Part shown: one piece after another, positions 1-64,000 of the stretch
Numbering within the stretch: the stretch's first letter is position 1
How the letters are laid out: the number at the start of each line of letters is the position of its first letter
From: a virus
Reading direction: 5' to 3' (one strand)
Length of the DNA stretch: 64,000 bases
IMG/VR virus record: IMGVR_UViG_3300020394_000862
Location: 18,224 to 82,223 of that record
Notes under the pieces: model-generated
Database searches by the model: none
Told to the model about the DNA's origin: nothing
The model's input: the letters and a program-made list of their open reading frames with translations, nothing else
Translations under genes and position numbers: made by a program

Positions 1-1511
1 TCAATCCAGCTGTCTTCTCTGTCAGAAAACTTACTTGTACTAGAATGAACCAGCGCAGATAAGAGGTGTTTCTTCACCTCTTGCTTGGCTTTTTTGATCT
101 TGTCACGGCACGGGTTTCTTGAGTCTTTGACTTTTTGTTTTAAAGAATTCCAAGTATCTTGGTCAGTATCTTCGGGACGTTTGCCGTTCAGTTTAAAGTT
201 TGCAACTTCGCTTACTGACATACCTGTCTCTGCGTCTGTCTCACCTAGATTTGCGTTGTATTGCTCAATTGCAGTACTTAAGTCGCTTTTAGCCAAGGAC
301 TCTTGTAAGAACTTCTGTGACATTTGCGGAACTTCACTGAACATAACTTTAGATGTTCGCTTTTCTTTTAGCGCAGTATTGCCGTCTCTACTAACTAAGC
401 AATCATGCTCGACACTAGTGATACCATTTGACTCGTAAATCTCAGCGACTTTAGGCAGTATGTGCGGGTCGCCCTTTAACTGCCTTAATAACACGATGTC
501 ATTCACTGTATCGTCGTAACGAATTACGTTGGGTATCTCGTCGTAAAGCACTTCTACTTCTATTTCAAAGTCGCCCAGCGATGTCACTTCGCTTTCACGA
601 GTTAACAATGCGCGGTGAGCAAATATCCGATAGTTGCTACTGAAGTTTTCGGGATGTTCGTCAACTGAATATACCTTATCCAGATTCCCAAACACGGTAT
701 ACATCTGGCCGTTTTCTACGCCAAATCGCATATTACTTCCGTCCAGTTTCTCAGTTACAACACATAGTTCCAAATCATTAATTGCTCGGTGAAACAGAGC
801 ATCGTCTAAATCTTCTAAATGCGTGATGCCACGCTTCTTATCAACCGGCGCGGCGTGTTCGTTAATCAGTGAATGCTTGTATTCAGGGCTTAGTGTACTT
901 TGACGAATAATACTGCGGTATATACGTGGCGCAGAATCAAACATAGTAGACACGACACCCACTGCCTCGGATAGTACCATATACGCGGTTGGCAATAATG
1001 AACCACCGTAAAGCGAAAGTATTTCGCCCAGTAATAGTTGCCAATAATCCTGTACTTGCGGCGTGGTTGCGTGCTTGTACGGGTAATTTGCTAACGAAAG
1101 CATGGTTATAAATGCACATTCGTCGTGCTGTGATAAGACCAAATCCGGGTTAAGATCGGGGTCACCAATTGCAGTTTGACCATCATGTGTGCGAATCACA
1201 TCTGAATCTAAACCCGTCATAATAACGTACTTAAAAGCGCGGTTCGCTTCATTGCTAAGAAAGTACGACGACGATACATATCGTAGAGTTGAAAGAACAG
1301 ATGTTTCCGGTTGTGCTGATAGTTGCACACAAAGGTCCACTACATCCTTGGCAGACACGTTGCTTGACGCAGCAACTTGGTTAATCATCTGCAGGTTAGT
1401 AGTCACCGCCTGTTCTATAATCTCGCCGGCTTTGCGCGATATAGATATATCACGAGGTTCTAAAACCTGCAAAAGCTTACCGGTCAAGGCGTTTTTTTCT
1501 TTTTTCATCAT
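1..1511 (-). CDS. Ligase-like nucleotidyltransferase-domain protein (3' end outside window)
   Basis: The frame is open from an ATG-ATG pair at 1511 to the window edge (about 503 codons), so the C-terminus is missing. An AAAGG ribosome-binding site precedes the start. The first 220 residues or so match nothing I know. Near residue 250 comes TEKLDGSN, which fits motif I (KxDG, with Lys carrying the AMP) of the covalent nucleotidyltransferase superfamily of DNA ligases, RNA ligases and capping enzymes. About 75 residues later EIEVEVLYDEIPNVIRY resembles the downstream acidic motif of RNA ligases. The C-terminal part seen is lysine-rich. An RNA ligase-like enzyme is plausible, but substrate and activity are inference. 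A separate true DNA ligase is encoded at 25.9-27.2 kb, so this is not the replicative ligase. It overlaps the upstream 54-aa gene by 35 bp. Confidence 0.6.
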   Translation of the reverse strand, partial: MMKKEKNALTGKLLQVLEPRDISISRKAGEIIEQAVTTNLQMINQVAASSNVSAKDVVDLCVQLSAQPETSVLSTLRYVSSSYFLSNEANRAFKYVIMTGLDSDVIRTHDGQTAIGDPDLNPDLVLSQHDECAFITMLSLANYPYKHATTPQVQDYWQLLLGEILSLYGGSLLPTAYMVLSEAVGVVSTMFDSAPRIYRSIIRQSTLSPEYKHSLINEHAAPVDKKRGITHLEDLDDALFHRAINDLELCVVTEKLDGSNMRFGVENGQMYTVFGNLDKVYSVDEHPENFSSNYRIFAHRALLTRESEVTSLGDFEIEVEVLYDEIPNVIRYDDTVNDIVLLRQLKGDPHILPKVAEIYESNGITSVEHDCLVSRDGNTALKEKRTSKVMFSEVPQMSQKFLQESLAKSDLSTAIEQYNANLGETDAETGMSVSEVANFKLNGKRPEDTDQDTWNSLKQKVKDSRNPCRDKIKKAKQEVKKHLLSALVHSSTSKFSDREDSWI

Positions 1512-1641
1512 GCAATGCCTTTACAAAAACGGTCTTCTCTGTGCTTTTTAGACTATTGTAGACAGCTTCCGCTTTCGGGTCTACCGTTTCCTTGTCGGCT
1601 GAGCCGTTCGGGTTAAGCCAAACTTTACTTTTTCTGGCCAT
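1477..1641 (-). CDS. Small basic protein, 54 aa
   Basis: A short ORF starting MARKSKVWLNPNGS and ending in a KKRLDR tail, rich in lysine. It overlaps the upstream 97-aa gene by 17 bp and the downstream ligase-like gene by 35 bp, the tight nesting typical of co-translated phage genes. It matches no family I know. Its reality rests on the gap it fills and on the overlap arrangement; function unknown. Confidence 0.5.
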   Translation of the reverse strand: MARKSKVWLNPNGSADKETVDPKAEAVYNSLKSTEKTVFVKALHDEKRKKRLDR

Positions 1642-1918
1642 TGATGGATTCCTTTAACTGACGTTCAAACTTGTCAGTATTCTTCGCTTTTACTGCGTTA
1701 CAGAATTTCCGTTCCACTACTACTGCAACTTCTTCGCCATAGTTAGCTTCTAGTGAATTGAAAAAATTCAGTGCGGCTTCGAGCACCTTGATACCGCGTT
1801 CAGTGTGCTCGTCAGACATATGATCTACGGGAATGTCTGCAAACTGCCCAAGAATATCTTGTAGCGATTTACGACTCTCTGGTATCGAATCATAATTATC
1901 TAAATCAGATACTTTCAT
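1625..1918 (-). CDS. Hypothetical protein, 97 aa
   Basis: Charged, mostly helical-looking protein (MKVSDLDNYDSIPESR start, NGQKK end) without recognisable motif or membrane segment. It sits 24 bp downstream of the helicase gene and is probably co-transcribed with it. Function unknown. Confidence 0.6.
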   Translation of the reverse strand: MKVSDLDNYDSIPESRKSLQDILGQFADIPVDHMSDEHTERGIKVLEAALNFFNSLEANYGEEVAVVVERKFCNAVKAKNTDKFERQLKESINGQKK

Positions 1919-1942
1919 TATCCTGCCTGTTTTATCCTAGAG

Positions 1943-3343
1943 TTAATCACTTCTACGCAAACTATTCCTAACTTTAGAGAACGCATCCACGGTACTGGAC
2001 GCATCTTGCGTAGGTGCGGGCGGCTCTTTGCCCATTGTCCCTTTCTTATTTATAGAATCTAGAATAGAACTGGTTTGTGTCTCAATACTTCCGCGCTCGC
2101 CTTCTTCAAGATCGTCCATTTGCATAGTAGCAGGATTGTATTTTAAATCAATACGTTTACCTACACCACTTGAAGAGCGTGTCTTCAAAAGTTGTAACTG
2201 ATAACGGCCGTTCTCTTTCATGGTGTTTGTTACGTAAATGCCGAACACGTTATCGGCTGTGTTAATTTTAGATACACCGCCTGCAATGTGTTGGTGCCCA
2301 AAGTCAACTGCTTCGTGACTGTCACGGTTAAGCTGCGAGGCTGTATCCAACACAACGTCTAATTCAGCTGCCAAGTCACGCAACTCTTCCGACACATATT
2401 TGTCTTTGGTGAATACGTCACTAGCATTTACTTTAGTACGGTAAGGCGAGCATAAGTCCAAGTAGTCAACACACAGTTTGTTTACTTTGCGGCCTGTCTG
2501 GATCTGATACTCTTTAACGTAAGCACGAATCTCAGCAGCAGTGGTACCGGACGGAAAACGTTTTATTTGTAGTGAGCCGCCGTACTTTTTAGCAAACATA
2601 GCAATACGAGTCGAAGCGTCTTCACTATCTCTCATCACGTTTTGTGTACTCAACCCCGCAAACATAGCGTCTAGACGCAACGCACACAAGTCCTCCGACA
2701 GTTCCAGTGATATGTACATCGCATTTTCACCGCGCATGACAGACTTTCTTGCAGAATTTTGTAGGAAAATACTCTTACCAGTACCGGATTGTCCTGCGTA
2801 AATGTTAAGTGAACCTACTTCAACACCACCAAACAACGCGTGGTCCAAATCCCTATACCCGGTGGACACAAGAGGTTTCTTTTCTTTCATGCGCCGCAAA
2901 CGGCCTAACGGATCGTCGAAGTAATCAGTACCCAAGTCTTTAACAAGACCTACTTGCACTGCTTCTTTAACTAGTTGTTCAACGCTGCCGTATTCTTTCT
3001 TTTCAATTAAGCGCGGAGCATCAAGGACAGCTTTGATAATTTCTTTGTGTCGAGCAAACTTTTCGTAGTTATCAAGGAACCATTCCTTGTGCTCATCTTG
3101 CAGGTCCTTTGTTACGTTGAATTGTTTGCCCACCACCGCTTTTAATTGATCTAAGTCAGGCAATGCGCTGTATTCATCAGCATATTTTACCATGAAATCG
3201 ACAGTCTTTTTATTTGTCTCAGAGGCGTAGTGATCAGACTTAATCACATTACGACAGCGCACAAATAATTCAGGATCGCTTAAGAAAAATTGAATGAATA
3301 ACTCCTCGACCTGCGGAGTATATTCTTGGATGTAATCAGACAT
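1943..3343 (-). CDS. 41: Replicative DNA helicase, DnaB/gp41 family
   Basis: 466 aa, close to T4 gp41 (475 aa). It has an N-terminal helical domain and a RecA-like motor with Walker A AGQSGTGKS at residues 183-191, followed by YISLEL as in DnaB helicases. A Walker B-like KLCVDYLDL and a TASQLNR segment follow. The family forms a hexamer that unwinds DNA 5' to 3' at the fork and works with the gp61 primase. The primase gene is immediately upstream and overlaps it by 8 bp, which supports the pairing. An AAGGAT site precedes the ATG. No gp59-type loader gene was recognised in this window. Confidence 0.93.
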   Translation of the reverse strand: MSDYIQEYTPQVEELFIQFFLSDPELFVRCRNVIKSDHYASETNKKTVDFMVKYADEYSALPDLDQLKAVVGKQFNVTKDLQDEHKEWFLDNYEKFARHKEIIKAVLDAPRLIEKKEYGSVEQLVKEAVQVGLVKDLGTDYFDDPLGRLRRMKEKKPLVSTGYRDLDHALFGGVEVGSLNIYAGQSGTGKSIFLQNSARKSVMRGENAMYISLELSEDLCALRLDAMFAGLSTQNVMRDSEDASTRIAMFAKKYGGSLQIKRFPSGTTAAEIRAYVKEYQIQTGRKVNKLCVDYLDLCSPYRTKVNASDVFTKDKYVSEELRDLAAELDVVLDTASQLNRDSHEAVDFGHQHIAGGVSKINTADNVFGIYVTNTMKENGRYQLQLLKTRSSSGVGKRIDLKYNPATMQMDDLEEGERGSIETQTSSILDSINKKGTMGKEPPAPTQDASSTVDAFSKVRNSLRRSD

Positions 3344-4544
3344 TCATATCCTTTTTTAGATTTATTGTTAGTGGATTAGTCTCTACGCTAGCTAGTATAC
3401 TTTGGATTGTGTAAATCCTACCGTACTTAGCAGCGGCAGCCGCCGCGTCCTTAAATTTATGTTTCCAAGGCGGAAACGATACTGACCAGCCTTCCCTTAT
3501 AGCTATGTCGATCAAGTCGTCGCCGTCTTTGTCGTTATCAGGCACAACAATTACAGGCATGCCTAAATTTTTGATCATGTATATTTGATCATCGTTAATG
3601 TTTCTTCCGCCACATGCCATGCCTTGCATAACATACGCGTCAATAACACCTTCATACAACACCGCAAACGTTCGTTTGTAGTTGTTATGGAATAAGTGGT
3701 AATTGAATATCGCATCGTCCGGCATCATTGAATGATACTTTTTAATCTTTGCAGCGCGGTCATTTACTGCACGCGCCGTATAACCGATCCGTTTACCGCC
3801 AAATTCAAACGGAAGTATTATACGATTGCCTGCTTCTTTAGTGACAGCGTAACTCCAACATATGTCGTCGAACTCAAGCAAGTCACGTTCGTACATATAA
3901 AGCAAACACTCATTCACATCAGCAGGAATAGGATGCCCCAGCTCAGCTCTATCAAGGTAATAACTCATAGGCTTAGCATCACCCGGATAACTATGCTCGC
4001 GTGACCAGCGCTTTGTTATTTGCACGTAACGGGTACTAAACTCGTTAAACTCAGGCATGACATTATCTGTTATCCTTGTTCTGAGTATTTGACGTATTTG
4101 TTTCTCGTCTTTAATAAGACTTTGTGCAACTTCGTTGAGTTTGGGCTTCTTGTCTTTGAATAGTTCAGCAAACGGAACTTCTGTTTCTTCGGGCTCCGGC
4201 TCAAGCATCAAGTCAGAGATGACACCACTGTGCAGGTCTTCAAATAACCCGTACTTGATCTCATCTATGAGTTGCTTTTTAACGCCGAGTTGGCGCATAA
4301 ATGACTTGAGCGGCTTGCTCAGCTGTTTCTTGTGATATTCGTATTTGAACTTAAAGCCGCAATTGAAGCACGACCCACCGAAGCCTTTATGATCGACTTT
4401 CATACCGAATCGTTTCTTGGTGTCAGGCGTGTGTCCTTTAGTAACACACATCGGGCAATTTCTAGTCCTGAAACCTTTTCTTGATATTTTATGTGGCCCG
4501 AAATTCTCTAGTATAGTATCTAGTAACTTCTGATCCCAGCTCAT
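3336..4544 (-). CDS. 61: DNA primase, gp61-like
   Basis: 402 aa (T4 gp61 is 342). The N-terminus has a zinc-binding pattern with Cys30, Cys33, Cys59 and Cys62. The C-terminal half carries a TOPRIM-like block: VLYEGVIDAY (catalytic Glu) followed by VIVVPDNDKDGDD (DxD metal site) around residues 290-350. Such primases make short RNA primers for lagging-strand synthesis and act on the gp41 hexamer. Gene order primase-helicase with an 8-bp overlap matches a primosome operon. A promoter lies about 35 bp upstream of the start (4578-4606). The Shine-Dalgarno sequence is weak (AAGAAG). Confidence 0.9.
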   Translation of the reverse strand: MSWDQKLLDTILENFGPHKISRKGFRTRNCPMCVTKGHTPDTKKRFGMKVDHKGFGGSCFNCGFKFKYEYHKKQLSKPLKSFMRQLGVKKQLIDEIKYGLFEDLHSGVISDLMLEPEPEETEVPFAELFKDKKPKLNEVAQSLIKDEKQIRQILRTRITDNVMPEFNEFSTRYVQITKRWSREHSYPGDAKPMSYYLDRAELGHPIPADVNECLLYMYERDLLEFDDICWSYAVTKEAGNRIILPFEFGGKRIGYTARAVNDRAAKIKKYHSMMPDDAIFNYHLFHNNYKRTFAVLYEGVIDAYVMQGMACGGRNINDDQIYMIKNLGMPVIVVPDNDKDGDDLIDIAIREGWSVSFPPWKHKFKDAAAAAAKYGRIYTIQSILASVETNPLTINLKKDMNV

Positions 4545-4577
4545 ATTCTTCTTATTATTTTGGCTTTTATGCGCAGT

Positions 4578-4606
4578 AGTATAATACCGGCTACCAAAAT
4601 AATCAA
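4578..4606 (-). promoter_or_regulatory. Early-type sigma70-like promoter for primase-helicase
   Basis: On the minus strand TTGATT, a 17-bp spacer and TATACT. It overlaps the 3' end of the 250-aa gene and points at the primase, with the -10 box 34 bp from the start codon. Confidence 0.65.
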
Positions 4607-5355
4607 GATCGCCAAGTCAGTTTGTCAAAAGTTCCCATGTTTTCCAAATCGCCTTTGAGAATGAACTTCACCCAGTAAAGATTACCCACTACGTTGAACG
4701 CGTGTGTACCTGTGAACTTATCCATTTGTATCTCATTTACTGGCAAATCCTGTATGGTAACAGGGAACCAAGAATTATTGTCCGGCGGCGGATCTAACTC
4801 CAGAGTACCGTATATCTCTAGCGTTCCACTAAAGTTATCTGCTTGGATAGACATCGTGTGCAAACTGTTTCTGTGGTTTCTTAGAGCGTTACAGGGTATG
4901 GCTGAGCTACTATACACAGTTACGCCGTCTTTTAAAGTAGGAAGCCACTTTTCAAACGGTTTTATCTCTTCTCTACTAGGGCGCGGTGTGCTATCTGCGT
5001 GGCCTGTTACCTCTACTTCGAAGCGAATCTCGCCGTTCAAGTCACGGTAAAGAGGTTGGCGCGGGTTATGTTCGTAATTGTTAGTGTCGAACATTTCCAT
5101 AGACTCAAGAACCATCTCGTAATAGCCAGGCTCAACCTCTAGTAGCTCACCTTCGAGTACACTTAATGAAAACTGATCATCGTCAGTTTGTACTAATCTT
5201 TTTTCAAATACTTTATCGCCATTCATGCGATCTACAATCTTCGCCATAACCACAAGCCCGCTCACATTCTGGCGTTTCATGTCACGGTTACGGACTCTAA
5301 AATAATGAGTATTGTCAACACCGCGGTGGAGGGTGATGGTATCATTGTCATTCAT
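4603..5355 (-). CDS. Hypothetical beta-rich protein, 250 aa
   Basis: The start at 5355 (MNDNDTITLHRG) is chosen because GAGGA lies 8 bases before it; the longer frame upstream has no ribosome-binding site. The sequence is beta-rich, with two Ig-like-looking halves. The first contains VMAKIVDRMNGDKVFEKRL, and the second a DNFSGTLEIYGTLELDPPPD stretch of the type found in phage virion proteins. A late-type promoter motif lies about 95 bp upstream, so a structural role is likely, but I cannot name it. Confidence 0.65.
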   Translation of the reverse strand: MNDNDTITLHRGVDNTHYFRVRNRDMKRQNVSGLVVMAKIVDRMNGDKVFEKRLVQTDDDQFSLSVLEGELLEVEPGYYEMVLESMEMFDTNNYEHNPRQPLYRDLNGEIRFEVEVTGHADSTPRPSREEIKPFEKWLPTLKDGVTVYSSSAIPCNALRNHRNSLHTMSIQADNFSGTLEIYGTLELDPPPDNNSWFPVTIQDLPVNEIQMDKFTGTHAFNVVGNLYWVKFILKGDLENMGTFDKLTWRS

Positions 5356-5401
5356 GCTATAAGTCCTCGGTATTCCCACGAAAACGGTACTTTCATGGTT
5401 A

Positions 5402-5409
5402 CATAAATA
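5402..5409 (+). promoter_or_regulatory. Late-promoter-like motif CATAAATA
   Basis: One base from T4 TATAAATA; lies 56 bp before the plus-strand 123-aa gene, the only gene it could serve. Confidence 0.4.
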
Positions 5410-5446
5410 TATGGTGTACAACACAACAAATATGCCTTTTTAAAGA

Positions 5447-5454
5447 TATTTAGC
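5447..5454 (-). promoter_or_regulatory. Late-promoter-like motif GCTAAATA
   Basis: Minus-strand CTAAATA, upstream of the 250-aa gene (start 5355). It is one of the recurrent copies described in the findings. Confidence 0.5.
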
Positions 5455-5464
5455 AGGTAACAAA

Positions 5465-5836
5465 ATGACCCAAGACGAACTAACTAAAAAATTTCCTTTC
5501 CTAACTGGCTTAAAAATAGGAGATGACGAATATTTAGGAATTATTGAAAATGTAGCGAGTAAGGCCGTTACGTTCTATGATTTCGAAGCACTAACGGACC
5601 ACGCTGAAAAGGTGTTATTCCTTAAACTTGGCTCGAACTGGTGGTGGGAAACAAACAGATCAATCCCGATCGGTGTGTATTTATTTGAAGAGATGCAAGC
5701 GTTTTCGCATACTGTACGAACATACAGGGAAAAAGACGTAGAAGTCTTGTTCGGACCCTACGTCAGTTTAGACGAAATGTGTCAGAAGAAATTCGGTAAA
5801 AAGCGCGTTGTTAAACTAGTAACTAATATGGGCTAG
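5465..5836 (+). CDS. Hypothetical protein, 123 aa
   Basis: A single plus-strand gene in a minus-strand region. The start has an AGG site 7 bases upstream. The protein is acidic-aromatic (SNWWWETNR near the middle) with no motif I recognise. Its TAG stop lies in a CTAG that also forms the TAG stop of the convergent HD gene, so the two ORFs end on the same bases. Confidence 0.65.
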   Translation: MTQDELTKKFPFLTGLKIGDDEYLGIIENVASKAVTFYDFEALTDHAEKVLFLKLGSNWWWETNRSIPIGVYLFEEMQAFSHTVRTYREKDVEVLFGPYVSLDEMCQKKFGKKRVVKLVTNMG

Positions 5837-6414
5837 GCAGCCTTTAGCGCTTGTTTAACAATCGACATTCTTTTAACAAATAACTTGAGAGCCATTGGAT
5901 CGGCCAATGCAAGTTTATGATGAAGTGTAACTTTTTCATTCATATAATCATATGCAAACTTGCGGCCCGACTTCAAATGAATCGTCATTATATTATCGGC
6001 AGCATCGCACACTTTGACGGTCTGTGATACTCGGGTACCAGCAGCATAGTGATTGGCTTCAAGTATTTTTCTAAACTTGCGGTTACCAGAAGACTTGGTT
6101 ATCTCTGTATAAGTGTAATACAGATGATACGCAAACTCAGTACCGAATTTATTAATTACCGTAACAAGCTCTACGTCTTCGTCTTCCACTACATCGTGCA
6201 TTACTGCTACACGGATTGCCATCACCTTATCATCATGCGACAAGCCCGTTTCTAGGACGTTTAACGCTACGTTAATAGGGTGAATAATATATAGGTCGTT
6301 TGTCCCGATTCTTTTTCGATCACTATGCGCGTCGTATGCGAAATCAAAATACTCTTGAAATCCAGGATCGAGTTCAAGCAGCGGGGCAATCAATGCCTGA
6401 TAGCGTTCTTTCAC
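5833..6414 (-). CDS. HD-domain phosphohydrolase, MESH1/SpoT-like
   Basis: 193 aa. The sequence follows the (p)ppGpp hydrolase fold of SpoT and MESH1: AHSDRKR then YIIHP (His45), the HD pair at His73-Asp74 followed by the VVEDED signature, and VKVCDAADNI (Asp near 136). These are the metal-binding residues of the family. The synthetase domain of RelA is absent, so hydrolysis only is expected. Breaking down ppGpp could relieve the host stringent response during infection; that role is inference. Another HD substrate cannot be excluded. It ends on the shared CTAG with the convergent gene. Confidence 0.8.
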   Translation of the reverse strand: MKERYQALIAPLLELDPGFQEYFDFAYDAHSDRKRIGTNDLYIIHPINVALNVLETGLSHDDKVMAIRVAVMHDVVEDEDVELVTVINKFGTEFAYHLYYTYTEITKSSGNRKFRKILEANHYAAGTRVSQTVKVCDAADNIMTIHLKSGRKFAYDYMNEKVTLHHKLALADPMALKLFVKRMSIVKQALKAA

Positions 6415-6661
6415 GTATTGTTTCCTTTTTATTGTTGTCTATGTCTATGGCCATATCTGTGTTGAGAAAATCATCAAGTTCATAAAACTCAACACGAAAG
6501 CCTTTTAGTAAGGCAACGCCCGGTTCATACTTTTCCTCACACAACTCTTCACCGTATATCGTCCGTAACTCGTCAGTCAACATGCAATGCGTACTTATGT
6601 TCACTGTTCTGATATAGTATCGAGTTTTTGTGCAACTCTTTAGTTGAAAGCTCGTGTACAT
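6374..6661 (-). CDS. Hypothetical protein, 95 aa
   Basis: The start at 6661 is supported by AGGGAG six bases upstream and by a late-type motif 22 bp further up. The 3' end overlaps the start of the HD gene by 41 bp. The N-terminus is Cys/Thr-rich and the rest acidic. No recognisable domain. Confidence 0.6.
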   Translation of the reverse strand: MYTSFQLKSCTKTRYYIRTVNISTHCMLTDELRTIYGEELCEEKYEPGVALLKGFRVEFYELDDFLNTDMAIDIDNNKKETIRERTLSGIDCPAA

Positions 6662-6682
6662 GTGTCTCCCTGTATTTTTATG

Positions 6683-6690
6683 TATTTATT
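6683..6690 (-). promoter_or_regulatory. Late-promoter-like motif AATAAATA
   Basis: Minus-strand ATAAATA, 22 bp upstream of the 95-aa gene; would also serve the HD gene behind it. Confidence 0.45.
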
Positions 6691-6748
6691 CGCAATGCGA
6701 AAGAAGGGACCAAAAGCCCCTTCTTTAAATACTAGGGCGCACTACGCC

Positions 6749-8185
6749 TCACAGTGTATAGCGATCTTTCATAATAGCATCAAGCATTATTCCCATCGGT
6801 GACAGGTCCTTGCCTTCCATTATGGTCTTCGCTATAGCCGGACTAAATCCGGACACCATTACCATGTCTTTGTCAGTAGCTTTTACTGGGTTGTTACCAG
6901 GGCGAGCGTCTAAGTTCCAGAACACAATAGTAGGACACTCGTAGCCTGCCTTTTTAAACAAGTCTTTTACATTGGATGTAAGACCGCGGTTACCCCAGGA
7001 ATCGAACTCCATGTCAGATAACACAAGCAACATTTTAGGCATATGATCAGCCGGAACATTGTTGTTTACAGCAACTTCAAGGATTTTCTTAAAAGCCGCT
7101 GACAAGTCAGTGCTACCGCCCCAACCTGCGCGTAAAATATCCTTGTAGCGAGCGTCAATTTTTGCGCCTTCCTTCACGAAGCCAAACTTAGGTTGTGACT
7201 CGAAAGTCATGTACGCATTTTTAAATTGACCAGTGTTGCGTTCAGCCAAGTACATGCCTAGCGACACTGCAATATGCATAGGGTCACCGCTCATCGACGC
7301 AGACACGTCAATCATAGGCAGTACATCGGGCGCGTCTACCATCGAATCAGCCAAGTTTTGCCACTGTGCTTGCATGGCGTCAACTTCAGTTTTTGACGAG
7401 GTTCTACCCTTACCAAGCGGCGCTAATATTTCATGCGGGAATATAGCACCGGCGTTGACCTTTGTTTCACCTTCAATAGCTGATTGAATGAATGCTTCAA
7501 AGCGTACAGGGTCATGACGCTGAAATGCCTTGCGGTATTTCTTAAACGCGACCGACGGTACGTGCGAGTAATTGATCTCGTCCCACTTGCCCTGGCACAT
7601 TTGGGTCTCAACTACTTTAGTCAAGTCAACGATCTTGCGGCGGTATTCCTTCGGCGTGTCCTTGTAGCCCATAGACGTACGAACAGCGCGTGCGAATTTA
7701 CCTTTGCGCGGTAGCCATTTAGCAGCCAAACCGTTGCCTGAATCAAGCGCTTCGTTAAACAACTTACCGATGAACTTTTTGTTGGCATCAGTGCACTTGA
7801 TGAACAAGTCAAGTAAGTCACGCCAGCGGCCAATCTCAGACGATTTGGTCAGCAGCGCCTTGATGTTCTTAGCACCGTAAGTGCGTTGGTTAGCAACCAA
7901 GTGTTTCATTATTACTTTAAAGAAACGACGTTCGCCTGCTCCGCCTCGCACATCACGAGCCCATTGCAAGACACGGAATGCCAGTTCTGGGTTTTCGTCG
8001 TGCGCGTCATCAAACATTATGATGATTTCGTCGTCACTCATGTTACGGGATGCACCTGCCACAAAGAACAAATCAAGTGATTTCTCACCGGAAGTGATGT
8101 TAGTTACTGCGCCGTTTGTTGTACGGGCTTCTACTTCAGTAACTTCTTCTACAGGAGTGTGTTGCGTGTTAAAATGTGTTGTCAT
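6749..8185 (-). CDS. Ro60/TROVE-like vWA protein (DUF2828 type)
   Basis: 478 aa. The N-terminal two thirds is alpha-helical with ELAFRVLQWARDVRGGAGER, a hallmark of the TROVE/DUF2828 repeat module of Ro60-type RNA-binding proteins. The C-terminal third is a von Willebrand A domain with an intact MIDAS: DVSASMSG, then GGSTDLSAAF, then LVLSDMEFDS. Cellular Ro proteins bind Y RNAs and misfolded RNA and help RNA degradation by exoribonucleases. A role in RNA handling during infection is inference. It has its own early-type promoter and AAGGAG ribosome-binding site, and stands alone as a transcription unit ahead of the smaller genes. Confidence 0.8.
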   Translation of the reverse strand: MTTHFNTQHTPVEEVTEVEARTTNGAVTNITSGEKSLDLFFVAGASRNMSDDEIIIMFDDAHDENPELAFRVLQWARDVRGGAGERRFFKVIMKHLVANQRTYGAKNIKALLTKSSEIGRWRDLLDLFIKCTDANKKFIGKLFNEALDSGNGLAAKWLPRKGKFARAVRTSMGYKDTPKEYRRKIVDLTKVVETQMCQGKWDEINYSHVPSVAFKKYRKAFQRHDPVRFEAFIQSAIEGETKVNAGAIFPHEILAPLGKGRTSSKTEVDAMQAQWQNLADSMVDAPDVLPMIDVSASMSGDPMHIAVSLGMYLAERNTGQFKNAYMTFESQPKFGFVKEGAKIDARYKDILRAGWGGSTDLSAAFKKILEVAVNNNVPADHMPKMLLVLSDMEFDSWGNRGLTSNVKDLFKKAGYECPTIVFWNLDARPGNNPVKATDKDMVMVSGFSPAIAKTIMEGKDLSPMGIMLDAIMKDRYTL

Positions 8186-8235
8186 TTTATACTCCTTACA
8201 CCCTTACACTTTATAAGGGTTCCAAATTTTAAAGT

Positions 8236-8264
8236 ATTATAATTTCTACTTCCTGCCAAATCAA
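8236..8264 (-). promoter_or_regulatory. Early-type promoter for the Ro60-like gene
   Basis: TTGATT, 17-bp spacer, perfect TATAAT on the minus strand, ending about 50 bp before the ATG at 8185. A small hairpin (CCCTTA/TAAGGG) lies in the leader between. Confidence 0.7.
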
Positions 8265-8280
8265 GGTTTAATTTGATTTT

Positions 8281-8868
8281 TTAGAACGGAAGGAAAATCT
8301 TTAACTTTGATATCTTTTCTTCAATCTCTTCGTATGTGAACAGATCAAAATTAGGGTGAGCATCAATACATATATTCATGCTTAGGCCAATACCAGTCAA
8401 GTGTCTATCATGGGAGTGCCCATATAAGTGCCAAGCACCATAGTGTTGCTTATTCCATATCATCATTGCGTAGTGACACCCGACGATATGTTGTTTACCG
8501 ACTCTAAAATCAGCGACAGGCGGTAATATACGCACCTTATCTTTTAACTCAGGATACGCGTCAAGCGTATTGTGCCATAGATTTAACCGGTCGTGATTTC
8601 CTGGGACAAATAGTATCTTGCCCTTTAACTGCTTAAGCACGTTACCTAGCTCATTGAACTTTGACGGTCCCCAGAAAGCAAAGTCGCCCATATTAACTAC
8701 AGTGCTATCATCGGAAACTTTTGCGTTCCAAATATCAATTAAGGCAGCGTGCATTTCGTCCATATCACTATAAGGACGATTACAATTTTTTATGATGTTC
8801 TTGTCACCAAAATGCCAATCGGAGGTAAAGAACGTATTGTCACGGTTTAATGATATTGTTTTGTTCAT
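8281..8868 (-). CDS. Calcineurin-like metallophosphoesterase
   Basis: 195 aa with the complete family signature: SDWHFGD (Asp17, His19), VVNMGDFAFWG, VPGNHDR, CHYAMM and YGHSHD. These residues bind two metal ions and hydrolyse phosphodiester or phosphomonoester bonds. Short stand-alone members are common in phages; substrates are rarely known. It starts inside the 3' end of the 300-aa gene (29-bp overlap), suggesting coupled translation. Confidence 0.88.
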   Translation of the reverse strand: MNKTISLNRDNTFFTSDWHFGDKNIIKNCNRPYSDMDEMHAALIDIWNAKVSDDSTVVNMGDFAFWGPSKFNELGNVLKQLKGKILFVPGNHDRLNLWHNTLDAYPELKDKVRILPPVADFRVGKQHIVGCHYAMMIWNKQHYGAWHLYGHSHDRHLTGIGLSMNICIDAHPNFDLFTYEEIEEKISKLKIFLPF

Positions 8869-9742
8869 TGAAATCCTCCGGGTATCCGTAATTCAAGACA
8901 AGATGCGGGATTGCTTCCGGACACTCCTTTTTCACGAATACAAAAAAGTTGTCATATGTTGTGGCACCTTCATCAGTCACCCACATTACCTGCACAGTAT
9001 CAGGCACCATCATGTTGCCCGTTCTAGCATTAGTAAAACCACTGAACGTTTTTTGTACCTTAGTTGGACCACTATAGTAACTAACTGGGTCGTCACCTAG
9101 TGCGATTGTCCTGCTATGTTGTACGCTAGTAAACGCTGAATTTTCTACCATCAGATCAATAGTTATGCAAGAATCAGGTATTCCCAAATGTGCGAAATTA
9201 GTAAACTGGATGTCAAAAGATTCCAAGTTTCTACTTGATGACGGTTCCGTGGATGATATTGAAAACACAGATTCAGTCTCGTTTTCCTTGTCAAGAACGA
9301 TTAACTGGAACTCAAGCGACGTTTTACGTGCTTCGGCTAGCATGCCGGCAATAAACACATTCGCGGTAGCTTCGCTCAGAGAACGATATCCCAAGTCGCG
9401 AGATCCGTTTACTGAATTTGCCGTGCGCATACATACGTCGATTTGGCCTGCAGACACTGGTTCTTGTTGAAGGCGAGTATCTATTTCGAGTATCTCACCA
9501 GTCGTGCGGCCAGCCCGTATAACATAGCTGATTTCATAGCGACCATCTAAGCACAATGACCCGGTACCCACAGGGATAACGTTGCGGTCAAGTACTAAAG
9601 CAGCCGCATATGCTGGCCGCGGTGATAACTTATTGGCGTACGAAATGTTATGGCGCTCAGTAGCGGTGTCTATCTCGCTGTATTGGTTGTGAAAATATTC
9701 AACCACTGAGTTGATTCTACTCAGTCTTTCTTCTACATTCAT
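8840..9742 (-). CDS. Hypothetical protein, 300 aa
   Basis: Start placed at 9742, where AAGGTG lies 6 bases upstream; an in-frame GTG 9 bases earlier is less likely. The sequence begins with a short helical part and then becomes beta-rich (repeated short hydrophobic/polar stretches, YSGPTKVQKTFSGF). No catalytic motif is visible. A virion or DNA-modifying role cannot be decided from sequence. Confidence 0.65.
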   Translation of the reverse strand: MNVEERLSRINSVVEYFHNQYSEIDTATERHNISYANKLSPRPAYAAALVLDRNVIPVGTGSLCLDGRYEISYVIRAGRTTGEILEIDTRLQQEPVSAGQIDVCMRTANSVNGSRDLGYRSLSEATANVFIAGMLAEARKTSLEFQLIVLDKENETESVFSISSTEPSSSRNLESFDIQFTNFAHLGIPDSCITIDLMVENSAFTSVQHSRTIALGDDPVSYYSGPTKVQKTFSGFTNARTGNMMVPDTVQVMWVTDEGATTYDNFFVFVKKECPEAIPHLVLNYGYPEDFNEQNNIIKP

Positions 9743-9803
9743 AGGGTTCACCTTGTATTTTACAACTAAGGTAACAAATTATGAATGTTATTTCAAGTAG
9801 AAT

Positions 9804-10436
9804 TTACAAATCGTCGATAATAACTTTTTGATCAGTAATTACATCTACATACTGATTCAGCTTGACCTTCTCGTATTTGATCAGGTTCATTTCAGCAACG
9901 ATATTCAAGGCATATGCGATGGCGTGGCTCTTTTTGAATTGATAGCCATCAGTGCCTTTCTGCCATATTTCCGAAGACATTTCGTACCAGGATTTTTCTC
10001 GTAAATGACTCTTACCTGGGCGTATAAGCGCGATGAACATTGCTAACTCTAATACGGATCGCGGGCGTTTCTTTCGTAGAAGCCCGTAGTGACCCGATAT
10101 CTGGCTCAACTGCATAACAACACCCTTATCGAGAAACATATCCCAGTCGGGGTCTTTGGCTATGACGTTGCGCAAATGGCGCTTATTTTTAAAGAAGCTT
10201 AAACTGGATAGGTTAAGCAAGTCAACTTTTTTAAAGCCTGCTTCTTCTGCCTCAGTGTATGTAAGTGAACACAAGTTACTGAAAGGATCTACAGGCACGG
10301 CGTGCCCATATACACCAACGTTATGTCGGGTTAGGGCGCCGTTACGATTTAACATAGAAGCGTCAATGTGATTTAATTCTTTTAACAGTGTGTCTCGATC
10401 ACAGACGTCAATGTCTATATCACCATGTCTTTTCAT
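9804..10436 (-). CDS. Pol III alpha-like fragment protein, 210 aa
   Basis: Several stretches match the polymerase core of bacterial DNA polymerase III alpha in the right order: DIDIDV with its acidic residues near the N-terminus, FKKVDLLNL, QISGHYGLL, ELAMFIALIRPG and a late FKKSHAIAYALNIV, the counterpart of NKSHAAAYAL. The bacterial protein is over 1100 aa, so exonuclease, PHP and most fingers segments are missing. It is therefore not an independent replicase. It may act as a decoy or accessory factor, or be a degraded acquisition; the open frame and operon position argue that it is maintained. ATGA overlap with the C2H2 gene. Confidence 0.6.
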   Translation of the reverse strand: MKRHGDIDIDVCDRDTLLKELNHIDASMLNRNGALTRHNVGVYGHAVPVDPFSNLCSLTYTEAEEAGFKKVDLLNLSSLSFFKNKRHLRNVIAKDPDWDMFLDKGVVMQLSQISGHYGLLRKKRPRSVLELAMFIALIRPGKSHLREKSWYEMSSEIWQKGTDGYQFKKSHAIAYALNIVAEMNLIKYEKVKLNQYVDVITDQKVIIDDL

Positions 10437-11110
10437 AAGGATGCTGAATCTATAATCTCTAAAGCAAAGTTAACATCACTACGGCGCTGATTAAAAATAA
10501 GCTGCCATTCGCCAGGGTTAATAATACCTTGTATTATTTTAATCTGATCTTGACTAAAACGCTCCATAAGGGCTTGTCCGCCGTTACTCAAGTACATAAG
10601 CCACGGTGTTATTTTACCACATTGAATATGAGAAACTGCTTCAAACGTAGACACGTGATTGAAATAATCAGTATACGCCATATTATTGCGCTCGGCCCAT
10701 TCAGCCATCACGGTTATGGAGCGCTCAAGTCCACGCTGCACCGGTTCAGTTTCTAGGTGATTTATTATGTACTTGTCGTACGTCTCAGCACGACACCACT
10801 TGCTTAGTGCTACACCTTCCTTTACCAAGTATTTGATATAATCCTCGGTACTAAGCGGGTTTAAGTCGCACAGAGCTCTACCAAACTTTACAAAGTCCTT
10901 GTAATACTTGGAGTGTATAAACGACTCTTGTGTCTCTTGTTTGCGGTTTGAACATGATTTTAGAAACAAATTATAGGCTTCTAGCCCTAAGCGAGCGCCA
11001 ACAGTGTCACGATCTTCGTACCGCTGTTTCTTCATGCATTTATGGACAAGTAAAGTATTTTCCTTAGAAAACTTCTTCTTACAAAATCTACATTCAAACT
11101 TATCTGACAT
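10433..11110 (-). CDS. C2H2 zinc-finger phage protein
   Basis: 225 aa. The N-terminus carries FECRFCKKKFSKENTLLVHK, a C2H2-like finger of the type found at the front of several T4-like phage proteins. The remaining 190 residues are helical and unfamiliar. It is stitched to both neighbours by 1-4 bp overlaps, within the operon that includes DHFR and UvsW. Nucleic-acid binding is likely; function unknown. Confidence 0.7.
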   Translation of the reverse strand: MSDKFECRFCKKKFSKENTLLVHKCMKKQRYEDRDTVGARLGLEAYNLFLKSCSNRKQETQESFIHSKYYKDFVKFGRALCDLNPLSTEDYIKYLVKEGVALSKWCRAETYDKYIINHLETEPVQRGLERSITVMAEWAERNNMAYTDYFNHVSTFEAVSHIQCGKITPWLMYLSNGGQALMERFSQDQIKIIQGIINPGEWQLIFNQRRSDVNFALEIIDSASL

Positions 11111-11577
11111 TACTTAACCAACTTTTTAATTTCATCGTTCTGATAGCCCCTGTCTTTAAGATATATGCGTTTTTCTTTCTTACTCATACTACTTAGTACT
11201 ATCTGGGCTTCAGTCTCGTTCCATAAAGGATTGGCTTCCATAACAATAGAAGTCATAGGATCAAGTTTTTTACGCTTCGGTGGAGGCACATATTCAAAGC
11301 GCATAGCGTGCCCCATGCCGATTGCAGCACATACGAGCTTCCAGTGCATCGCTTTGTGCTTATAGAATACGTTCGCATGAACGTTGGCTAAGTCATTTAC
11401 CATAATAATAGACATATCAGGGTATTTTGACGAATTACTAACAAACCGATTGAGCGCATAAACGCTGAGCTCTTTTTGTTGGTCTTCGTCTAAGCGATCG
11501 TACCAGCCAAAGTCAGCCATGGCAACTGCGTTCAACATCGATTTAAGATCAATTTTACGCTTGCTCGTAGTGCTCAT
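11110..11577 (-). CDS. Conserved phage protein, possibly clamp-loader small subunit-like
   Basis: 155 aa. The layout (WYDRLDEDQQKELSVYALNRFVS, then helices, then a basic PPPKRKKLD linker and a short helical tail) recalls the small clamp-loader subunits (gp62) of marine T4-like phages, which often contain a YMVNRFLS-like segment. The similarity is from memory and weak, and no gp44 or gp45 gene is in the window, so the name is only a suggestion. Confidence 0.45.
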   Translation of the reverse strand: MSTTSKRKIDLKSMLNAVAMADFGWYDRLDEDQQKELSVYALNRFVSNSSKYPDMSIIMVNDLANVHANVFYKHKAMHWKLVCAAIGMGHAMRFEYVPPPKRKKLDPMTSIVMEANPLWNETEAQIVLSSMSKKEKRIYLKDRGYQNDEIKKLVK

Positions 11578-11578
11578 A

Positions 11579-12103
11579 TCACAGTATATCCGCTAGTGAG
11601 AATGTCTTTGGAACGTTTGCTGTTTCGCGTGCGATATAGACGCAGTGTGGACCTCTAATAGCTTTTTCTGTATTACTAATAGGCATAGTAATCAAGTTAG
11701 CCGGGTTCACCTTAGGCGCGTGCCATTCATAGTTGCGATACAGTGTTTTAATTTCAACAGGCAGTGCTGATGGAAGGCCACCTTTTAACGGGTTATACAC
11801 GAACGCGGTAAAGTTGCGCTTGGGTATTGAGTTAATAGGCACCATGCACATTTCATCAAACTCATTACTGGTAATCATAATAGACCAGTTTAGTGGTACT
11901 TTAAGTTCAAATTCACCTATTTGCAGTAGCGCAGCAGGGGTAGAAAAGCGCTCCATAAAGATTAAGCTACTGAAGTAAAAATCAGGCTCATCTATATTAC
12001 GGCGACCTTTACTGAAGTCAAGCACGCTGAACTTGACATCGTCAACCATGTCAGGCATTTGATCCAAGTCGTACAGTGTGTTATCGGGTGTGAGTATTTT
12101 CAT
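11579..12103 (-). CDS. Hypothetical protein, 174 aa
   Basis: Good GAGAG ribosome-binding site before ATG 12103. Beta-rich, no catalytic motif recognised; contains ITSNEFDEMCMVPINSIPKR in the middle. It lies between DHFR (4-bp overlap) and the 155-aa gene in one operon. Function unknown. Confidence 0.6.
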   Translation of the reverse strand: MKILTPDNTLYDLDQMPDMVDDVKFSVLDFSKGRRNIDEPDFYFSSLIFMERFSTPAALLQIGEFELKVPLNWSIMITSNEFDEMCMVPINSIPKRNFTAFVYNPLKGGLPSALPVEIKTLYRNYEWHAPKVNPANLITMPISNTEKAIRGPHCVYIARETANVPKTFSLADIL

Positions 12104-12606
12104 ACGGCTCTCATTCTTATTATTGTATAGCCTAAGCCAGTTTTACTTGTGTGCTGACTTCTTTCGTATTCTTCGAAAAGTTGCTCGTAATCAGGGAAAT
12201 AAGAATCAACCTTATAATCGCCCTCAACGACAGTGATAATAAGCTCGTCTGCTGACTTAATCAGCATTTGGTAAATCTCACTGCCGCCTATAACTATGAC
12301 ATCTTCGCCGCGCTGTTCAGCGTAGTTTAAGAACTCTAGCAGCTCAACACGCGTGTTCAAAGTGTCGAAGTTATCATTACTAGCCAAGTCACTATTATAA
12401 GGCCATTCGGTATCACGTGTCAAGACAACTGAGTGCCTATTCGGCAATGGCCTTCCAATACTTTCGAAAGTTTTTCTACCCATCAGGACATATTTGCCTT
12501 CAGTCTCGCGTTTAAAATGAGCGAGGTCTTCGGGCAAGTGCCAGGGCAGTTTATTGTCAATACCAATGCCTTTATTTGTGTCGTGTGCTGCAATCATTTT
12601 TATCAT
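12100..12606 (-). CDS. frd: Dihydrofolate reductase
   Basis: 168 aa, the usual length. Family landmarks are in place: MIAAHDTNKGIGIDNKLPWH at the N-terminus (folate site), MGRKTFESIGRPLPNR (NADPH binding), VIVIGGSEIYQ and a C-terminal DSYFPDYE. It reduces dihydrofolate to tetrahydrofolate with NADPH, feeding thymidylate and purine synthesis for phage DNA. T4 also encodes a DHFR (frd). It abuts UvsW with a 1-bp overlap. No thymidylate synthase gene lies in this window. Confidence 0.95.
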   Translation of the reverse strand: MIKMIAAHDTNKGIGIDNKLPWHLPEDLAHFKRETEGKYVLMGRKTFESIGRPLPNRHSVVLTRDTEWPYNSDLASNDNFDTLNTRVELLEFLNYAEQRGEDVIVIGGSEIYQMLIKSADELIITVVEGDYKVDSYFPDYEQLFEEYERSQHTSKTGLGYTIIRMRAV

Positions 12607-14069
12607 TAGTAGATTTCCACCTTGTTCACTTTGTGCGGGTATCCATGCGTGCGATAGTGTTTCTTTCGCACAGTCAAGTGCTTTTTAGAATACTTGGTGT
12701 TTGCGCATATGTCGTAAATGTTGACAAAGTCTTTGTCTTTAGCAATACGCAAGCCACGTCCTATCGTCTGAATGATTTTGATATACGATTTGCCTAACTC
12801 AAACATAAACAGCTTGAATATACGGTTAATCGAGATACCAGTTGACGCTACCCCGGTCGTAGCAATTACCGTTATGTCGTCGTTAGTTTTCGCCAAGTCG
12901 TATGCTTCCTTACGCTTGTCTTTAGGGGTACCGCCGTGAACAAAAATACTACCCGGGATTAGTTCTTCAAGTAGTTTGCCAGTTGGTATTTTGTCAACTA
13001 GTATAAGCGCGTTTTGGCCTTCTTTCTTAGGTAAGATAAGTTTCTCAACTATGCTCTCTATACGCTTACGATCACTTGTTAAGAACTTATTCTCCGTATG
13101 ATAGTCGCCTATCTTTTCGTATAGCTCTACAGTCTGTAACACATCTATATGACACTTACTGAGGATACCTTTTTCTTGCAGGTCACGGTTATCTATTTTA
13201 CCAGAGGTAGGACCCACCGCGCACTCTAGCGAGCACTGACCAATCTCGTCTTCCGGTAAGGTGCCTGTTAGTCCCCAGCGAATAGGAATATGTGCCATTT
13301 CGTTACAAAGTAGATCAAGTAATACAGTGCCTTTTGCTTTGTGTGTTTCATCCACAATAACACCGACTTTGCCGTCCATTACTTGCTCAATAGTAACTTT
13401 GCCATTTTGCTTTTTAGTGTTAAGGCGCGCTTGTTCAAGTGACTGCCATGTGCCTACTATATGTTGCGCTGTGACGTTTTTCTCGTCCCCGTAAAACTTA
13501 CCGTAATCCAAACCCATGTTGTGGTATTCTTCACATGTCTGGTCTACAAGGTCTTTAGTTGGTACTATTACGAGAGAACCGCCATACTTGCCTATCATGT
13601 CACTCAGTATAGCTGTGACGATTGTCTTCCCGGCAGCAGTAGGCGCAATATAAACACTTTGTAAGTTCTGACCACAACCGTTAAGTACGTCTAGCTGGTG
13701 ATCATATAGAGAAAGGGCTTGACCTTCGAAAGGGTGTCCCTCAGGCCATATAAAGTGAGAGTAGGAATCTGACTTAAGCTCATCGAATTTAATGAAACTA
13801 AAGTCTTGGCGTTGGTCGTCTATATCAACGTGGTAGCCTGCTTCTATTAGAATAGGCAACACTCTTTCCAGCATAGCTAGATAAGTTCTACCACCGATAG
13901 TACATAGGTTTTTGTACCCGTCCCAACGGCCTAATTTATACGCAGGTGTATGGCGAGCATTCGGTACAAAGAACCGACAAGCGTCTACCATTTTACGTCT
14001 GACTAGTGGATCAGCGCCTTCTATTTTGACGTTTACTTCGTCTAATATTTTTATAATTGCCGTTTTCAT
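12606..14069 (-). CDS. uvsW: UvsW-like superfamily 2 helicase
   Basis: 487 aa (T4 UvsW 503). A small N-terminal domain (residues 1-110, with KLGRWDGYKNL typical of UvsW) precedes Walker A APTAAGKT at 142-149, a VDETHK Walker B box near 240, LTGTLP and the C-terminal helicase motif QTIGRGLR. UvsW unwinds R-loops, branches and stalled forks and switches T4 from origin- to recombination-driven replication. The UvsY candidate and UvsX follow on the same strand upstream, as in a recombination block. A TATAAT-like box lies about 20 bp upstream but with no good -35. Confidence 0.92.
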   Translation of the reverse strand: MKTAIIKILDEVNVKIEGADPLVRRKMVDACRFFVPNARHTPAYKLGRWDGYKNLCTIGGRTYLAMLERVLPILIEAGYHVDIDDQRQDFSFIKFDELKSDSYSHFIWPEGHPFEGQALSLYDHQLDVLNGCGQNLQSVYIAPTAAGKTIVTAILSDMIGKYGGSLVIVPTKDLVDQTCEEYHNMGLDYGKFYGDEKNVTAQHIVGTWQSLEQARLNTKKQNGKVTIEQVMDGKVGVIVDETHKAKGTVLLDLLCNEMAHIPIRWGLTGTLPEDEIGQCSLECAVGPTSGKIDNRDLQEKGILSKCHIDVLQTVELYEKIGDYHTENKFLTSDRKRIESIVEKLILPKKEGQNALILVDKIPTGKLLEELIPGSIFVHGGTPKDKRKEAYDLAKTNDDITVIATTGVASTGISINRIFKLFMFELGKSYIKIIQTIGRGLRIAKDKDFVNIYDICANTKYSKKHLTVRKKHYRTHGYPHKVNKVEIY

Positions 14070-14137
14070 AATCGAATTCGGCGCAGGTATTATATCTAAG
14101 CCCGTTAACCTGAAACTACGTTTGCATCTATTAGTAA

Positions 14138-14323
14138 TTAGACATAAATGTCAATATAAGACGGTTTTCGATGTTTCGGTTTGAAGCTACTTTTATAAAT
14201 TTGTTCTATTGGATTATCTACACATGGCGATCCAGATGTTCTGAGTAAGTCGTTACGCTTTTGACTCTTTGACTCGATCCAAGGTACTACTTGTCTCCAA
14301 CGAATCTGAGGGTCAACTTTCAT
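14138..14323 (-). CDS. Small basic protein, 61 aa
   Basis: Preceded by AAGGAA six bases before the ATG and a late-type motif about 28 bp upstream, so probably real. Basic, with two Trp near the N-terminus (RWRQVVPWIES). In T4, small ORFs also lie between uvsY and uvsW, but I see no clear homology. Function unknown. Confidence 0.6.
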   Translation of the reverse strand: MKVDPQIRWRQVVPWIESKSQKRNDLLRTSGSPCVDNPIEQIYKSSFKPKHRKPSYIDIYV

Positions 14324-14350
14324 GTGATTTCCTTTATAATACCTACGCTT

Positions 14351-14358
14351 ATATTTAG
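14351..14358 (-). promoter_or_regulatory. Late-promoter-like motif CTAAATAT
   Basis: Minus-strand CTAAATAT about 28 bp upstream of the 61-aa gene. Confidence 0.5.
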
Positions 14359-14365
14359 TCCTAAA

Positions 14366-14830
14366 TTAAAAATGAGCGTCGTCAAGGCCAGCAGCTCGCA
14401 AGCGAACAACATGCCCGATCATCCAGTTCATGTTTTCCAAAGATTTATGCAATCCTTGGTACTTGTTTCGCACAAGAGACCATTCGTTAACTAGCATCGC
14501 AACGTTAATTACTGCAGGATCACCGTCGCAGTATTTCTCACAGTCACGGGAACTTAACGAACGCTGGTAATTTTCGAGGTATTTCTTAAACACTTGCGCA
14601 CGAACTTTTTTCTGTTCTATATTCAAGTGTTCCAGTATTGCCTCTATCTCTTGGTAATAGGCGTAGTACTTGTCAACTACAGTAGCAAGCTGGCCACACT
14701 TACGGGATATCGCGCCTTCCAAGGGTAGAAACTTCCTACCCTCTTCATACTCTTTCTCGTAAAACGCAACCGCGTCCGGAATGCGTGACAAGTCACTACT
14801 AACTACATAAAACCAGTTAGTTAGGCTCAT
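14366..14830 (-). CDS. Probable UvsY-like recombination mediator
   Basis: 154 aa (T4 UvsY 137). Mostly helical and charged; the C-terminal half reads KKYLENYQRSLSSRDCEKYC, then NKYQGLHKSLENMNWMIGHV. This follows the order of UvsY proteins, where a Lys/Arg-Tyr block is followed by a helix ending in a conserved Trp/Phe-I-x-H segment. It lies between UvsW and UvsX, the place expected for the mediator that loads UvsX onto gp32-coated DNA. The assignment rests on position plus weak pattern similarity. GGAG ribosome-binding site. Confidence 0.55.
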   Translation of the reverse strand: MSLTNWFYVVSSDLSRIPDAVAFYEKEYEEGRKFLPLEGAISRKCGQLATVVDKYYAYYQEIEAILEHLNIEQKKVRAQVFKKYLENYQRSLSSRDCEKYCDGDPAVINVAMLVNEWSLVRNKYQGLHKSLENMNWMIGHVVRLRAAGLDDAHF

Positions 14831-15155
14831 CCATTCGCTCCACTGCTACTCTAATGGTACGGAATAACATGATGGCCAACTTCTTAGGGTTAGGGAACCG
14901 CTGTCGTAGTCGTATAAACTTGCGGTCTATACCGTACTCAACAAACATACGAACAGTGTATTCGAAGTTCGTAGGTGTTTTAGCCCACATAGCGGCATTC
15001 ATGTCAACTAGTAGTGTTTTTTCCAAAGCTTCGAGCTGTGATATCACCGTCGCTTTAGACTCTTTTTGCTTTACGAAAGCAAGTAATTGACAATACGCTT
15101 TTTTGAATTCAGTTGAATCTGAAGGAAACGGACTGTGCATGATTTCTTCTGTCAT
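14817..15155 (-). CDS. Hypothetical protein, 112 aa
   Basis: Start at 15155 (MTEEIMHSP) chosen for its AGAGG site; the longer frame would run into the intercistronic hairpin. Helical and basic toward the C-terminus (RLRQRFPNPKKLAIMLFR). Overlaps the UvsY candidate by 14 bp. No family recognised. Confidence 0.6.
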   Translation of the reverse strand: MTEEIMHSPFPSDSTEFKKAYCQLLAFVKQKESKATVISQLEALEKTLLVDMNAAMWAKTPTNFEYTVRMFVEYGIDRKFIRLRQRFPNPKKLAIMLFRTIRVAVERMDEPN

Positions 15156-15169
15156 AATAAACCTCTGGT

Positions 15170-15192
15170 TATAGGGCACGGTGTGCCCTATA
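15170..15192 (-). terminator. Perfect 10-bp hairpin downstream of uvsX
   Basis: TATAGGGCAC and GTGCCCTATA with a 3-base loop, three bases after the UvsX stop. There is no T-run after it, so it may be an RNA-stability or attenuating hairpin rather than a full terminator. Confidence 0.55.
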
Positions 15193-15194
15193 TA

Positions 15195-16292
15195 TTAAGC
15201 TTGCTCTTCTTCGTCGGCGCCAAAGTTTTCTTCAGCGTCAGCTAGGCTTGCTTTATCTTCCAGTTCTTGCACTTTAAGGAACAACTGAAGTAAGTGTTCC
15301 ATATTGGCAGGCTCTTTCCACTGTTTACGGCGCAGCTTAAATTCTTCGCCAGTTTCCATATCAACAGCAGTGTAATAAGCACCGGATCGTTTAAGAAGCT
15401 GTTGAGCTTCCATAAACTCAAATACACCAGAGTAAGGATCCATGCCAGTCTCATAAGGAATGTAGACCGTAACGTCTTCGAAAGGCTTAGCGTAGCGGGT
15501 TTTGATTACACGACACTTGGATCGTATACCCATAACTTGGCTAACTTTGTTACCTTCGGCGTCTTCTTTAAGTTTCATTTTGTTCATTGCAACAATAATG
15601 GAACTCGCAAAAACAACCATTTTACCACCGGAAATTTTAGGATCCGGATCAAACATATCTTGCGAATCGTATACGTGGTTCGTACAAACTACACCAACGT
15701 TATACGGTGCAATCAAGTTTGTGGTAGTACGGATAAGCGCGGTTAGTGCTTTCGCTTTACGACCCAAGTCGCCTTTAAGATCGCCTTTCTGGAACTGATC
15801 TTTGTCTGTAGGAGTAAGTAACATACCCAAGCTGTCTACAACAAATAGTACAGGTGGTTGTTCTTTGACGGGTTTGTCGCCGTGTTCTGCCTTATAACCA
15901 GCAACGAACTCGTTGATAATTTTGGCAACTTCGTCGATCATAGCCACGCCGATACGTAACAACTTGTCAGGGTCAGTATCCACGCCTACTGCTTTAAGCC
16001 ACTCTTCATCTAGCGCGTTTTCTGAATCTAACAAGATTACGAATGCGCCCTGGGCTTGTGCATTACGCGCAAGGTTGCCGGATGCGATATACGACTTACC
16101 GGAACCTGACTCACCAGCCAACATGGTAATTTTACCGAACGGGATGCCTTTGTTGAAATTGCCTGAGATCAGATAATTCAACATGTAACAGCCGGTTGAT
16201 ACCCACGTTACTGGATCCTGAAACCCTGTATTAATACCGGGTACGGCTTTAGTAATGTCCTTACTGAATTTGGAGATATCGATAGGTTTCAT
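15195..16292 (-). CDS. uvsX: UvsX RecA-like recombinase
   Basis: 365 aa (T4 UvsX 391). RecA-fold core with Walker A AGESGSGKS ending at residue 67, VILLDSENALD, Walker B VLFVVDSLG and VGVVCTNHVYDSQ, followed by an acidic tail (ADEEEQA) that in this family contacts accessory proteins. It forms filaments on single-stranded DNA and drives strand exchange, central to recombination-dependent replication. Flanked by gp32 upstream and the UvsY candidate downstream. The ATG has no clear Shine-Dalgarno; the leader is A-rich. Confidence 0.95.
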   Translation of the reverse strand: MKPIDISKFSKDITKAVPGINTGFQDPVTWVSTGCYMLNYLISGNFNKGIPFGKITMLAGESGSGKSYIASGNLARNAQAQGAFVILLDSENALDEEWLKAVGVDTDPDKLLRIGVAMIDEVAKIINEFVAGYKAEHGDKPVKEQPPVLFVVDSLGMLLTPTDKDQFQKGDLKGDLGRKAKALTALIRTTTNLIAPYNVGVVCTNHVYDSQDMFDPDPKISGGKMVVFASSIIVAMNKMKLKEDAEGNKVSQVMGIRSKCRVIKTRYAKPFEDVTVYIPYETGMDPYSGVFEFMEAQQLLKRSGAYYTAVDMETGEEFKLRRKQWKEPANMEHLLQLFLKVQELEDKASLADAEENFGADEEEQA

Positions 16293-16329
16293 ATTATTGT
16301 TTTTATTGTAACCTGTGTGTATGAAAGTC

Positions 16330-16353
16330 GGCAGAGGTTTTTACACCCCTGCC
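16330..16353 (-). terminator. Hairpin between gene 32 and uvsX
   Basis: GGCAG-GGG / CCT-CTGCC type stem of 8 pairs including one G-U, with an 8-base loop, just after the gp32 stop. Weak T-tract (GACTTTC), so probably partial termination that sets gp32 above UvsX. Confidence 0.45.
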
Positions 16354-16360
16354 CATGATA

Positions 16361-17404
16361 TTAGTTTTGGCGAGAACGGATCTTAGCCAGAATATCATTT
16401 ACGCTAGAGTCAGAACTAGACGGTGCAGCCGGGGCAGCTGGTGCCGGCGTAGCGCTTGCAGCAGGTGCTGGGCGTGACTCTTGGCGTGGTTCAGCAGTAG
16501 AAGGTTTAAACGGAGGAGCATCGTCTGTTTTAGCTGACTGAGCAGGGGCAGCTGGCGTAGACGGAGCCTGTTTAGTACCTTGTTCTGAGTTGTTCGACTC
16601 AGTTTTCAATCCATAAGGACGGAAGTGTTCACCCCAACGAGAAGGGTCATACGGTTCGCCACTTACACTTGCTTCAAACATTTCTTTAATGATTAACAAG
16701 TCCTCGTCAGACGGAACCTTAGGAAGCAATGTATTCAGATCTTTAAGCTCGTAGTTCTGAATTGCATCCATGTGCTCTTGACTAAGCGCAGACTCGTTAC
16801 GAGACCAGTTTGACGTGGTGTAATCAGCGTATTGGCCGTTCTTAGTTTTCTTTATAACAAAGTTTGTACCGTTGTTATAGTCAGTTGGCGTGTGAAGCAT
16901 ATCAGGGTCAAGTAGTCCCTCGCGCACATTCTTGAATATTTGCGAGTTAATATTGAATTGTCTGATAGGGTTCTCAGGCGGCTGTTCTTCATTAGTTGGA
17001 TCTTGTAAAACAAAACCCTGCATAATATAAGAACGTTTCTTCCAGTACTTGCGTGCTAGGCTATCCATATCAGTGTTAAACCACGATGATACTTCACGAC
17101 TAACAGGGCAAGATCTGCCGTCATTGTACATTTCAACACAAGGAACCTGTACGATAAAAGGTTTACCCTTGTTAAAGTCCGGTTGGCCAAGCACCGAAGA
17201 AAACTCAAGCTTGATCATTTGCTTTTCACGCCAGAAATAGACGTTGTCGGCATTTGCATCAGGAAGGAATCTTACTTCAATACGGGAATCGTCAGGAGCA
17301 TCCCAGTGACGATAAAGTGGGCTTGGTCCACGTGATGAACCTTGGTTGTCTTTTTGAGCGGCAGCACGTTGTAGACGTGCACGAATTTCATTAATATCCG
17401 GCAT
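16361..17404 (-). CDS. 32: Single-stranded DNA-binding protein gp32
   Basis: 347 aa (T4 gp32 301). The N-terminal basic segment, OB-fold core and long acidic Pro/Ala-rich C-terminal tail with a final SDSSVNDILAKI follow gp32 organisation; the tail binds replication and recombination partners. Core features include PLYRHWDAP and EVRFLPD. Of the T4 zinc ligands only a Cys pair (CVEMYNDGRSC) is seen, so zinc binding may be absent or different. Leads the uvsX-uvsY-uvsW block. It has its own strong promoter at 17533-17562 and a repeat-bearing leader (17403-17502) likely used for autoregulation. Confidence 0.93.
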   Translation of the reverse strand: MPDINEIRARLQRAAAQKDNQGSSRGPSPLYRHWDAPDDSRIEVRFLPDANADNVYFWREKQMIKLEFSSVLGQPDFNKGKPFIVQVPCVEMYNDGRSCPVSREVSSWFNTDMDSLARKYWKKRSYIMQGFVLQDPTNEEQPPENPIRQFNINSQIFKNVREGLLDPDMLHTPTDYNNGTNFVIKKTKNGQYADYTTSNWSRNESALSQEHMDAIQNYELKDLNTLLPKVPSDEDLLIIKEMFEASVSGEPYDPSRWGEHFRPYGLKTESNNSEQGTKQAPSTPAAPAQSAKTDDAPPFKPSTAEPRQESRPAPAASATPAPAAPAAPSSSDSSVNDILAKIRSRQN

Positions 17405-17502
17405 TTTACGATACTCTTAATTTATTTTTATTGTTATAATTTACGGCTATCTAATTTACGAAACAAAATTTACGATTCAAAATTTACGATTCAAAATTTA
17501 CA
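17403..17502 (-). promoter_or_regulatory. Gene 32 leader with AATTTAC repeats (putative autoregulatory operator)
   Basis: The leader RNA has five copies of GTAAATT (AATTTAC on the plus strand at 17438, 17453, 17467, 17481 and 17495), a period of 14-15 bases. Two of the repeats extend to GTAAATTTTGAATC. A sixth partial copy, CGTAAAATG, includes the start codon. A/U-rich unstructured repeats of this kind are where T4 gp32 binds its own mRNA cooperatively to stop translation. That this leader does the same is inference. Confidence 0.6.
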
Positions 17503-17532
17503 TTTTCATTTAGTGCCATAATGAGCAAGTTC

Positions 17533-17562
17533 ATTGTAGCACTGTCTTTATTTAGTTGTCAA
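17533..17562 (-). promoter_or_regulatory. Strong sigma70-like promoter for gene 32
   Basis: TTGACA (perfect), 18-bp spacer, TACAAT on the minus strand. Start of transcription is expected near 17526, which puts all leader repeats in the RNA. Confidence 0.75.
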
Positions 17563-17573
17563 GGATAATTTTT

Positions 17574-17601
17574 GTTAGAAAAGTTTTCACTTTTTTCTAA
17601 C
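17574..17601. repeat. 9-bp inverted repeat GTTAGAAAA
   Basis: GTTAGAAAA and TTTTCTAAC with 10 bases between, just upstream of the gene 32 promoter. No T-run follows on either strand. It could be an operator or an extra terminator arm; undecided. Confidence 0.35.
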
Positions 17602-17619
17602 AGGGAGGTGGATTGAAGA

Positions 17620-17640
17620 AAGGCAGCGTATAGCTGCCTT
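17620..17640 (-). terminator. Terminator after the 367-aa gene
   Basis: AAGGCAGC / GCTGCCTT stem with a 5-base loop, followed on the minus strand by TTTCTTC; four bases after the stop of the upstream gene. Confidence 0.65.
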
Positions 17641-17643
17641 GTA

Positions 17644-18747
17644 TTACTTTACTTTGTCTGCTAGTTCGCCTTTGGCAAGTGACACTATTGCTTTACGACG
17701 TTTCTCGTCATAACTGTCCCAGACTTCTTCGATTGCTTGTCGTACGGACTTGTAGAACACATCGCTGGATTCTTCCATCTCTTTCATTACGAAATCGAAC
17801 TCGTCGCCTGCGTCTTCAAACATAAACGACTTGGGGAGGATGCCCTTCTTTTCCTTCTTAACTTTCTCGCTAACCATAGCAATAATGTTTTCAGGTGTTT
17901 TGTATCTACGTATGATGCCAGAGACTTTGCGACTATAAGGTGCTCTATCAGCTACGCCGCCTGTGGCAACTGCGCCCGCTGTTATAGTTTCCTGCAAGCT
18001 TGCAATAATATCCGACACTTCGCCGTCAGTACCTACTTTTAAAAAGTCTTGTATTTGGCCGTTGATATCCTTTGCAGCTTTAGTCGCAAGGTTGTACTCA
18101 ACCGGATCCTTTTTGCGGATAAAGTTTCTGTACTGGCCTATCATACGTATGCGCTCAGACGCCTCGTATAACGATTCAGCTATATCATCGCTGTACTCGC
18201 CGCCTACTTCTAAATGCTTAGCGATAGCGCGTGCGCCCATAACATGTGGCCATGGCATCATGTACTTTTTGCCATGTGACGTTATTTCAATCTCACGTAG
18301 CTTAGACATGCGTGATTGGGCATTGTCGTTTACTGCACTAGTATGGCGGTAAGTGATTACTGTGTTTTCGCCAACTTTTTGATAGCTGGTTTTGGTCTTG
18401 CCGTACATGCTACTGAACATTTTAGATTCAGTAATTTCTTGTGCGAAGTCTTTAGGCACGATGCTCTTCCCGAATACTTTTAAGTTAAATGACTTTCTGT
18501 TTTGGTGGGCAAGTGTTTTAAGGGAGTCAATGATATCTTCTATATCAGTAAGCTGCACCTCAGTACCCTTGTTTAACTCCACCATGTCTTCACTAACGTA
18601 AACCATAATATTAGGCTTTTCTATAAAGAAACGAACAGCTGAGTCGGCTGTCATTACTTGCTTGCCGTCTTGGTCAAATAGTGATATATTGTTGTACTTA
18701 GAGTGCAATAGTTTGAACACTTTAAGTGAGATTTCTGATTGTACCAT
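17644..18747 (-). CDS. Hypothetical protein, 367 aa
   Basis: Charged protein with a predicted helical C-terminal half (KKEKKGILPKSFMFEDAGDEFD, then EEVWDSYDEKRRKAIVSLAKG) and no recognised catalytic motif. It directly follows the terminase large subunit and has its own TATAAATA motif overlapping the terminase stop codon, so it is probably expressed late. A virion or packaging role is guesswork. Confidence 0.6.
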   Translation of the reverse strand: MVQSEISLKVFKLLHSKYNNISLFDQDGKQVMTADSAVRFFIEKPNIMVYVSEDMVELNKGTEVQLTDIEDIIDSLKTLAHQNRKSFNLKVFGKSIVPKDFAQEITESKMFSSMYGKTKTSYQKVGENTVITYRHTSAVNDNAQSRMSKLREIEITSHGKKYMMPWPHVMGARAIAKHLEVGGEYSDDIAESLYEASERIRMIGQYRNFIRKKDPVEYNLATKAAKDINGQIQDFLKVGTDGEVSDIIASLQETITAGAVATGGVADRAPYSRKVSGIIRRYKTPENIIAMVSEKVKKEKKGILPKSFMFEDAGDEFDFVMKEMEESSDVFYKSVRQAIEEVWDSYDEKRRKAIVSLAKGELADKVK

Positions 18748-18766
18748 AATTTTTGCCGTTTTCCTT

Positions 18767-18774
18767 TATTTATA
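18767..18774 (-). promoter_or_regulatory. Late promoter TATAAATA
   Basis: Exact T4 late consensus on the minus strand, overlapping the terminase stop codon and 20 bp upstream of the 367-aa gene. Confidence 0.6.
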
Positions 18775-20305
18775 AGATCCCAAGGGGCATAGGTTCCTCA
18801 AACGATTCTTCGTCCATATAGCCCGTGACAGCATCCATGATCTCGTCGTCCCACTTACTTATTACGTCAATAATACGTACAGCCAGAAGAAGTGACAGAA
18901 CTAGATCATCGTGGTTTCCGTCTTTGGCTTTGTACGTAGCGCCTGAACTAACGAATGTTTTAAATTCACCGATAAGGAACTTACTAAACACCTGAAGCGT
19001 GTCGCTCTCTATCCACGACTTCATCTTGGCACAGTACTCTAGTTTGCTGCGGTTAGTTAGTGTAAATCCTTTACGCTTGCCGCCTTGTGCTGAAACAAAA
19101 ATACCGGGTATGTTTTCTTCGCCCATTGCACGGATTACTGATAAGCCAGCCTCACCTAACGTATTGTTTTCTAAACTCCAATAAATCTCGTTGGCACCTG
19201 CTTCATCAAGTGTTTCACATATGTGCCGCAACATACCGACTTGCTTTTCAATTATAGTACGCTTAGATTGCCACTCAGCTATTTGTTCCATACTCGGCAA
19301 CTCAATAACCTGTATAGCAGCGAAGTCGCCGCCAGTACCCATGCTAGGATCCAAGGCAACTACGTAATCCATGCCCTCGGCCGGTGTGTTAAACCAACGT
19401 ATTGTGCCTTCTTTATAAAGCGGATCAATATGCTCCCAGTCAAACATGAACTTAGGACTAATAAGAGTTTCGTCAAACGATATGAACTGGTTCTCGTGCT
19501 CACGTTTGAATCGCTCTTCGCCGATTTTGTTGAATTCTTCATGGTACCAATCCTCGTCGCGATCAGGATGTTCGCGCCAATCAGCAAAGTATGGTCTAAA
19601 TCCGTTAATACCGACTGGACGCTCGTTGCCGTTGTCGTCTATTAACTTGTTAGCCTGACGCCAAATTTCAGAGAACTGGTCTTCGTCGTTGTTCGGTGTA
19701 GATGTGATTATACATTTACCACCTGTTGATAACGTCGGCGATAGTGCTGTCCAGAATTCTTTAGCGATACGGGGCTGTACGAATGCAAATTCATCCATGT
19801 ATACCAATGATATTGACAAACCACGACCTGAGTTCTCAGTTGTTGCCTGCGCCACGATACGAGAGCCATTGTCAAATTCTATGGAGTGCTTGTTGTACGC
19901 TACTACGCCGCTTCGCACGTAGTCCGGACAGTTTTCGTAGCCGTATCTTATACGGTGCATGATCTCTTTAGCGCCGTCGTGTTTGTTAGATACGATCAAT
20001 ATCATACTGTCAGGCACAAACATAGCATACCAAAGAAGATAGGCAGCCGCTATCGTGGACTTACCCATCTGCCTTGATACGAGACTTATAGAGCTTCGAT
20101 AGTTGTGATAGCTATCAATCAACCCGTACTGGAAGTCAAAAGGCTTAAGCTTCATTGACCCTTTAGTAGGGTGCTGTATCTGAAAATAGTTTTCAATAAA
20201 ATGAAGATGTCCGTTATCCGGGTTGCCGCACTTTACAAGCTCACCTAACTGTGCTTTAGTATAGGCCGTTTTAGAGTGCGGGGTTTTTACTAACGCATCA
20301 GACAT
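18770..20305 (-). CDS. 17: Terminase large subunit gp17
   Basis: 511 aa (T4 gp17 610). The ATPase has SRQMGKST at residues 77-84 in the place of T4's SRQLGKTT, Walker B LVYMDEFAF near 170 and the coupling motif CIITSTPN. The C-terminal nuclease begins with VVALDPSMGTGGDFAA, supplying a catalytic Asp, and has later acidic residues (DGNHDD). It pumps DNA into the prohead through the portal and cuts concatemers. The small subunit lies two genes upstream on the same strand. Confidence 0.95.
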   Translation of the reverse strand: MSDALVKTPHSKTAYTKAQLGELVKCGNPDNGHLHFIENYFQIQHPTKGSMKLKPFDFQYGLIDSYHNYRSSISLVSRQMGKSTIAAAYLLWYAMFVPDSMILIVSNKHDGAKEIMHRIRYGYENCPDYVRSGVVAYNKHSIEFDNGSRIVAQATTENSGRGLSISLVYMDEFAFVQPRIAKEFWTALSPTLSTGGKCIITSTPNNDEDQFSEIWRQANKLIDDNGNERPVGINGFRPYFADWREHPDRDEDWYHEEFNKIGEERFKREHENQFISFDETLISPKFMFDWEHIDPLYKEGTIRWFNTPAEGMDYVVALDPSMGTGGDFAAIQVIELPSMEQIAEWQSKRTIIEKQVGMLRHICETLDEAGANEIYWSLENNTLGEAGLSVIRAMGEENIPGIFVSAQGGKRKGFTLTNRSKLEYCAKMKSWIESDTLQVFSKFLIGEFKTFVSSGATYKAKDGNHDDLVLSLLLAVRIIDVISKWDDEIMDAVTGYMDEESFEEPMPLGIL

Positions 20306-20725
20306 TTAAACCTCGTACTTTTTGGATGTGGTTTTGAAATTAGACTTGCGCATAACAGTCTTAGCGAATAAAGTCCACTGCTTCTTGCGGCGGTCAAAGT
20401 CAATTACAAACGGACCGTTTAAATCCGTTTCTTTGTCGTGTATTACGCCCTGTTCGCTTTTGCGGATCGTGGAAAAATCTGACCCGTAGTCGCGCTGGGC
20501 TTTACCAAACATTTTAAAAAGTTCGCCGGTTGTTATTTGCTTTTTGTTGCGCTGGTCGTTTACTCTATCAAGGAAATGGCGAGTGAACTCAATATCTAGA
20601 CCATGCTTCGCATAAAGCTGATCTAGATATTTTTCAAGCTCATCAAGCTCTGACTTAGTGATAGGTCTGTCCGGCGGCGTGCTGGTAAACTCGTATAGCG
20701 GATTAAGAACTTCACTTATTCGCAC
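20306..20725 (-). CDS. Conserved phage protein, 139 aa
   Basis: Basic protein with HFLDRVNDQRNKKQIT, followed by ELFKMFGKAQRDYG. I associate this pattern with small proteins of marine T4-like phages, but not with a known function. It abuts the terminase start with no gap, so it may act in packaging or head assembly. Confidence 0.6.
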   Translation of the reverse strand: MRISEVLNPLYEFTSTPPDRPITKSELDELEKYLDQLYAKHGLDIEFTRHFLDRVNDQRNKKQITTGELFKMFGKAQRDYGSDFSTIRKSEQGVIHDKETDLNGPFVIDFDRRKKQWTLFAKTVMRKSNFKTTSKKYEV

Positions 20726-20727
20726 AG

Positions 20728-21387
20728 TTACGCTCCTGGATCAGGATTATCTACACTTGAAAACAGGCTTATGCCTTCAGGCGCATTAGGGCGAGCAGTA
20801 TAAGAACTTTCTACGCTGTCGCGCTCTTCGTCGTATGTTGCAATATCACGCTCAAATCCAGACGTTTCCTTGTTCATGTCATATTTGCTCAGCTTGAAAT
20901 GCTCAGGATGTTCGTACTCAGCAACCTCCACAACTTCAGGATCAGTTTGTGGAATCTCGTCGTCTTGTATTTCGTGTGACACTTTAGGTACATATTCGCT
21001 GTCGTCATCTTCGCACATAACTGGCGGTGTAGCGCGTGCGTGCACGTCTACTACTAAGTGCAAGTTGGTCTCGTCCATTCGTAGCGCATGATTAAGATGG
21101 CGACGAATTTCATCATTGGTTGACGGGTACTTGACCACATATTTGCAGTGCGTAACAAACGTTGGACCTAGATTAGGGAATGCCGGATGGCATGTAACTA
21201 CTGGTGTCTCACTATACCCAGTTGATTCAACGATATCTAGCTTAGAGATTATTGCTTCGATAACCTCTTCGATATCGTCTTCCATGTGCACGTTTGCTAG
21301 CTTTACTTGCACCTCATATGTTTTGTTAGATTCACCCAAGTAATCTGAAAATTTTCGTGTAAAATTAAGACTCATTCTTCGCAGCAT
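20728..21387 (-). CDS. Hypothetical protein, 219 aa
   Basis: Begins inside the 3' end of the terminase small subunit gene. Two starts are possible (21387 and 21375, MSLNFTRK); neither has a clear ribosome-binding site, so coupled translation is likely. The middle is acidic (SHEIQDDEIPQTDPEVVEVA). No family recognised. Confidence 0.6.
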   Translation of the reverse strand: MLRRMSLNFTRKFSDYLGESNKTYEVQVKLANVHMEDDIEEVIEAIISKLDIVESTGYSETPVVTCHPAFPNLGPTFVTHCKYVVKYPSTNDEIRRHLNHALRMDETNLHLVVDVHARATPPVMCEDDDSEYVPKVSHEIQDDEIPQTDPEVVEVAEYEHPEHFKLSKYDMNKETSGFERDIATYDEERDSVESSYTARPNAPEGISLFSSVDNPDPGA

Positions 21388-21856
21388 CCCTGATTTGCTT
21401 TAATATTTCTTCACGGTCTAACGTAACACCGTCGCCGCCCTGTCCCTTACTAGGGTCTACATCATTATCTAGCTTGGCTTTTTTCATTAGCATGTCTAAG
21501 ATTTTAAGCTTTCTGTCTGCCTTAGCCGAAGAGCTATCGTGTGCAATCTTTAGCATAGTTGCCGCGACTTCAAACATACGCCCAGCAGCGTTGTCGTTTA
21601 CTTGCAAGCCTAGGTCCATCAAGTCTTTAAAAGACTGCATGGCCTTAGCCGAGATCTGATTCATCTCTTCCTCGTGTTCTTCTAGCCCGTTTATATTAGG
21701 CAAGCTAACGTCGAGTTTCTCCATTGCACTTAAACGATCAACCAACTCTTGCTTGGTTTCTTTTGAATTAGATATAACTTCTTTATCGTCTATAATATCT
21801 CGTAAATCGCTTGCCGGCATCATGTCTAAGGATTCTTCTACTTTTTTGTTTAGCAT
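21365..21856 (-). CDS. 16: Terminase small subunit gp16
   Basis: 163 aa, equal to T4 gp16 in size (164). Mostly helical: the segment QSFKDLMDLGLQVNDNAAGRMFEVAATMLKIAHDSSSAK, split over residues about 90-130, follows gp16, where such helices form the coiled-coil ring that recognises DNA and stimulates gp17. Starts at ATG 21856; an in-frame GTG nine bases earlier is within the GGTGG that probably serves as ribosome-binding site. A late-type motif lies 25 bp upstream. Confidence 0.8.
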   Translation of the reverse strand: MLNKKVEESLDMMPASDLRDIIDDKEVISNSKETKQELVDRLSAMEKLDVSLPNINGLEEHEEEMNQISAKAMQSFKDLMDLGLQVNDNAAGRMFEVAATMLKIAHDSSSAKADRKLKILDMLMKKAKLDNDVDPSKGQGGDGVTLDREEILKQIRDAAKNES

Positions 21857-21880
21857 TACTACCACCAGATTTATTTCTTT

Positions 21881-21887
21881 TATTTAG
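21881..21887 (-). promoter_or_regulatory. Late-promoter-like motif CTAAATA (terminase operon)
   Basis: Minus-strand CTAAATA, 25 bp upstream of gene 16. Confidence 0.55.
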
Positions 21888-21897
21888 TTAAAATGTG

Positions 21898-21926
21898 TTG
21901 ACAACATGATCGGCTGGTGCAATACT
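21898..21926 (+). promoter_or_regulatory. Plus-strand promoter for the 201-aa gene
   Basis: TTGACA, 17-bp spacer, AATACT (4 of 6). It leaves a 130-base leader before ATG 22063. The 21888-22062 stretch holds no ORF. Confidence 0.5.
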
Positions 21927-22062
21927 ACGCTTGAAATGACTTATCCAACTACGGTATTAATTGTGGTTGTAGAGCATCGAAGGATGCAACTGGCGCAGAA
22001 TTAGGATTCGTATGCCAAAATAATTTATTGTAAACTTATCAAATCCCATGAGGAACTATAGT

Positions 22063-22668
22063 ATGTCAAAACGTGACGTTATTAACGAAATGATCAAAGA
22101 CCGCGCAGCTTATATTGAAGGAAAAACACCTGTTCGTATTGCTGGGCTTGAATCAATCCACGCTGTGGTTTATATTTCTGACGACCCAGAAAACAAAAAA
22201 TTCCAAGCAGCTATGTTCCAAGGTAAGCGTGCAACACCTGACGCGTTTTTTGCATATGATAGCGCAGAAGTTCGCGACGCACGTATTAACGATTGGGTCA
22301 AGCCACTAGCCGAGCGTGTTGCACGTAAGGAAGCTAAAAAGCTTGAAACTCGTGCTAAGCGCATGAAACCGCTAGGCATTTCTAAAGGTGAAGTGTTCTA
22401 TACAGCCGAAGAAGGTCCAGCGACATTTTACGAAGTTACCGGACTAAAAGGTCCTACTGGCATCAAGCTACGCCGTATTAAGTCTGAGACAATTTCACCG
22501 AATACGTTTGTTCCTGTTCCAGGCAAGTTCGACGGTGACGAAATGATTTATAACGTTGAAACCCGTAAGCTTACCGCCCAAGTTAATGGCCAAACTGCAC
22601 AGCGCCTTAACTCAACCGGTACTGGTAAATCACGAGCGTTTGATTCAGTTTACACTACTAACGCGTAA
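22063..22668 (+). CDS. Hypothetical protein, 201 aa
   Basis: Start at 22063 (MSKRDVINEM) with GAGGAA seven bases upstream. Basic, lysine-rich central helix (ERVARKEAKKLETRAKRMK) followed by a beta-rich C-terminal domain. A single-gene transcription unit on the plus strand with its own promoter and strong terminator, an arrangement that suits a protein needed in quantity. Not recognised. Confidence 0.7.
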   Translation: MSKRDVINEMIKDRAAYIEGKTPVRIAGLESIHAVVYISDDPENKKFQAAMFQGKRATPDAFFAYDSAEVRDARINDWVKPLAERVARKEAKKLETRAKRMKPLGISKGEVFYTAEEGPATFYEVTGLKGPTGIKLRRIKSETISPNTFVPVPGKFDGDEMIYNVETRKLTAQVNGQTAQRLNSTGTGKSRAFDSVYTTNA

Positions 22669-22681
22669 TTATACACATACG

Positions 22682-22710
22682 AAAACAGGGCTTATCCGAA
22701 GCCCTGTTTT
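22682..22710. terminator. Bidirectional intrinsic terminator
   Basis: Perfect 12-bp stem AAAACAGGGCTT / AAGCCCTGTTTT, 5-base loop, T-run on the plus strand and A-run before it. It ends the plus-strand gene and contains the stop codon of gene 4 on the other strand. Confidence 0.85.
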
Positions 22711-23153
22711 TTTCTTTTTGTTCCACTCTTCTTCCCGAACAACTGATCCTCAGTTAATATCCGAAAAGTTATTCCGCGCATTTTGCTGAAGTTACTTGCT
22801 GCCTCCCATTTTGCTGCATTGATAACTTGCTGTGTTTTATCGTTTTTACTTTTTGCACGACTTTCGTGTGTCTGACTAGCGGGTTTTATTTCAATCAAAT
22901 CCACTACAACAGAGCCGTCAGCTTTCGTATACTTTATTAGAAAGTCAGGAATGTAGTTAGCGGGGCGGCCAGTTTGGGGGTTGACATAAGGTATTTTTAT
23001 AGGTTCGGATGCCCATTCAAGTACAGATGGGTGGTGATCCAACGTGTGCATGAATCCCCTTTCCCACGAAGATCTATATGTAGGGCGCTTATTACCGACA
23101 TACTTTTCGGTATTTTGTACTTCGTATATACCTTGACTAAATCGGTTTCTCAT
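22692..23153 (-). CDS. 4: Head completion protein gp4
   Basis: 153 aa, matching T4 gp4 (150). Landmarks: YVGNKRPTYRSSWERGFMHT near residue 20, WASEPIKIPY, YIPDFLI and VVDLIEIKP. The DxxI/EIKP pattern resembles the nuclease-like fold assigned to this family. gp4 acts after DNA packaging to finish the head before tail joining. Starts at ATG 23153, overlapping the upstream stop (TGATG). The last codons lie in the terminator hairpin. Confidence 0.87.
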   Translation of the reverse strand: MRNRFSQGIYEVQNTEKYVGNKRPTYRSSWERGFMHTLDHHPSVLEWASEPIKIPYVNPQTGRPANYIPDFLIKYTKADGSVVVDLIEIKPASQTHESRAKSKNDKTQQVINAAKWEAASNFSKMRGITFRILTEDQLFGKKSGTKRKKQGFG

Positions 23154-23512
23154 CAAAATCTCTTAATGTTACGGTCTATTACTTGGTCGCTAGAGTCTCT
23201 GTATGAGCCGTATTGCATATCAGAGTACCCTAGTCTATTAAGTGTATCAATGATATCATCTGCAAGAGACAGGCTGCCTGTGGCTATCGTTTCTTGTGCA
23301 AGAGTGAACGGGCTTTTACCGGTTGTTTCAGCCAAGTTAAACATTTGCAGGGCAGCGAACTCAGCAACCGTATTACTCGCACCAGCGTTTCTGAATATAC
23401 TTACTAACGGGAATATACGTCGGTAATCAACTGACTCACGTTGATATTGCATGCCCGATAAACGCTTTTCAGCAGCCTTATTCGTATCACTTGTAAAATT
23501 AAAATCAGCCAT
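23153..23512 (-). CDS. Hypothetical protein, 119 aa
   Basis: Ala/Ser-rich helical protein between gp4 and the tube-cap gene, overlapping both (1 and 8 bp). Contains GNSTVA-like GASNTVAEFAALQMFNLAET. No motif known; a small virion or assembly protein is likely from the company it keeps. Confidence 0.6.
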   Translation of the reverse strand: MADFNFTSDTNKAAEKRLSGMQYQRESVDYRRIFPLVSIFRNAGASNTVAEFAALQMFNLAETTGKSPFTLAQETIATGSLSLADDIIDTLNRLGYSDMQYGSYRDSSDQVIDRNIKRF

Positions 23513-24845
23513 TAGTGATGCCCGGATCTTCTTGCTCTGGCTCGTCTTCCGAGTTGTACCAGTCTTTTACGCTTTCGGCTGCGCCTTTCCATTCTTCTTT
23601 TGCTGTTTCTTCTACAAAACCGGTGCCTTGCCACTTAGCGCGGTTACCTAAACGATCAGGTACATTTTTCAAGTCACTAGCTCTGAAGTTAGCAACACTA
23701 TTAATGTTAGTAAAATCAGGGAGAGCGTCAGTTACTATCTGCACGTATCCGTCAAAGCCGGGCACGTTTTCTCGCAAGCTATCCAAAAACGATTTTTCTT
23801 TCTGCTTTTCTTGCACTGCTTTCTTTGCGGCGGTTGCCGTATTACCAGCGGTGCCACCTACTGCACCTGTGCCTACAGCACCAGACAATACCGAGGTACT
23901 ACCTGCAGGGGTCGTAGTCGCGTTCTGTGCAGACGCCATGGCGTTAGCTGCCGTGTTTCTTTCGGCTTGGGCTGCGGCATTAGTGGTGTTCTGGCCCTGA
24001 TTAAGAAATATCTCAGTAGTCGGGGCAGCAGACGCGAGGTCAAATCTATTACCAATGTAGCGAGTAGGACTGCCGTCCGGGTAATAGTGCTTGCCGCCTG
24101 ATCTAATATTATCATCATAGAACGGCAGGTTGTCTTGCATAACGGCCAAGAAGTCATGGCGGTTAAACGTCTTTAATGCTACAGACTGCGGCTTAAGCGT
24201 AATATCAAACGAGTTAAAGCCGTCTTCATCATAGCTGTGGCCACCATGCTGGAATGTTGTAATGAGTGGATTCACATACTCAATTACTTGACCCTGTGGG
24301 CCACCATATAACGACACTATACGCACATACTGAAGCAAGTACTCAGGTACGTTATCTTCATCGTCCACTTTGTAGCCATGGAAGTGGAAGCCGGATCCTA
24401 TTTGTTCTTTTTCTTCTTTGTCGCCGTTTTTGTATGAATCCCACCCGGATCCGAAATAGTAACGACGGTAAAGGTTGTATAGGTGGCGAGCTCGCCCGTC
24501 TGCGCTATCAGCAATAGTCAGGCTTAAATCATTATACGACAGTCCGGTATGATACGTTATCTTCTTGTTGCGGTGATCCTTTGCATAAGCCACATCAGTG
24601 TTTATGCCGCCGCCTGTTACCGAGCGAACGATGCTCATAAGGAACGATTGCTGGATGTCTTCTTCGTACTTCCTTCCTACTTCGCTTAAGTTGTTAAACT
24701 TAAACTCAACTAAGAATAAATCTTTAGAAGTGGGTAGCGAGGTTACCGCATTTGGATTGTTGTAATCAGTAGGATCGAAGATCCTGGCGGCATGCCAGGA
24801 ATCTTGGATCACAATACCAGGGCTATTAATATCAGGCCTTGCCAT
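23505..24845 (-). CDS. Baseplate tube-cap / tube initiator protein (gp54/gp48-like)
   Basis: 446 aa from ATG 24845 (GGA nine bases upstream). Residues 40-270 contain a tail-tube-like fold: FLVEFKFN near the start, YVRIVSLYGGPQGQVIEYVNPLITTF, then FNSFDITLKPQSVALK. The last segment is the typical end of tube-related domains in T4 gp19, gp48 and gp54. The remaining 170 residues are low-complexity Ala/Thr (TTPAGSTSVLSGAVGTG) and a charged tail. It follows the tube gene by 6 bp, supporting a role at the tube-baseplate junction; which of gp48 or gp54 it replaces is unclear. Confidence 0.65.
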   Translation of the reverse strand: MARPDINSPGIVIQDSWHAARIFDPTDYNNPNAVTSLPTSKDLFLVEFKFNNLSEVGRKYEEDIQQSFLMSIVRSVTGGGINTDVAYAKDHRNKKITYHTGLSYNDLSLTIADSADGRARHLYNLYRRYYFGSGWDSYKNGDKEEKEQIGSGFHFHGYKVDDEDNVPEYLLQYVRIVSLYGGPQGQVIEYVNPLITTFQHGGHSYDEDGFNSFDITLKPQSVALKTFNRHDFLAVMQDNLPFYDDNIRSGGKHYYPDGSPTRYIGNRFDLASAAPTTEIFLNQGQNTTNAAAQAERNTAANAMASAQNATTTPAGSTSVLSGAVGTGAVGGTAGNTATAAKKAVQEKQKEKSFLDSLRENVPGFDGYVQIVTDALPDFTNINSVANFRASDLKNVPDRLGNRAKWQGTGFVEETAKEEWKGAAESVKDWYNSEDEPEQEDPGITNG

Positions 24846-24851
24846 CAATTA

Positions 24852-25469
24852 TTATCCGATGCTAATTGAATCACCCGGACTAGGGGTATTAGGCATAGGA
24901 TCGCCAGATCGTACGTTGCCGCCTAAGTCATTAGGGCCAACTAACTGGGTAGCCGTGTCGTACTGAAGTTGGATAGAAACTTCATTCATACCCTCGTTCG
25001 ACGTGTACTCACTGTCAGGCGTAGTATAGTTCAGGATCCAACATCCGTCACATACCCAACGCTCGATTTCATCGTTATTTGTACCGTCTAGTGTGTGGAT
25101 TTCGCAGGTGAACTTATAGTTCGCGCCCGCGGTTGCCGAAGTTTGTTCTCTATGGTTCATTTGCTTCTGTACTTGTTGACCAATAAGAGATACAACACCG
25201 TTAGACATATCATCGTATAGTCTAATAGTGATTGGTTGCCATGTGTGTCTACCTGCAAAGTACGCCTTCGAGTTGTATGCATTCTGTTCAACAGTTGCGA
25301 ATTCAACCTTAGGACGCTCGGCAGAAATTATATTCTGTGTAAGAACCCTTGAGTCAGATGAGTACCCGATGTTTTTGAAAACAACGCGGAACCTATACTG
25401 GAACTTCGGCTGAAGCATACCTAACTTATTACCATCTAGCGGCACACCGAATTTTGAATAATCAGCCAT
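24852..25469 (-). CDS. 19: Tail tube protein gp19
   Basis: 205 aa (T4 gp19 163). LQPKFQYRFRVVFKNIG at the N-terminus and PITIRLYDDMSN in the middle match the gp19 family; the C-terminal VSIQLQYDTATQL closes the barrel. It polymerises into the inner tube through which DNA passes. A late-type motif lies 36 bp upstream. Confidence 0.88.
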   Translation of the reverse strand: MADYSKFGVPLDGNKLGMLQPKFQYRFRVVFKNIGYSSDSRVLTQNIISAERPKVEFATVEQNAYNSKAYFAGRHTWQPITIRLYDDMSNGVVSLIGQQVQKQMNHREQTSATAGANYKFTCEIHTLDGTNNDEIERWVCDGCWILNYTTPDSEYTSNEGMNEVSIQLQYDTATQLVGPNDLGGNVRSGDPMPNTPSPGDSISIG

Positions 25470-25504
25470 ATGTTTTAAAACTCCTAAAAGTAGATCTTCA
25501 TATC

Positions 25505-25511
25505 TATTTAG
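25505..25511 (-). promoter_or_regulatory. Late-promoter-like motif CTAAATA (tail tube)
   Basis: Minus-strand CTAAATAG, 36 bp upstream of gene 19. Confidence 0.55.
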
Positions 25512-25544
25512 CAGTCTAGAAGTATTTGTATTTTGAGCAAAAAA

Positions 25545-25564
25545 AACCCGCCGGGAGGCGGGTT
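25545..25564 (-). terminator. Intrinsic terminator upstream of gene 19
   Basis: AACCCGCC / GGCGGGTT, 4-base loop, followed on the minus strand by eight T. A second hairpin (ATGCCCT/AGGGCAT) lies just before it at 25571-25588. Ends transcription of the ligase block. Confidence 0.85.
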
Positions 25565-25618
25565 AAGGGGGATGCCCTACGGAGGGCATTGCGCTAAAAG
25601 GAGAGGCGCGTCAATAAA

Positions 25619-25834
25619 TCATGCACTTCGAAACGCTTTATACTTGCGCTTAAAAGTTTTGTACAAAGCACGTTCGGAATTCTCTTCAACGATAGTTCCG
25701 GGCAGCTCAACAATGCCGCCGCCTACTTGCACTTTGCGAGTAAATTGCACAACCGGATTAGAGGTCGGCCAACTCGCTTGCTGTGCTGTCTGGCGTGCTT
25801 TCTTACGAATTAGTTTGGCAGTTTTGTTTCTCAT
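25619..25834 (-). CDS. Small basic protein, 71 aa
   Basis: Lys/Arg-rich at both ends (NKTAKLIRKKARQ, ALYKTFKRKYKAF) with an AAAGGTG ribosome-binding site. Small basic proteins with similar ends occur in other T4-like marine phages. Nucleic-acid binding is possible; function unknown. Confidence 0.7.
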   Translation of the reverse strand: MRNKTAKLIRKKARQTAQQASWPTSNPVVQFTRKVQVGGGIVELPGTIVEENSERALYKTFKRKYKAFRSA

Positions 25835-25915
25835 GATAACACCTTTGTTGTTATTTTTAGTTAGTGTTTTAAGGTACTACTTATTATAGTACCTTAAATT
25901 ATTTTTGCAACTATT

Positions 25916-27235
25916 TTATGCCAGCTCGTTAAGAGTATTTGGCTCAGATTTGTCGCTTCGTATCTCAATAAAAATCGGTAAGAATAACGACCATGACCCG
26001 TCGTTGCGTTGGATTTTCTCGTTATACTTAACAGCGACTATCTGGCCTACCACATCTTCTGCCTTTATATTGTCGCGGTGTGTGTCGTTAAACCCTGACC
26101 CAACATTTACTTTAAGTTCGCCAGTGCCATCTGTAAGCACTAATGCACCTAGACGCTCTGCGTTTTTGCCAGTACCTAACTCCCAGCCAACGCACAGTAA
26201 GTCAGCTTCAAGTTCCATCTTGAATTTGATGATTTCCTTAGAGCGAGTAGAACTCCACAAGTGCGTTTTGTTTTTGAGCATCACGCCTTCTTCACCATTC
26301 GACGTAGCTTTCTTGAAGTGCTCTTCAACTTCACTTAAGTCTTGCACTTCGTTCGTCTCTACCACTGTAATACCGTGCACGTCAGCCTCTGCCATTTTGG
26401 CAAGGTCATTCAAGCGAGCAACATACGGGGTTTCACCTCGGCGCATCGTGTAGTCACTTAGTTCAACAAAGTCCCAAACATGGAATCTGATACGACTGGC
26501 TTCTTCTTCGCTTATCGTGCCTTTAATTGCTTTGTTCAAAATGCCGTTGCCTGTTTTTCTAGGTAGCACGTTGCCGTTTTCGTCAAGCACCACTAGCTCG
26601 CCATCCAGCATACCTGAAGAACGGCCTGTATGAGTAACGAATTGTGTGACTGAACAGTCTAGCACGTTATGGAACGACAGTGTTTTACCGTTACGGGTGA
26701 ACCACAGCACAGCGCCATCTGTATCAAGCACCGCATTTGAACGCATACCATCAAACTTATTCTGGCAAAATGCAGGCCATGTAATATTTTCAGCGATGTA
26801 CTTGTCTGACTTTTTCTCAGCAAGTAATACAGGGTATTCAGATACAAAGTCCTTGCCTAGTATTTTGTTTACTGTTTTATGACTAATCCCGCAGCGCAGG
26901 TCTTTGGCTAGTACACGAGCGCCGACATCAGCATCACCGGGTGACATTTTACTTAAGTTCTCAATAACTAAGTCACGCGCAGCATGGCCGGTGACTACTC
27001 GTGCTGATAACAAATCCAGCACATCCAAAAACTCGTCAAGTGTAACAGAAGCGTCAGTCGTAGCAGGTGTGAATTCAGGAGCGGCACGCATATAAAATGG
27101 CATTAATCCATTAAGTGCGTATTGCAGAACACGACGGAACAGCACGTTTTCTTTATTATCCTTCAGCACAGCTTCTTTGTGCAAGCGAGAACGACTTGAA
27201 CTGAGCTGCTCAAGTATAGGGAAAATCTGGCTCAT
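25916..27235 (-). CDS. 30: ATP-dependent DNA ligase, gp30-like
   Basis: 439 aa (T4 gp30 487). Motif I is CQNKFDGMRS with the AMP-carrying Lys160; GELVVLDE is motif III, EGVMLKNKTH motif IV, and IIKFKMELEAD motif V. An OB-like domain follows (LCVGWELGTGKN). An N-terminal helical region covers residues 1-140. It seals nicks in duplex DNA during replication and repair. The downstream order ligase, 71-aa gene, terminator makes it the last enzyme gene of its unit. Confidence 0.93.
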   Translation of the reverse strand: MSQIFPILEQLSSSRSRLHKEAVLKDNKENVLFRRVLQYALNGLMPFYMRAAPEFTPATTDASVTLDEFLDVLDLLSARVVTGHAARDLVIENLSKMSPGDADVGARVLAKDLRCGISHKTVNKILGKDFVSEYPVLLAEKKSDKYIAENITWPAFCQNKFDGMRSNAVLDTDGAVLWFTRNGKTLSFHNVLDCSVTQFVTHTGRSSGMLDGELVVLDENGNVLPRKTGNGILNKAIKGTISEEEASRIRFHVWDFVELSDYTMRRGETPYVARLNDLAKMAEADVHGITVVETNEVQDLSEVEEHFKKATSNGEEGVMLKNKTHLWSSTRSKEIIKFKMELEADLLCVGWELGTGKNAERLGALVLTDGTGELKVNVGSGFNDTHRDNIKAEDVVGQIVAVKYNEKIQRNDGSWSLFLPIFIEIRSDKSEPNTLNELA

Positions 27236-27477
27236 TTGGCCTCCACATCTTTTAATTTAATACGTTGGAATTTACGATAGCTCTTACTGAATTGCATCAT
27301 TGGGCGGCTATACCATGTTGCTTTGTTGGTTGTGCCGCAATACATGCCATGTAAGTGCCCTGCTCGGTTTAAAGCAAAGTACTTATTTTCATACGAAAAG
27401 TCGTATTCAGTTTTTTCTTCATAAACCCAGACGTCGCGCATTACCGCTTCTTGAACAAACTCTCTGAGTGTAGTCAT
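27232..27477 (-). CDS. Hypothetical protein, 81 aa
   Basis: Start placed at 27477 (MTTLREFVQEA): it has AGGA eight bases upstream and lies just after the preceding stop codon; the in-frame ATG at 27504 has no ribosome-binding site. Tyr-rich, basic at the C-terminus. Overlaps the ligase start by 4 bp. Unknown function. Confidence 0.6.
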   Translation of the reverse strand: MTTLREFVQEAVMRDVWVYEEKTEYDFSYENKYFALNRAGHLHGMYCGTTNKATWYSRPMMQFSKSYRKFQRIKLKDVEAK

Positions 27478-27479
27478 GC

Positions 27480-27839
27480 TCACTGTCCTAGTGTTTTTTG
27501 CCATGAATAAAACCGGCGCTTTGCCATATCACCGTCTTCGGTGTCAGCAGGCTCGCAGTTATGAATCACAGCGTATTCGTCATAACCGCTCCCGGGCATG
27601 GCAGTGCATAGCCGTCCAACGACCACAAAACCGCCATGTTCGATTAAGAAAAAGGTTCGACGCTCATTGCGATGAGTTTCAGACGTTCTCTGTTCAAACG
27701 TACAAGTGGGTGTAATTAACGGGTCATAGCCTTTAGGCAAGCCATCAACACCGTATGGCTCTGATTTCGCAGAAGCGTTGATAATAAACTCGCTACCGAA
27801 GATTTCATTAATTACACCGATTTTGGCTGTATTACTCAT
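27480..27839 (-). CDS. Hypothetical protein, 119 aa
   Basis: Start at 27839 (MSNTAKIGV) with GAGGAT upstream; the longer frame begins inside the previous gene. Contains HNCEPADTEDGDMAKRR near the end; no family recognised. Confidence 0.6.
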   Translation of the reverse strand: MSNTAKIGVINEIFGSEFIINASAKSEPYGVDGLPKGYDPLITPTCTFEQRTSETHRNERRTFFLIEHGGFVVVGRLCTAMPGSGYDEYAVIHNCEPADTEDGDMAKRRFYSWQKTLGQ

Positions 27840-28053
27840 AACAATCCTCATATAAGCCGATGTATTCATCACGACTAATGTTAGCCGCGTCAGAAATAAT
27901 CAAAGCAGAAGTTATGCTCTGACGAGCGTTAAACGCCTCGCGTTGGGTGGTTTTGCCTTCACGGGCAGCCTTAAGCACTTCGCGAGCGCTGTTAATTGCT
28001 GCGATAGTCTTTGCTTTGATTCGTTCTTGTTCTTGAGTATACATATCATTCAC
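27832..28053 (-). CDS. Hypothetical protein, 73 aa
   Basis: Helical, Lys/Arg-rich (RIKAKTIAAINSAREVLKAA). Either ATG 28053 or ATG 28044 may start it, both within reach of AAGGTG. First gene of the ligase operon, with a promoter 25 bp upstream. Confidence 0.6.
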   Translation of the reverse strand: MNDMYTQEQERIKAKTIAAINSAREVLKAAREGKTTQREAFNARQSITSALIISDAANISRDEYIGLYEDCYE

Positions 28054-28077
28054 CTTGTCGTTTTTAAGTTCAAAGTA

Positions 28078-28106
28078 ACTATAACAACTGAAGGCACTAA
28101 ATACAA
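28078..28106 (-). promoter_or_regulatory. Early-type promoter for the ligase operon
   Basis: TTGTAT, 17-bp spacer, TATAGT on the minus strand, 25 bp before ATG 28053. Confidence 0.55.
28097..28103 (+). promoter_or_regulatory. Plus-strand late-promoter-like motif CTAAATA
   Basis: CTAAATAC on the plus strand with no plus-strand gene behind it; a terminator lies about 100 bp downstream. It may drive the small RNA candidate below. It overlaps the minus-strand ligase-operon promoter. Confidence 0.4.
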
Positions 28107-28108
28107 GT

Positions 28109-28218
28109 ATAATTTAAAAAGAATCCAGCCTTAGGACCGTTAAGGTATGGTACGTCGAGGGCGTAGGTGTCGCTACCAGTCTAGTTCTCGCACTAAAAAG
28201 GGGCCTTGCGCCCCTTTT
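28109..28218 (+). ncRNA. Candidate small RNA between a late motif and a terminator
   Basis: About 110 bases with no ORF, bounded by CTAAATAC upstream and a 9-bp terminator downstream. It contains CCTTAGGACCGTTA (28129-28142), which is the exact complement of 14 bases of bacterial 23S rRNA (the TAACGGTCCTAAGG segment cut as DNA by I-CeuI). The boundaries are inferred; transcription is not shown. Confidence 0.3.
28196..28218. terminator. Bidirectional terminator
   Basis: AAAAGGGGC / GCCCCTTTT, 5-base loop, A-run and T-run on the two sides. Almost the same stem as the terminator at 28380-28404. Confidence 0.8.
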
Positions 28219-28229
28219 CTTCTATCATA

Positions 28230-28322
28230 TTAAGCAAGTAGAATACAAGCCGCTACCAGTACAAGCGGCGTTACAAACTCGGCAATCGCCTTAACGCCTT
28301 CAACCATATTACTAAAGTTCAT
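28230..28322 (-). CDS. 30-residue single-membrane-span peptide
   Basis: ATG 28322 has GAGGTG seven bases upstream. The first half is MNFSNMVEGVKAIAE, the second a continuous hydrophobic run FVTPLVLVAACILLA ending at the C-terminus, long enough to enter the membrane. It sits alone between two nearly identical terminators, with a GTAAATA late-type motif about 36 bp upstream. Such short hydrophobic phage peptides can act on the membrane or in lysis control, but no homologue is recognised. Confidence 0.55.
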   Translation of the reverse strand: MNFSNMVEGVKAIAEFVTPLVLVAACILLA

Positions 28323-28357
28323 CAAAACACCTCAATGTTACAGAATGATTACAAAAG

Positions 28358-28364
28358 TATTTAC
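28358..28364 (-). promoter_or_regulatory. Late-promoter-like motif GTAAATA
   Basis: Minus-strand GTAAATAC between the sheath terminator and the 30-residue ORF. Confidence 0.4.
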
Positions 28365-28379
28365 GGCCTTCAGGGCACA

Positions 28380-28404
28380 AAAAAGGGGCATAGCGCCCCT
28401 TTTT
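28380..28404. terminator. Terminator after the sheath gene
   Basis: AAAAAGGGGC / GCCCCTTTTT, 5-base loop; A-run and T-run on either side; 16 bp after the sheath stop. Confidence 0.85.
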
Positions 28405-28419
28405 ATCTAACTAATTAAA

Positions 28420-31400
28420 TTAGTTAATGTTTAAGCTATCACCTGAGTTACGGAATCGTACCGGAATGTAGATAAATTCTACAGTCTTAAGCGGGATAAC
28501 AGCAACGTCAATCCATAGCTCATTACGATCACGTCTAGCCGGCGTGTTGTTACTTTCGTCACAGATCACAACATAGTCTTCAATTGCACGCAGAGTGATT
28601 AGTGTCTCCATGTATCTTTCGAATACATCAAGAACTTGATCACGCGTTAGTCTGTCGTTTTGTTCACCAAGGAACGGACGAGCTAGACCAGGCATATTTT
28701 GACGTAGGTAGTTTTCAAGTCGTACTACGTTGATTCTATCAAGCGAGCTTGAAAGATTGTATAGTGACTTGTTACCGTAAATCTCTAAGCCGGAGTTAGG
28801 AATATACGCAACTGGGTTTACTTTATTTGTATAAAGCACGTCACGTAGACCTTCACTCAACTCAACAGTAGAGTACTCACCTTCATCGTCAATATAACCA
28901 ACACTTGTCGCGTTAGTGATAACACCGCGTCTACTGAAAGCAGCAGCGAACCACGGATACGAAACTGAATCGTTTGCCGCGTAAGTACGCAACACACTGT
29001 GGGTAATTGGAACAACTACTTCTTCACCATCTACGTTAGTTGCATAAGCACAACCAGGGTAGAATACACCAATATAACGGCTGAACGTTACTAGACCAGC
29101 ATCGTCGTTCGACGGGCTGCCAGCACGGTTGTTGGCCCACGATTCGATATCAGTGCCTTTAGGCGCTAAGCGGAACGGTGCGTCTTGCGGGATAAACGCT
29201 GTATACTTACGATCAGCATTCAGTGCAAGTAGCTCATCAGACAACTCTGGGAATCCAGGTGCTGCCATTAAGTTGTATTCAACTGATTCAGCGCGGATAA
29301 CTTCGTTACTAACAATCACACTTGCCATGCTTTCAATAATCACACGTTTAACCGCATGTCTGCCAAAGTATGCAGAGCCGTCTGTACGCAGACCACTTTC
29401 TAGTACCCATCTGCCGCCAATAGGAACGCCGTCATGTTCATGCTCGTTTACCCAAGCTTTTACCACGTGTGAGCTTGCACGAGTGTTGAATAACAGCATA
29501 TCACGTGCATATAGTAACGGATCAGGAGCATCAGCGTCTAAGTCAGGTGCACCAACTAAGTTACCGTTATTTGCGCCAGTAGCTGAACCAAATGTAGCAC
29601 TTGGACGAGCATCAGCGAACACTATACCAGACGACGTAGTCTGATCAGTTGGGTCGATTTTATCCCATGATGAACCATTGTAACGATACATTACAGGGTA
29701 ATCTTCAACTTGATCAGTATCGATCCATAAGTCACCGCGCACTATGCCAATTTGCGGTAGTGCTGGTTGCATATATACAGTGCCCTGGAAGTCTTCCCAG
29801 CTGCCTGCGCCGTTATTAACAAGGATGTCAGCACCGAAGTTTTCACTGTACCAAAGGGTACCGTCACTTGGGTTTTGGAACGGCTCTTCATTGTCGCTTG
29901 CTACATAGTCAAGGTAGTCCCAGTTACTGTGGACGAATCCGCCAGTTACTGCGAATGAAGTGTTTTCTAATCCAAGGTCAGCAGTCGGTGTACCAGCGGT
30001 GTTAACTAGTTTAATGTCGTAGCCTTTCTTGTTCGTGATATAAAGCTTGCCGCCTTCGTGCTTAGCTTTGATATCAGGAATTCCAGCGTTAGTAATGTCT
30101 ACTACAGCAGACGCCACGTCGGTACCAGTTAACACTACATCGTAACCATTGATAGTTAATGTGCTGCCCGCGCCAATTGTAGGTGCTGTTACTGTACCTT
30201 CAACCACTGTTTCGCCTTGGCCGTTGTGACGCATAATAGCAAAGTCAGCAACAAGAGTACCTGTGCCTGGTGCTTCGTTACTAAAGTCGTATACAGCCGC
30301 TACTGGAGTAGAACCTGCTTTAGTAGCCGCGTCACGTGACAAGTGTACAGGTACACTTAGTTCAATCCACTGACTTACAGACGCGTCGTAAAGACTCATG
30401 TCAAAGCTTGTGCCAGAATCAGGTTCACTTGTCTTAATCCAAATGTCGCCAGACGCAAGAGTATCACCTGTAATCTCGAATCCAGTACCAGCTGACGGGC
30501 TGCCGTTGGATTGTAATGCGCTTGTTTGAGTAGACACAATACCGGCGCCAGAGTAGTCACGACCGTAAGACACAACTTCAAACGAAGTAACTGCGCCGTT
30601 TGAGTCAACGCCAGTCACGTCAACCATTAATAGTCTACCAGTACCTGCAGATTCAGCAAGACCGATACGATCACCAACACCGTAGCCTGAACCCTGTGCC
30701 GAAACTGTCATTGAAGCCATTTCATCCACAAACGGAGGCTTAGTGTGGCTACGGAAAATTAGCTTTTCGCTTATTACAGAAGTGTCTAGTAATTCCCAGC
30801 CAGAAGTTGTTCTACGGAAAATACGGTTCTCTTCGCGACCTGTGCCTGCGCCAGCGACTACACCAGCAACACAAACGTATTGGCCGATATCACCTTCAAT
30901 AGACGAAAGTGGAACGCCATTTGCGTCAAGCGAACTTGCATCAGTAATAAACTCAACTTCTTGCGGAATCCAAGAACCGGTATTGCCGTCATAAATGCTG
31001 ATGCCGATACGGGAACCATTAAGGTTAAGCCAGTGAGTGCCTGCTTGTGGTGCGCCCGTAGGTGCTTCGTCAAGCGGTTGTAGCTCTGCCAAATCAATTG
31101 GCGCACGCACAACATAAACACGGTTGCTAGAACCAAGATATGAGTGAGCGGCTAGCAAGCCGTATTCGTTCAACTCGTAACCATGCAACGAGGTGCCGCC
31201 AAGTTTATGAAACTTAGGGTTGCCCATTGCTTGTAGAATTTCGCGCTGTGATGTAAACAATTGCAGTTTACCTGCATATGCGTCAGTAGTACCTTCGGCG
31301 ATTTCACTGCCAGCCGGTGTTAGCTTATCTTTCTCGGTAGCCAACACAATTAAAGGCACTGTGCCGTTACTTGCGCCTGAACCAACCGATTCATCAATAA

Positions 31401-31434
31401 TGTCTACTTGTACGCCTGGTGAAACCAAACTCAT
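28420..31434 (-). CDS. 18: Tail sheath protein gp18, unusually long
   Basis: 1004 aa, far longer than T4 gp18 (659). The N-terminus (SLVSPGVQVDIIDES, then TVPLIVLATEKDKLTPAG) and the C-terminal 300 residues (NPVAYIPNSGLEIYGNKSLY, LENYLRQNMPGLARPFLGE, then an ALR-IEDYVVICDESNN core) are typical sheath. Between residues about 130 and 600 lie several copies of a module of the form G(D/T)-LW-x-xGSW, for example GTHWLNLNGSRIGI, GDIWIKTSEPDSG, GTLWYSENFGADI and GDLWIDTDQVEDY, each followed by a W near a YNG or YDA turn. These probably decorate the outside of the contracting sheath. Own late-type promoter and terminator, as befits a high-copy protein. Confidence 0.93.
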   Translation of the reverse strand: MSLVSPGVQVDIIDESVGSGASNGTVPLIVLATEKDKLTPAGSEIAEGTTDAYAGKLQLFTSQREILQAMGNPKFHKLGGTSLHGYELNEYGLLAAHSYLGSSNRVYVVRAPIDLAELQPLDEAPTGAPQAGTHWLNLNGSRIGISIYDGNTGSWIPQEVEFITDASSLDANGVPLSSIEGDIGQYVCVAGVVAGAGTGREENRIFRRTTSGWELLDTSVISEKLIFRSHTKPPFVDEMASMTVSAQGSGYGVGDRIGLAESAGTGRLLMVDVTGVDSNGAVTSFEVVSYGRDYSGAGIVSTQTSALQSNGSPSAGTGFEITGDTLASGDIWIKTSEPDSGTSFDMSLYDASVSQWIELSVPVHLSRDAATKAGSTPVAAVYDFSNEAPGTGTLVADFAIMRHNGQGETVVEGTVTAPTIGAGSTLTINGYDVVLTGTDVASAVVDITNAGIPDIKAKHEGGKLYITNKKGYDIKLVNTAGTPTADLGLENTSFAVTGGFVHSNWDYLDYVASDNEEPFQNPSDGTLWYSENFGADILVNNGAGSWEDFQGTVYMQPALPQIGIVRGDLWIDTDQVEDYPVMYRYNGSSWDKIDPTDQTTSSGIVFADARPSATFGSATGANNGNLVGAPDLDADAPDPLLYARDMLLFNTRASSHVVKAWVNEHEHDGVPIGGRWVLESGLRTDGSAYFGRHAVKRVIIESMASVIVSNEVIRAESVEYNLMAAPGFPELSDELLALNADRKYTAFIPQDAPFRLAPKGTDIESWANNRAGSPSNDDAGLVTFSRYIGVFYPGCAYATNVDGEEVVVPITHSVLRTYAANDSVSYPWFAAAFSRRGVITNATSVGYIDDEGEYSTVELSEGLRDVLYTNKVNPVAYIPNSGLEIYGNKSLYNLSSSLDRINVVRLENYLRQNMPGLARPFLGEQNDRLTRDQVLDVFERYMETLITLRAIEDYVVICDESNNTPARRDRNELWIDVAVIPLKTVEFIYIPVRFRNSGDSLNIN

Positions 31435-31472
31435 TATTCATTACTCCCTATTAGGTTTTGTTTTTACTCCGG

Positions 31473-31479
31473 TATTTAG
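31473..31479 (-). promoter_or_regulatory. Late-promoter-like motif CTAAATA (sheath)
   Basis: Minus-strand GCTAAATACC, 39 bp upstream of gene 18. Confidence 0.55.
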
Positions 31480-31492
31480 CTACCGGGCAAAC

Positions 31493-31518
31493 AAAAGCCC
31501 GTCTTAAAACGGGCTTTT
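31493..31518 (-). terminator. Terminator upstream of the sheath unit
   Basis: AAAAGCCCGT / ACGGGCTTTT, 6-base loop, T-rich after the stem on the minus strand. Closes the operon from dNMP kinase to the 186-aa gene. Confidence 0.8.
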
Positions 31519-31553
31519 TTCTTTTTTGGGAGTTTTGGACTAAATAATCTCTT

Positions 31554-32114
31554 TTACTTGCGGTACAGCTTATTACCGGTTTTGCCCACCATACGCTTTG
31601 TTATCCATTCACCGTTAAGGAAACGTTCATACTCGTACTTGCTACCTGGGACAGGACGAATCTCAGTGCCAGGTAACGCTGCACGGACTTGGTCATGTGT
31701 AAAGCTTATGTCGTCGAGTGTATCACCTAACGTTTTCTTATGGAAGCCTAAACTAGGTCCGCTTATTTCAGCGAAAGAACGGCCGTTGGCGTCTTGCAAA
31801 AATTGATCGGCAATCCAGTCTTTGGCATCGTCTGAACCGTCCGAGCCTGTAGCGACGCGTTTACGGCCGTTTTTATCCTTATACATCATTACAGCTTTGA
31901 TATCGCTGCCGCGACGGAACACTTTCCAGAAAGGGATTTTGTTCACCATATCTTCAGGGCTGGCGAAGCCACTACCTTTTAGGCCACCGATACGCTTGTA
32001 ACTTTTTTGAAGCATATCGTAGACGTAATCAGCAATGGCCCTGCGGGATGCCATGTCGTCCGCTGTATTGAAGAGGTTATCGGTTGTTTCGGTAATTATT
32101 TGGTTTATTTTCAT
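31554..32114 (-). CDS. Hypothetical protein, 186 aa
   Basis: Basic protein; N-terminal helical region, then WKVFRRGSDIKAVMMYKDKNGRKR, an extended region, and a basic end (KRMVGKTGNKLYRK). Overlaps the hydrolase by 4 bp. No catalytic motif recognised. Confidence 0.65.
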   Translation of the reverse strand: MKINQIITETTDNLFNTADDMASRRAIADYVYDMLQKSYKRIGGLKGSGFASPEDMVNKIPFWKVFRRGSDIKAVMMYKDKNGRKRVATGSDGSDDAKDWIADQFLQDANGRSFAEISGPSLGFHKKTLGDTLDDISFTHDQVRAALPGTEIRPVPGSKYEYERFLNGEWITKRMVGKTGNKLYRK

Positions 32115-32731
32115 ACTGTCTGGCTTATATTGATTTCTTTGTAGATTCTTTCAACTACTTTTCTATCAATATTTAGCACATGACCTTCGCCTTTGAAACG
32201 CACGATTTCGGCGCGCTCTTTCATAACAGCAATTGTGTGTTTAGGGTCAACGACAGTGTCGGCCATTCCCAAGAACACCACAGCTGGCATTTCCGGCGCG
32301 TAACTCTCGGGAGCACCGTGCGCAATGTCAGCCAACTCTTGTGCGAAATTACCGCGAATAGTGTACTTGTTGTTTTTCCAGTTCACTACTTCACCGATAT
32401 ATTTTACACAGTTTTCAGGGGCATTTAAGCTTGGGTTGATTAACAATAATATGTCAACTAACTCAGGATAAAATTTAGCCAATAAGTCAGCGTAATAACC
32501 ACCTAAAGAATTACCAAGCACGATTATGTTGCTGTATTGATCGGCAATCTCAGCTATTTGGTCATGCAAGCTCTGCAACGCTTTAGTCGGGTTCATGTAT
32601 TCATAATCAAGGGCTATAACTTCAATTTCGCCGTTGCTTAACTCTTGCATGTGTTCGGCAATTTTAGCGGCAGTACTTGAATTTTTACTACCGCCGTAGC
32701 CATGGACATAAACAATTAAATCTTTCATCAT
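32111..32731 (-). CDS. Alpha/beta hydrolase, YqiA/UPF0227-like esterase
   Basis: 206 aa. Compact alpha/beta-hydrolase: oxyanion region VHGYGGSKNS at 9-18, nucleophile elbow GNSLGG with Ser75, an acidic residue in ADTVVDPKHT and the catalytic His in GEGHVLN near 188. It matches the YqiA-type esterases with a minimal lid. In a phage it might cleave lipids, glycans or acyl modifications; target unknown. Located between dNMP kinase and the 186-aa gene in one operon. Confidence 0.8.
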   Translation of the reverse strand: MMKDLIVYVHGYGGSKNSSTAAKIAEHMQELSNGEIEVIALDYEYMNPTKALQSLHDQIAEIADQYSNIIVLGNSLGGYYADLLAKFYPELVDILLLINPSLNAPENCVKYIGEVVNWKNNKYTIRGNFAQELADIAHGAPESYAPEMPAVVFLGMADTVVDPKHTIAVMKERAEIVRFKGEGHVLNIDRKVVERIYKEINISQTV

Positions 32732-32790
32732 AGTTACCTTTACTTCATTAACATATACAATATAGCGCAGGCACTACTCAACCACAAGAC

Positions 32791-33429
32791 CTAATTGAAT
32801 ATCTTTTTGGTTATTTCTTGCTTAAAGAGTTGCAAGCTGCGATCATTGCGTTCTTCAAAGACATTATTAATAATAATATCAGGGTCAGTATTAATCCAAT
32901 CCCACTCGCTGCGATGGATACCTAACTCAGCCATTTCTTTGATACTTTGTCGGTTTCCTTGCGCTGCGCGGTGTGCTATATAAAACCAGTCACGCTTTTT
33001 GCCATCATTAACGTGCGCGACTTTGCCGCCCATTTCCCTAATTGCTTTGATTTCATTTCTGAATCTACAATCAGTAATTACCACGTTCGTGCCTTCCGGG
33101 AGGTCCGCTATACGTTTTTGCATGCTTTTGACCCAGAAGTCAGTATGCACATGTTCACGCATGACGTCAGTACCGAAACTTTGTAAAACAGAACGCGGGG
33201 TGGTTTCTCGGCCCATTATTTCAGACCAATATGCGTCGGGTTGTTCACGCCATTCACGTGATTCAGTTGTGTCGCCTTCCAGTAAATGTCTAGGCCAACT
33301 GTATAGGATGGAAACTGCGTCTTTTAGGGGTTTGGCAAAACTTTCTTGGACGAAGCCATGATCTTCGACAAGGCACTCGCCAACGGTTCCTTTGCCTGAA
33401 CCGATGAAGCCTAGTAAAGCAATTATCAT
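32791..33429 (-). CDS. 1: Deoxynucleoside monophosphate kinase gp1
   Basis: 212 aa. P-loop GFIGSGKGT at residues 7-15, and the family features SFAKPLKDAVSILY, QSFGTDVMREHVHTDFWVKS and VVITDCRFRNEI, as in T4 gp1. It converts dNMPs to dNDPs for DNA synthesis. Strong early-type promoter directly upstream (33459-33487). Confidence 0.9.
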   Translation of the reverse strand: MIIALLGFIGSGKGTVGECLVEDHGFVQESFAKPLKDAVSILYSWPRHLLEGDTTESREWREQPDAYWSEIMGRETTPRSVLQSFGTDVMREHVHTDFWVKSMQKRIADLPEGTNVVITDCRFRNEIKAIREMGGKVAHVNDGKKRDWFYIAHRAAQGNRQSIKEMAELGIHRSEWDWINTDPDIIINNVFEERNDRSLQLFKQEITKKIFN

Positions 33430-33458
33430 TATTATTATTCTCCGCTTAACTAGGCCCC

Positions 33459-33487
33459 ATTATACATTATTTTTGAAAGGATGTCAA
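33459..33487 (-). promoter_or_regulatory. Consensus sigma70 promoter for gene 1
   Basis: TTGACA, 17-bp spacer, TATAAT, all perfect, on the minus strand; -10 ends 30 bp before the ATG. The -35 overlaps the stop codon of the upstream gene. Confidence 0.85.
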
Positions 33488-33855
33488 TCCACTTCTTCAG
33501 GCATCTCCAGTTTAACTGACGGATTACCAGTCAACATCAAGTGCATAAACATCTTTTCATCGTCGTAATCAGTCAACACAAATTTTATGTTTCTGTTACG
33601 ATCATGGAGTTCGTATGTATCCATATGAGGGTCGCAGTTTGGAACTACCTCCAAGTCATTCAGATTTGCAAACTTCTGCAAGTCTGTCACTAAAGGCACG
33701 TTGCCATCATACGAGCTAACATTCTGAACAGGCGTGTAAAGTTCTCTGTTCAAGTCGTCCAAGTCATCACAGTACACTACTGTACCGCCGCCATATACCA
33801 TATAACCATAATCAGTATTAGTATTGTCTACACGTACTCGTTTCATAAATTTCAT
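33484..33855 (-). CDS. Hypothetical protein, 123 aa
   Basis: Start at 33855 (MKFMKRVRV) with GGAG seven bases upstream. Acidic, Tyr-rich (TDYGYMVYGGGTVVY). Ends on the gene 1 promoter. Last gene of the virion cluster; unknown. Confidence 0.6.
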   Translation of the reverse strand: MKFMKRVRVDNTNTDYGYMVYGGGTVVYCDDLDDLNRELYTPVQNVSSYDGNVPLVTDLQKFANLNDLEVVPNCDPHMDTYELHDRNRNIKFVLTDYDDEKMFMHLMLTGNPSVKLEMPEEVD

Positions 33856-33876
33856 GACGAACTCCAAATTGTAAGT

Positions 33877-34428
33877 TTACTCGATAGTCATTCCCATTGC
33901 TGCAAGAGCGTCTTGATCTAATACTTCGTTGCCAAACTGCATTAATTTGCCTCCGGCTACTTGCGTAAGTATCACAAAACAGCCATTACACCCAACTATC
34001 GCACTATTATTTACGGATGTCATCACGTTAATGGACGAGTTTTCTTCGCTCGTATGGGCTGATAAGACGTTTATATCTTGTCGATCATGGCCTACAATAA
34101 TGTCGCCGGGTACAAGGGACGAAGCAAGAGACCACATCCACTGTTCTTCGCGCTTAATCAATACCAACATAACAGGCGAAAGCCATACATCATTATTGAT
34201 ATTAATCAACTCAACTTTTTCCTGTACGGTTTTGAGCGTGACTACTTCTGCTTCAGTGTACTCTAATTCAAGTTCGCCCGTACGCCATGATAAAAACTCA
34301 GGCGAGTCTATAGCAGGCAAGTACTTTATTTTAACAGTACGTAACACATCACCTGCACGAAGGGCAGTCGCGTTAATTAGTTCGCCAGAAGCCAACTGTA
34401 ATTTTGTTTTAGTTCCTATAGTGTTCAT
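33877..34428 (-). CDS. Hint-like (intein-fold) domain protein, 183 aa
   Basis: Start at 34428 in an ATGA overlap with the upstream gene. The sequence reads like a Hint module: TKLQLASGELINATALRAGDVLRT (first part), then VELININNDVWLSPVMLVLI in the place of the HxV block, and SSLVPGDIIVGHD. The catalytic first Cys/Ser and the His of block B are not seen, so splicing or autocleavage is unlikely. A structural role in the virion cluster is likelier. Fold assignment is by pattern only. Confidence 0.45.
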   Translation of the reverse strand: MNTIGTKTKLQLASGELINATALRAGDVLRTVKIKYLPAIDSPEFLSWRTGELELEYTEAEVVTLKTVQEKVELININNDVWLSPVMLVLIKREEQWMWSLASSLVPGDIIVGHDRQDINVLSAHTSEENSSINVMTSVNNSAIVGCNGCFVILTQVAGGKLMQFGNEVLDQDALAAMGMTIE

Positions 34429-34925
34429 AAATGAGTAATCACCACTTGCCAATGTTTATTCACAGCTTCGCCTTGATAGTCTGTGTTGTATGTAAGGCGT
34501 CTTGAGTAAGGGAAGTCAGTATTGGCTGTCTCGGTCCAGTTCTCGTAAAACTCTTCGTTTATGTTTGCATATTGCCCGGAGCCTGCTTCAAATACAATAT
34601 CGTTGTTCATTACAAACGGCCCGTCTTCATCAAAGATTAAGCGTGCGCCGTCATATACTTTTACGTTTACACCACCGGTTGCTGCAAACTCTATGGTATC
34701 GCCCTGCACTTGTTCAGAGATGATGTAAGAACCAGGATTGTCCAGTACTGCGATACGGCCATTTGTTCTATAGTCGCCACCGCCCGGATATTGCGGTTCC
34801 CAGTTTCTACCGCTTGTAAATATCACGCCGTTGCCGGGCTCGCCTAAAATAGCGTCGCCAGTGTAAAACTCACTCAACATAACTCGAGCAGGTCCTTTAG
34901 AATTAAACGTAAATCCTTCTTTCAT
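34425..34925 (-). CDS. Putative virion protein, 166 aa
   Basis: Start at 34925 (MKEGFTFNSKGP), coupled to the upstream stop (TAATG). Beta-rich with glycine turns and VNVKVYDGARLIFDEDGP. It belongs to a run of overlapping beta-rich genes below gp13; probably a tail or head decoration protein. Confidence 0.55.
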   Translation of the reverse strand: MKEGFTFNSKGPARVMLSEFYTGDAILGEPGNGVIFTSGRNWEPQYPGGGDYRTNGRIAVLDNPGSYIISEQVQGDTIEFAATGGVNVKVYDGARLIFDEDGPFVMNNDIVFEAGSGQYANINEEFYENWTETANTDFPYSRRLTYNTDYQGEAVNKHWQVVITHL

Positions 34926-35512
34926 TATAACTGCCACCTATCTTCGTATTCCCAAGTATTACGCAAGAGAACGTCGCATATTTTCACATAGTTTTCATCA
35001 AAAGCTGGTTCGCCAGACTCACCGGGAGTAAACGTTGGTTTAGACGCAGAGGCTCTAACGTAAACCTCAAGCTCTACTATACTTATTGATCTAGAGTTGC
35101 GGCCTGTATTGGTAGGCTGGGTAATAAACCTAGACCCGGTTGTAGTTGTGAGTGGATTCCAAGCGTCAGTTAGGTTTTCACCTGCGTGCCAGCCTGCTTC
35201 ATCTTCATTAGTAACCTTCACATAGTACCACAGTGTGCTGGTTGGGTTTGAGTTATTATTCCAGATCTCTGATGCTTGTCTATAGCCGTTTTCTGTTGTG
35301 CCAATTTGTGAGCCGTTTTTGCGCACTTGTTCAGATCCGCGCTCGCCTATGCCGCCTGCTTCCAATAACACCTCAGTCATAGAAAAGCGCATCATGGTAT
35401 ATGAGTTAGAATTGTTAGCATCGCCGCTCAAAACAAACGTAGAGACTTCATAACTGGAGCCCACTACGTTGTTATTCAAGTCTTTGGAATTATGTATGAT
35501 ACCTGATTTCAT
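34925..35512 (-). CDS. Putative virion protein, 195 aa
   Basis: Beta-rich (SGDANNSNSYTMMRFS, SIVELEVYVRASASKPTFTP). The C-terminal ASKPTFTPGE and VKICDVLL resemble the end of the 352-aa protein (STSSPNFTPGT, FKLCNATIY), suggesting the two share a C-terminal domain. Follows gp13 by 2 bp. Role unknown. Confidence 0.6.
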   Translation of the reverse strand: MKSGIIHNSKDLNNNVVGSSYEVSTFVLSGDANNSNSYTMMRFSMTEVLLEAGGIGERGSEQVRKNGSQIGTTENGYRQASEIWNNNSNPTSTLWYYVKVTNEDEAGWHAGENLTDAWNPLTTTTGSRFITQPTNTGRNSRSISIVELEVYVRASASKPTFTPGESGEPAFDENYVKICDVLLRNTWEYEDRWQL

Positions 35513-35514
35513 AA

Positions 35515-36252
35515 TTACCCTATAATAACAGGCAAGCCAGCATTACCTGTTTGTAAATTTTTAAGGTCTTCTTCTGCTTCTTGCATCATTTGCGTGCCTT
35601 CGGCCTTAAGCTGAGAACCGTTAAGCTGGGTTCCGCCATTAGGGCCTGCTATTGTTGCAAACTTCTCACGCGCTTCGCCTAACATCACTTTACACTTTCC
35701 AAGTGCATACTTGCGCACGAAAGGCAGACTATCGCCGTCGCTTAAAACTGCAATCTCCGGCTTAATATTATCCACAGTCAACATGAGTTCTTCATCGCGC
35801 CTAAATTTGCGCTGGAAGTGAATCGTCTTATTTGAACGATTGAATATAAATGGCACCTCGGCACCCAACAGTCGCCCCATTGTTTCTAAATGGTGGTGTG
35901 CTAATTCCCACGTAGCAAGGCCGCCAGTTTGTTTGTTATTCAATATATACATATTCATAAAGCTGGCTTCATACGGATCAAATGTAATTGTTTGGCCTGC
36001 GTGTCCGAGCCCTCTACGATGTACGTGTCGAACTTGCTTTACTTCATCCGGCAACTGGTAAAGACCCATATCTTCTTGCACTGTTATGAACAAGATGCTT
36101 TCTTCCACACCGCCGTCGGAAATCTGTTGCATTTTCTCAATAGCGAGTTCTATTGCCAGCTCATAGTGCTCTTTGTCTAGCTCGACATCAATCATCTGTG
36201 AACCGAGTTCAAGCTTAAGTTGTTTTATTAATTTATTTTTTTGATTTGACAT
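35515..36252 (-). CDS. 13: Neck protein gp13
   Basis: 245 aa (T4 gp13 309). The order of elements fits gp13: helical start with LELGSQMIDVELDKEHYELA, a beta part VQEDMGLYQLPDEVKQV, a long middle region, and the C-terminal LGEAREKFATIAGPNGGTQ then LNGSQLKAEG and an ending LPVIIG. gp13 and gp14 seal the packaged head and connect it to the tail. The gp14 and gp15 genes are 4-6 kb away on the plus strand, a split arrangement. Assigned by pattern from memory of marine T4-like neck proteins. Confidence 0.7.
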   Translation of the reverse strand: MSNQKNKLIKQLKLELGSQMIDVELDKEHYELAIELAIEKMQQISDGGVEESILFITVQEDMGLYQLPDEVKQVRHVHRRGLGHAGQTITFDPYEASFMNMYILNNKQTGGLATWELAHHHLETMGRLLGAEVPFIFNRSNKTIHFQRKFRRDEELMLTVDNIKPEIAVLSDGDSLPFVRKYALGKCKVMLGEAREKFATIAGPNGGTQLNGSQLKAEGTQMMQEAEEDLKNLQTGNAGLPVIIG

Positions 36253-36268
36253 CAGTTACTCACTTATT

Positions 36269-37327
36269 TTATTGGTGGCGTAGCGAATATATTGTCGCGT
36301 TACATAGTTTAAAATACTCGCTACTTTCGTCTGGTGCCTGTAACGTACCAGGCGTAAAATTAGGCGAAGAAGTCGATATGTATATTTCAAACTCGATATT
36401 AGATCCAGTTGCGTTAGTTTGGCCTTGTACTGTAAATTCATACGGAGAGCCAGTGACAGGCAGTGTGAACCACTTATTGATTCTTGTTGAGCCCACTGAC
36501 ATATTAGTAGTTACGCCACTAATCTTCTTCACATAACAATACACTACGCCGGCGTTTTCGTTTGTTTGCCATTCTTCATTGAATGTTGCTGAGCTACGGT
36601 TGGCATTAGCGCCAGCCAAAATAGTATTATCAGCAACAATTTTATTGCCGTAATCAGCGCCGTATTGGCCGCGTGCTGCAAAATTAAGTTCAGTCAAACT
36701 AATGTAAAATGAAGACTGCGGTTGTAGTTCTTTGCCTTCTGACGTCACGTAGTAGTGATCTCTTATATTTGGGTTAACTGTTAGGGTTTTAGCCTCTGTA
36801 TAATTAAACGTTATCCTTCCGTTAAAATCCATTCCAAACGGCACAGAAGTAGGCTCACCAAACGGCGAGTAAACCACATAAACATTACAAACACTATTAA
36901 ATGCACTAGAGTTATGGACTTCCGGGTCGTACCTAAATCTGAACGTGTAATCAACTAACGGCTGCCAACGAGTTGTTTTCTCTTCTTCAGGGGCAGTGTC
37001 GCTGAACGTGTCGAAATTTTCAGTAGTAACCCAAATATAATAGTCACTGAAATCACTAGTGTCGTTAACGTTCATAAATGTTGCTCGACTCACATACCCT
37101 GTTTGAGAACTCATATCCGAGTCCGTGTGGTCGTTTACATACACTTGCCCGGTAGAAGTCCTAAACTGAACAGCAGCGTAATTATTAGTCGGTTCGTTGG
37201 GATTACGCTCGCCACTAATAATAAACGACCAATTAGACAGGATTTCTGCTTTGGCGTTTAGGATTAATCCTTCCTTCTTAGGCGGAGATATAAGGCTTTT
37301 AAAAAAGTTCTTTATTCTGTTTATCAT
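36269..37327 (-). CDS. Putative virion/fibre protein, 352 aa
   Basis: Start at 37327 (MINRIKNFFKSLISPPKK), preceded at some distance by GGAG. After a short basic amphipathic N-terminus the protein is beta-rich, with Asn/Thr/Ser-rich repeats (ENFDTFSDTAPEEEKTTRWQP) and a C-terminal SPNFTPGTLQAP shared in style with the 195-aa protein. No enzyme motif. Starts 3 bp after the protease stop. Confidence 0.6.
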   Translation of the reverse strand: MINRIKNFFKSLISPPKKEGLILNAKAEILSNWSFIISGERNPNEPTNNYAAVQFRTSTGQVYVNDHTDSDMSSQTGYVSRATFMNVNDTSDFSDYYIWVTTENFDTFSDTAPEEEKTTRWQPLVDYTFRFRYDPEVHNSSAFNSVCNVYVVYSPFGEPTSVPFGMDFNGRITFNYTEAKTLTVNPNIRDHYYVTSEGKELQPQSSFYISLTELNFAARGQYGADYGNKIVADNTILAGANANRSSATFNEEWQTNENAGVVYCYVKKISGVTTNMSVGSTRINKWFTLPVTGSPYEFTVQGQTNATGSNIEFEIYISTSSPNFTPGTLQAPDESSEYFKLCNATIYSLRHQ

Positions 37328-37329
37328 AC

Positions 37330-39030
37330 TTATACTTGCTCCACAGTTAATCGCCCGGTGAATGTTACCCACTCAGCATCATATATAGACGGTATAGTCA
37401 AATCAAATACACGAGTAAATGTTTGATAGCCGTTGGTGAATTCAATCTCTAATGTATGATCACCGGCGGGTACAGCCGTACCAGACAACGTACCGTTCGA
37501 GTCAATAGTCACGCCAGGTATGCCGCCGTCATAATTGTATTGAACACCGTAGGGCTCTTCTCCCAGTATCGTTTGAAATACGGCTGCAAGATCCACCGGG
37601 GCGATATTCCCGTCCGTGTCCCCGCTGATCTGGCTTAAATTAGAGTTATTATAAACAGGGGTATACGTTTGCCATGGGTTGAATAGAACCTTATTTGGCG
37701 TAGTTAAATCAATTTGGTAGTCGTAAACTGAATATTCAACGTCCGTAGCACTTGTGTCTTCTACTTGTATTATATCACCGCCCCATGCAATCACGCCGTC
37801 AGTGTTTTCATGCGTGCCGCCTAAATTGGTTATTAGACCATCTGACGCAATGTTCACTAATTGTGATTTTATGCTTGCAGGGGTTTCGTTTGGTTTTTCT
37901 TGTAGCCAACAGCTAATTACCCCAGCAACTAACGGTGCCGAGAAACTAGTGCCACTTGATACAACGTATTCGGAAAAGTCAAAATGATATGTTTGATCGT
38001 AACGCAAGTGAGGCAAGCGATGTCCAGGGGCTGAAATAGTAACAGCACGCCCGTAATTAGAAAACACTGACATTTCGTTATTAGGACTTTCTTGGCTTTG
38101 GTTGGCAATTGTGTACGTCCCAGTGTTTGTAGCACCTACGGTAATTACATCCGAGGTAATACTAGCCTGGGCTGGGTTGATTAGTTCTGCCAACATCGGT
38201 AAAAACGTGCCGTTGGTTTTATTCTCAAATCCGTTGCCAGCAGCCGTCACAACATGCATGCCTTCAGCAATCATCGCTTTAGCCATATCAGTGCTGTACT
38301 CGTCAAATGGTTTTATACTGTCAGGCTCGTCACTATAATAATAAGGATTATCGCTAGTAACACTCGTACCAAAGCTCATGTTTACTATACTTGGACGGCC
38401 GTTACTTTTATTTTGGTGGTGTGCTAACACTGCATCGAGCGCAATTGCTATTTGAATATTAGTAGATTCCCACTTTGCTGACCATACGTGCGCACCGCGT
38501 GCTATACCCGCATTAATCCCAGCAGCAAAAATGGCCACGGTTGTGCCATGACCATCAGTGTCAGTTAAATTATAATCTATATCTGAATCAACACCAGGGA
38601 CAGAAAACACGCGCCCCGTTATGTCGGGGTGATCGGGGTTAATTCCAGAATCTATTACGTAAATGTCAGTACCGGATCCGTCCAACCTAAAGTCGTATTC
38701 TTCGTATACCGAAGTCGCACCAGCAGTATTGCTGATTGCGTTTAGGTGCCAATATTCTAATATGGTTAGCTGTGAGTCAGACGTGGAATCCTGCGACTCA
38801 ATGTTTTCAATTGGTTGGTTGTGTTCTTCGGGGAAACGTGATATTTCACGCTCAGCATCAATAATGCGAAACTTCCCTGATTTTCGCATTTCAACTATTT
38901 TGTCGTTATCCGTTTCGTCAATAATCAAATAGCCACTGACAGCTTGTAGGATTTTAACAACGGATAATCCAAACTCAGATACCACCTCATCAATGGTATA
39001 GGGTTGTGCAACTTTTACAATATATTTCAC
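37330..39030 (-). CDS. Subtilisin-like serine protease with Ig-like tail
   Basis: GTG at 39030 is preferred because AAGG lies eight bases upstream; 566 aa. Catalytic triad intact: Asp127 in VIDSGIN, His161 in DGHGTTVA, Ser362 in GTSFSAP, plus the oxyanion Asn in AAGNG. Residues 1-100 look like an inhibitor-type propeptide (YIVKVAQPYTIDEVV). The C-terminal 130 residues contain a putative Ig-like fold (VTIDSNGTLSGTAVPAG). Subtilases in T4-like phages are uncommon. Its place among virion genes suggests proteolysis of a virion or host surface protein. Late-type motif about 24 bp upstream. Confidence 0.87.
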   Translation of the reverse strand: MKYIVKVAQPYTIDEVVSEFGLSVVKILQAVSGYLIIDETDNDKIVEMRKSGKFRIIDAEREISRFPEEHNQPIENIESQDSTSDSQLTILEYWHLNAISNTAGATSVYEEYDFRLDGSGTDIYVIDSGINPDHPDITGRVFSVPGVDSDIDYNLTDTDGHGTTVAIFAAGINAGIARGAHVWSAKWESTNIQIAIALDAVLAHHQNKSNGRPSIVNMSFGTSVTSDNPYYYSDEPDSIKPFDEYSTDMAKAMIAEGMHVVTAAGNGFENKTNGTFLPMLAELINPAQASITSDVITVGATNTGTYTIANQSQESPNNEMSVFSNYGRAVTISAPGHRLPHLRYDQTYHFDFSEYVVSSGTSFSAPLVAGVISCWLQEKPNETPASIKSQLVNIASDGLITNLGGTHENTDGVIAWGGDIIQVEDTSATDVEYSVYDYQIDLTTPNKVLFNPWQTYTPVYNNSNLSQISGDTDGNIAPVDLAAVFQTILGEEPYGVQYNYDGGIPGVTIDSNGTLSGTAVPAGDHTLEIEFTNGYQTFTRVFDLTIPSIYDAEWVTFTGRLTVEQV

Positions 39031-39053
39031 TGTCGGACCTTGGTTTTTGTTTA

Positions 39054-39060
39054 TATTTAC
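39054..39060 (-). promoter_or_regulatory. Late-promoter-like motif GTAAATA (protease operon)
   Basis: Minus-strand GGTAAATATAAAC, 24 bp upstream of the GTG start of the protease. Confidence 0.45.
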
Positions 39061-39075
39061 CAAGATCCATTCGTG

Positions 39076-40098
39076 TTATTTTATGGATTCGTAAAGCTGG
39101 AACGACGCTACATTCTTCATTTTGGACTCACACATTATATCAAACTTGTCTCTGAACTTAGCTATCCATTTATTCATACAAGTATTGTGGTAAAAGTCGC
39201 TATGTTTTCGTAACTTACTACGAGGTATACCGGATTCAACTAACTCCGAAAGCGAAGGGAAACCAGTAGTCTGAGGCATGTATTCTTCAGGACTGAAGAG
39301 TTCTTCAGGTGATACTGAGTAATGTAGTACTGGTCGTTTGCCACGCCAGGACGCTATAACTTCTTCTATGCGCGGATCTTCTGGCTGAATATATTGGCCG
39401 CTGTTAATAAAATGGTGGTGCACATCAAGCACGACAGGGCACAAATCGGCTATTTCCAGGCAGCGGTTAAGTGAACTTGTGAACTCGTCGTTTTCAATCG
39501 TAATTATGCGCTGTGCTTCGGGACTTAAGCGCTCGAATGTTTCACGGAAGACAGGGACGCCGCCCTTGCCTGATAAATGAACATTGCATTTGAAGTCTTG
39601 AAACTCGCGGCCGTAGCCCATTAAACGAGCCACAGTTGCGTGGTACTCGAATTCAATAATAGACTTTTCAACGACGTCGGGGCGGTCACTCGCAAGTACG
39701 GTAAATTGGCCTGGGTGAAAACTCAGGCGTATATCATTCGCACGCGCAAACTCACCAACAGCATAAAGCCCTGCTGATAGGAATTCGTTAAATTCGACCG
39801 TTGCTTCGTCATTTTCAGGGTACAAAACATCACTGAAATACTCGTGACTGTAAAGCGGGATTACTTCTGAACCTATACGGCACATACGCAAGGCATGCGG
39901 CAATGCCGCTAACTTACCAAACTGTAGCGCCATTGAGTTAATATTGTGTTCGACAACCTCGCGCACTAGTGCGCGGGCGTCAGGTACAGGCAACGACATA
40001 AGTTTTTTCTTAGTCGTTGCTCGCTGATTTAAACGTTTGTATTCGGCTCTGTCGTCCACAATAAACTTGCAGGCGTAGCCAATTCTCTGAACTGTCAT
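39076..40098 (-). CDS. uvdE: UV-damage endonuclease, UvdE-like
   Basis: 340 aa. The UvdE TIM-barrel pattern is present: RIGYACKF at the N-terminus, LSFHPGQFTVLAS, CNVHLSGKGG, ITIENDEF, PVVLDVHHHF and PVLHYSVSPEE, which together supply the His, Glu and Asp metal ligands. The enzyme nicks DNA 5' to UV photoproducts and starts excision repair. T4 instead uses DenV. This phage apparently carries its own alternative repair enzyme, useful in sunlit water. Overlaps the 116-aa gene by 1 bp. Confidence 0.9.
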   Translation of the reverse strand: MTVQRIGYACKFIVDDRAEYKRLNQRATTKKKLMSLPVPDARALVREVVEHNINSMALQFGKLAALPHALRMCRIGSEVIPLYSHEYFSDVLYPENDEATVEFNEFLSAGLYAVGEFARANDIRLSFHPGQFTVLASDRPDVVEKSIIEFEYHATVARLMGYGREFQDFKCNVHLSGKGGVPVFRETFERLSPEAQRIITIENDEFTSSLNRCLEIADLCPVVLDVHHHFINSGQYIQPEDPRIEEVIASWRGKRPVLHYSVSPEELFSPEEYMPQTTGFPSLSELVESGIPRSKLRKHSDFYHNTCMNKWIAKFRDKFDIMCESKMKNVASFQLYESIK

Positions 40099-40448
40099 TA
40101 GTCACCAACTCTGTAGAAATTAACTTGTGCTTCTGCTCGTAGCATTTCGGCAATGTCAGGGTAGGCACGTTTCATAACAACGGCGAGCGCACGTAGTACA
40201 TTCACATCAATAACAACGTCATTTTTGTCGTTGTGCTCTTTGCTCGTTATTGATGTACCGTACAGTACAGGATCAAAACGCACAATGCAAATAGAAAGGA
40301 ACTCAGGATCGTCTTTTAGTTTTTCGCTAATGAAGAGTTTGAATTTTTCGACCTCTTCGCGCGGCGCTACCCCTAAAGATAGTTGTCTGGCTACAATCTC
40401 GGCGTCATCAATACCGTGTATTACAATTTTATTAGTCGATTTTGACAT
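40098..40448 (-). CDS. Hypothetical protein, 116 aa
   Basis: Start at 40448 with AAGGTG seven bases upstream. Mixed alpha/beta, charged, no motif recognised. First gene of the UvdE unit, divergent from gp14. Confidence 0.6.
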   Translation of the reverse strand: MSKSTNKIVIHGIDDAEIVARQLSLGVAPREEVEKFKLFISEKLKDDPEFLSICIVRFDPVLYGTSITSKEHNDKNDVVIDVNVLRALAVVMKRAYPDIAEMLRAEAQVNFYRVGD

Positions 40449-40516
40449 AAGTTTCACCTTGTTTTTGTTTACAATCTAACTCTAACATCTACCCGCCAAT
40501 GTGCAAGACCTTTTTG

Positions 40517-40524
40517 GTAAATAC
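40517..40524 (+). promoter_or_regulatory. Plus-strand late-promoter-like motif GTAAATAC (gp14-gp15)
   Basis: GTAAATAC, 26 bp upstream of the gene 14 start; the same spacing as the motifs before gene 16 and the protease. Confidence 0.5.
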
Positions 40525-40549
40525 TTGTAATTATATTCAGGAATTTACA

Positions 40550-41659
40550 ATGCCGAAACTCAAGCTATGGAATCCTAAAAAGACTAGCGATTACCATTTT
40601 CTAGACCGCGTTATAAAAGAAAACTTTGAAGTGGGCGGGACAGGTGTCTTTATCCACAAATACGCAGGTACTAGCCAGGGAGACGAGTCAACTATTGAAG
40701 ACGTTGTTTTCATGGAAAACAGAAACAGGAAGTACGATGATGCGATTTACGAATTGCCAGGATCGTATACGCCGAATGATACTGAGTTTGACTTAACCCA
40801 GTTCGGCTTCATGCTGTCTAACGACACTATTGTAATTGACTTCCACATCAATCAAATGGTTGACGTCCTAGGCAGGAAACTAATGAACGGTGACGTGTTA
40901 GAGTTGCCGCACTTACGCGAGCATTTTGCTTTAGGCGAAGACGTACCCGCGTACAACAAATTTTTCGTTGTGCAGGACGGCTACAAGTCAGACACTGGGT
41001 ACGACCCGAGATGGTGGCCGCATATTTGGCGCATTAAAGCCAAAATACTTTCAGCTAGTGACTTGTACTCTGACATTATAGGTTCGTCCGGTATTACGTT
41101 TGTGTTAGACGCAGACGGCAACAAAATACCAGTTGATGTTGACCAGTCCGGACACGGCAGTCACCAAGACGTTGCAGGTGTTGATGACGGCGGCCTAACT
41201 CTCGCTAGTATTATTAGCGGTAAATCAACGTTAGACGAAATAAAAGAAACAGGACTCGAAGAAGCAGAAAGCTACGTGCCAAGTGATCCAATTGTCACTA
41301 CATCACAACACCTTTATATATTTGAAGACGATAACGGCGATCCTAAATTCTACTACGGTTCAGGTGATGGTGCTCCGCCTCACAGTACAGAAGTATTTGG
41401 CGAGGGTGATGAGTTCCCGGAAGAAATGGAAGACGGCGACTACTTTTTGCGTACTGACTTTTCGCCCGCAACATTGTACCAAAAGCAAGGCAAAAAGTTT
41501 AAGAAAATCACAATCGATTATGTTAAGAAGCCATGGACTGCGGCTAACCGTGTAACAGACAGCTTCATAGACAACGACAAAACAGACAAGATGACTGACG
41601 GTACTACTATCAAACAACGTCAAGCTCTGAGTAGCGTGGTTAAACCCAAGGAAGACTAA
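40550..41659 (+). CDS. 14: Neck protein gp14
   Basis: 369 aa from ATG 40550 (AGGA upstream). The N-terminal half follows marine gp14 proteins closely: SDYHFLDRVIKENFEVGGTG, VFIHKYAG, VFMENRNRKYDDAIYEL, FDLTQFGFMLSNDTIVIDFH, GDVLELPHLREH and RWWPHIWRIKAK. The C-terminal half is acidic and Gly-rich (DQSGHGSHQDVAGVDDGG), and larger than T4 gp14 (256 aa). It completes the neck with gp13. Ends in TAATG overlapping gene 15. Confidence 0.85.
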   Translation: MPKLKLWNPKKTSDYHFLDRVIKENFEVGGTGVFIHKYAGTSQGDESTIEDVVFMENRNRKYDDAIYELPGSYTPNDTEFDLTQFGFMLSNDTIVIDFHINQMVDVLGRKLMNGDVLELPHLREHFALGEDVPAYNKFFVVQDGYKSDTGYDPRWWPHIWRIKAKILSASDLYSDIIGSSGITFVLDADGNKIPVDVDQSGHGSHQDVAGVDDGGLTLASIISGKSTLDEIKETGLEEAESYVPSDPIVTTSQHLYIFEDDNGDPKFYYGSGDGAPPHSTEVFGEGDEFPEEMEDGDYFLRTDFSPATLYQKQGKKFKKITIDYVKKPWTAANRVTDSFIDNDKTDKMTDGTTIKQRQALSSVVKPKED

Positions 41660-43041
41660 TGAACACATTCTTTTATGATAAGCAAATAAGACGTTATCTG
41701 ATACAGTTTATGAGGACGTTCAGCTTCCTAAGATATCAGACAGGGCCTAACAGTGACGGGATATTCACTGAACATGAGGTTCCGATCATATACGGCGACA
41801 TGCAACGTCAGGCAGCACAAATTCTTAACAAGAATAGTGAGAACTCTATCTTGCCCGGCGTTATTATGAGTTACTACATTGTAGACCTAAAGCCAGCGCC
41901 TGAGCGTAGAAAGCACCAAACTCACACATCTACTGTGTCTGTTGTCGAGCAGCGCCATACAGAGGACGGGTACGACAGATCAGGCAAGGGGAACAAAATA
42001 GACGTAGAGCGCCATATGACAGCGCCCTATAACTTGACTATTCAGCTTGACATTTCAACGAATACCACAACCACTAAGATGCAGATTATTGAGCAAATAC
42101 TTATGGTGTTTAACCCGGATGTGGTAATTCAACAAAATTCAAATATGTTGGATTGGTCTAATATCACCTCTATTCGCTTGGATGATATTGTCTGGACTAA
42201 CCGTTCAATAGGCAATCAAATTGATGAAGAGCGCGAATATGCGTCACTAACATTCAACGTGCCTATCGAAATCAGTCCGCCGGCTAAAGTTACGCGCTCG
42301 CGTTTAATAGAAGATATTGTGTTGAGCTTGGATGTTACTAAAGAGATTTCAGAAGAAGAGATGTCTAAGTTTTACGATCCAGCTGCCGGTGTATTAGAAT
42401 TTGAAGAACGTAAGACTCAAATTGTGCGTGCTGAAGACTACTATATCAAAATAGGGGTAGACGGGTTACATGACATGCAAGCCGGATTATTCGACCAAGA
42501 AGGAAAGCCTGTAAATTGGAAGGATTCATTCTATCAAACTGGCCTGGAATCATTTTTGGTTGTAAACGTTGCGAGTTTTCCAACTAACAAACAAGGTGAC
42601 ATTTACTTTAAGTTTACAGAAATGCCTAGTAACTCTTACATTATTGGCATTGAATTAGACGAAACGACGTTGCCTACTAACACGCTACCAAATGTTGATA
42701 AGCTTGTTAACCCGAATAAAACAGAACCAGGAAACGGCTTACCCGATCCAGCTGAAGGGCAGCGTTATATACTGACATTGGATTTAACACAGCACAGCGA
42801 GAATTGGCTTTTTGATTGCCACACTTTACCCGAAGCTGATGATATCATTGAGTTTAAAGACGGGCGCTGGGTTATTGTTTTTAATCGCAAAATTGCCGAA
42901 GACAGGGCTAATGAAGACATAACTGATTTTGTTTATGTCTCTAGCAGTAACAAACACCTTAAATACGATAAAATAAACGGTTGGGTTTACACATACTTAA
43001 ACGAATACGGACCGGAACGATGGAAAATACTAATCAAATAA
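41659..43041 (+). CDS. 15: Tail completion / sheath terminator gp15
   Basis: 460 aa (T4 gp15 272), longer by a C-terminal extension. Residues 1-240 match gp15: MNTFFYDKQIRRYLIQFMRT, VPIIYGDMQRQAAQ, LPGVIMSYYI, KPAPERRKHQ, NKIDVERHMTAPYNL, QIDTS-type ILMVFNPDVVIQQNSN and PIEISPPAKVTRSRLIEDIV. gp15 caps the top of the tail and joins it to the neck. Translationally coupled to gp14. Confidence 0.87.
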   Translation: MNTFFYDKQIRRYLIQFMRTFSFLRYQTGPNSDGIFTEHEVPIIYGDMQRQAAQILNKNSENSILPGVIMSYYIVDLKPAPERRKHQTHTSTVSVVEQRHTEDGYDRSGKGNKIDVERHMTAPYNLTIQLDISTNTTTTKMQIIEQILMVFNPDVVIQQNSNMLDWSNITSIRLDDIVWTNRSIGNQIDEEREYASLTFNVPIEISPPAKVTRSRLIEDIVLSLDVTKEISEEEMSKFYDPAAGVLEFEERKTQIVRAEDYYIKIGVDGLHDMQAGLFDQEGKPVNWKDSFYQTGLESFLVVNVASFPTNKQGDIYFKFTEMPSNSYIIGIELDETTLPTNTLPNVDKLVNPNKTEPGNGLPDPAEGQRYILTLDLTQHSENWLFDCHTLPEADDIIEFKDGRWVIVFNRKIAEDRANEDITDFVYVSSSNKHLKYDKINGWVYTYLNEYGPERWKILIK

Positions 43042-43508
43042 GTGCGGCGGGTTGTATTATTGTGGCGAAGGACACTCGACGTGTTCTTTTCGCCCTACGC
43101 AATAAAGCAAATACCAAACGAGCTGGTTGGGGTATTTGGGGCGGTAAGATTGAAAACGGCGAAACTACAATAGACGGGCTTAGGCGCGAGCTACATGAGG
43201 AAATAGGCAAAGTGCCTACAGCCTTAAAAGTGCATCCGTTTGACATCTATCAAGGCGCCGACAGTAACTTTTTCTATTACACTTACGTCTGGATAATACC
43301 CAATGAATTCACACCAATATTAAACGACGAGCATATAAGTTATGCTTGGGTCAATATAGGTCAATGGCCTACGCCTTTACATAAGGGAGTAGCGCACACT
43401 CTTAGGCCTAAAAAGAATATAAAAAAGCTTCACCAAATGATTGATGAAGCCCCTGAATATCCTACTTACCCGTGCATAAGTAACACGTTTTACAAGTCAA
43501 GCGTCTAG
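43020..43508 (+). CDS. Nudix hydrolase
   Basis: 162 aa from ATG 43020 (GGA upstream), overlapping the end of gene 15 by 22 bp. The Nudix box is complete: Gly42, Glu48, Arg56-Glu57, Glu60-Glu61 and Gly63 (GX5EX7REUXEEXGU, with Lys in the last hydrophobic place). Family members cleave nucleoside diphosphates linked to another group. T4 carries NudE, which removes Ap3A, NADH and ADP-ribose; similar housekeeping, or RNA decapping, is possible here. The stop TAG is in the convergent hairpin. Confidence 0.88.
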   Translation: MENTNQISAAGCIIVAKDTRRVLFALRNKANTKRAGWGIWGGKIENGETTIDGLRRELHEEIGKVPTALKVHPFDIYQGADSNFFYYTYVWIIPNEFTPILNDEHISYAWVNIGQWPTPLHKGVAHTLRPKKNIKKLHQMIDEAPEYPTYPCISNTFYKSSV

Positions 43509-43518
43509 GACGCTTGAC
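43496..43518. terminator. Hairpin at convergent gene ends
   Basis: Perfect 10-bp stem GTCAAGCGTC / GACGCTTGAC with a 3-base loop TAG. The two convergent TAG stops lie in it. No strong T-run, so it may act by RNA structure or bidirectional pausing. Confidence 0.6.
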
Positions 43519-46500
43519 AAATAAAGTACTTATTGGATCCGTCTTCGTAGAAGTAAAGTGTAATGTTAGGCGTAACACTTAAGTCAATAATATGTGTAGT
43601 ACCTGACGTATAAACGCCGTTTACGTACATGCCCGTTAAGCCTGTAACCTCCATTCTCAATCTAGAGTTAGTACCCCAATTAGATATAACAGTATTTGCC
43701 GTTGCCGCTATAACTACTGAGTTACCAGTTTCTAATTGATCAATACCAGAGATGTTCATCACACTTGTTGTATTATCCGGAATAGCATAGCGAACTAGAC
43801 TATTACCTTCACTTAGCGCTACTGAGTCACCACTTACTGTCGTATAACTTGCGTTAGCTGTTATGATTTCAGCCTGAATGTCAGAGATAGTCGCTAAACG
43901 ATCAGTACCGGATCCGTTACGTCTGTATACATCACCAGCGTCACTATACAACACTGTTTTACCAGCGACTGCTACCGTCTGAGCGCCAGCGTTACCGTTA
44001 GTGCCGCCGATATCAGTTAGTATGCTTGCGCCCATGTCAACAAGTGCGGCTTTGTCTGTGGCTTTGTCAGAGAACGTGAAACGTGTATTCTCGTTAGTCG
44101 TACCCTCTACATACATTTTCGCTTCGGCTGCCGTAATAGTTAGGCTAGTAAGCTCACCGTCAGTATCATTAACGATATAATTCTGAGTCGCTATATTTGA
44201 AATGTTAAGCTGTTCAGAACCGTTATAAAACATTAACGAGTTATCACTTGAATCACACCACATGAAGCCAGCTTCAGTGAGTGCAGGCGCCGTGTCGGGT
44301 ACAAGTTTGACACCAGCTGTGTCAAGCGGACTATAATCCAACGATATACCATCGGCCAGCACACTAACACGCGGGGCGTATATACCAAGTCGCGGTGCTG
44401 CGGCAGCGCCAATTCTTACCTCTGATGTGCTAGAGAACTCAAGAGGTCTTACGTCACTAAGTTCTAGAGCCACACCAACATCAGCTTCATCTGAGCGCAA
44501 ATATGCAGACGCAGGTTGTCCATTTAGTGATTCGGCATTTACGTTGCCCGGAGAGCCAGGAACAAATTGGGTGCCGTTCCACACAAGGGCATCACCGCTT
44601 GTTGCGCCAGCTGCATTGACATCCTCAATCATACTAATTGTTTGGAATACAGTTATATCCCATTGGCCAGTAGTGTCGTTATAAATCAGGAAACGATTGT
44701 CGGCATTCGCTGTACCGGAAACATCACCTAAGTCACTCACGCCAATACCTAGTGAGCCTAAGGTCGCGTTCTCCCAATCACCAGTTGCTGAGTTATACGC
44801 TAGTACGTGTGAATCAGAAACGTTTGACAACGACACATTAGTAAGCTGGCCGAGTTCTATGTTAACTAACGTGTTAAAAGCAGCGGCTATCCATTCACCA
44901 CTAACACTGTCAAAAACAAGCACGTCATCAGCGGACGGTGCAGGAACGTTAACATTACTTAAGTCGTTTAAGACCGCAGGAATAAACGGATCCGGCATGT
45001 CGTTTGGTTCCCATTGCCCTGCAGATTCGTTCCATAATAGAACTTGTCCGTCAGTAGCAGCCGTATCCGACACATCAGTCAAGTCACGTGACTCAAGTGT
45101 TACTGGAGGAACTTGGATAGGAACCCATGCGCCGCCTTGGTAAATTAGTGTGTCACCTGCTTGTACACCAGTTGTATTAACGTCTGTTAAATCACTTAAT
45201 GACTCAACTATTAGAAAGTTTCTACCAACCCATTCATTTGACTGTTCTTCGTATGTTAAGAACGCGCCGTCTGACGGATTTGTTGTACTAACATCTAACA
45301 AGCTATCTAATGTAGTTGGGATAACTACGCTATCATTTATCCATTCTGCGCCGTCAAATCTAAGGAAATCACCAGACGTCGGCGACGATATTGTAACGTT
45401 GCTTAACTCGTTAATTGCGAAAGCGTTTAACGATACTGAACTAACACTCCATCGAGAATTGTCAAAGTCCCAAGCCAAGAATTTTGTCTCCCCACTCGGA
45501 GAAACACCATCGAACACATCTGCCAAGTCAGACAAATTCAAGTTGTTATTTGCAACTGTAGCAATATCAGTACTTTGCCACTCGCCATCAGCGGTGTTAT
45601 ACGCTAATACTTGGTGATCGCTAGGAACAGAAGCGTTTACGTTAGACAAGTTATCCAGTTCAAGGACGTTACCTGCAATTACCGGTAAATCTAAATTAAC
45701 CCATTCGGTACCGTCGTAAACAACTAAATCATTTACAGCAGGTGTCACGAAATTAACGTCTTCAAGCATGTGCAGTGAAATACTAGGCCAATCTACGTTT
45801 TCCCAGAACTGACTAGCAGCATTCCAGCGTAGTATTTGGTTGTTTTGTATGGCAGCCAAATCGTCGGTTTGAACGTCGTCTAATTCACTCAATAGTTTGA
45901 TGAACTTGTCTTCAGGCAAATCTTGAGTGGTCCATTTTGTGCCATCCCAAGTAAGGACTTTACCAGCGTCAGGTGCGCCTGTTGGGTCACCTAAGTGTTT
46001 AACTACCCACTCGGCACCAGTTGCGTCCCAGACATATTGTTCGCCGTCTTCAGTTCCTGCTAGTTCTGCAAGGTTTAGACCAGTTTTAACTACTTGAACC
46101 AAGTTAACAGACACGTATTTGCCAGTTACATCGTCATAGACAATAGTGTCACCAGCAAGCGGTGTATCAGCGGTTACGTTACCTAAGTCACCAATGGTTG
46201 CATATTGACCGAAAGCTTCACCTACGTTTTGATTAACCCATACGCCTTCAACATGAACAAGCATGTCGCCGGTGTCAAGGGTATTGTCTATAGTGACATC
46301 GCCTAGCTCATCAAGTGATAACTCTTCAATCAACGAGTCCAAGATTTCACTAGTAACTAGCTCACTAGCAACCCAGCGAGTGCCATCATAACGCAAGTAT
46401 TTGCCTAGTGCGCGTGAGCCATCATTAACGTCATCTAGTGAACCTAAAGTACTATAAGCCGGGGCTTGGTTAGTCCATGAGAAACCGTCACCGTCAGGCA

Positions 46501-49500
46501 CAGCAGTTAGCACGTGACCTGCTTGTACACTAAGCGTGTCGACATCATCTAAATCGTCAATTACGATGTTTAAATCGCCTACACTGCTTGCAACCCATTC
46601 AGAGGTCGGGCCGTCATAAATTAATATGGATCCATTAGTAGGCGAATCAGCGCTAACGTCAAGTAAATCACCCATATTGGATATGAAGTCTAGCTTGCGG
46701 TTTTGCCAGCCAGCGCCATTGTAATACAACACGTGATCAACGGCTGCACCACTAATACTCACATCCAGCAAATCATCTAGTTGATCGTAAACAGGCAGTG
46801 TTACGCCTTGCCAAAATACACCGTTAAATCGAAGTACTTCACCGTTTTGGGGTTCTTCGTAATTAGGGTTATCGTCCGGTAATCTGTAGTTAGGATTAAC
46901 GTCTTCAAGATCTAATATGTTAACAGGAATTTTTACAGACTGGTTTTTCCATCGCGCTTCGGCAATGTCATAACGCAAGAACTGATCATCACTTAGCGCA
47001 GTTAGTTCAACGTCATCTAAGTCGTTTAACACATCAACCACAACTGCCGTCGAGTTAATCCAATTAGTACCATCGTACATTAGCACTTCGCCATTGAGCG
47101 GAGTGTTTAAATCAACGTCATCGCGTAGCTGTTCTAAGCGAGTAGGATGAGGTATGTTGCCGTTTACCCAGTCAGTGCCGTTGAATAAAAGAGCATCACC
47201 AGTAGTAGGGCCAGTGATAATAACATTATTCATATCACCGATAGCCTCCGGGAATGAATAATCGTACGGTGTCCACTTACTACCGTTAAAACGTAGTGCA
47301 GAACCAACAGTTATTTGGGTAGGGTCTTCCGGGACAGTGACATCAATTAAATCACCGAAATACTCGACACGGGTTCCTGCACTAGGGACGAACGCACCTT
47401 GCCCGCTGTTCGCAGACGAATCCCACTCCAGTACTTTGCCGTCAGCGATTCCGCCTAATTCAACGTTTACTATTTCGTCGATTGAGTTGATCGGACTGTT
47501 AGACCAGCGTCCTGTACTCTCGACATAACGTAAGAAGTCACCGTCAGTCGGGTTGTCAACTGCGTCAACATTTTCAATGTCTGAAATTTTACTAACAAAT
47601 CCATTTACAAAGCGACTACCGTTCCACTTCAATACGTGTTGATCTTTAATGCCGTTAATTGACTGCGAATCATAGTCAATAGTAACATCGCCGATCTCAG
47701 TAATTTGCTGTATTATACCCGGTTCCCACTGGGATAAAGAACTATTGTATCGCAGGACTTTTCCGTCAGACAAGTCGCCTTGAGCGATAATAACGTCATT
47801 CAAATCATCCAGAACTTGCACTTGGCCCATGTCAGACTGATACCAACCAGGACCATCTGCACCGTTTGCGCGCCATACAAGGAAGCGTCCTTCGGCCATG
47901 GAGCCTTCAGTTTCTTTTACATCAGTTACATCAAATAACGTAGACAATGCAGGTCCAGTAACCCAGCGAGCGTTTACCACGTCCCACTTTATTGTATGGC
48001 CTTCTTCTACTGTGCCGTAATCAGCAATATCAACGTTACCGATTTCAGCTAAGTCGTCAATTATACCGGCTTCCCAGACTTGGTCACTGAAGTTGTACTT
48101 AAGAATCTTGTTGTCTTGGGTAGCACCGTTTGTCATTTCCCTAACATTAGTAATTTCACCAATGTCGTCTACAAATCCAGGCACCCATTGCGAATTGTCC
48201 AAGTCATACTTAAGAAACGCCTTATCGTCAAGGTTAAGTACTCCGTTAACGTCAGCAAGGTCGTCTAACACCTCTACAAAGCTCGTAGCGCTTAAAACCC
48301 ACTTGCCTGTTGTGTTATTCCAGATTAAGGCTTTACCCTCGTCTCCAGCGTCTGGTAGCGAGCTTTCTACATCCAAGATTGAATGTATACTAGGGATAAA
48401 TGACGGACGCCAGAAGCCTGCACCGGATACTTCGTCTTCTTCAAACCATATAAGAGACTGGCCGGGTTCTGCTACTGTCTCAGTTGCCATGTCTACATCC
48501 AATAACTGGAATAGTTTCTCAGGCATAGCGACTGTAGACTCCATCCAACGATACACGCCGTCTGCTGAGTCTAGACGATATTGCAACACATGGCCTTCAA
48601 TTTCACTAGCGTTAACGTTTTCAATCTCGTTTATTTGCGTAATAAAGGACGGTAGCCATACACCTTCACTAGCGTTGAATTTCAAGTACTTGCCGTCTTC
48701 CCTTGGCGCGCCCGTAAACTCTTGGTGATCGCCTTCGACATCTAGTAAGTCAAATAACCTAAACTCAACTACGCCTTGCAAGTCATTAATAGAAACAACA
48801 TAGTCGCCAGAACCCATAGTAAGTACGGTGTCACCGTTGTAAGTGAACTCGCCGTTGCCCATGTAAAGGTCTTGATCATAAACGATTTCTGAGCCAGCTG
48901 CGCCTACGAGTGACGATGTACGAACGCGCCATTCACCAAAGCTAGAGTCTTCTACGCGAACTTCTTCACGCACAGCCCCGCCCGTTTTAACACGGACGTC
49001 TTTGGGATTGTCAAAAGACGCGTTTTCGCCTTGTACGTTCGTTGACTCAGCGTTAGAAAGCTTACCAAACTGTACTGTGCCTGACGAAGTAAACTTAGAC
49101 GACGGGTCGCCAATATATGCATCAGCAGCGCCGTCAGCGTTATAATGCACAGTTAAATGGCCCATAGAAACGTCAGTGTAGGCGTCCGGGCTTAGTTCAG
49201 TAATTTGGTCTTCACTGTCTGTTACTGTTTCGCCGAATATAAAGCTACCCGCCGAAGGTGTGTACCAAAGTCCTTTGTGATTCTCACCTGCCGGTCTTTC
49301 TACAATCAAGCCGCCAGACAAAAACGCATCACTTGGGTCTAGCTCAGCAGTGCCGCGCCCTATAGTGATAATTGTATCTTCAATTGTTACGGTTGATGTT
49401 TCCAAAACTGTGTTATTGCCTAGCACAGTTAAGTCTTCTGTTATAATAACAGACCCTTCTAACCGAATGTTTTCAATCCCTGATGACTCACCGTTAGTTA

Positions 49501-49543
49501 GTACAAAACGAGTGCCGCCATTGATATTAAATTCATAGGACAT
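43505..49543 (-). CDS. Giant repeat fibre protein, 2012 aa
   Basis: The first 250 residues follow fibre/whisker N-termini of marine phages (GSVIITEDLTVLGNNTVLET, LIVERP, GLWYTPSAGSF). From about residue 255 to 1690 there are some 36 copies of a module of roughly 38-45 residues: L-x-DV, then P-x-DGxVLxYDG, then xxWVNxxl, for example LLDVSADSPTNGSILIYDG and LDDVELTALSDDQFLRYD. The last 320 residues form a different, Gly/Asn-rich receptor-end-like region (DTAPALTEAGFMWCDSSDNS). Likely a long trimeric tail fibre or whisker for host binding. Longest gene in the window; late-type motif 32 bp upstream. Stop TAG. Confidence 0.85.
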   Translation of the reverse strand: MSYEFNINGGTRFVLTNGESSGIENIRLEGSVIITEDLTVLGNNTVLETSTVTIEDTIITIGRGTAELDPSDAFLSGGLIVERPAGENHKGLWYTPSAGSFIFGETVTDSEDQITELSPDAYTDVSMGHLTVHYNADGAADAYIGDPSSKFTSSGTVQFGKLSNAESTNVQGENASFDNPKDVRVKTGGAVREEVRVEDSSFGEWRVRTSSLVGAAGSEIVYDQDLYMGNGEFTYNGDTVLTMGSGDYVVSINDLQGVVEFRLFDLLDVEGDHQEFTGAPREDGKYLKFNASEGVWLPSFITQINEIENVNASEIEGHVLQYRLDSADGVYRWMESTVAMPEKLFQLLDVDMATETVAEPGQSLIWFEEDEVSGAGFWRPSFIPSIHSILDVESSLPDAGDEGKALIWNNTTGKWVLSATSFVEVLDDLADVNGVLNLDDKAFLKYDLDNSQWVPGFVDDIGEITNVREMTNGATQDNKILKYNFSDQVWEAGIIDDLAEIGNVDIADYGTVEEGHTIKWDVVNARWVTGPALSTLFDVTDVKETEGSMAEGRFLVWRANGADGPGWYQSDMGQVQVLDDLNDVIIAQGDLSDGKVLRYNSSLSQWEPGIIQQITEIGDVTIDYDSQSINGIKDQHVLKWNGSRFVNGFVSKISDIENVDAVDNPTDGDFLRYVESTGRWSNSPINSIDEIVNVELGGIADGKVLEWDSSANSGQGAFVPSAGTRVEYFGDLIDVTVPEDPTQITVGSALRFNGSKWTPYDYSFPEAIGDMNNVIITGPTTGDALLFNGTDWVNGNIPHPTRLEQLRDDVDLNTPLNGEVLMYDGTNWINSTAVVVDVLNDLDDVELTALSDDQFLRYDIAEARWKNQSVKIPVNILDLEDVNPNYRLPDDNPNYEEPQNGEVLRFNGVFWQGVTLPVYDQLDDLLDVSISGAAVDHVLYYNGAGWQNRKLDFISNMGDLLDVSADSPTNGSILIYDGPTSEWVASSVGDLNIVIDDLDDVDTLSVQAGHVLTAVPDGDGFSWTNQAPAYSTLGSLDDVNDGSRALGKYLRYDGTRWVASELVTSEILDSLIEELSLDELGDVTIDNTLDTGDMLVHVEGVWVNQNVGEAFGQYATIGDLGNVTADTPLAGDTIVYDDVTGKYVSVNLVQVVKTGLNLAELAGTEDGEQYVWDATGAEWVVKHLGDPTGAPDAGKVLTWDGTKWTTQDLPEDKFIKLLSELDDVQTDDLAAIQNNQILRWNAASQFWENVDWPSISLHMLEDVNFVTPAVNDLVVYDGTEWVNLDLPVIAGNVLELDNLSNVNASVPSDHQVLAYNTADGEWQSTDIATVANNNLNLSDLADVFDGVSPSGETKFLAWDFDNSRWSVSSVSLNAFAINELSNVTISSPTSGDFLRFDGAEWINDSVVIPTTLDSLLDVSTTNPSDGAFLTYEEQSNEWVGRNFLIVESLSDLTDVNTTGVQAGDTLIYQGGAWVPIQVPPVTLESRDLTDVSDTAATDGQVLLWNESAGQWEPNDMPDPFIPAVLNDLSNVNVPAPSADDVLVFDSVSGEWIAAAFNTLVNIELGQLTNVSLSNVSDSHVLAYNSATGDWENATLGSLGIGVSDLGDVSGTANADNRFLIYNDTTGQWDITVFQTISMIEDVNAAGATSGDALVWNGTQFVPGSPGNVNAESLNGQPASAYLRSDEADVGVALELSDVRPLEFSSTSEVRIGAAAAPRLGIYAPRVSVLADGISLDYSPLDTAGVKLVPDTAPALTEAGFMWCDSSDNSLMFYNGSEQLNISNIATQNYIVNDTDGELTSLTITAAEAKMYVEGTTNENTRFTFSDKATDKAALVDMGASILTDIGGTNGNAGAQTVAVAGKTVLYSDAGDVYRRNGSGTDRLATISDIQAEIITANASYTTVSGDSVALSEGNSLVRYAIPDNTTSVMNISGIDQLETGNSVVIAATANTVISNWGTNSRLRMEVTGLTGMYVNGVYTSGTTHIIDLSVTPNITLYFYEDGSNKYFICQAS

Positions 49544-49574
49544 TAGTTATTCATTCCCTGATATATTTTCATAG

Positions 49575-49581
49575 TATTTAG
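49575..49581 (-). promoter_or_regulatory. Late-promoter-like motif CTAAATA (fibre)
   Basis: Minus-strand CTAAATACT, 32 bp upstream of the fibre gene. Confidence 0.55.
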
Positions 49582-49611
49582 TTTAGGCGAGGCTGGAAAA
49601 GTGATACGGAA

Positions 49612-49630
49612 AGGCCCCACAAGGGGGCCT
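49612..49630 (-). terminator. Probable terminator upstream of the fibre gene
   Basis: AGGCCCC / GGGGCCT with a 5-base loop, followed by TTTCC on the minus strand; 32 bp after the 215-aa gene. Confidence 0.6.
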
Positions 49631-49661
49631 AAATATTACCGATTAGAGTAAATTCGGTACG

Positions 49662-50309
49662 TTACAGGATTCCGACGGCCTGTGCTCTAGACTTGATTGA
49701 ATCAAGCTTGCGGTCGTACCCCCGCGCCCAGTCACTAATCCAATTCATCAGTTTAATAGCGTAAGCTTTGATAGAGTCGACGATACTATCAAGCACTCCT
49801 TCCGCGAGTGCACTTTCGCCGTTGTCAACCGATTCCTTGGGATCGTGTAACTTCGGTTTGCCTAAACGTGACTGAGTAACTTTGTTCTCAACTTTCACGT
49901 ATTGCTCCCGTAACTGACCGATTTTGTCAGCTAATTCAGGAGCAAGGCCTAATAGGTCTTCGAATAAGCCGTCTACGTCTGTCACCGTTTGGGTGGTTTT
50001 TTCAGACTTCTTACTCATTGAAACAGTTAAGCTAGCCGTTTCGATTACACGAGTATAGATCACATCCGTTGGATCAAAAAGCGTATCGAACCGTTGCTTC
50101 ATTTTTTCATTTAGAGCATCGCGTGCTCTTTTAATTTTTTCTTCTTCTTGAGCTATCTTACGATAGTATTTAGCAGCAACGGTGAACATTTGTGATTCTT
50201 TACCGCTCAATTCGGCTATAACACGGTCCAGCTCACCCTTTACTTTTTTCTCTTTATAAGAAATACCGTCTCCAGTTCTACGGGCTTCTTTAATATCTTG
50301 GAATCTCAT
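49662..50309 (-). CDS. Hypothetical protein, 215 aa
   Basis: ATG 50309 chosen over the TTG before it. Long charged helical first half (KVKGELDRVIAELSGKESQM, EEEKIKRARDALNEKMKQR) typical of coiled coils, then a basic region with a Trp-rich amphipathic segment near the end (AIKLMNWISDWARGYDR). Similar in style to small prohead or tail-assembly proteins, but not recognised. Its ribosome-binding site lies in an inverted repeat (50311-50414). Confidence 0.6.
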   Translation of the reverse strand: MRFQDIKEARRTGDGISYKEKKVKGELDRVIAELSGKESQMFTVAAKYYRKIAQEEEKIKRARDALNEKMKQRFDTLFDPTDVIYTRVIETASLTVSMSKKSEKTTQTVTDVDGLFEDLLGLAPELADKIGQLREQYVKVENKVTQSRLGKPKLHDPKESVDNGESALAEGVLDSIVDSIKAYAIKLMNWISDWARGYDRKLDSIKSRAQAVGIL

Positions 50310-50310
50310 C

Positions 50311-50414
50311 AAAGGGTACCTTATTCTTTATATATGTCTATTTAGCAATCTTTCATCCAAAAGCTGCGCAACCTACATAATTACTGGACATTTATATTGA
50401 ATAAGGTACCTTTT
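50311..50414 (-). promoter_or_regulatory. Inverted repeat enclosing a late promoter and a ribosome-binding site
   Basis: Arms at 50311-50326 and 50399-50414 form a 16-bp stem with one G-U pair; the core is GGTACCTTATTC / GAATAAGGTACC. The late-type motif lies between the arms. The 3' arm carries the AAGG used to start gene 49662-50309. RNA entering from upstream could fold and hide that site, whereas RNA begun at the internal promoter could not. Confidence 0.55.
50339..50345 (-). promoter_or_regulatory. Late-promoter-like motif CTAAATA
   Basis: Minus-strand CTAAATAG, 30 bp upstream of ATG 50309, inside the inverted repeat. Confidence 0.55.
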
Positions 50415-50416
50415 TA

Positions 50417-50761
50417 TTACTGTGGTTTTTTGAACACGTTTGCTATCCCCAAAGACAGAACCCATCGAGAGCCTTTCTCTATTTTAGACACAGAGTGATA
50501 GTCTCTATCTGCTCTAAAGACGTGCAATCTATCAAACAACGACCATTTACGCTTACACTTGAAAACACCGCCTTGCTGAGCTTTACGGAGTTCTAAGTTT
50601 ATACGAGTAGTAGGACCGTTTGTTTTAGGATCTTTATGTTTAGGAATGAATGAACCCTCGGGATACCTGAATAGATACAAGTCGATACCGAGTGTTTTAG
50701 AATGGAATAGAGTGAATATTTTATAGCCGGTGGCGAACTTATCGTTGCCCCAGCGCCACAT
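50417..50761 (-). CDS. 2OG-Fe(II) oxygenase-like protein with in-frame amber codon upstream
   Basis: From ATG 50761 the product is 114 aa: a minimal double-stranded beta-helix with His42-x-Asp44 (PKHKDP), His89 and Arg99 (DYHSVSKIEKGSRW), the iron and 2-oxoglutarate ligands of the prolyl-4-hydroxylase-like family. ATG 50761 has no ribosome-binding site. In the same frame, 33 bases upstream, is ATG 50794 with a perfect AAGGAG eight bases before it, but its third codon is TAG (50786-50788). A tRNA with amber anticodon lies 170 bp upstream. The longer product would be 125 aa. Substrate unknown. Confidence 0.65.
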   Translation of the reverse strand: MWRWGNDKFATGYKIFTLFHSKTLGIDLYLFRYPEGSFIPKHKDPKTNGPTTRINLELRKAQQGGVFKCKRKWSLFDRLHVFRADRDYHSVSKIEKGSRWVLSLGIANVFKKPQ

Positions 50762-50809
50762 TTTAAGTGATGGTTTTTGAGTGTTCTAACGCATGACGTT
50801 TCTCCTTAA

Positions 50810-50938
50810 TTATACTTTAAACTTGCATGGACCAGGGTAATGACAGCCGCCAGATGATGTCGTATATTGACAGAGTCCGCCAAACGAGCATATGAACGAC
50901 GAGTTGTTGACATAAATATTGACAACAGGAATTACCAT
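50810..50938 (-). CDS. Small Cys-rich protein, 42 aa
   Basis: AAGGAT ribosome-binding site seven bases before ATG 50938. Four cysteines at 17, 23, 32 and 38 (spacing C-x5-C-x8-C-x5-C) with His33 nearby would suit a zinc-binding or disulfide mini-domain. Lies between the tRNA and the oxygenase gene in the same direction. No family known. Confidence 0.5.
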   Translation of the reverse strand: MVIPVVNIYVNNSSFICSFGGLCQYTTSSGGCHYPGPCKFKV

Positions 50939-50960
50939 TATATATCCTTGTAAATTAGGT

Positions 50961-51031
50961 TGGTGACCCCGGCGGGATTCGAACCCACTTTCGCGGTTTT
51001 AGAGACCGGCTACTTATGCCAAATCAGGGCC
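50961..51031 (-). tRNA. Putative amber-suppressor tRNA, anticodon CTA
   Basis: 71 bases with encoded CCA. Acceptor GGCCCTG pairs with CGGGGTC (two wobble pairs), discriminator A. T-arm GTGGG-TTCGAAT-CCCGC is regular. Anticodon arm CGGT-CTCTAAA-ACCG gives anticodon CTA (51000-51002) with T33 and A37; a fifth pair is a C-C mismatch. That arm is nearly that of E. coli tRNA-Trp, with CCA changed to CTA. The D-arm is short (GGC/GCC) and lacks the usual GG. It would read UAG. It may be a working suppressor or a decaying tRNA; the deviations lower confidence. Confidence 0.6.
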
Positions 51032-51041
51032 ACGTTTACTG

Positions 51042-51419
51042 TTAAACTTCAGTACAACAAACGTAAAATTTAATCTGCTTATTATACTTTTTGACCATCG
51101 GATGGTCAAGAACTTTTTGTAACTCCGGCAAATACTTCATACGCGCTGAGTCAATTTCACCAGTATCCACCGCATAAGACAGGGAAGGATCTTCAGTAGT
51201 GTCTTCGTCCCATGGTGAGTGATATGCATTGTCTATAAATGCAATGCCGTATTCTTGCTCACGGCAAGTGTCACTAAACCAAGTAATTTGAAAAAAGTCA
51301 TCCTCTTCTATTTGGTCAAACTCTTCTTCAGTAACTTCACTTAGTTTAATACCGTAGCCATAATATACATAAGGCTGCATTGTAATAATCCATGTATAGT
51401 TTTCAGGTGTTACACACAA
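51042..51419 (-). CDS. Hypothetical acidic protein, start uncertain (possible +1 frameshift)
   Basis: Acidic protein (SEVTEEEFDQIEEDDFFQITWF) ending IKFYVCCTEV. The frame is open from 51475 but has no ATG until 51380 (MQPYVYYGYG, 112 aa, no ribosome-binding site); a TTG at 51419 gives 125 aa. Thirty-odd bases upstream a 16-codon ORF with an excellent site begins at 51504 in another frame. Reading past its TAA by +1 would enter this frame. Late promoter TATAAATA lies above both. No family recognised. Confidence 0.5.
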   Translation of the reverse strand: MCVTPENYTWIITMQPYVYYGYGIKLSEVTEEEFDQIEEDDFFQITWFSDTCREQEYGIAFIDNAYHSPWDEDTTEDPSLSYAVDTGEIDSARMKYLPELQKVLDHPMVKKYNKQIKFYVCCTEV

Positions 51420-51453
51420 TACAGCACAATTTATATTACCGCAAGAAAATTCT

Positions 51454-51504
51454 TTACGGTTCTCTGACTGGGTTTCCTAGTTTTCTATCTTCTACGATTT
51501 TCAT
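51454..51504 (-). CDS. 16-codon leader ORF
   Basis: MKIVEDRKLGNPVREP then TAA. AAAGGAGG stands six bases before the ATG, the best ribosome-binding site in this stretch, 18 bp below TATAAATA. It is either a leader peptide or the true N-terminus of the following gene after a +1 shift at CCG-TAA-A. Confidence 0.4.
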   Translation of the reverse strand: MKIVEDRKLGNPVREP

Positions 51505-51521
51505 ACGTCCTCCTTTATAGT

Positions 51522-51529
51522 TATTTATA
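51522..51529 (-). promoter_or_regulatory. Late promoter TATAAATA (tRNA operon)
   Basis: Exact T4 late consensus on the minus strand, heading the unit of leader ORF, acidic protein, tRNA, Cys-rich protein and oxygenase. Confidence 0.6.
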
Positions 51530-51552
51530 TACTAACAGAATTCCAAGCAACA

Positions 51553-51578
51553 AAAAAGCCGCTCGAAAGCGGCTTTTT
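51553..51578 (-). terminator. Terminator after major capsid gene
   Basis: AAAAAGCCGCT / AGCGGCTTTTT, 4-base loop, T-run on the minus strand; 18 bp after the gene 23 stop. Confidence 0.88.
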
Positions 51579-51596
51579 AATTTCAACAAATCACTC

Positions 51597-52781
51597 TTAG
51601 AAGAATGATAAGTTAGAAGTGTTGATACCGATACGGCTGTAGTAGTCGCCTGCGTTACCGAAAGAGTTAGCTGTGTTAGTCAGCTCACAGTATCCGTAAC
51701 GAGTCATGAAGCTTACTACTGGTTGGAAAGTAGTAGGATCAATGATTGGACCAACTGATTGAAGCGGGATATAAGGACAGTAGAACGCACCAGCGTCAGT
51801 CTCGTTGCCTTTATAACCTAGTAATACAGCTTCGTCAGAAGACGCAAACTGATCTACGTAGATCTTCATAGCGTTGTTCAGAGTACCAACTAACTTAGTG
51901 TTAAGAGGTGCATCGAACTTGCCTTCAGTAGTACGTGCGAACGCAGAAGTAGTCGCAGACTGTAGGATAGTTAGTGCCACAGGGCTTACTACCGCAAAGT
52001 TAGCAACACCACGACGTGTACGTTGTGAGATCAAGTTACTTTCAAGGTTCATCATAGTTGCAAGAGCAGCGTGCTCGTCACCTACGAATGTAGCAGTACC
52101 AGAAACAGCGTTCTGATCGTAGCTCTGTGCAGGTGCGCCAGCTAGGTTGCGTAAGCGGCCAAGTAGTTCTTGGTCGATTTCAACTGTGATTTCTTGCGCA
52201 ATAGCTTCCATGATTTCTGCTTCGATGTCGATGCCATGAACAGCTTCAGCATCTTGTGCAGCTTCGAAAGTCCAGCTCGCAGATAGCTTACGAGATTTAA
52301 CTTCAACAGTCTCTTTCAAGATGTTTACAGACATACGGCGACCAGGTTCACCTTCCATAGAGGCAGTTGAACTTGGACCAGGTAGTGGTGACGTAGACGA
52401 GTTCGCTACGTTGTTACCTGAGTACGCTTTCGCGATGTCAAACGGGTTAAACGCTTCTTGTCCAGCTTTAAAACCAGCACCGTCTTCTGCGTAGTTTACA
52501 CGTAGAGTATGGATTTGGCCTACTGGACCAGTCATAGGCTGAACACCCATGATTTCATTTGCAATCGTGCTAGGCATAACGCGGCGTAGCAACGGAAGCA
52601 TAATTTTGTTAACAGTGGCGATATTACCAGTACCGGTTGAACCACTTGTGGCACTTTCTCTAAGCGCTTGCTTTCGAGCATTTTCCAGTACTACATCAGT
52701 AGTCTTGCGAACAGAACCCTGAAGGCCTTCCAGCAAAGCGTTCTTGGTAACTCCCCAATTCTCATTAAGAACCTTACTCAT
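51597..52781 (-). CDS. 23: Major capsid protein gp23
   Basis: 394 aa (T4 gp23 521). T4-type HK97-fold signatures: PLLRRVMPSTIANEIMGVQP and MTGPVGQIHTLRVNY near residues 65-95, MEGEPGRRMSVNILKETVEV, KSRKLSASWTFEAAQDAEAV, LISQRTRRG-type helix and FMTRYGYCELTN near the end. The N-terminal 60 residues (Ala/Ser-rich, ending about TGTGNIATV) are probably cut by gp21 on maturation. Follows gp22 and gp21 as in T4 and has a strong terminator. Confidence 0.95.
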   Translation of the reverse strand: MSKVLNENWGVTKNALLEGLQGSVRKTTDVVLENARKQALRESATSGSTGTGNIATVNKIMLPLLRRVMPSTIANEIMGVQPMTGPVGQIHTLRVNYAEDGAGFKAGQEAFNPFDIAKAYSGNNVANSSTSPLPGPSSTASMEGEPGRRMSVNILKETVEVKSRKLSASWTFEAAQDAEAVHGIDIEAEIMEAIAQEITVEIDQELLGRLRNLAGAPAQSYDQNAVSGTATFVGDEHAALATMMNLESNLISQRTRRGVANFAVVSPVALTILQSATTSAFARTTEGKFDAPLNTKLVGTLNNAMKIYVDQFASSDEAVLLGYKGNETDAGAFYCPYIPLQSVGPIIDPTTFQPVVSFMTRYGYCELTNTANSFGNAGDYYSRIGINTSNLSFF

Positions 52782-52818
52782 CTTATTCTCCTTGATTATT
52801 CTTAATTAGTGTAGAGAC

Positions 52819-53934
52819 TTAAACTTTGCTGATACCAGCTAGTCGTGTAATCTCTTTCAATTCTACGTCATCATTCGATTCGTTTACTTGCTTCCGACGA
52901 GATTCAGCACCTCTACGACGGCCATCTCTGGCACTCAAAGTAGACTTGCGGTTTCTGCGTTCAGACAGTTTAGAACGTCCTTCTGACGGTTTTTGTTGTT
53001 GTTCGCCCAATACAGTTGGTAGATATCGCTTGAAAGCTTTGTCCAGATCTTTAGTCTGAACACTCTCTAACAAACCTTCCATCACCGATTGTTGTCGCCC
53101 GCTAAGCGGAGATAACATCTCGTTCATCTTGCGGGTGCGAGCCAGGTTATCTTTAGTGACTTCTAATTCCGCCTTAAGCTTGTTTTGTGCTTCAGACAGT
53201 TTTTTAATCGCTTGAGATGCCTTGGCGTTTGCCTTCTTAGCAGTGCCCAGCTCAGTGCCTTCTACAAGTAGAGAGCCACCAAATTCTGATGCAAATGCCT
53301 CGAATATTTTTCTACCGAACTTGTTTTCACGAGCTTCGGCAATGTCTTGGCGAAGAGCAGTCAATTCCGAACGTAGAGTTGACTCTACTAGTTCAGATGT
53401 CTTGCTACTCGCACGAGCGATAAATTTCGCTTTGGCTTCGCGCAACTTAGCGCGGCCTTCGTTGATCAACGCGACGCGCTGTTCATTAAGTGCTTTCTTA
53501 TCTTGAGCGAACTCAGTTAACTCATTAGCGATAGACTCTTTAATGAATTTATTCGCTTTCTTAACTGATTCGTTCATACGTTTACGATCTTCATGCAACT
53601 CGCCAACTTCGCCTTTAAGCTTACGAAGCACAAATTCCTGCATAGCTTTTAATTGCTTAGCATTCTGTTTATGCAACTTCGCCTTGGCTTCGCTAAGCTC
53701 TTTTTCGTAATTAGCGATACGGGTCATAGACTCACGTAATTGATCGCTTACGAATTTTTCAGCAGCTTCTGCGATAGTTGACTTGTCGTGCTCATACTTT
53801 TGAGCAAACTCACGACGAAGCTCAGCACCAATTGAACTACGAGCCTCAGCGATCTGTTTGTCCCATGCTTCTTGAACCATGTTACGATCAGACTCACTTA
53901 GTTGAGCATTTTTTAAAACTTTGTTAACACTCAT
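52819..53934 (-). CDS. 22: Prohead core scaffold gp22
   Basis: 371 aa (T4 gp22 269). Almost entirely charged coiled-coil helix, Lys/Glu/Ala-rich (EKELSEAKAKLHKQNAKQL), with the gp22-type element RENKFGRKIFEAFASEF and a basic Arg-rich C-terminus. It forms the prohead core and is degraded by gp21. Position between gp21 and gp23 matches T4. Confidence 0.88.
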   Translation of the reverse strand: MSVNKVLKNAQLSESDRNMVQEAWDKQIAEARSSIGAELRREFAQKYEHDKSTIAEAAEKFVSDQLRESMTRIANYEKELSEAKAKLHKQNAKQLKAMQEFVLRKLKGEVGELHEDRKRMNESVKKANKFIKESIANELTEFAQDKKALNEQRVALINEGRAKLREAKAKFIARASSKTSELVESTLRSELTALRQDIAEARENKFGRKIFEAFASEFGGSLLVEGTELGTAKKANAKASQAIKKLSEAQNKLKAELEVTKDNLARTRKMNEMLSPLSGRQQSVMEGLLESVQTKDLDKAFKRYLPTVLGEQQQKPSEGRSKLSERRNRKSTLSARDGRRRGAESRRKQVNESNDDVELKEITRLAGISKV

Positions 53935-53948
53935 TCGGCTTTCTCCTT

Positions 53949-54584
53949 TTAAGGTTTTAACTCTTTTATGAGTGCCATTAGCATTGACGGTAGGTGTTTA
54001 TCTGCAACTTTGTCACCGTGCGCAGCTTGCGCAGCAGCTTCATAAATTCCAGCGCCACCGCGCATGTTAAAAAGACTCTCATAAATTGTTTGCGGATATG
54101 CTTCCGGGGCAGAAGGTTGGGCAACTATATCAACCGTTACGATTTCAAAGTCACTTACATAGCCCTGGTTGTCTACGTTACCAGAACCGCGCGAACTCAC
54201 ACCAAGACGAACATTAGAACTAAGCAAGCCATGAACGATTTTACCACACGGGGTATTCTCGATCACTTTAAGTTTGCCAATTCCGTTATTGCCTTTCATG
54301 TAAATGTCGGTGATAACATGACTAACACGATCCAAGTTAATTGTTAGTTCATCGGGATGATCCAGCTCACCTAGGACTGATTCTCCGCGTTCCATACGCT
54401 CTTTAAGTTGAGCAACGGCGCCGCTGATTTCGTCCATTGGATAAACGCGCTGGTTATGATTTCGAACGTCAGCTTGTATGAAGATGCCTTCCATATAAAA
54501 AGCACGACCATTATCGTCTGCGCCTTCGGTAATTCGAATTTGCGAACGTTCAGGTCCCATATATTCATACAGCTTATTCATCAT
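53949..54584 (-). CDS. 21: Prohead protease gp21
   Basis: 211 aa, equal to T4 gp21 (212). Catalytic features: GELDHPDE with His76, and RLGVSSRGSG with Ser130 or 131, as in U9/S78-type prohead proteases. It cleaves scaffold, core and capsid proteins at maturation. AAGGG before the ATG pair (54584 or 54581). Confidence 0.92.
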   Translation of the reverse strand: MMNKLYEYMGPERSQIRITEGADDNGRAFYMEGIFIQADVRNHNQRVYPMDEISGAVAQLKERMERGESVLGELDHPDELTINLDRVSHVITDIYMKGNNGIGKLKVIENTPCGKIVHGLLSSNVRLGVSSRGSGNVDNQGYVSDFEIVTVDIVAQPSAPEAYPQTIYESLFNMRGGAGIYEAAAQAAHGDKVADKHLPSMLMALIKELKP

Positions 54585-54590
54585 TATCCC

Positions 54591-55094
54591 TTATAGTGTG
54601 CCAGCTAGCTCTTCGTCAGAACCCATTTCTGGATCATCGATTTCGCTGTCTAAGTCACCGCCGTCCATTTCTGGATCAGCGTCCATGTCTACATCATCAC
54701 CTGCAAGTTCTTCGAACTCAGCAGCTAATTCAGCAAACGCAGCTTCAAGATCTTCGACGCGGTCTTCAACGTCGCCTGCATCTTCGTCAGATACTTCGTC
54801 GTCTACTTCAACATCGTCGTCAGACATTTCGTCGTCTACTTCAGTATCAGATACTTCGTCAGATACTTCGTCAGACAAATCGCCCATGTCTTCTTCTTTA
54901 ACTACTTTGTCCTTCTTTTCGGAATCGTCTTCCTCTGCGTCTTCTTCATCTGAAGATTCAGAAACACCAACAGCCTTTGAAACATCTGCATAAATGTCAC
55001 GTGCTGTCTCAACAACGATTTCGTGAAAGAGTTTCGAAGCAGCAGTATTGTCTTCGTTAATAAGAAGGTCAAATACTTGTTCTAGCTTGTTCAT
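54591..55094 (-). CDS. Acidic prohead core protein (gp67/gp68-like)
   Basis: 167 aa. After a 45-residue helical N-terminus (EQVFDLLINEDNTAASKLF) the chain is a very acidic low-complexity run of Asp, Glu, Ser, Val repeats (DEVSDEVSDTEVDDEMSDDD). In T4, the short acidic core proteins gp67 and gp68 sit at this place between portal and protease. Similar size and charge support the analogy; which one is unclear. Confidence 0.65.
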   Translation of the reverse strand: MNKLEQVFDLLINEDNTAASKLFHEIVVETARDIYADVSKAVGVSESSDEEDAEEDDSEKKDKVVKEEDMGDLSDEVSDEVSDTEVDDEMSDDDVEVDDEVSDEDAGDVEDRVEDLEAAFAELAAEFEELAGDDVDMDADPEMDGGDLDSEIDDPEMGSDEELAGTL

Positions 55095-55136
55095 GTTCTT
55101 ACACTCCTATTGAAAAATCACAGTTTTTCTATGTTC

Positions 55137-55144
55137 TATTTATG
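55137..55144 (-). promoter_or_regulatory. Late-promoter-like motif CATAAATA (core-protease-scaffold-capsid operon)
   Basis: Minus-strand CATAAATA, 43 bp upstream of the acidic core gene; would drive genes 54591-55094 through gene 23. Confidence 0.5.
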
Positions 55145-55157
55145 AAGCGCATAAAAA

Positions 55158-55198
55158 AATGCGCTCTAGGGGCCTGGTTTTGGTCCAAAAAGCGCATT
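55158..55198 (-). terminator. Terminator after the Gly-rich gene
   Basis: AATGCGCT / AGCGCATT closing a longer structured loop, followed by TTTTTAT on the minus strand. The GCGCAT arm can pair alternatively with a second ATGCGC at 55146-55152. Confidence 0.65.
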
Positions 55199-55221
55199 CT
55201 TACTACTTATAACTATTTTTA

Positions 55222-55494
55222 CTATTCTTCGCCTAAAGCAGGTCCGTCGTCAAAATCAATTTCTCCGCCGAAACCTCCGCCGCCTAGGCCGCCTCCAGGG
55301 CCGCCTCCGCCTACATCGCCACCGTACATTATTTGCATCAGCTTCATACGCTCAATCTCTTCGATTCTTTTGAAGTCCCTAGACTTGCGCATCTGTTGTA
55401 GGTGTTTAAGTGTCAGCTGAGGTCTGCGAACGTCTGTAGATAATCTAACTACACTTCTATCCCTAGCAGGATCGTATATTTCATCTATACGCAT
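55222..55494 (-). CDS. Gly-rich small protein, 90 aa
   Basis: N-terminal RSVVRLSTDVRRPQLTLKH and a helical middle, then a glycine run (GGDVGGGGPGGGLGGG) and an acidic end. Overlaps the portal stop by 1 bp. T4 has small core genes at this spot; no clear match. Possibly a prohead or neck-region protein. Confidence 0.6.
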   Translation of the reverse strand: MRIDEIYDPARDRSVVRLSTDVRRPQLTLKHLQQMRKSRDFKRIEEIERMKLMQIMYGGDVGGGGPGGGLGGGGFGGEIDFDDGPALGEE

Positions 55495-57098
55495 TATTCT
55501 TCCCTAGCTTTGTTTTGGTACTGTTTAATCGCAGAGCTAGTTAGACCAGCTTCACGTGCAACTGTGGTTCTGGCGATTTCTTCACCAGCCTCGTCTTTAA
55601 TGCCGTTTTCTTGTTTCCAAAGACGTTCGTTTTCTAGTATATCGTTATCATCCCAGCCTAAGTATTTCTTCATAGCAAATCGTTTAGAGATATGTTCGTA
55701 ATCCGACATTTGTGCATACGCGCTAGCGAACTGCATATTCATCTCAACTTCACGATAGTTACTGAAGTTCTGAGGCTCACAGAATTGGATGTCAAACGTA
55801 CCAGTATCTACGCGGATACCGGAATGCTTACAATACATCTTGAATTCATGGTTTAATTCGTCTATAACAATATTTTGCAAACGACGACAATATCTATCAA
55901 ATCTGAACTCTTGGATAAACGCATTAGACACCTTACCGTCTTGGAAAGGCGCCGTACCGTCTTCTGGCCCAGTAGGCAAATACGAACTAGGAATACTCAA
56001 CGCTCTTATTAATTTGTTGTTGAAATATTTCAAGTCATCAATTTCGCCTAGGCCTTGGCCGCCTGGAAGTGTTTCAACTCGAGAGCCTCGACCGCTCGCT
56101 GTTACTGCGAAAAAGTAATCTTCAATCATGCTTAGCGGGTTGTACGCCGAGTCCATGATATTGTTTTCACCATTACCTGTTTTTTGCGGTATGCGCTTTT
56201 GCTGTACTTCCATACGAGTTGATTCCAAGTGAGCTTTTGCCTTGTGTGGCGGTAAGTCACCAGTATCAATAAAGAATACACGGCGTTCAGGTGCTCGGTG
56301 AATACGGTAAATCAAAATACTGTCTTCAAGCAGTTCTTTCTGCTTATAAATCTTGAACACTTTTTCTAGCTCACTAACGCCAAACGGCCATGTCATATTC
56401 ATGCCCTCGGACATACTTATATGAACTACGTGGTCAGCCGATATGTAAGTAATCTCTTCATCAGTATTAGCTGACGAAACACCTGTAGTCTTAGCCGATT
56501 TAGACCAATGTTGCACTGACAGGTTATTAGCGTTGTGAGTGTTATTAGGATCGAAATCACTAGCAACACCGTCTTTTAAGTTAAACGAGATATTAGCCAT
56601 GGCGTAAAACTCAATACGTTTGTTGTCAGCTTCGTTAACAATTACGTATTTTACATCAGCCACATCTACCCAGTGAAGCTTGAAAGTTTCAGGGTCTCGT
56701 ATAAAGAACTGGTCGCCGTACTTTATAGTGCCACGGAATGTAGTAACCGCACGTCTGCGCCATTCGTTTAGTTCGCACCATTGGCGCAATAAACGATTAA
56801 TAGTTTCAGTTTCACTCTCAGTAGGATCTTCTACCCAGCTAACTTCAAACGGCAGCTTATTGTCTTCGTCGTCCTGTACGCAGAATTCTGCAATAGTGTT
56901 AAGCGCTAAATGAACTTCGTGATCCAAGTCCATTGTGTCATATTGCGCGTAACGGTGTATTCTGTCTTGTGAACCGGAGTAGTACTCTGGTAGCCATGCT
57001 GCATCTTTATCGAAGCTCCCATGGCTTGCGCCAGAAGATTTGAATGATCCTGGATTCGTGTTAGTCGGCGATTGATTAAAATACTTTTTCCAAGTCAT
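55494..57098 (-). CDS. 20: Portal protein gp20
   Basis: 534 aa (T4 gp20 524). Family features in order: DLDHEVHLALNTIAEFCVQ, RAVTTFRGTIKYGDQFFIRD, IYRIHRAPERRVFFIDTGDLPPHKA, LPGGQGLGEIDDLKYFNNKL and FIQEFRFDRYCRRLQNI. It forms the dodecameric ring through which gp17 packages DNA and to which the neck binds. Start 4 bp from the tape measure stop. Confidence 0.95.
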   Translation of the reverse strand: MTWKKYFNQSPTNTNPGSFKSSGASHGSFDKDAAWLPEYYSGSQDRIHRYAQYDTMDLDHEVHLALNTIAEFCVQDDEDNKLPFEVSWVEDPTESETETINRLLRQWCELNEWRRRAVTTFRGTIKYGDQFFIRDPETFKLHWVDVADVKYVIVNEADNKRIEFYAMANISFNLKDGVASDFDPNNTHNANNLSVQHWSKSAKTTGVSSANTDEEITYISADHVVHISMSEGMNMTWPFGVSELEKVFKIYKQKELLEDSILIYRIHRAPERRVFFIDTGDLPPHKAKAHLESTRMEVQQKRIPQKTGNGENNIMDSAYNPLSMIEDYFFAVTASGRGSRVETLPGGQGLGEIDDLKYFNNKLIRALSIPSSYLPTGPEDGTAPFQDGKVSNAFIQEFRFDRYCRRLQNIVIDELNHEFKMYCKHSGIRVDTGTFDIQFCEPQNFSNYREVEMNMQFASAYAQMSDYEHISKRFAMKKYLGWDDNDILENERLWKQENGIKDEAGEEIARTTVAREAGLTSSAIKQYQNKAREE

Positions 57099-57101
57099 TT
57101 A

Positions 57102-59909
57102 TTAACCTATTCCCTTAATTGTGCCCTTTGTGTTAGAGCTTATTTCACGAGAATATCTATTATTCTCTGTCTGAGCAGCTATAAGTTGGTCTAGTTTTTC
57201 AACAAGCGCATCAAGGTTAGCTGTGTTGCCAGTCTCTTGCGCAGTTACTACCGCCTCTTTTAATTTCTCTGCCTCAGTTATTTGCGAGTTTCGTTGCTCA
57301 GTAAATGTAGAGTTATCTATATTACCGGCTCTAGTGTTATTTACTATGTTGGAAACCGAAGCATTTCTAATTAGTTGCGCATCGCGTTGTATATTGCCGC
57401 TGTTCATCCTAGGGGCTTGACGCTTAACATTATTGGCATAGTCTTTGGCAACACCGGACGCGTGCTCTACTACATCATTATTGACTTGTTTAGCGGTGTC
57501 TTTCATTACGGTTGCGCTGTCGTCGTCACCAGTAAACCACGACTTAGCAGCATCCCATTTCTGTGCTACCCAGTCGCCCACGGCTGATATTTGTTGGCCA
57601 ACAAAAGTTAGCAAATCAAACAGTATACCAAGTGGTGAGTTAATATCACGCAATGCGTTAGTAAACGATGTAGAGTCAAAACCAAGCCAGCTAGCGACAG
57701 TGTCGACCATGTCATAAATCCAGCCTGCAAAAGTGCGCGGCAGACTCATAATGCTGTCTATTACTTTCCCTATAAAAGTATCAGCGTCAGAGTTCATATA
57801 GCCGTCTATTATGCCGGTTATTAATGTACTAATAGCGATACCTACCGGACCAAACAAAGCAGGGATTCTAGACAGCAACCAAGGCAATGCCCGTTGTGCG
57901 ACCGCGCCTAACCAGAATAATGACTTGTTTAGGAAAGTCGATACGCCGCCTAACATCTGCGGTCCTAACACAGTAAACAAACGAGCTAATCCGCCTGATA
58001 TTGTGCTGAAAGCAGAGGTCGTTGCCTTTATTACACCACCAGCAAACACACGTACCATCGAGGGTAGTGACTTAAACAGGCCAACAATGTCAAAAGCCAT
58101 CAATACACGACCTGCCATTTTAAACGCGCCTACTAATAGTCTAACCGGGGTAGCCAATAACATTACGCCGCCTACTAATAATCCCGCTACGTAACCAAGC
58201 GTATTAGCCGCATTTTCAGTTTCTATCCCAAAGACAGACATAACTGACCCAATAGTGTCAGCCACCCATAAAAGACCGGATCCAATCACTTTTAGGACGT
58301 CAAATACTGTACCGAAGCCGGACACAAACCCGTCTATAAAACTACGTATGTCACTGAAGAATTTACTCATCTTGTTGACAGCTTCTTCAGTGAATTCGCC
58401 TTCCTTATTAAACAGCTTGTTTACATCATCAAAACCAACGAAATAGTTTAGTACTTGAGTAAGCAAGCCTTGGAACATTGTAGTCAAGCGATTGTTGAAC
58501 TCACGTATAAACGCAGCTTGGTTTCGTATTCTGCGTTCAGCGGCACGCTGTTCATCAGTCATGCTACTGCGCATATCTTCGGTTAAAGAAAGCGCGTCAT
58601 TCGCAAACTGCAAATAAGTTCCGCCGACGCTTTGTGCTACTGCTAGAGTTGCTTTTCGTTGGTCGTCTGTCATTTGCTGGAAACGAACTGCTAATGTATT
58701 ACGCAAGCGCTCAATGGCGGTCGTATCACCCGACATCACGCTGTTTAGTTCTTCAGTTAGCGCTGGTATAACATCACCTAAACCACTTGATGCTAGACCT
58801 CTTACGAGCTCCTGATCAATCGGGCGGCCTAGTTGTAAATTAGCAAGTTGGTCTCTTAATGTTTTAGACACCTCAGGCGCGTCGGCAAAAGCCATTGTCA
58901 TTTCTTTAACAGCTTCTTGCCCAGCTAAGCTTAATGAGCTCATAATAAAACGAGTATCTGGCGCATCCATTAACCCGTTTACTGCTTTGTCTATCTCTTC
59001 AATCCCAATACCCAATCTAGCACTGTATTCCGTCATATTTTCTATGGCGCGGCGTGCTAAGTTCTGCATTTGGTTTTGATTGAGTTGGTCTATTTGCCCT
59101 AAAAGACGTTGACGGGAGAATTCGCTTGCGCTATACTCAAGCATTTGTCTCGAAGTTACGCCGACAATATCACCAAAATCAGCCATGCCCGAAACTGTTT
59201 GGGCGAAGCTTTTTCCTGTGGCTCTTTGGTACGCATTAAGCGCGATGGCGTGCTCATTATAAATGCTGTTTAAGTCCTCAACACTTGTACCAAAACGAAG
59301 GACGTTATCAGCAGTGTTGGAAATAAAGTTGCCTGCTATTTCTGCAGATGATCCAAAACTTTGTATAAGTGCGCCAGCTGATCGTGAGTTCTCGGCTAGG
59401 TTTGCCAAGTTTCCTACCAGTGCAGCTATCGAAAACGCGCTCAGTATTTGGCCTGTTTTGGCCATTATACCGCCGAAACCCATATCCATACGGCCTATAA
59501 AGCCACCTAACATGGTGTCTAATTTCCCGGATAAATCAGGTTCACGGTTATTCATTGGCGCGTTGGCAGGACCAGGTCCTGAAGACGGGCGGCGCTTGTT
59601 TTCTTTAACTTGTTCTTTGTAATTGTCTTCGAGTGTTTCGCCGATATCGGCTAGCTCTTGTTTTAGCTCGTCGAAGTCAAGTCCTTCTATGGAATCAACA
59701 ACATCGCCTATCTCGCCCATGCCGGTTGGGTCATCAAGCTTGTCAGCAATGCGTTTTAACTGATCTTCTACTTTTTTACCGTGTGCTTTGTCTAAGTTGT
59801 AGGATTTCTGAACGAGTTTTATTAGGGACTTTAACGTCTCTTCTTGAGCTAGTGTTCTTATGGCGACACTGTCTATATCGGTAATAATTACCGGGCTTAC
59901 TTCTTCCAT
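57102..59909 (-). CDS. Tail tape measure protein
   Basis: 935 aa. Long helical chain with a charged N-terminal part (LKSLIKLVQKSYNLDKAHGK), an Ala/Gly/Ser helical middle, a hydrophobic region between about residues 490 and 720 with several possible membrane-spanning stretches (LGYVAGLLVGGVMLLATPVRL), and a polar helical tail. This architecture and length fit tape measures (T4 gp29 590, so this tail may be longer). It sets tail length and leaves the tail at injection. Next to the gp26-like/frameshift pair and upstream of the portal. Confidence 0.85.
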   Translation of the reverse strand: MEEVSPVIITDIDSVAIRTLAQEETLKSLIKLVQKSYNLDKAHGKKVEDQLKRIADKLDDPTGMGEIGDVVDSIEGLDFDELKQELADIGETLEDNYKEQVKENKRRPSSGPGPANAPMNNREPDLSGKLDTMLGGFIGRMDMGFGGIMAKTGQILSAFSIAALVGNLANLAENSRSAGALIQSFGSSAEIAGNFISNTADNVLRFGTSVEDLNSIYNEHAIALNAYQRATGKSFAQTVSGMADFGDIVGVTSRQMLEYSASEFSRQRLLGQIDQLNQNQMQNLARRAIENMTEYSARLGIGIEEIDKAVNGLMDAPDTRFIMSSLSLAGQEAVKEMTMAFADAPEVSKTLRDQLANLQLGRPIDQELVRGLASSGLGDVIPALTEELNSVMSGDTTAIERLRNTLAVRFQQMTDDQRKATLAVAQSVGGTYLQFANDALSLTEDMRSSMTDEQRAAERRIRNQAAFIREFNNRLTTMFQGLLTQVLNYFVGFDDVNKLFNKEGEFTEEAVNKMSKFFSDIRSFIDGFVSGFGTVFDVLKVIGSGLLWVADTIGSVMSVFGIETENAANTLGYVAGLLVGGVMLLATPVRLLVGAFKMAGRVLMAFDIVGLFKSLPSMVRVFAGGVIKATTSAFSTISGGLARLFTVLGPQMLGGVSTFLNKSLFWLGAVAQRALPWLLSRIPALFGPVGIAISTLITGIIDGYMNSDADTFIGKVIDSIMSLPRTFAGWIYDMVDTVASWLGFDSTSFTNALRDINSPLGILFDLLTFVGQQISAVGDWVAQKWDAAKSWFTGDDDSATVMKDTAKQVNNDVVEHASGVAKDYANNVKRQAPRMNSGNIQRDAQLIRNASVSNIVNNTRAGNIDNSTFTEQRNSQITEAEKLKEAVVTAQETGNTANLDALVEKLDQLIAAQTENNRYSREISSNTKGTIKGIG

Positions 59910-59939
59910 AATTCCGTACTAAACCTTATCCTATATGAA

Positions 59940-59946
59940 TATTTAG
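59940..59946 (-). promoter_or_regulatory. Late-promoter-like motif CTAAATA (tape measure)
   Basis: Minus-strand CTAAATATTC, 31 bp upstream of the tape measure gene; divergent partner of the plus-strand copy at 59974. Confidence 0.55.
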
Positions 59947-59973
59947 CACTTTAAAAACAGTGCTTGAATTTAA

Positions 59974-59980
59974 CTAAATA
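59974..59980 (+). promoter_or_regulatory. Late-promoter-like motif CTAAATA (gp26-like operon)
   Basis: Plus-strand CTAAATACA, 29 bp before the gp26-like start. Confidence 0.55.
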
Positions 59981-60008
59981 CACGTATATCTTAAAACGGA
60001 GTAACAGA

Positions 60009-60893
60009 ATGACACAAATGACAGCCAACAACCCTTTGGCAGGGGCGTTCAGGAAGCCTAAATCCTGGGTGCGTCTTTTAGGCACTGACATCGGTGCTTA
60101 TCCTGAAGGCTTCATCACAGCAGATAATGATCAACTTGAAGTGGGTATTAAGCCCATGACAGGTTCAGACGAAACTTTACTAAACAACCCAGACGGCTTA
60201 CTAAATGGCGAAAGCATTGTTTCGGTTATAAAGAGTTGCTGTCCTGCAATTAGTGACCCAACCAAGCTTTTACACATTGACATTAGATTGTTGATGACTG
60301 AAATCCGTCGCAACTCGTACGGCAAGGAGCATGACATTGACGAAACTTGTCCTAAATGCGGCCATGTACAAAAGAAAACACTTGATTTAGATATGGTGTT
60401 GTCTAGTGTTAGACGTTTTGGCGAGGGCTTTAATGTTGTAGAGTTGGATGGTGATCTGGAAGTGATGTTGCACCCGTACGACTTTAGTCAATACAAGAAA
60501 ATACTTGATATTGGCTACAAGGAAAGTAAGAGTCTGCGTGCTTTATCACCCGATTCTGGCGTAAGTGACGATGAGCGCTTAGCTGTATTCAGTAAAATGT
60601 ACAAAGAGATGTCTACGTTGAACCGAGACATACTTATGAGCTCTATTGCGAGTGTATCTCTTGCTGGCAACGTTGTTACTGAGCCGCAATTTATAACTGA
60701 GTTCTTCATGGAAATTGACAGGGAATCGTCAGCGAAGATAAAGGAAAAGGTGGACGACATGAATAATCACGGCGTGCAGAGTAAATTGGATACGAAATGC
60801 CAAAACTGCCAGCACGAACATACTATTGATGTTAACTTCGATCAAATGAGTTTTTTTACGCGCTCCTCGGATCAGGCGACCCACAACAGGTAA
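60009..60893 (+). CDS. gp26-like baseplate hub / tail chaperone protein
   Basis: 294 aa from ATG 60009 (GGAG upstream). Landmarks of the T4 gp26/gp51 baseplate family: VRLLGTDIGAYPEGFIT, VGIKPMTGSDETLLNNPDGL, IDIRLLMTEIRRNSYG. A zinc ribbon is likely: DETCPKCG at about 116 and CQNCQHEH at about 270. The gene is next to the tape measure, where lambda-like phages keep their tail chaperone pair (G and GT). Near its end is a U7 run in which a -1 shift would fuse it to the 57-codon ORF downstream. Whether it is a hub component, an assembly chaperone or both is open. Confidence 0.7.
   Translation: MTQMTANNPLAGAFRKPKSWVRLLGTDIGAYPEGFITADNDQLEVGIKPMTGSDETLLNNPDGLLNGESIVSVIKSCCPAISDPTKLLHIDIRLLMTEIRRNSYGKEHDIDETCPKCGHVQKKTLDLDMVLSSVRRFGEGFNVVELDGDLEVMLHPYDFSQYKKILDIGYKESKSLRALSPDSGVSDDERLAVFSKMYKEMSTLNRDILMSSIASVSLAGNVVTEPQFITEFFMEIDRESSAKIKEKVDDMNNHGVQSKLDTKCQNCQHEHTIDVNFDQMSFFTRSSDQATHNR
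60851..60857 (+). other. U_UUU_UUU slippery sequence for -1 frameshifting
   Basis: Seven T, read as T-TTT-TTT in the gp26-like frame. Slipping back one base lets ribosomes read YALLGSGDPQQVMAMIRG... into the 57-codon ORF, giving a 352-residue fusion. Confidence 0.6.
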
Positions 60894-61066
60894 TGGCCAT
60901 GATTCGGGGTCTTGAGAAGAATCAAGATAAATTAACTGATGAAATCCAGTACTTGGCTATTTATGGACAAGGTGGCTTTGGTTACGAAACATGTTGGATG
61001 ATGTCATCCCGAGAACGGCAGCAATTAGTTAAAAAGCTCAAAGAGTACTACAAGGAAGGGTCATAG
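60893..61066 (+). CDS. 57-codon ORF, C-terminal frameshift module
   Basis: Starts in TAATG overlap with the gp26-like stop, or at ATG 60899 with AGG upstream, and ends in TAG. Sequence IQYLAIYGQGGFGYETCWMM then SSRERQQLVKKLKEYYKE, like the short RE/K-rich C-terminal modules of phage tail chaperones and gp26-type proteins. It may be made both alone and as the tail of the frameshift fusion. Confidence 0.65.
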   Translation: MAMIRGLEKNQDKLTDEIQYLAIYGQGGFGYETCWMMSSRERQQLVKKLKEYYKEGS

Positions 61067-61082
61067 CATTGGCCCTTTTTTA
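61056..61082 (+). terminator. Terminator of the gp26-like operon
   Basis: AAGGGTC / GGCCCTT stem (one G-U), 8-base loop, then a T-run on the plus strand. The TAG stop lies in the loop. Confidence 0.75.
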
Positions 61083-61393
61083 TTGCCTGAATTCCTATTA
61101 ATCCCGTCCTATGTTCTAGCCGATCCGCTTAGATATTTTTACTGATATTCAACCTAGAATATGATGAATCATTTATAATAATGAATGATAGTAATGTTCC
61201 TGCAACTCCGTTGCCGTTACTCGCTAGCTATTAGTAGACTTCGCAAGGAACTTGCTGCGTCTATAATATCTATCGATAGCTTAACTCTTATTAATTATTT
61301 CGAATGATTGATTATATTTTAATTATTGTTATTAATATTAATAGCACGAAGTGACTATTATGTGTATGCAGGCATTCCAAGGTTAGAAGATTA

Positions 61394-61416
61394 TGGCTCG
61401 CCCGATATGGGCAAGC
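61394..61416. repeat. Hairpin GGCTCGCCC / GGGCAAGCC
   Basis: Nine-position stem with one mismatch and a 5-base loop in the gene-free region; not followed by a T-run on either strand. Confidence 0.5.
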
Positions 61417-61667
61417 CTTAAACAACTAGATTAACAAAAAATTCTTAAAAAACAAAAAAATAAGAACATTCCGTCGCCGTCGATCCCCGTTCTCTACTGC
61501 ATTTTTATGGATGTGCAGCCTAGCGAATACCATTGACTAGTGCGAGTGCTCGTTTCCCAATGCCATAACTTTTCAGCTAGTTTTAAATGAGTTTGTTTGT
61601 TGAATACGATTATCTTTGAATTCTTTTACTGGGTTCGGAATTTACAGTCTAATCTTTACAAATAATA

Positions 61668-61712
61668 TTTTACTTTAATTTTTTACTTCATTTTTTACGT
61701 TTAATTTTTTAC
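61668..61712. repeat. TTTTAC direct repeats (iteron-like)
   Basis: Four copies of TTTTAC at 61668, 61681, 61693 and 61707, spaced 13, 12 and 14 bp, in a very A/T-rich stretch. On the minus strand GTAAAAAATTAAA. Resembles the gene 32 leader repeats in base make-up and period. Confidence 0.55.
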
Positions 61713-63104
61713 TAATCGTATCAACATAACGATGCGCAGTATTATAAATCACCTCCCAACTAAGTGAGTTCACTCTATAACATTACAGTCTGCAACATCC
61801 TCCGGCACAAGCTAAAGAACTTAATCAGAAGCTGTGTTATTCCCCAACTAAACCTCTCGGCGTCAAACGCTGGTTTAAAACTAATATACCAAATCTTTAA
61901 AACATCACATTTTTATACAGAATGCTAGTTTCGTTTTCCCCTGTCTAATAACTGTCTAACGTTGAGATCACTACATCTCAATTTCGAGCAGGTCCTTAAC
62001 ACATTACCCTGCGGCGGAAGCGCATAGTTTCTTAACAAAAGTAATGGATTAGAATAAACTAAAGAAGTGACATACTATGGTTTCGACTTGCTTATAGGCT
62101 ACATTATGTAATTCGCCTGCTTAGCCCTCTGTCTAAGCCCATGTCGTATTGTTTCAAGTATTGCGACTGCCTAATGACCAACGCGGTTGCCATTAAGCAG
62201 CTATCGTTGCCGTTCATCATTTGCTACGTTGACTTGGCGTCATATACGTGCGTCCGTAAGGTTGCGGATGATGAACTCTTTTTCTTGCAGAGCGATATCC
62301 TTTTGTGGTACATCCAAGGCGTTGTGATTACCCGTCAAGATTACTAACTAGGGTAATAACTACCTTGCGAGGCCATCACTGAGTTCTACTTAAGTTTTAT
62401 AAGCAGACCTTCAAGGGGTCATACACTGTAGAAATTTCTTTGTACAGTGCGGGAAACCGCCCTCACGGACAGTTGACATCTTAGTGCATGTTAAAAAACA
62501 CCACAAGTCCCTCTCTTACCTCTAACTTATATCCGGTATTCCAATCTCTGTAAATTGCATAATTACTCATAGCCTTATTAGCTATCTAAGTTCTAAGCTC
62601 GTCTAATTTCACTATACAAACCAAGGTTATTGAGGCCTTGTCCGTTATGGTAGTTCGTTTTATACTCTCTTTCTTACTATGTAATGTAGTACTCAAGCAC
62701 GATGGAACCTGACCATATAAGTCATATCACCGGACGAAACACCCACTATGTTACCCATTCGCCCGGGGCACTCGCAAGCTCATCCAAACGGTGCATTCTT
62801 CAATGCCGTCTTCAATGCGGGTTGGCTTCTCCAACCAATATTCCGTTAAACACGAGTGTAAAGCTTAACAGAACCGAGGTGCCTATCTCACTAAAGGCCC
62901 ACACAGTTTGCCATTACCTTACACACTGATTAATAATCTTGTCACGTTTTTGGGTGTCTTTAGTACCCGTTCACGCCGTCAGTATTGTGTAAAGTCTGTG
63001 CTGCCTTTTAACGTTGGAATCCATCATCACTAGGGATTGTAGCGTTGACAATTTAACCTCTAGTACTAACCATGCTCGTAAGCAATTCCAACGGTTTTAA
63101 AAAT

Positions 63105-63620
63105 TTATTCTTTAAAAAACTTCTCATCAGAAACTGATAAGAAATCTGTAACACTCATTAATATATAGTCCTTGTATTTGGCGAATCCTTCAATTTCTTT
63201 CCAATCCGAAGTAGCATGGAAGCTCTTTTTCAAGAAGCACATGATTTCTGTACGATTATATTTTACGACGAGTAGGGACTCTTTATTGCCCATCTCAGCG
63301 TCTTGCTCGGCTTGACTAATCCAGGTATCCCACTGCTTAACTGACTGTTTAGCTATGGAATCTAGAGTAGGTGGCGTTTTGTAGGATTTGCATTCAATGC
63401 TGAAAATAAAGGAACGTGGACAAATGAGGTCACCATAAACAGCGAAGTCGGTGTCGTGGGTTTCCACCCTAGACTTATTAGAACCCCCAAAGAAGCTTCC
63501 TGAGTCCGGGTTACGTCTAAACCCTTGCTCGAGTCCTAAGTGCTCGCAGAAGCGTTCACTGAGCATATTTGATATAGTTCTTTCGAAGGAGTTGCCCTTC
63601 TGTTTTCCGTTCACTGCCAT
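63105..63620 (-). CDS. PD-(D/E)XK nuclease, Hjc-like resolvase candidate
   Basis: 171 aa from ATG 63620 (GAGG upstream). Begins KQKGNSFERTISNMLSERF, like archaeal Holliday-junction resolvases of the Hjc type (KGxxFER), then FRRNPDSGSFFGG, an acidic metal site in YGDLICPRSF and the IECKSYK motif (E-x-K). A branched-DNA resolvase would do the work of T4 endonuclease VII, resolving recombination junctions before packaging. A restriction-type enzyme is the alternative. Late-type motif 27 bp upstream. Confidence 0.75.
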   Translation of the reverse strand: MAVNGKQKGNSFERTISNMLSERFCEHLGLEQGFRRNPDSGSFFGGSNKSRVETHDTDFAVYGDLICPRSFIFSIECKSYKTPPTLDSIAKQSVKQWDTWISQAEQDAEMGNKESLLVVKYNRTEIMCFLKKSFHATSDWKEIEGFAKYKDYILMSVTDFLSVSDEKFFKE

Positions 63621-63646
63621 GTGTAATAAACCTCGTTTGTGTTTAT

Positions 63647-63653
63647 TATTTAG
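63647..63653 (-). promoter_or_regulatory. Late-promoter-like motif CTAAATA (resolvase)
   Basis: Minus-strand CTAAATAATAA, 27 bp upstream of ATG 63620. Confidence 0.5.
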
Positions 63654-63673
63654 CACCGAAACTCAGGCATGAA

Positions 63674-63693
63674 AAAGCGCCCGTAGGCGCTTT
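63674..63693 (-). terminator. Terminator after the 77-aa gene
   Basis: AAAGCGCC / GGCGCTTT, 4-base loop, T-rich after it on the minus strand. Confidence 0.75.
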
Positions 63694-63711
63694 GTTTTAA
63701 TTGATAATTTA

Positions 63712-63945
63712 CTAAACTGACGCAGCTAAAATTTTCATATTGTCAAGTACTTTGCCGTTACGGGTGAACGAGTAATTGTTCCAAAGCAACCAGCTCAAGT
63801 TGGCTTCGTCATCATTACCGTTTACTAGCTTGTACACAATTACTGTTTGACCTTCGTTGTCATATACGTTGTGTACTGTGCCAACTACAACGCCGTTATT
63901 GTCAGCTACTTGCGCGTTTTTAATTTTCTTTAGTAATTTTGACAT
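63712..63945 (-). CDS. Hypothetical protein, 77 aa
   Basis: AAGGTAAC upstream of ATG 63945. Basic N-terminus (SKLLKKIKNAQ), then a small beta-rich domain (VVVGTVHNVYDNEGQTVIVY). No motif recognised. Stop TAG. A TATTAT-like -10 box lies near the window edge. Confidence 0.65.
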   Translation of the reverse strand: MSKLLKKIKNAQVADNNGVVVGTVHNVYDNEGQTVIVYKLVNGNDDEANLSWLLWNNYSFTRNGKVLDNMKILAASV

Positions 63946-64000
63946 ATTTTGTTACCTTGTTTTGTTTGTCTGCATTATTGCCTACATCGTTATAATAGCA

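Follow-up and report, generated by a model that had tools for sequence, protein, structure and literature searches.

An early in-frame TAG paired with a phage tRNA of anticodon CUA: indications of a putative natural suppressor-tRNA gate

The window locus and its oxygenase gene

The window analysed here, a stretch of 64,000 nucleotides, is part of an 82-kb IMG/VR record assigned to a T4-like myophage by its gp23, gp20 and sheath genes. Behind gp23, the minus strand carries in succession a T-run hairpin, a TATAAATA box (51522..51529, identical in L002-L005), small ORFs, a tRNA gene, an ORF of 42 codons and a gene with an early in-frame TAG; all the features of this unit given below lie on that strand. 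The TATAAATA box resembles the T4 late promoter motif, and its function is only inferred.

The tRNA gene (50961..51031) is a compact, putative amber-suppressor gene of 71 nt which encodes its own CCA end and has A at position 73. Its anticodon CTA (51000..51002) lies within the loop CTCTAAA and is invariant among five close copies. The gene stands 166 nt upstream of the TAG gene, with a small ORF of 42 aa between them (50810..50938) that is possibly a bystander or possibly a member of the same operon. The leader of the TAG gene reads AAGGAG-N7-ATG-CGT-TAG (50807-50786), with the Shine-Dalgarno sequence at 50802..50807, the start codon at 50792..50794 and the TAG, as codon 3, at 50786..50788; the next base is A and the frame then stays open to 50417. 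An earlier reading of the window (the first-pass annotation) had placed the tRNA and the ATG at these positions and had described the anticodon, the AAGGAG, the TAG and the open frame, and all of this proved correct when checked against the sequence. It had also remarked that the ATG following the TAG lacks a ribosome-binding site, which a script test for Shine-Dalgarno sequences confirmed for 50761, and that the tRNA has an atypical D region and a C-C mismatch in the anticodon stem, both visible in the sequence (the latter as C27-C43).

If the TAG is read, the gene (50417..50794) would encode a protein of 125 aa, whose domain matches phrog_13746 and has no match in Pfam. Its AlphaFold model is a beta-barrel (pLDDT 85.7) in which the four residues after the TAG fall below 50. 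The top PDB match is human AspH (aspartate beta-hydroxylase; 5apa, E 3.1e-4, query TM 0.60), and cupins, other AspH entries and one prolyl hydroxylase (P4H) rank lower. The signature of 2OG-Fe(II) oxygenases is a double-stranded beta-helix with HxD...H and a distal Arg; in the oxygenase alignment the H-K-D, H and R columns are invariant. By motif and fold, the product is thus predicted to be an AspH-like 2OG-Fe(II) oxygenase, its activity being inferred.

At 51454-51504 (-), a tiny ORF stands behind AAGGAGG and begins with ATG-AAA, and the sister phages L003-L005 have ATG-TAA instead. A candidate ochre counterpart at 22012 (+), where SD-ATG-CCA-AAA-TAA is followed by an open frame, was rejected as less good than the normal start at 22063.

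The early TAG and the compact tRNAs of the oxygenase group

Relatives of the oxygenase gene were drawn from IMG/VR and from cultured phages. The group that we call family 1 comprises 19 records (G000-G015, Xanthomonas phage XaC1 and the Vibrio phages CZ01 and nt-1), several of them near-duplicates; about 13 lineages were counted. Outside the window's own group, identity to the query is 39-61%. An in-frame TAG between the start and the domain motif (K)PTLRLWKWG is present in 19/19 records, and an early stop (for brevity, a gate) together with a cognate tRNA in the same genome is likewise found in all of them. The TAG is codon 2 in nt-1 and CZ01, 4 in L029, 6-7 in L030 and L031, and 8 in L007 and, counted from the first ATG, in L032; codon 3 also occurs, the whole range being 2-8. 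A Shine-Dalgarno sequence precedes the start in 11 of the 13 sequences tested, the exceptions being L029 and L032. Nine more distant homologues (Vp_R1, SJSY21, FLC9 and six Pseudomonas phages) have no TAG between annotated start and domain, and the N-terminal stretch itself is absent from them. A search of genome contigs gave no confirmed relative. Phage D6 (L016) was considered and set aside: it has ATG-TAG about 20 codons upstream of the annotated start but the pattern finds no CTA tRNA in it, and the weak model match nearby is a tRNA-Thr. In L029 (2971-3400), the TAG-gated oxygenase gene has a second in-frame stop, a TAA inside the domain, which may stem from an error in sequencing, from decay or from recoding at a second stop.

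ARAGORN makes no call for the window tRNA and the Rfam tRNA model gives it 26.2 bits, under the 29-bit cut-off; a covariance model (R1) built without the window sequence finds it at 37.8 bits. The standard models fail because this RNA belongs to a compact class, which the model built from relatives recognises. Upstream of the oxygenase genes of XaC1, L006, L008, L025-L027, L030 and L031, the compact element has a 7-bp acceptor, a linker of 7-9 nt, usually with GG, that replaces the D-arm, a long interrupted anticodon stem with the loop CTCTAAA or TTCTAAC, and then the T-arm, A73 and CCA. A73 is nearly all that the family 1 acceptors have in common, and L032, with G73, is an exception even to this. 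Acceptor and T arms, the CCA end and a 7-nt anticodon loop with CUA are present in the window tRNA and its relatives. The canonical D-armed cloverleaf is not achieved, the D-arm being absent in the modelled relatives and reduced in the window, where the predicted fold keeps a 3-bp D-like hairpin. The window tRNA is the least typical element of the group; by eye its acceptor is paired at 7/7 positions, two of them G-U, and in the sister L003 a G to A change in the acceptor converts a U-G into a U-A pair.

In an alignment of eight of these tRNAs, 98.7% of the pair cells are standard, as against 58.0% in shuffles, and both-sided change is seen in 18 of 19 pairs, as against 11.4. A plain MAFFT alignment of ten had been misregistered; the two window-type tRNAs were omitted and the other eight N-padded by hand to a common length. 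Two of the eight are near-identical and the fit was made by hand, which tilts the counts towards structure, and weight is therefore placed on held-out matches to the covariance model. Next to a TAG gene these reach 68.1 bits in L029, 54.3 in L032, 51.7 in L035 and 42.9 in nt-1 and CZ01, besides the window; further matches are L183 (53.3 bits) and Alishewanella phage Slickus01 (45.9 bits), in whose tRNA loop C replaces U33. The model scores canonical tRNAs up to about 30 bits, and informative scores are those above about 38. Folding energy gave no support for the tRNA of the window (z -0.07) or of L006 (z 0.12), the input stretches being a few end bases short, which leaves these z-scores little weight.

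A CUA tRNA, mostly D-armless, lies within 0.7 kb of the oxygenase gene in 18 of the 19 records. Besides the window, the gap is 19-51 nt in seven records, 381 nt in L029 and 639 nt in L032, and in L035 and nt-1 the tRNA is found immediately 3' of the gene. The D-armless tRNA of nt-1 measures 67 nt. The remaining record, G006 (L007), has no CUA tRNA nearby; its tRNA(CTA), a canonical one, is some 60 kb distant. In the sister record G001, the 23 tRNAs called by ARAGORN are at 173-197 kb, and the CTA tRNA stands apart at 13 kb. Inside that cluster ARAGORN reports a 97-nt tRNA-Stop with anticodon TTA (L297:9501-9597, minus strand), possibly an ochre suppressor, possibly a mis-called class II tRNA.

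With the TAG near the start in every record and the tRNA found by a model blind to the window, the observation is more than chance. The first-pass annotation had held that a failing tRNA model, or independent loss of TAG or tRNA in relatives, would refute its proposal. The general-purpose models do fail and the relatives-built one succeeds; all 19 records have both a TAG and a CUA tRNA. Its proposal that the TAG may be read as an amino acid late in infection is strongly supported in its first part by the conserved pairing of TAG and CUA tRNA across divergent phages, readthrough itself being inferred; the timing has not been shown, the TATAAATA box being a possible hint and no more.

From CUA tRNAs to further gene families

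An IMG/VR scan for CTA tRNAs was made without assuming any gene, using a pattern that required A73; it gave at least 120 loci. Most of the 135 accepted CTA tRNAs measure 74-78 nt, and seven measure 73 nt or less. An early stop was counted if it followed an SD-ATG by 2-10 codons and was itself followed by 60 or more open codons. Up to 1.2 kb from a CTA tRNA there are 30 TAG, 4 TAA and 0 TGA, and elsewhere in the same loci 21 TAG, 11 TAA and 18 TGA (odds ratio 10.4, Fisher p 2.7e-5, an optimistic value with loci that are related). The early TAG of L093, and probably that of L160, are artefacts of translating through the neighbouring tRNA, and L093 is included among the 30. As many loci are related, counts across families are not independent events either.

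No gated gene of families 1-3 was found in 88 of the 120 loci, which are fragments of 1-15 kb; 11 of these 88, and 4 of the 32 gated loci, look generally recoded. As a control, the pattern was applied to 11 records whose homologues are ungated (W04-W13, W15), with 0 matches, and to Phosso (W14), with two; among four gated cultured records it matched XaC1 and RHph_I1_18 and missed nt-1 and Slickus01, which makes it a weak control. Further early-TAG ORFs in CTA-tRNA loci are seen at L120:3079 and 7976, L105:8139-8630 (-) and L083:149-757 (-), one of them an HNH endonuclease, and likewise in L104 and L135; those of the first three loci are perhaps additional gated families.

Family 2, an unknown protein of about 188 aa, has the TAG in 80/80 of the best 80 among 380 relatives, that is, the loci closest to the gated queries; a motif test on the tRNA-first sample finds it in 28 of 35 loci, the other 7 being ungated. 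A scan without the A73 requirement gave 36 distinct family 2 tRNAs, with G1-C72 in 35, C2-G71 in 36, G3-C70 in 35 and A73 in 36. Rhizobium phage RHph_I1_18 has an unannotated family 2 gene directly before an annotated tRNA-Pyl(cta). In Phosso and Atu_ph07 the family 2 domain lies inside a longer, ungated ORF; Sinorhizobium phage Phosso (L335, L337) has two CTA tRNAs without an identified gated target, and an opal suppressor has been reported for Atu_ph07. For family 2, comparison of the structure with the PDB yielded nothing at E <= 0.001, and Pfam returned nothing for family 2 and no above-cut-off match for family 3.

Family 3, an unknown protein of about 100 aa, was entered through L183, in which a gene opening with ATG-AAG-AAA-TAG has a D-armless CTA tRNA in front of it. 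The TAG is present in 8 of 10 IMG/VR loci and, among six cultured records fetched, in five (KP2025, KP13-26, Slickus01, Astolliot and BUCT-ZZ01), all of which also carry a CTA tRNA within the stretch retrieved; the ungated members are L285, L287, L070 and the sixth cultured record, Mx1. In Klebsiella phage KP2025 (L189:962-1339), the terminal TAG of the gated gene lies inside the suppressor tRNA gene and is followed by one codon and a TAA. For families 2 and 3 together, a CTA tRNA stands in the retrieved flank of 55 of 90 loci, and 28 of the remaining 35 match the CTA-tRNA pattern elsewhere in the record. The latter count is approximate, as the pattern can match non-CTA tRNAs (L385) and the matches were not individually checked with ARAGORN.

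Family 4 is peptidyl-tRNA-hydrolase-like, with a strict gate in 23 of 33 loci and an in-frame TAG in 26; one of the other seven is a TGA case. The gated gene of L073 matches Pfam PTH2 (E 3.5e-25); L083 and L106 have no Pfam match, and the label PTH2-like therefore rests on L073 and on motif resemblance. Of four PTH2 loci, L338 has a strict gate, L339 one that can be made out by eye, and two have none. The TGA case, L369, reads ATG-GAA-TCG-TGA, with TGA as codon 4 at the gate position; about 1.1 kb upstream lie two tRNAs whose anticodon is TCA, and nothing in the record matches the CTA tRNA pattern. Stop codon and anticodon have changed together there, in what remains one case from a single genome. 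Correspondence is not complete in this family: L366 is TAG-gated, and the only pattern match in its record is a tRNA-Arg(tct), leaving no confirmed CTA tRNA; L357 is ungated, yet its record has a CUA tRNA.

A putative gate, its rivals and its known counterparts

The conserved TAG, the conserved CUA tRNA and their pairing are shown. The reading that we consider very likely, inferred from sequence alone, is that of a natural suppressor-tRNA gate, in which a stop near the start keeps a gene from being expressed as long as the phage has not made the matching tRNA. Ribosomes starting at the good ATG would stop after two residues, at the TAG of codon 3. The linked gene would yield a small tRNA with anticodon CUA which, once transcribed, processed and charged, would compete with release factor 1, and readthrough would then give the full-length oxygenase. 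A purine after TAG is a good context for suppression, and would probably assist it here: the +4 base is a purine in 14/14 family 1 rows, 80/80 in family 2 and 12/12 in family 3, and in family 4 it is A or G, with one C. The purpose may be to withhold the protein while the tRNA is lacking, which would act as a feed-forward delay and a leak filter. Charging, UAG decoding, readthrough, tRNA-dependent expression and the regulatory purpose are all inferred, as there are no protein, RNA or reporter data. The same design, with readthrough again inferred, occurs in at least the three other families described above.

One rival is that translation starts downstream, at ATG 50761, or reinitiates, with the TAG ending a tiny leader ATG-CGT-TAG and the tRNA unrelated. 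In its favour, the window has an in-frame ATG 8 codons past the TAG, the XaC1 gene is annotated from such a post-TAG ATG, and 21 of 61 family 2 contexts have an in-frame GTG at codon 9 after the TAG with a Shine-Dalgarno-like stretch. Against it, the next start never has a Shine-Dalgarno sequence in the 13 family 1 sequences tested, nor in any of the 18 family 1 and 3 examples checked, and sometimes there is no such start at all: none within 60 codons after the TAG in L007, L008 and L031, and none for 34-40 codons in L011, L029 and L030. Furthermore, the residues just after the family 2 TAG are conserved and change mainly at third positions (variation of 0.026, 0.043 and 0.269 at positions 1, 2 and 3 over codons 1-12, in 58 gap-free of 61 contexts), a bias which suggests that the stretch is likely translated, and downstream initiation would leave unexplained why the stop is TAG and the tRNA CUA. 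This rival is very unlikely; the caution of the first-pass annotation that initiation at 50761 cannot be ruled out still holds, improbable as it is for a general rule. Another possibility is a generally altered code (code 15, with TAG as sense), the oxygenase being one of many such genes; it finds some support in the 4 of 32 gated tRNA-first loci that look generally recoded, and in the CUA tRNAs described in code-15 jumbo phages (PMC13037316). However, TAG ends 64 of 435 called ORFs in G001 (30 of 269 with a Shine-Dalgarno sequence and at least 80 aa), and treating it as sense hardly raises the long-ORF coverage of the window (0.92 to 0.94). Three early-TAG ORFs occur in G001 (the oxygenase, one called ORF of 264 codons with TAG at codon 10, and one uncalled), next to three early-TAA ORFs; only the oxygenase is judged credible, the rest being likely chance. 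TAG as sense in many genes and rarely as stop, the mark of code 15, is seen neither in the window nor in G001, and this rival is all but excluded. The first-pass annotation had also thought general recoding unlikely; its figure of about eight genes ended by TAG differs from ours, which is 13 of 86 ORFs by a simple caller, or 5 of 47 with a Shine-Dalgarno sequence and at least 80 aa.

In an addiction scenario, a tRNA accidentally suppressed TAG, the gene acquired the codon and the pair became locked without any regulatory role, which fits the lack of expression data and the ungated state of some relatives. Random acquisition should scatter the stops; instead they fall at codons 2-10 in four families, with a +4 base that is nearly always a purine. 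The scatter argument carries a caveat, in that only early stops were searched and no systematic search for mid-gene TAG was made, and we regard addiction as unlikely. Alternatively, the TAG could insert a special residue that the protein needs, in a Pyl-like recoding, as the dedicated tRNA of unusual shape and the tRNA-Pyl label that ARAGORN gave to several of these tRNAs might suggest. ARAGORN applies this label to any CTA anticodon. Moreover, the TAG precedes a low-confidence N-terminal tail outside the catalytic fold, its codon number varies from 2 to 8, and unrelated families share the design; this rival appears very unlikely, with the reservation that pyl genes were not searched for.

The suppressor-tRNA gate, our preferred reading, would give a use to suppressor tRNAs of phages for which no target had been identified. 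It also implies that annotation loses conserved phage genes of this class or cuts them short: the gated genes are unannotated in RHph_I1_18 and KP2025, and in nt-1 and XaC1 the annotated start lies downstream of the TAG. In addition, it suggests that a working tRNA may lack the D-arm outside organelles, function being here inferred. A bolder reading, towards which the balance tips only slightly, is that stop-locked genes form a general, undescribed class of phage regulation, using UAG with CUA and at least once UGA with UCA, with the stop within the first ten codons. Such generality is challenged by the relatives without a gate and by the numerous CUA tRNAs, on short fragments, for which no gate was found. 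Were it true, the lock could also sense the release-factor or tRNA status of the infected cell, and some of the locked genes (those for the peptidyl-tRNA-hydrolase-like proteins and the AspH-like hydroxylase) may form a set that acts on translation; the PTH2-like and hydroxylase targets offer a possible hint of such a link.

The open-access literature searched, preprints not being covered, showed no natural example of a stop lock close to the start codon that has a tRNA of its own. To our knowledge, D-armless tRNAs of phages or bacteria were not known before some of these, and the open-access search found none. Among the known systems, code-15 phages (crAss-like, Lak and jumbo phages) share a phage-borne CUA tRNA expected to read TAG as sense. 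Unlike their genome-wide recoding, TAG stays here a normal stop, G001, checked whole, has a single credible gene with a start-adjacent TAG, and the family 1 tRNAs mostly lack the D-arm. Another case is that of the jumbo phages XacN1 and RsoM2USA, with reported orphan CUA suppressor tRNAs and, in the relevant sections, no claim of general recoding (PMC5852040, PMC8504454); those sections name no target gene, and the targets proposed here are in other phages. The word "suppressor" is absent from the main text of the XaC1 paper. Amber suppressors of E. coli such as su7 are mutant host tRNAs with a CUA anticodon and no dedicated target; the phage tRNA has the same anticodon but a proposed dedicated target. 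Selenocysteine and pyrrolysine recoding also employ a dedicated tRNA to read a stop codon in few genes, whereas here the stop adjoins the start codon and is found in unrelated families. A further likeness is a man-made one, the engineered suppressor-tRNA feed-forward loop called "leak dampener" (PMC7969014), in which, as in the proposed gate, a stop-bearing gene is expressed only with a co-produced suppressor tRNA; the phage version would be the natural counterpart of this synthetic-biology circuit.
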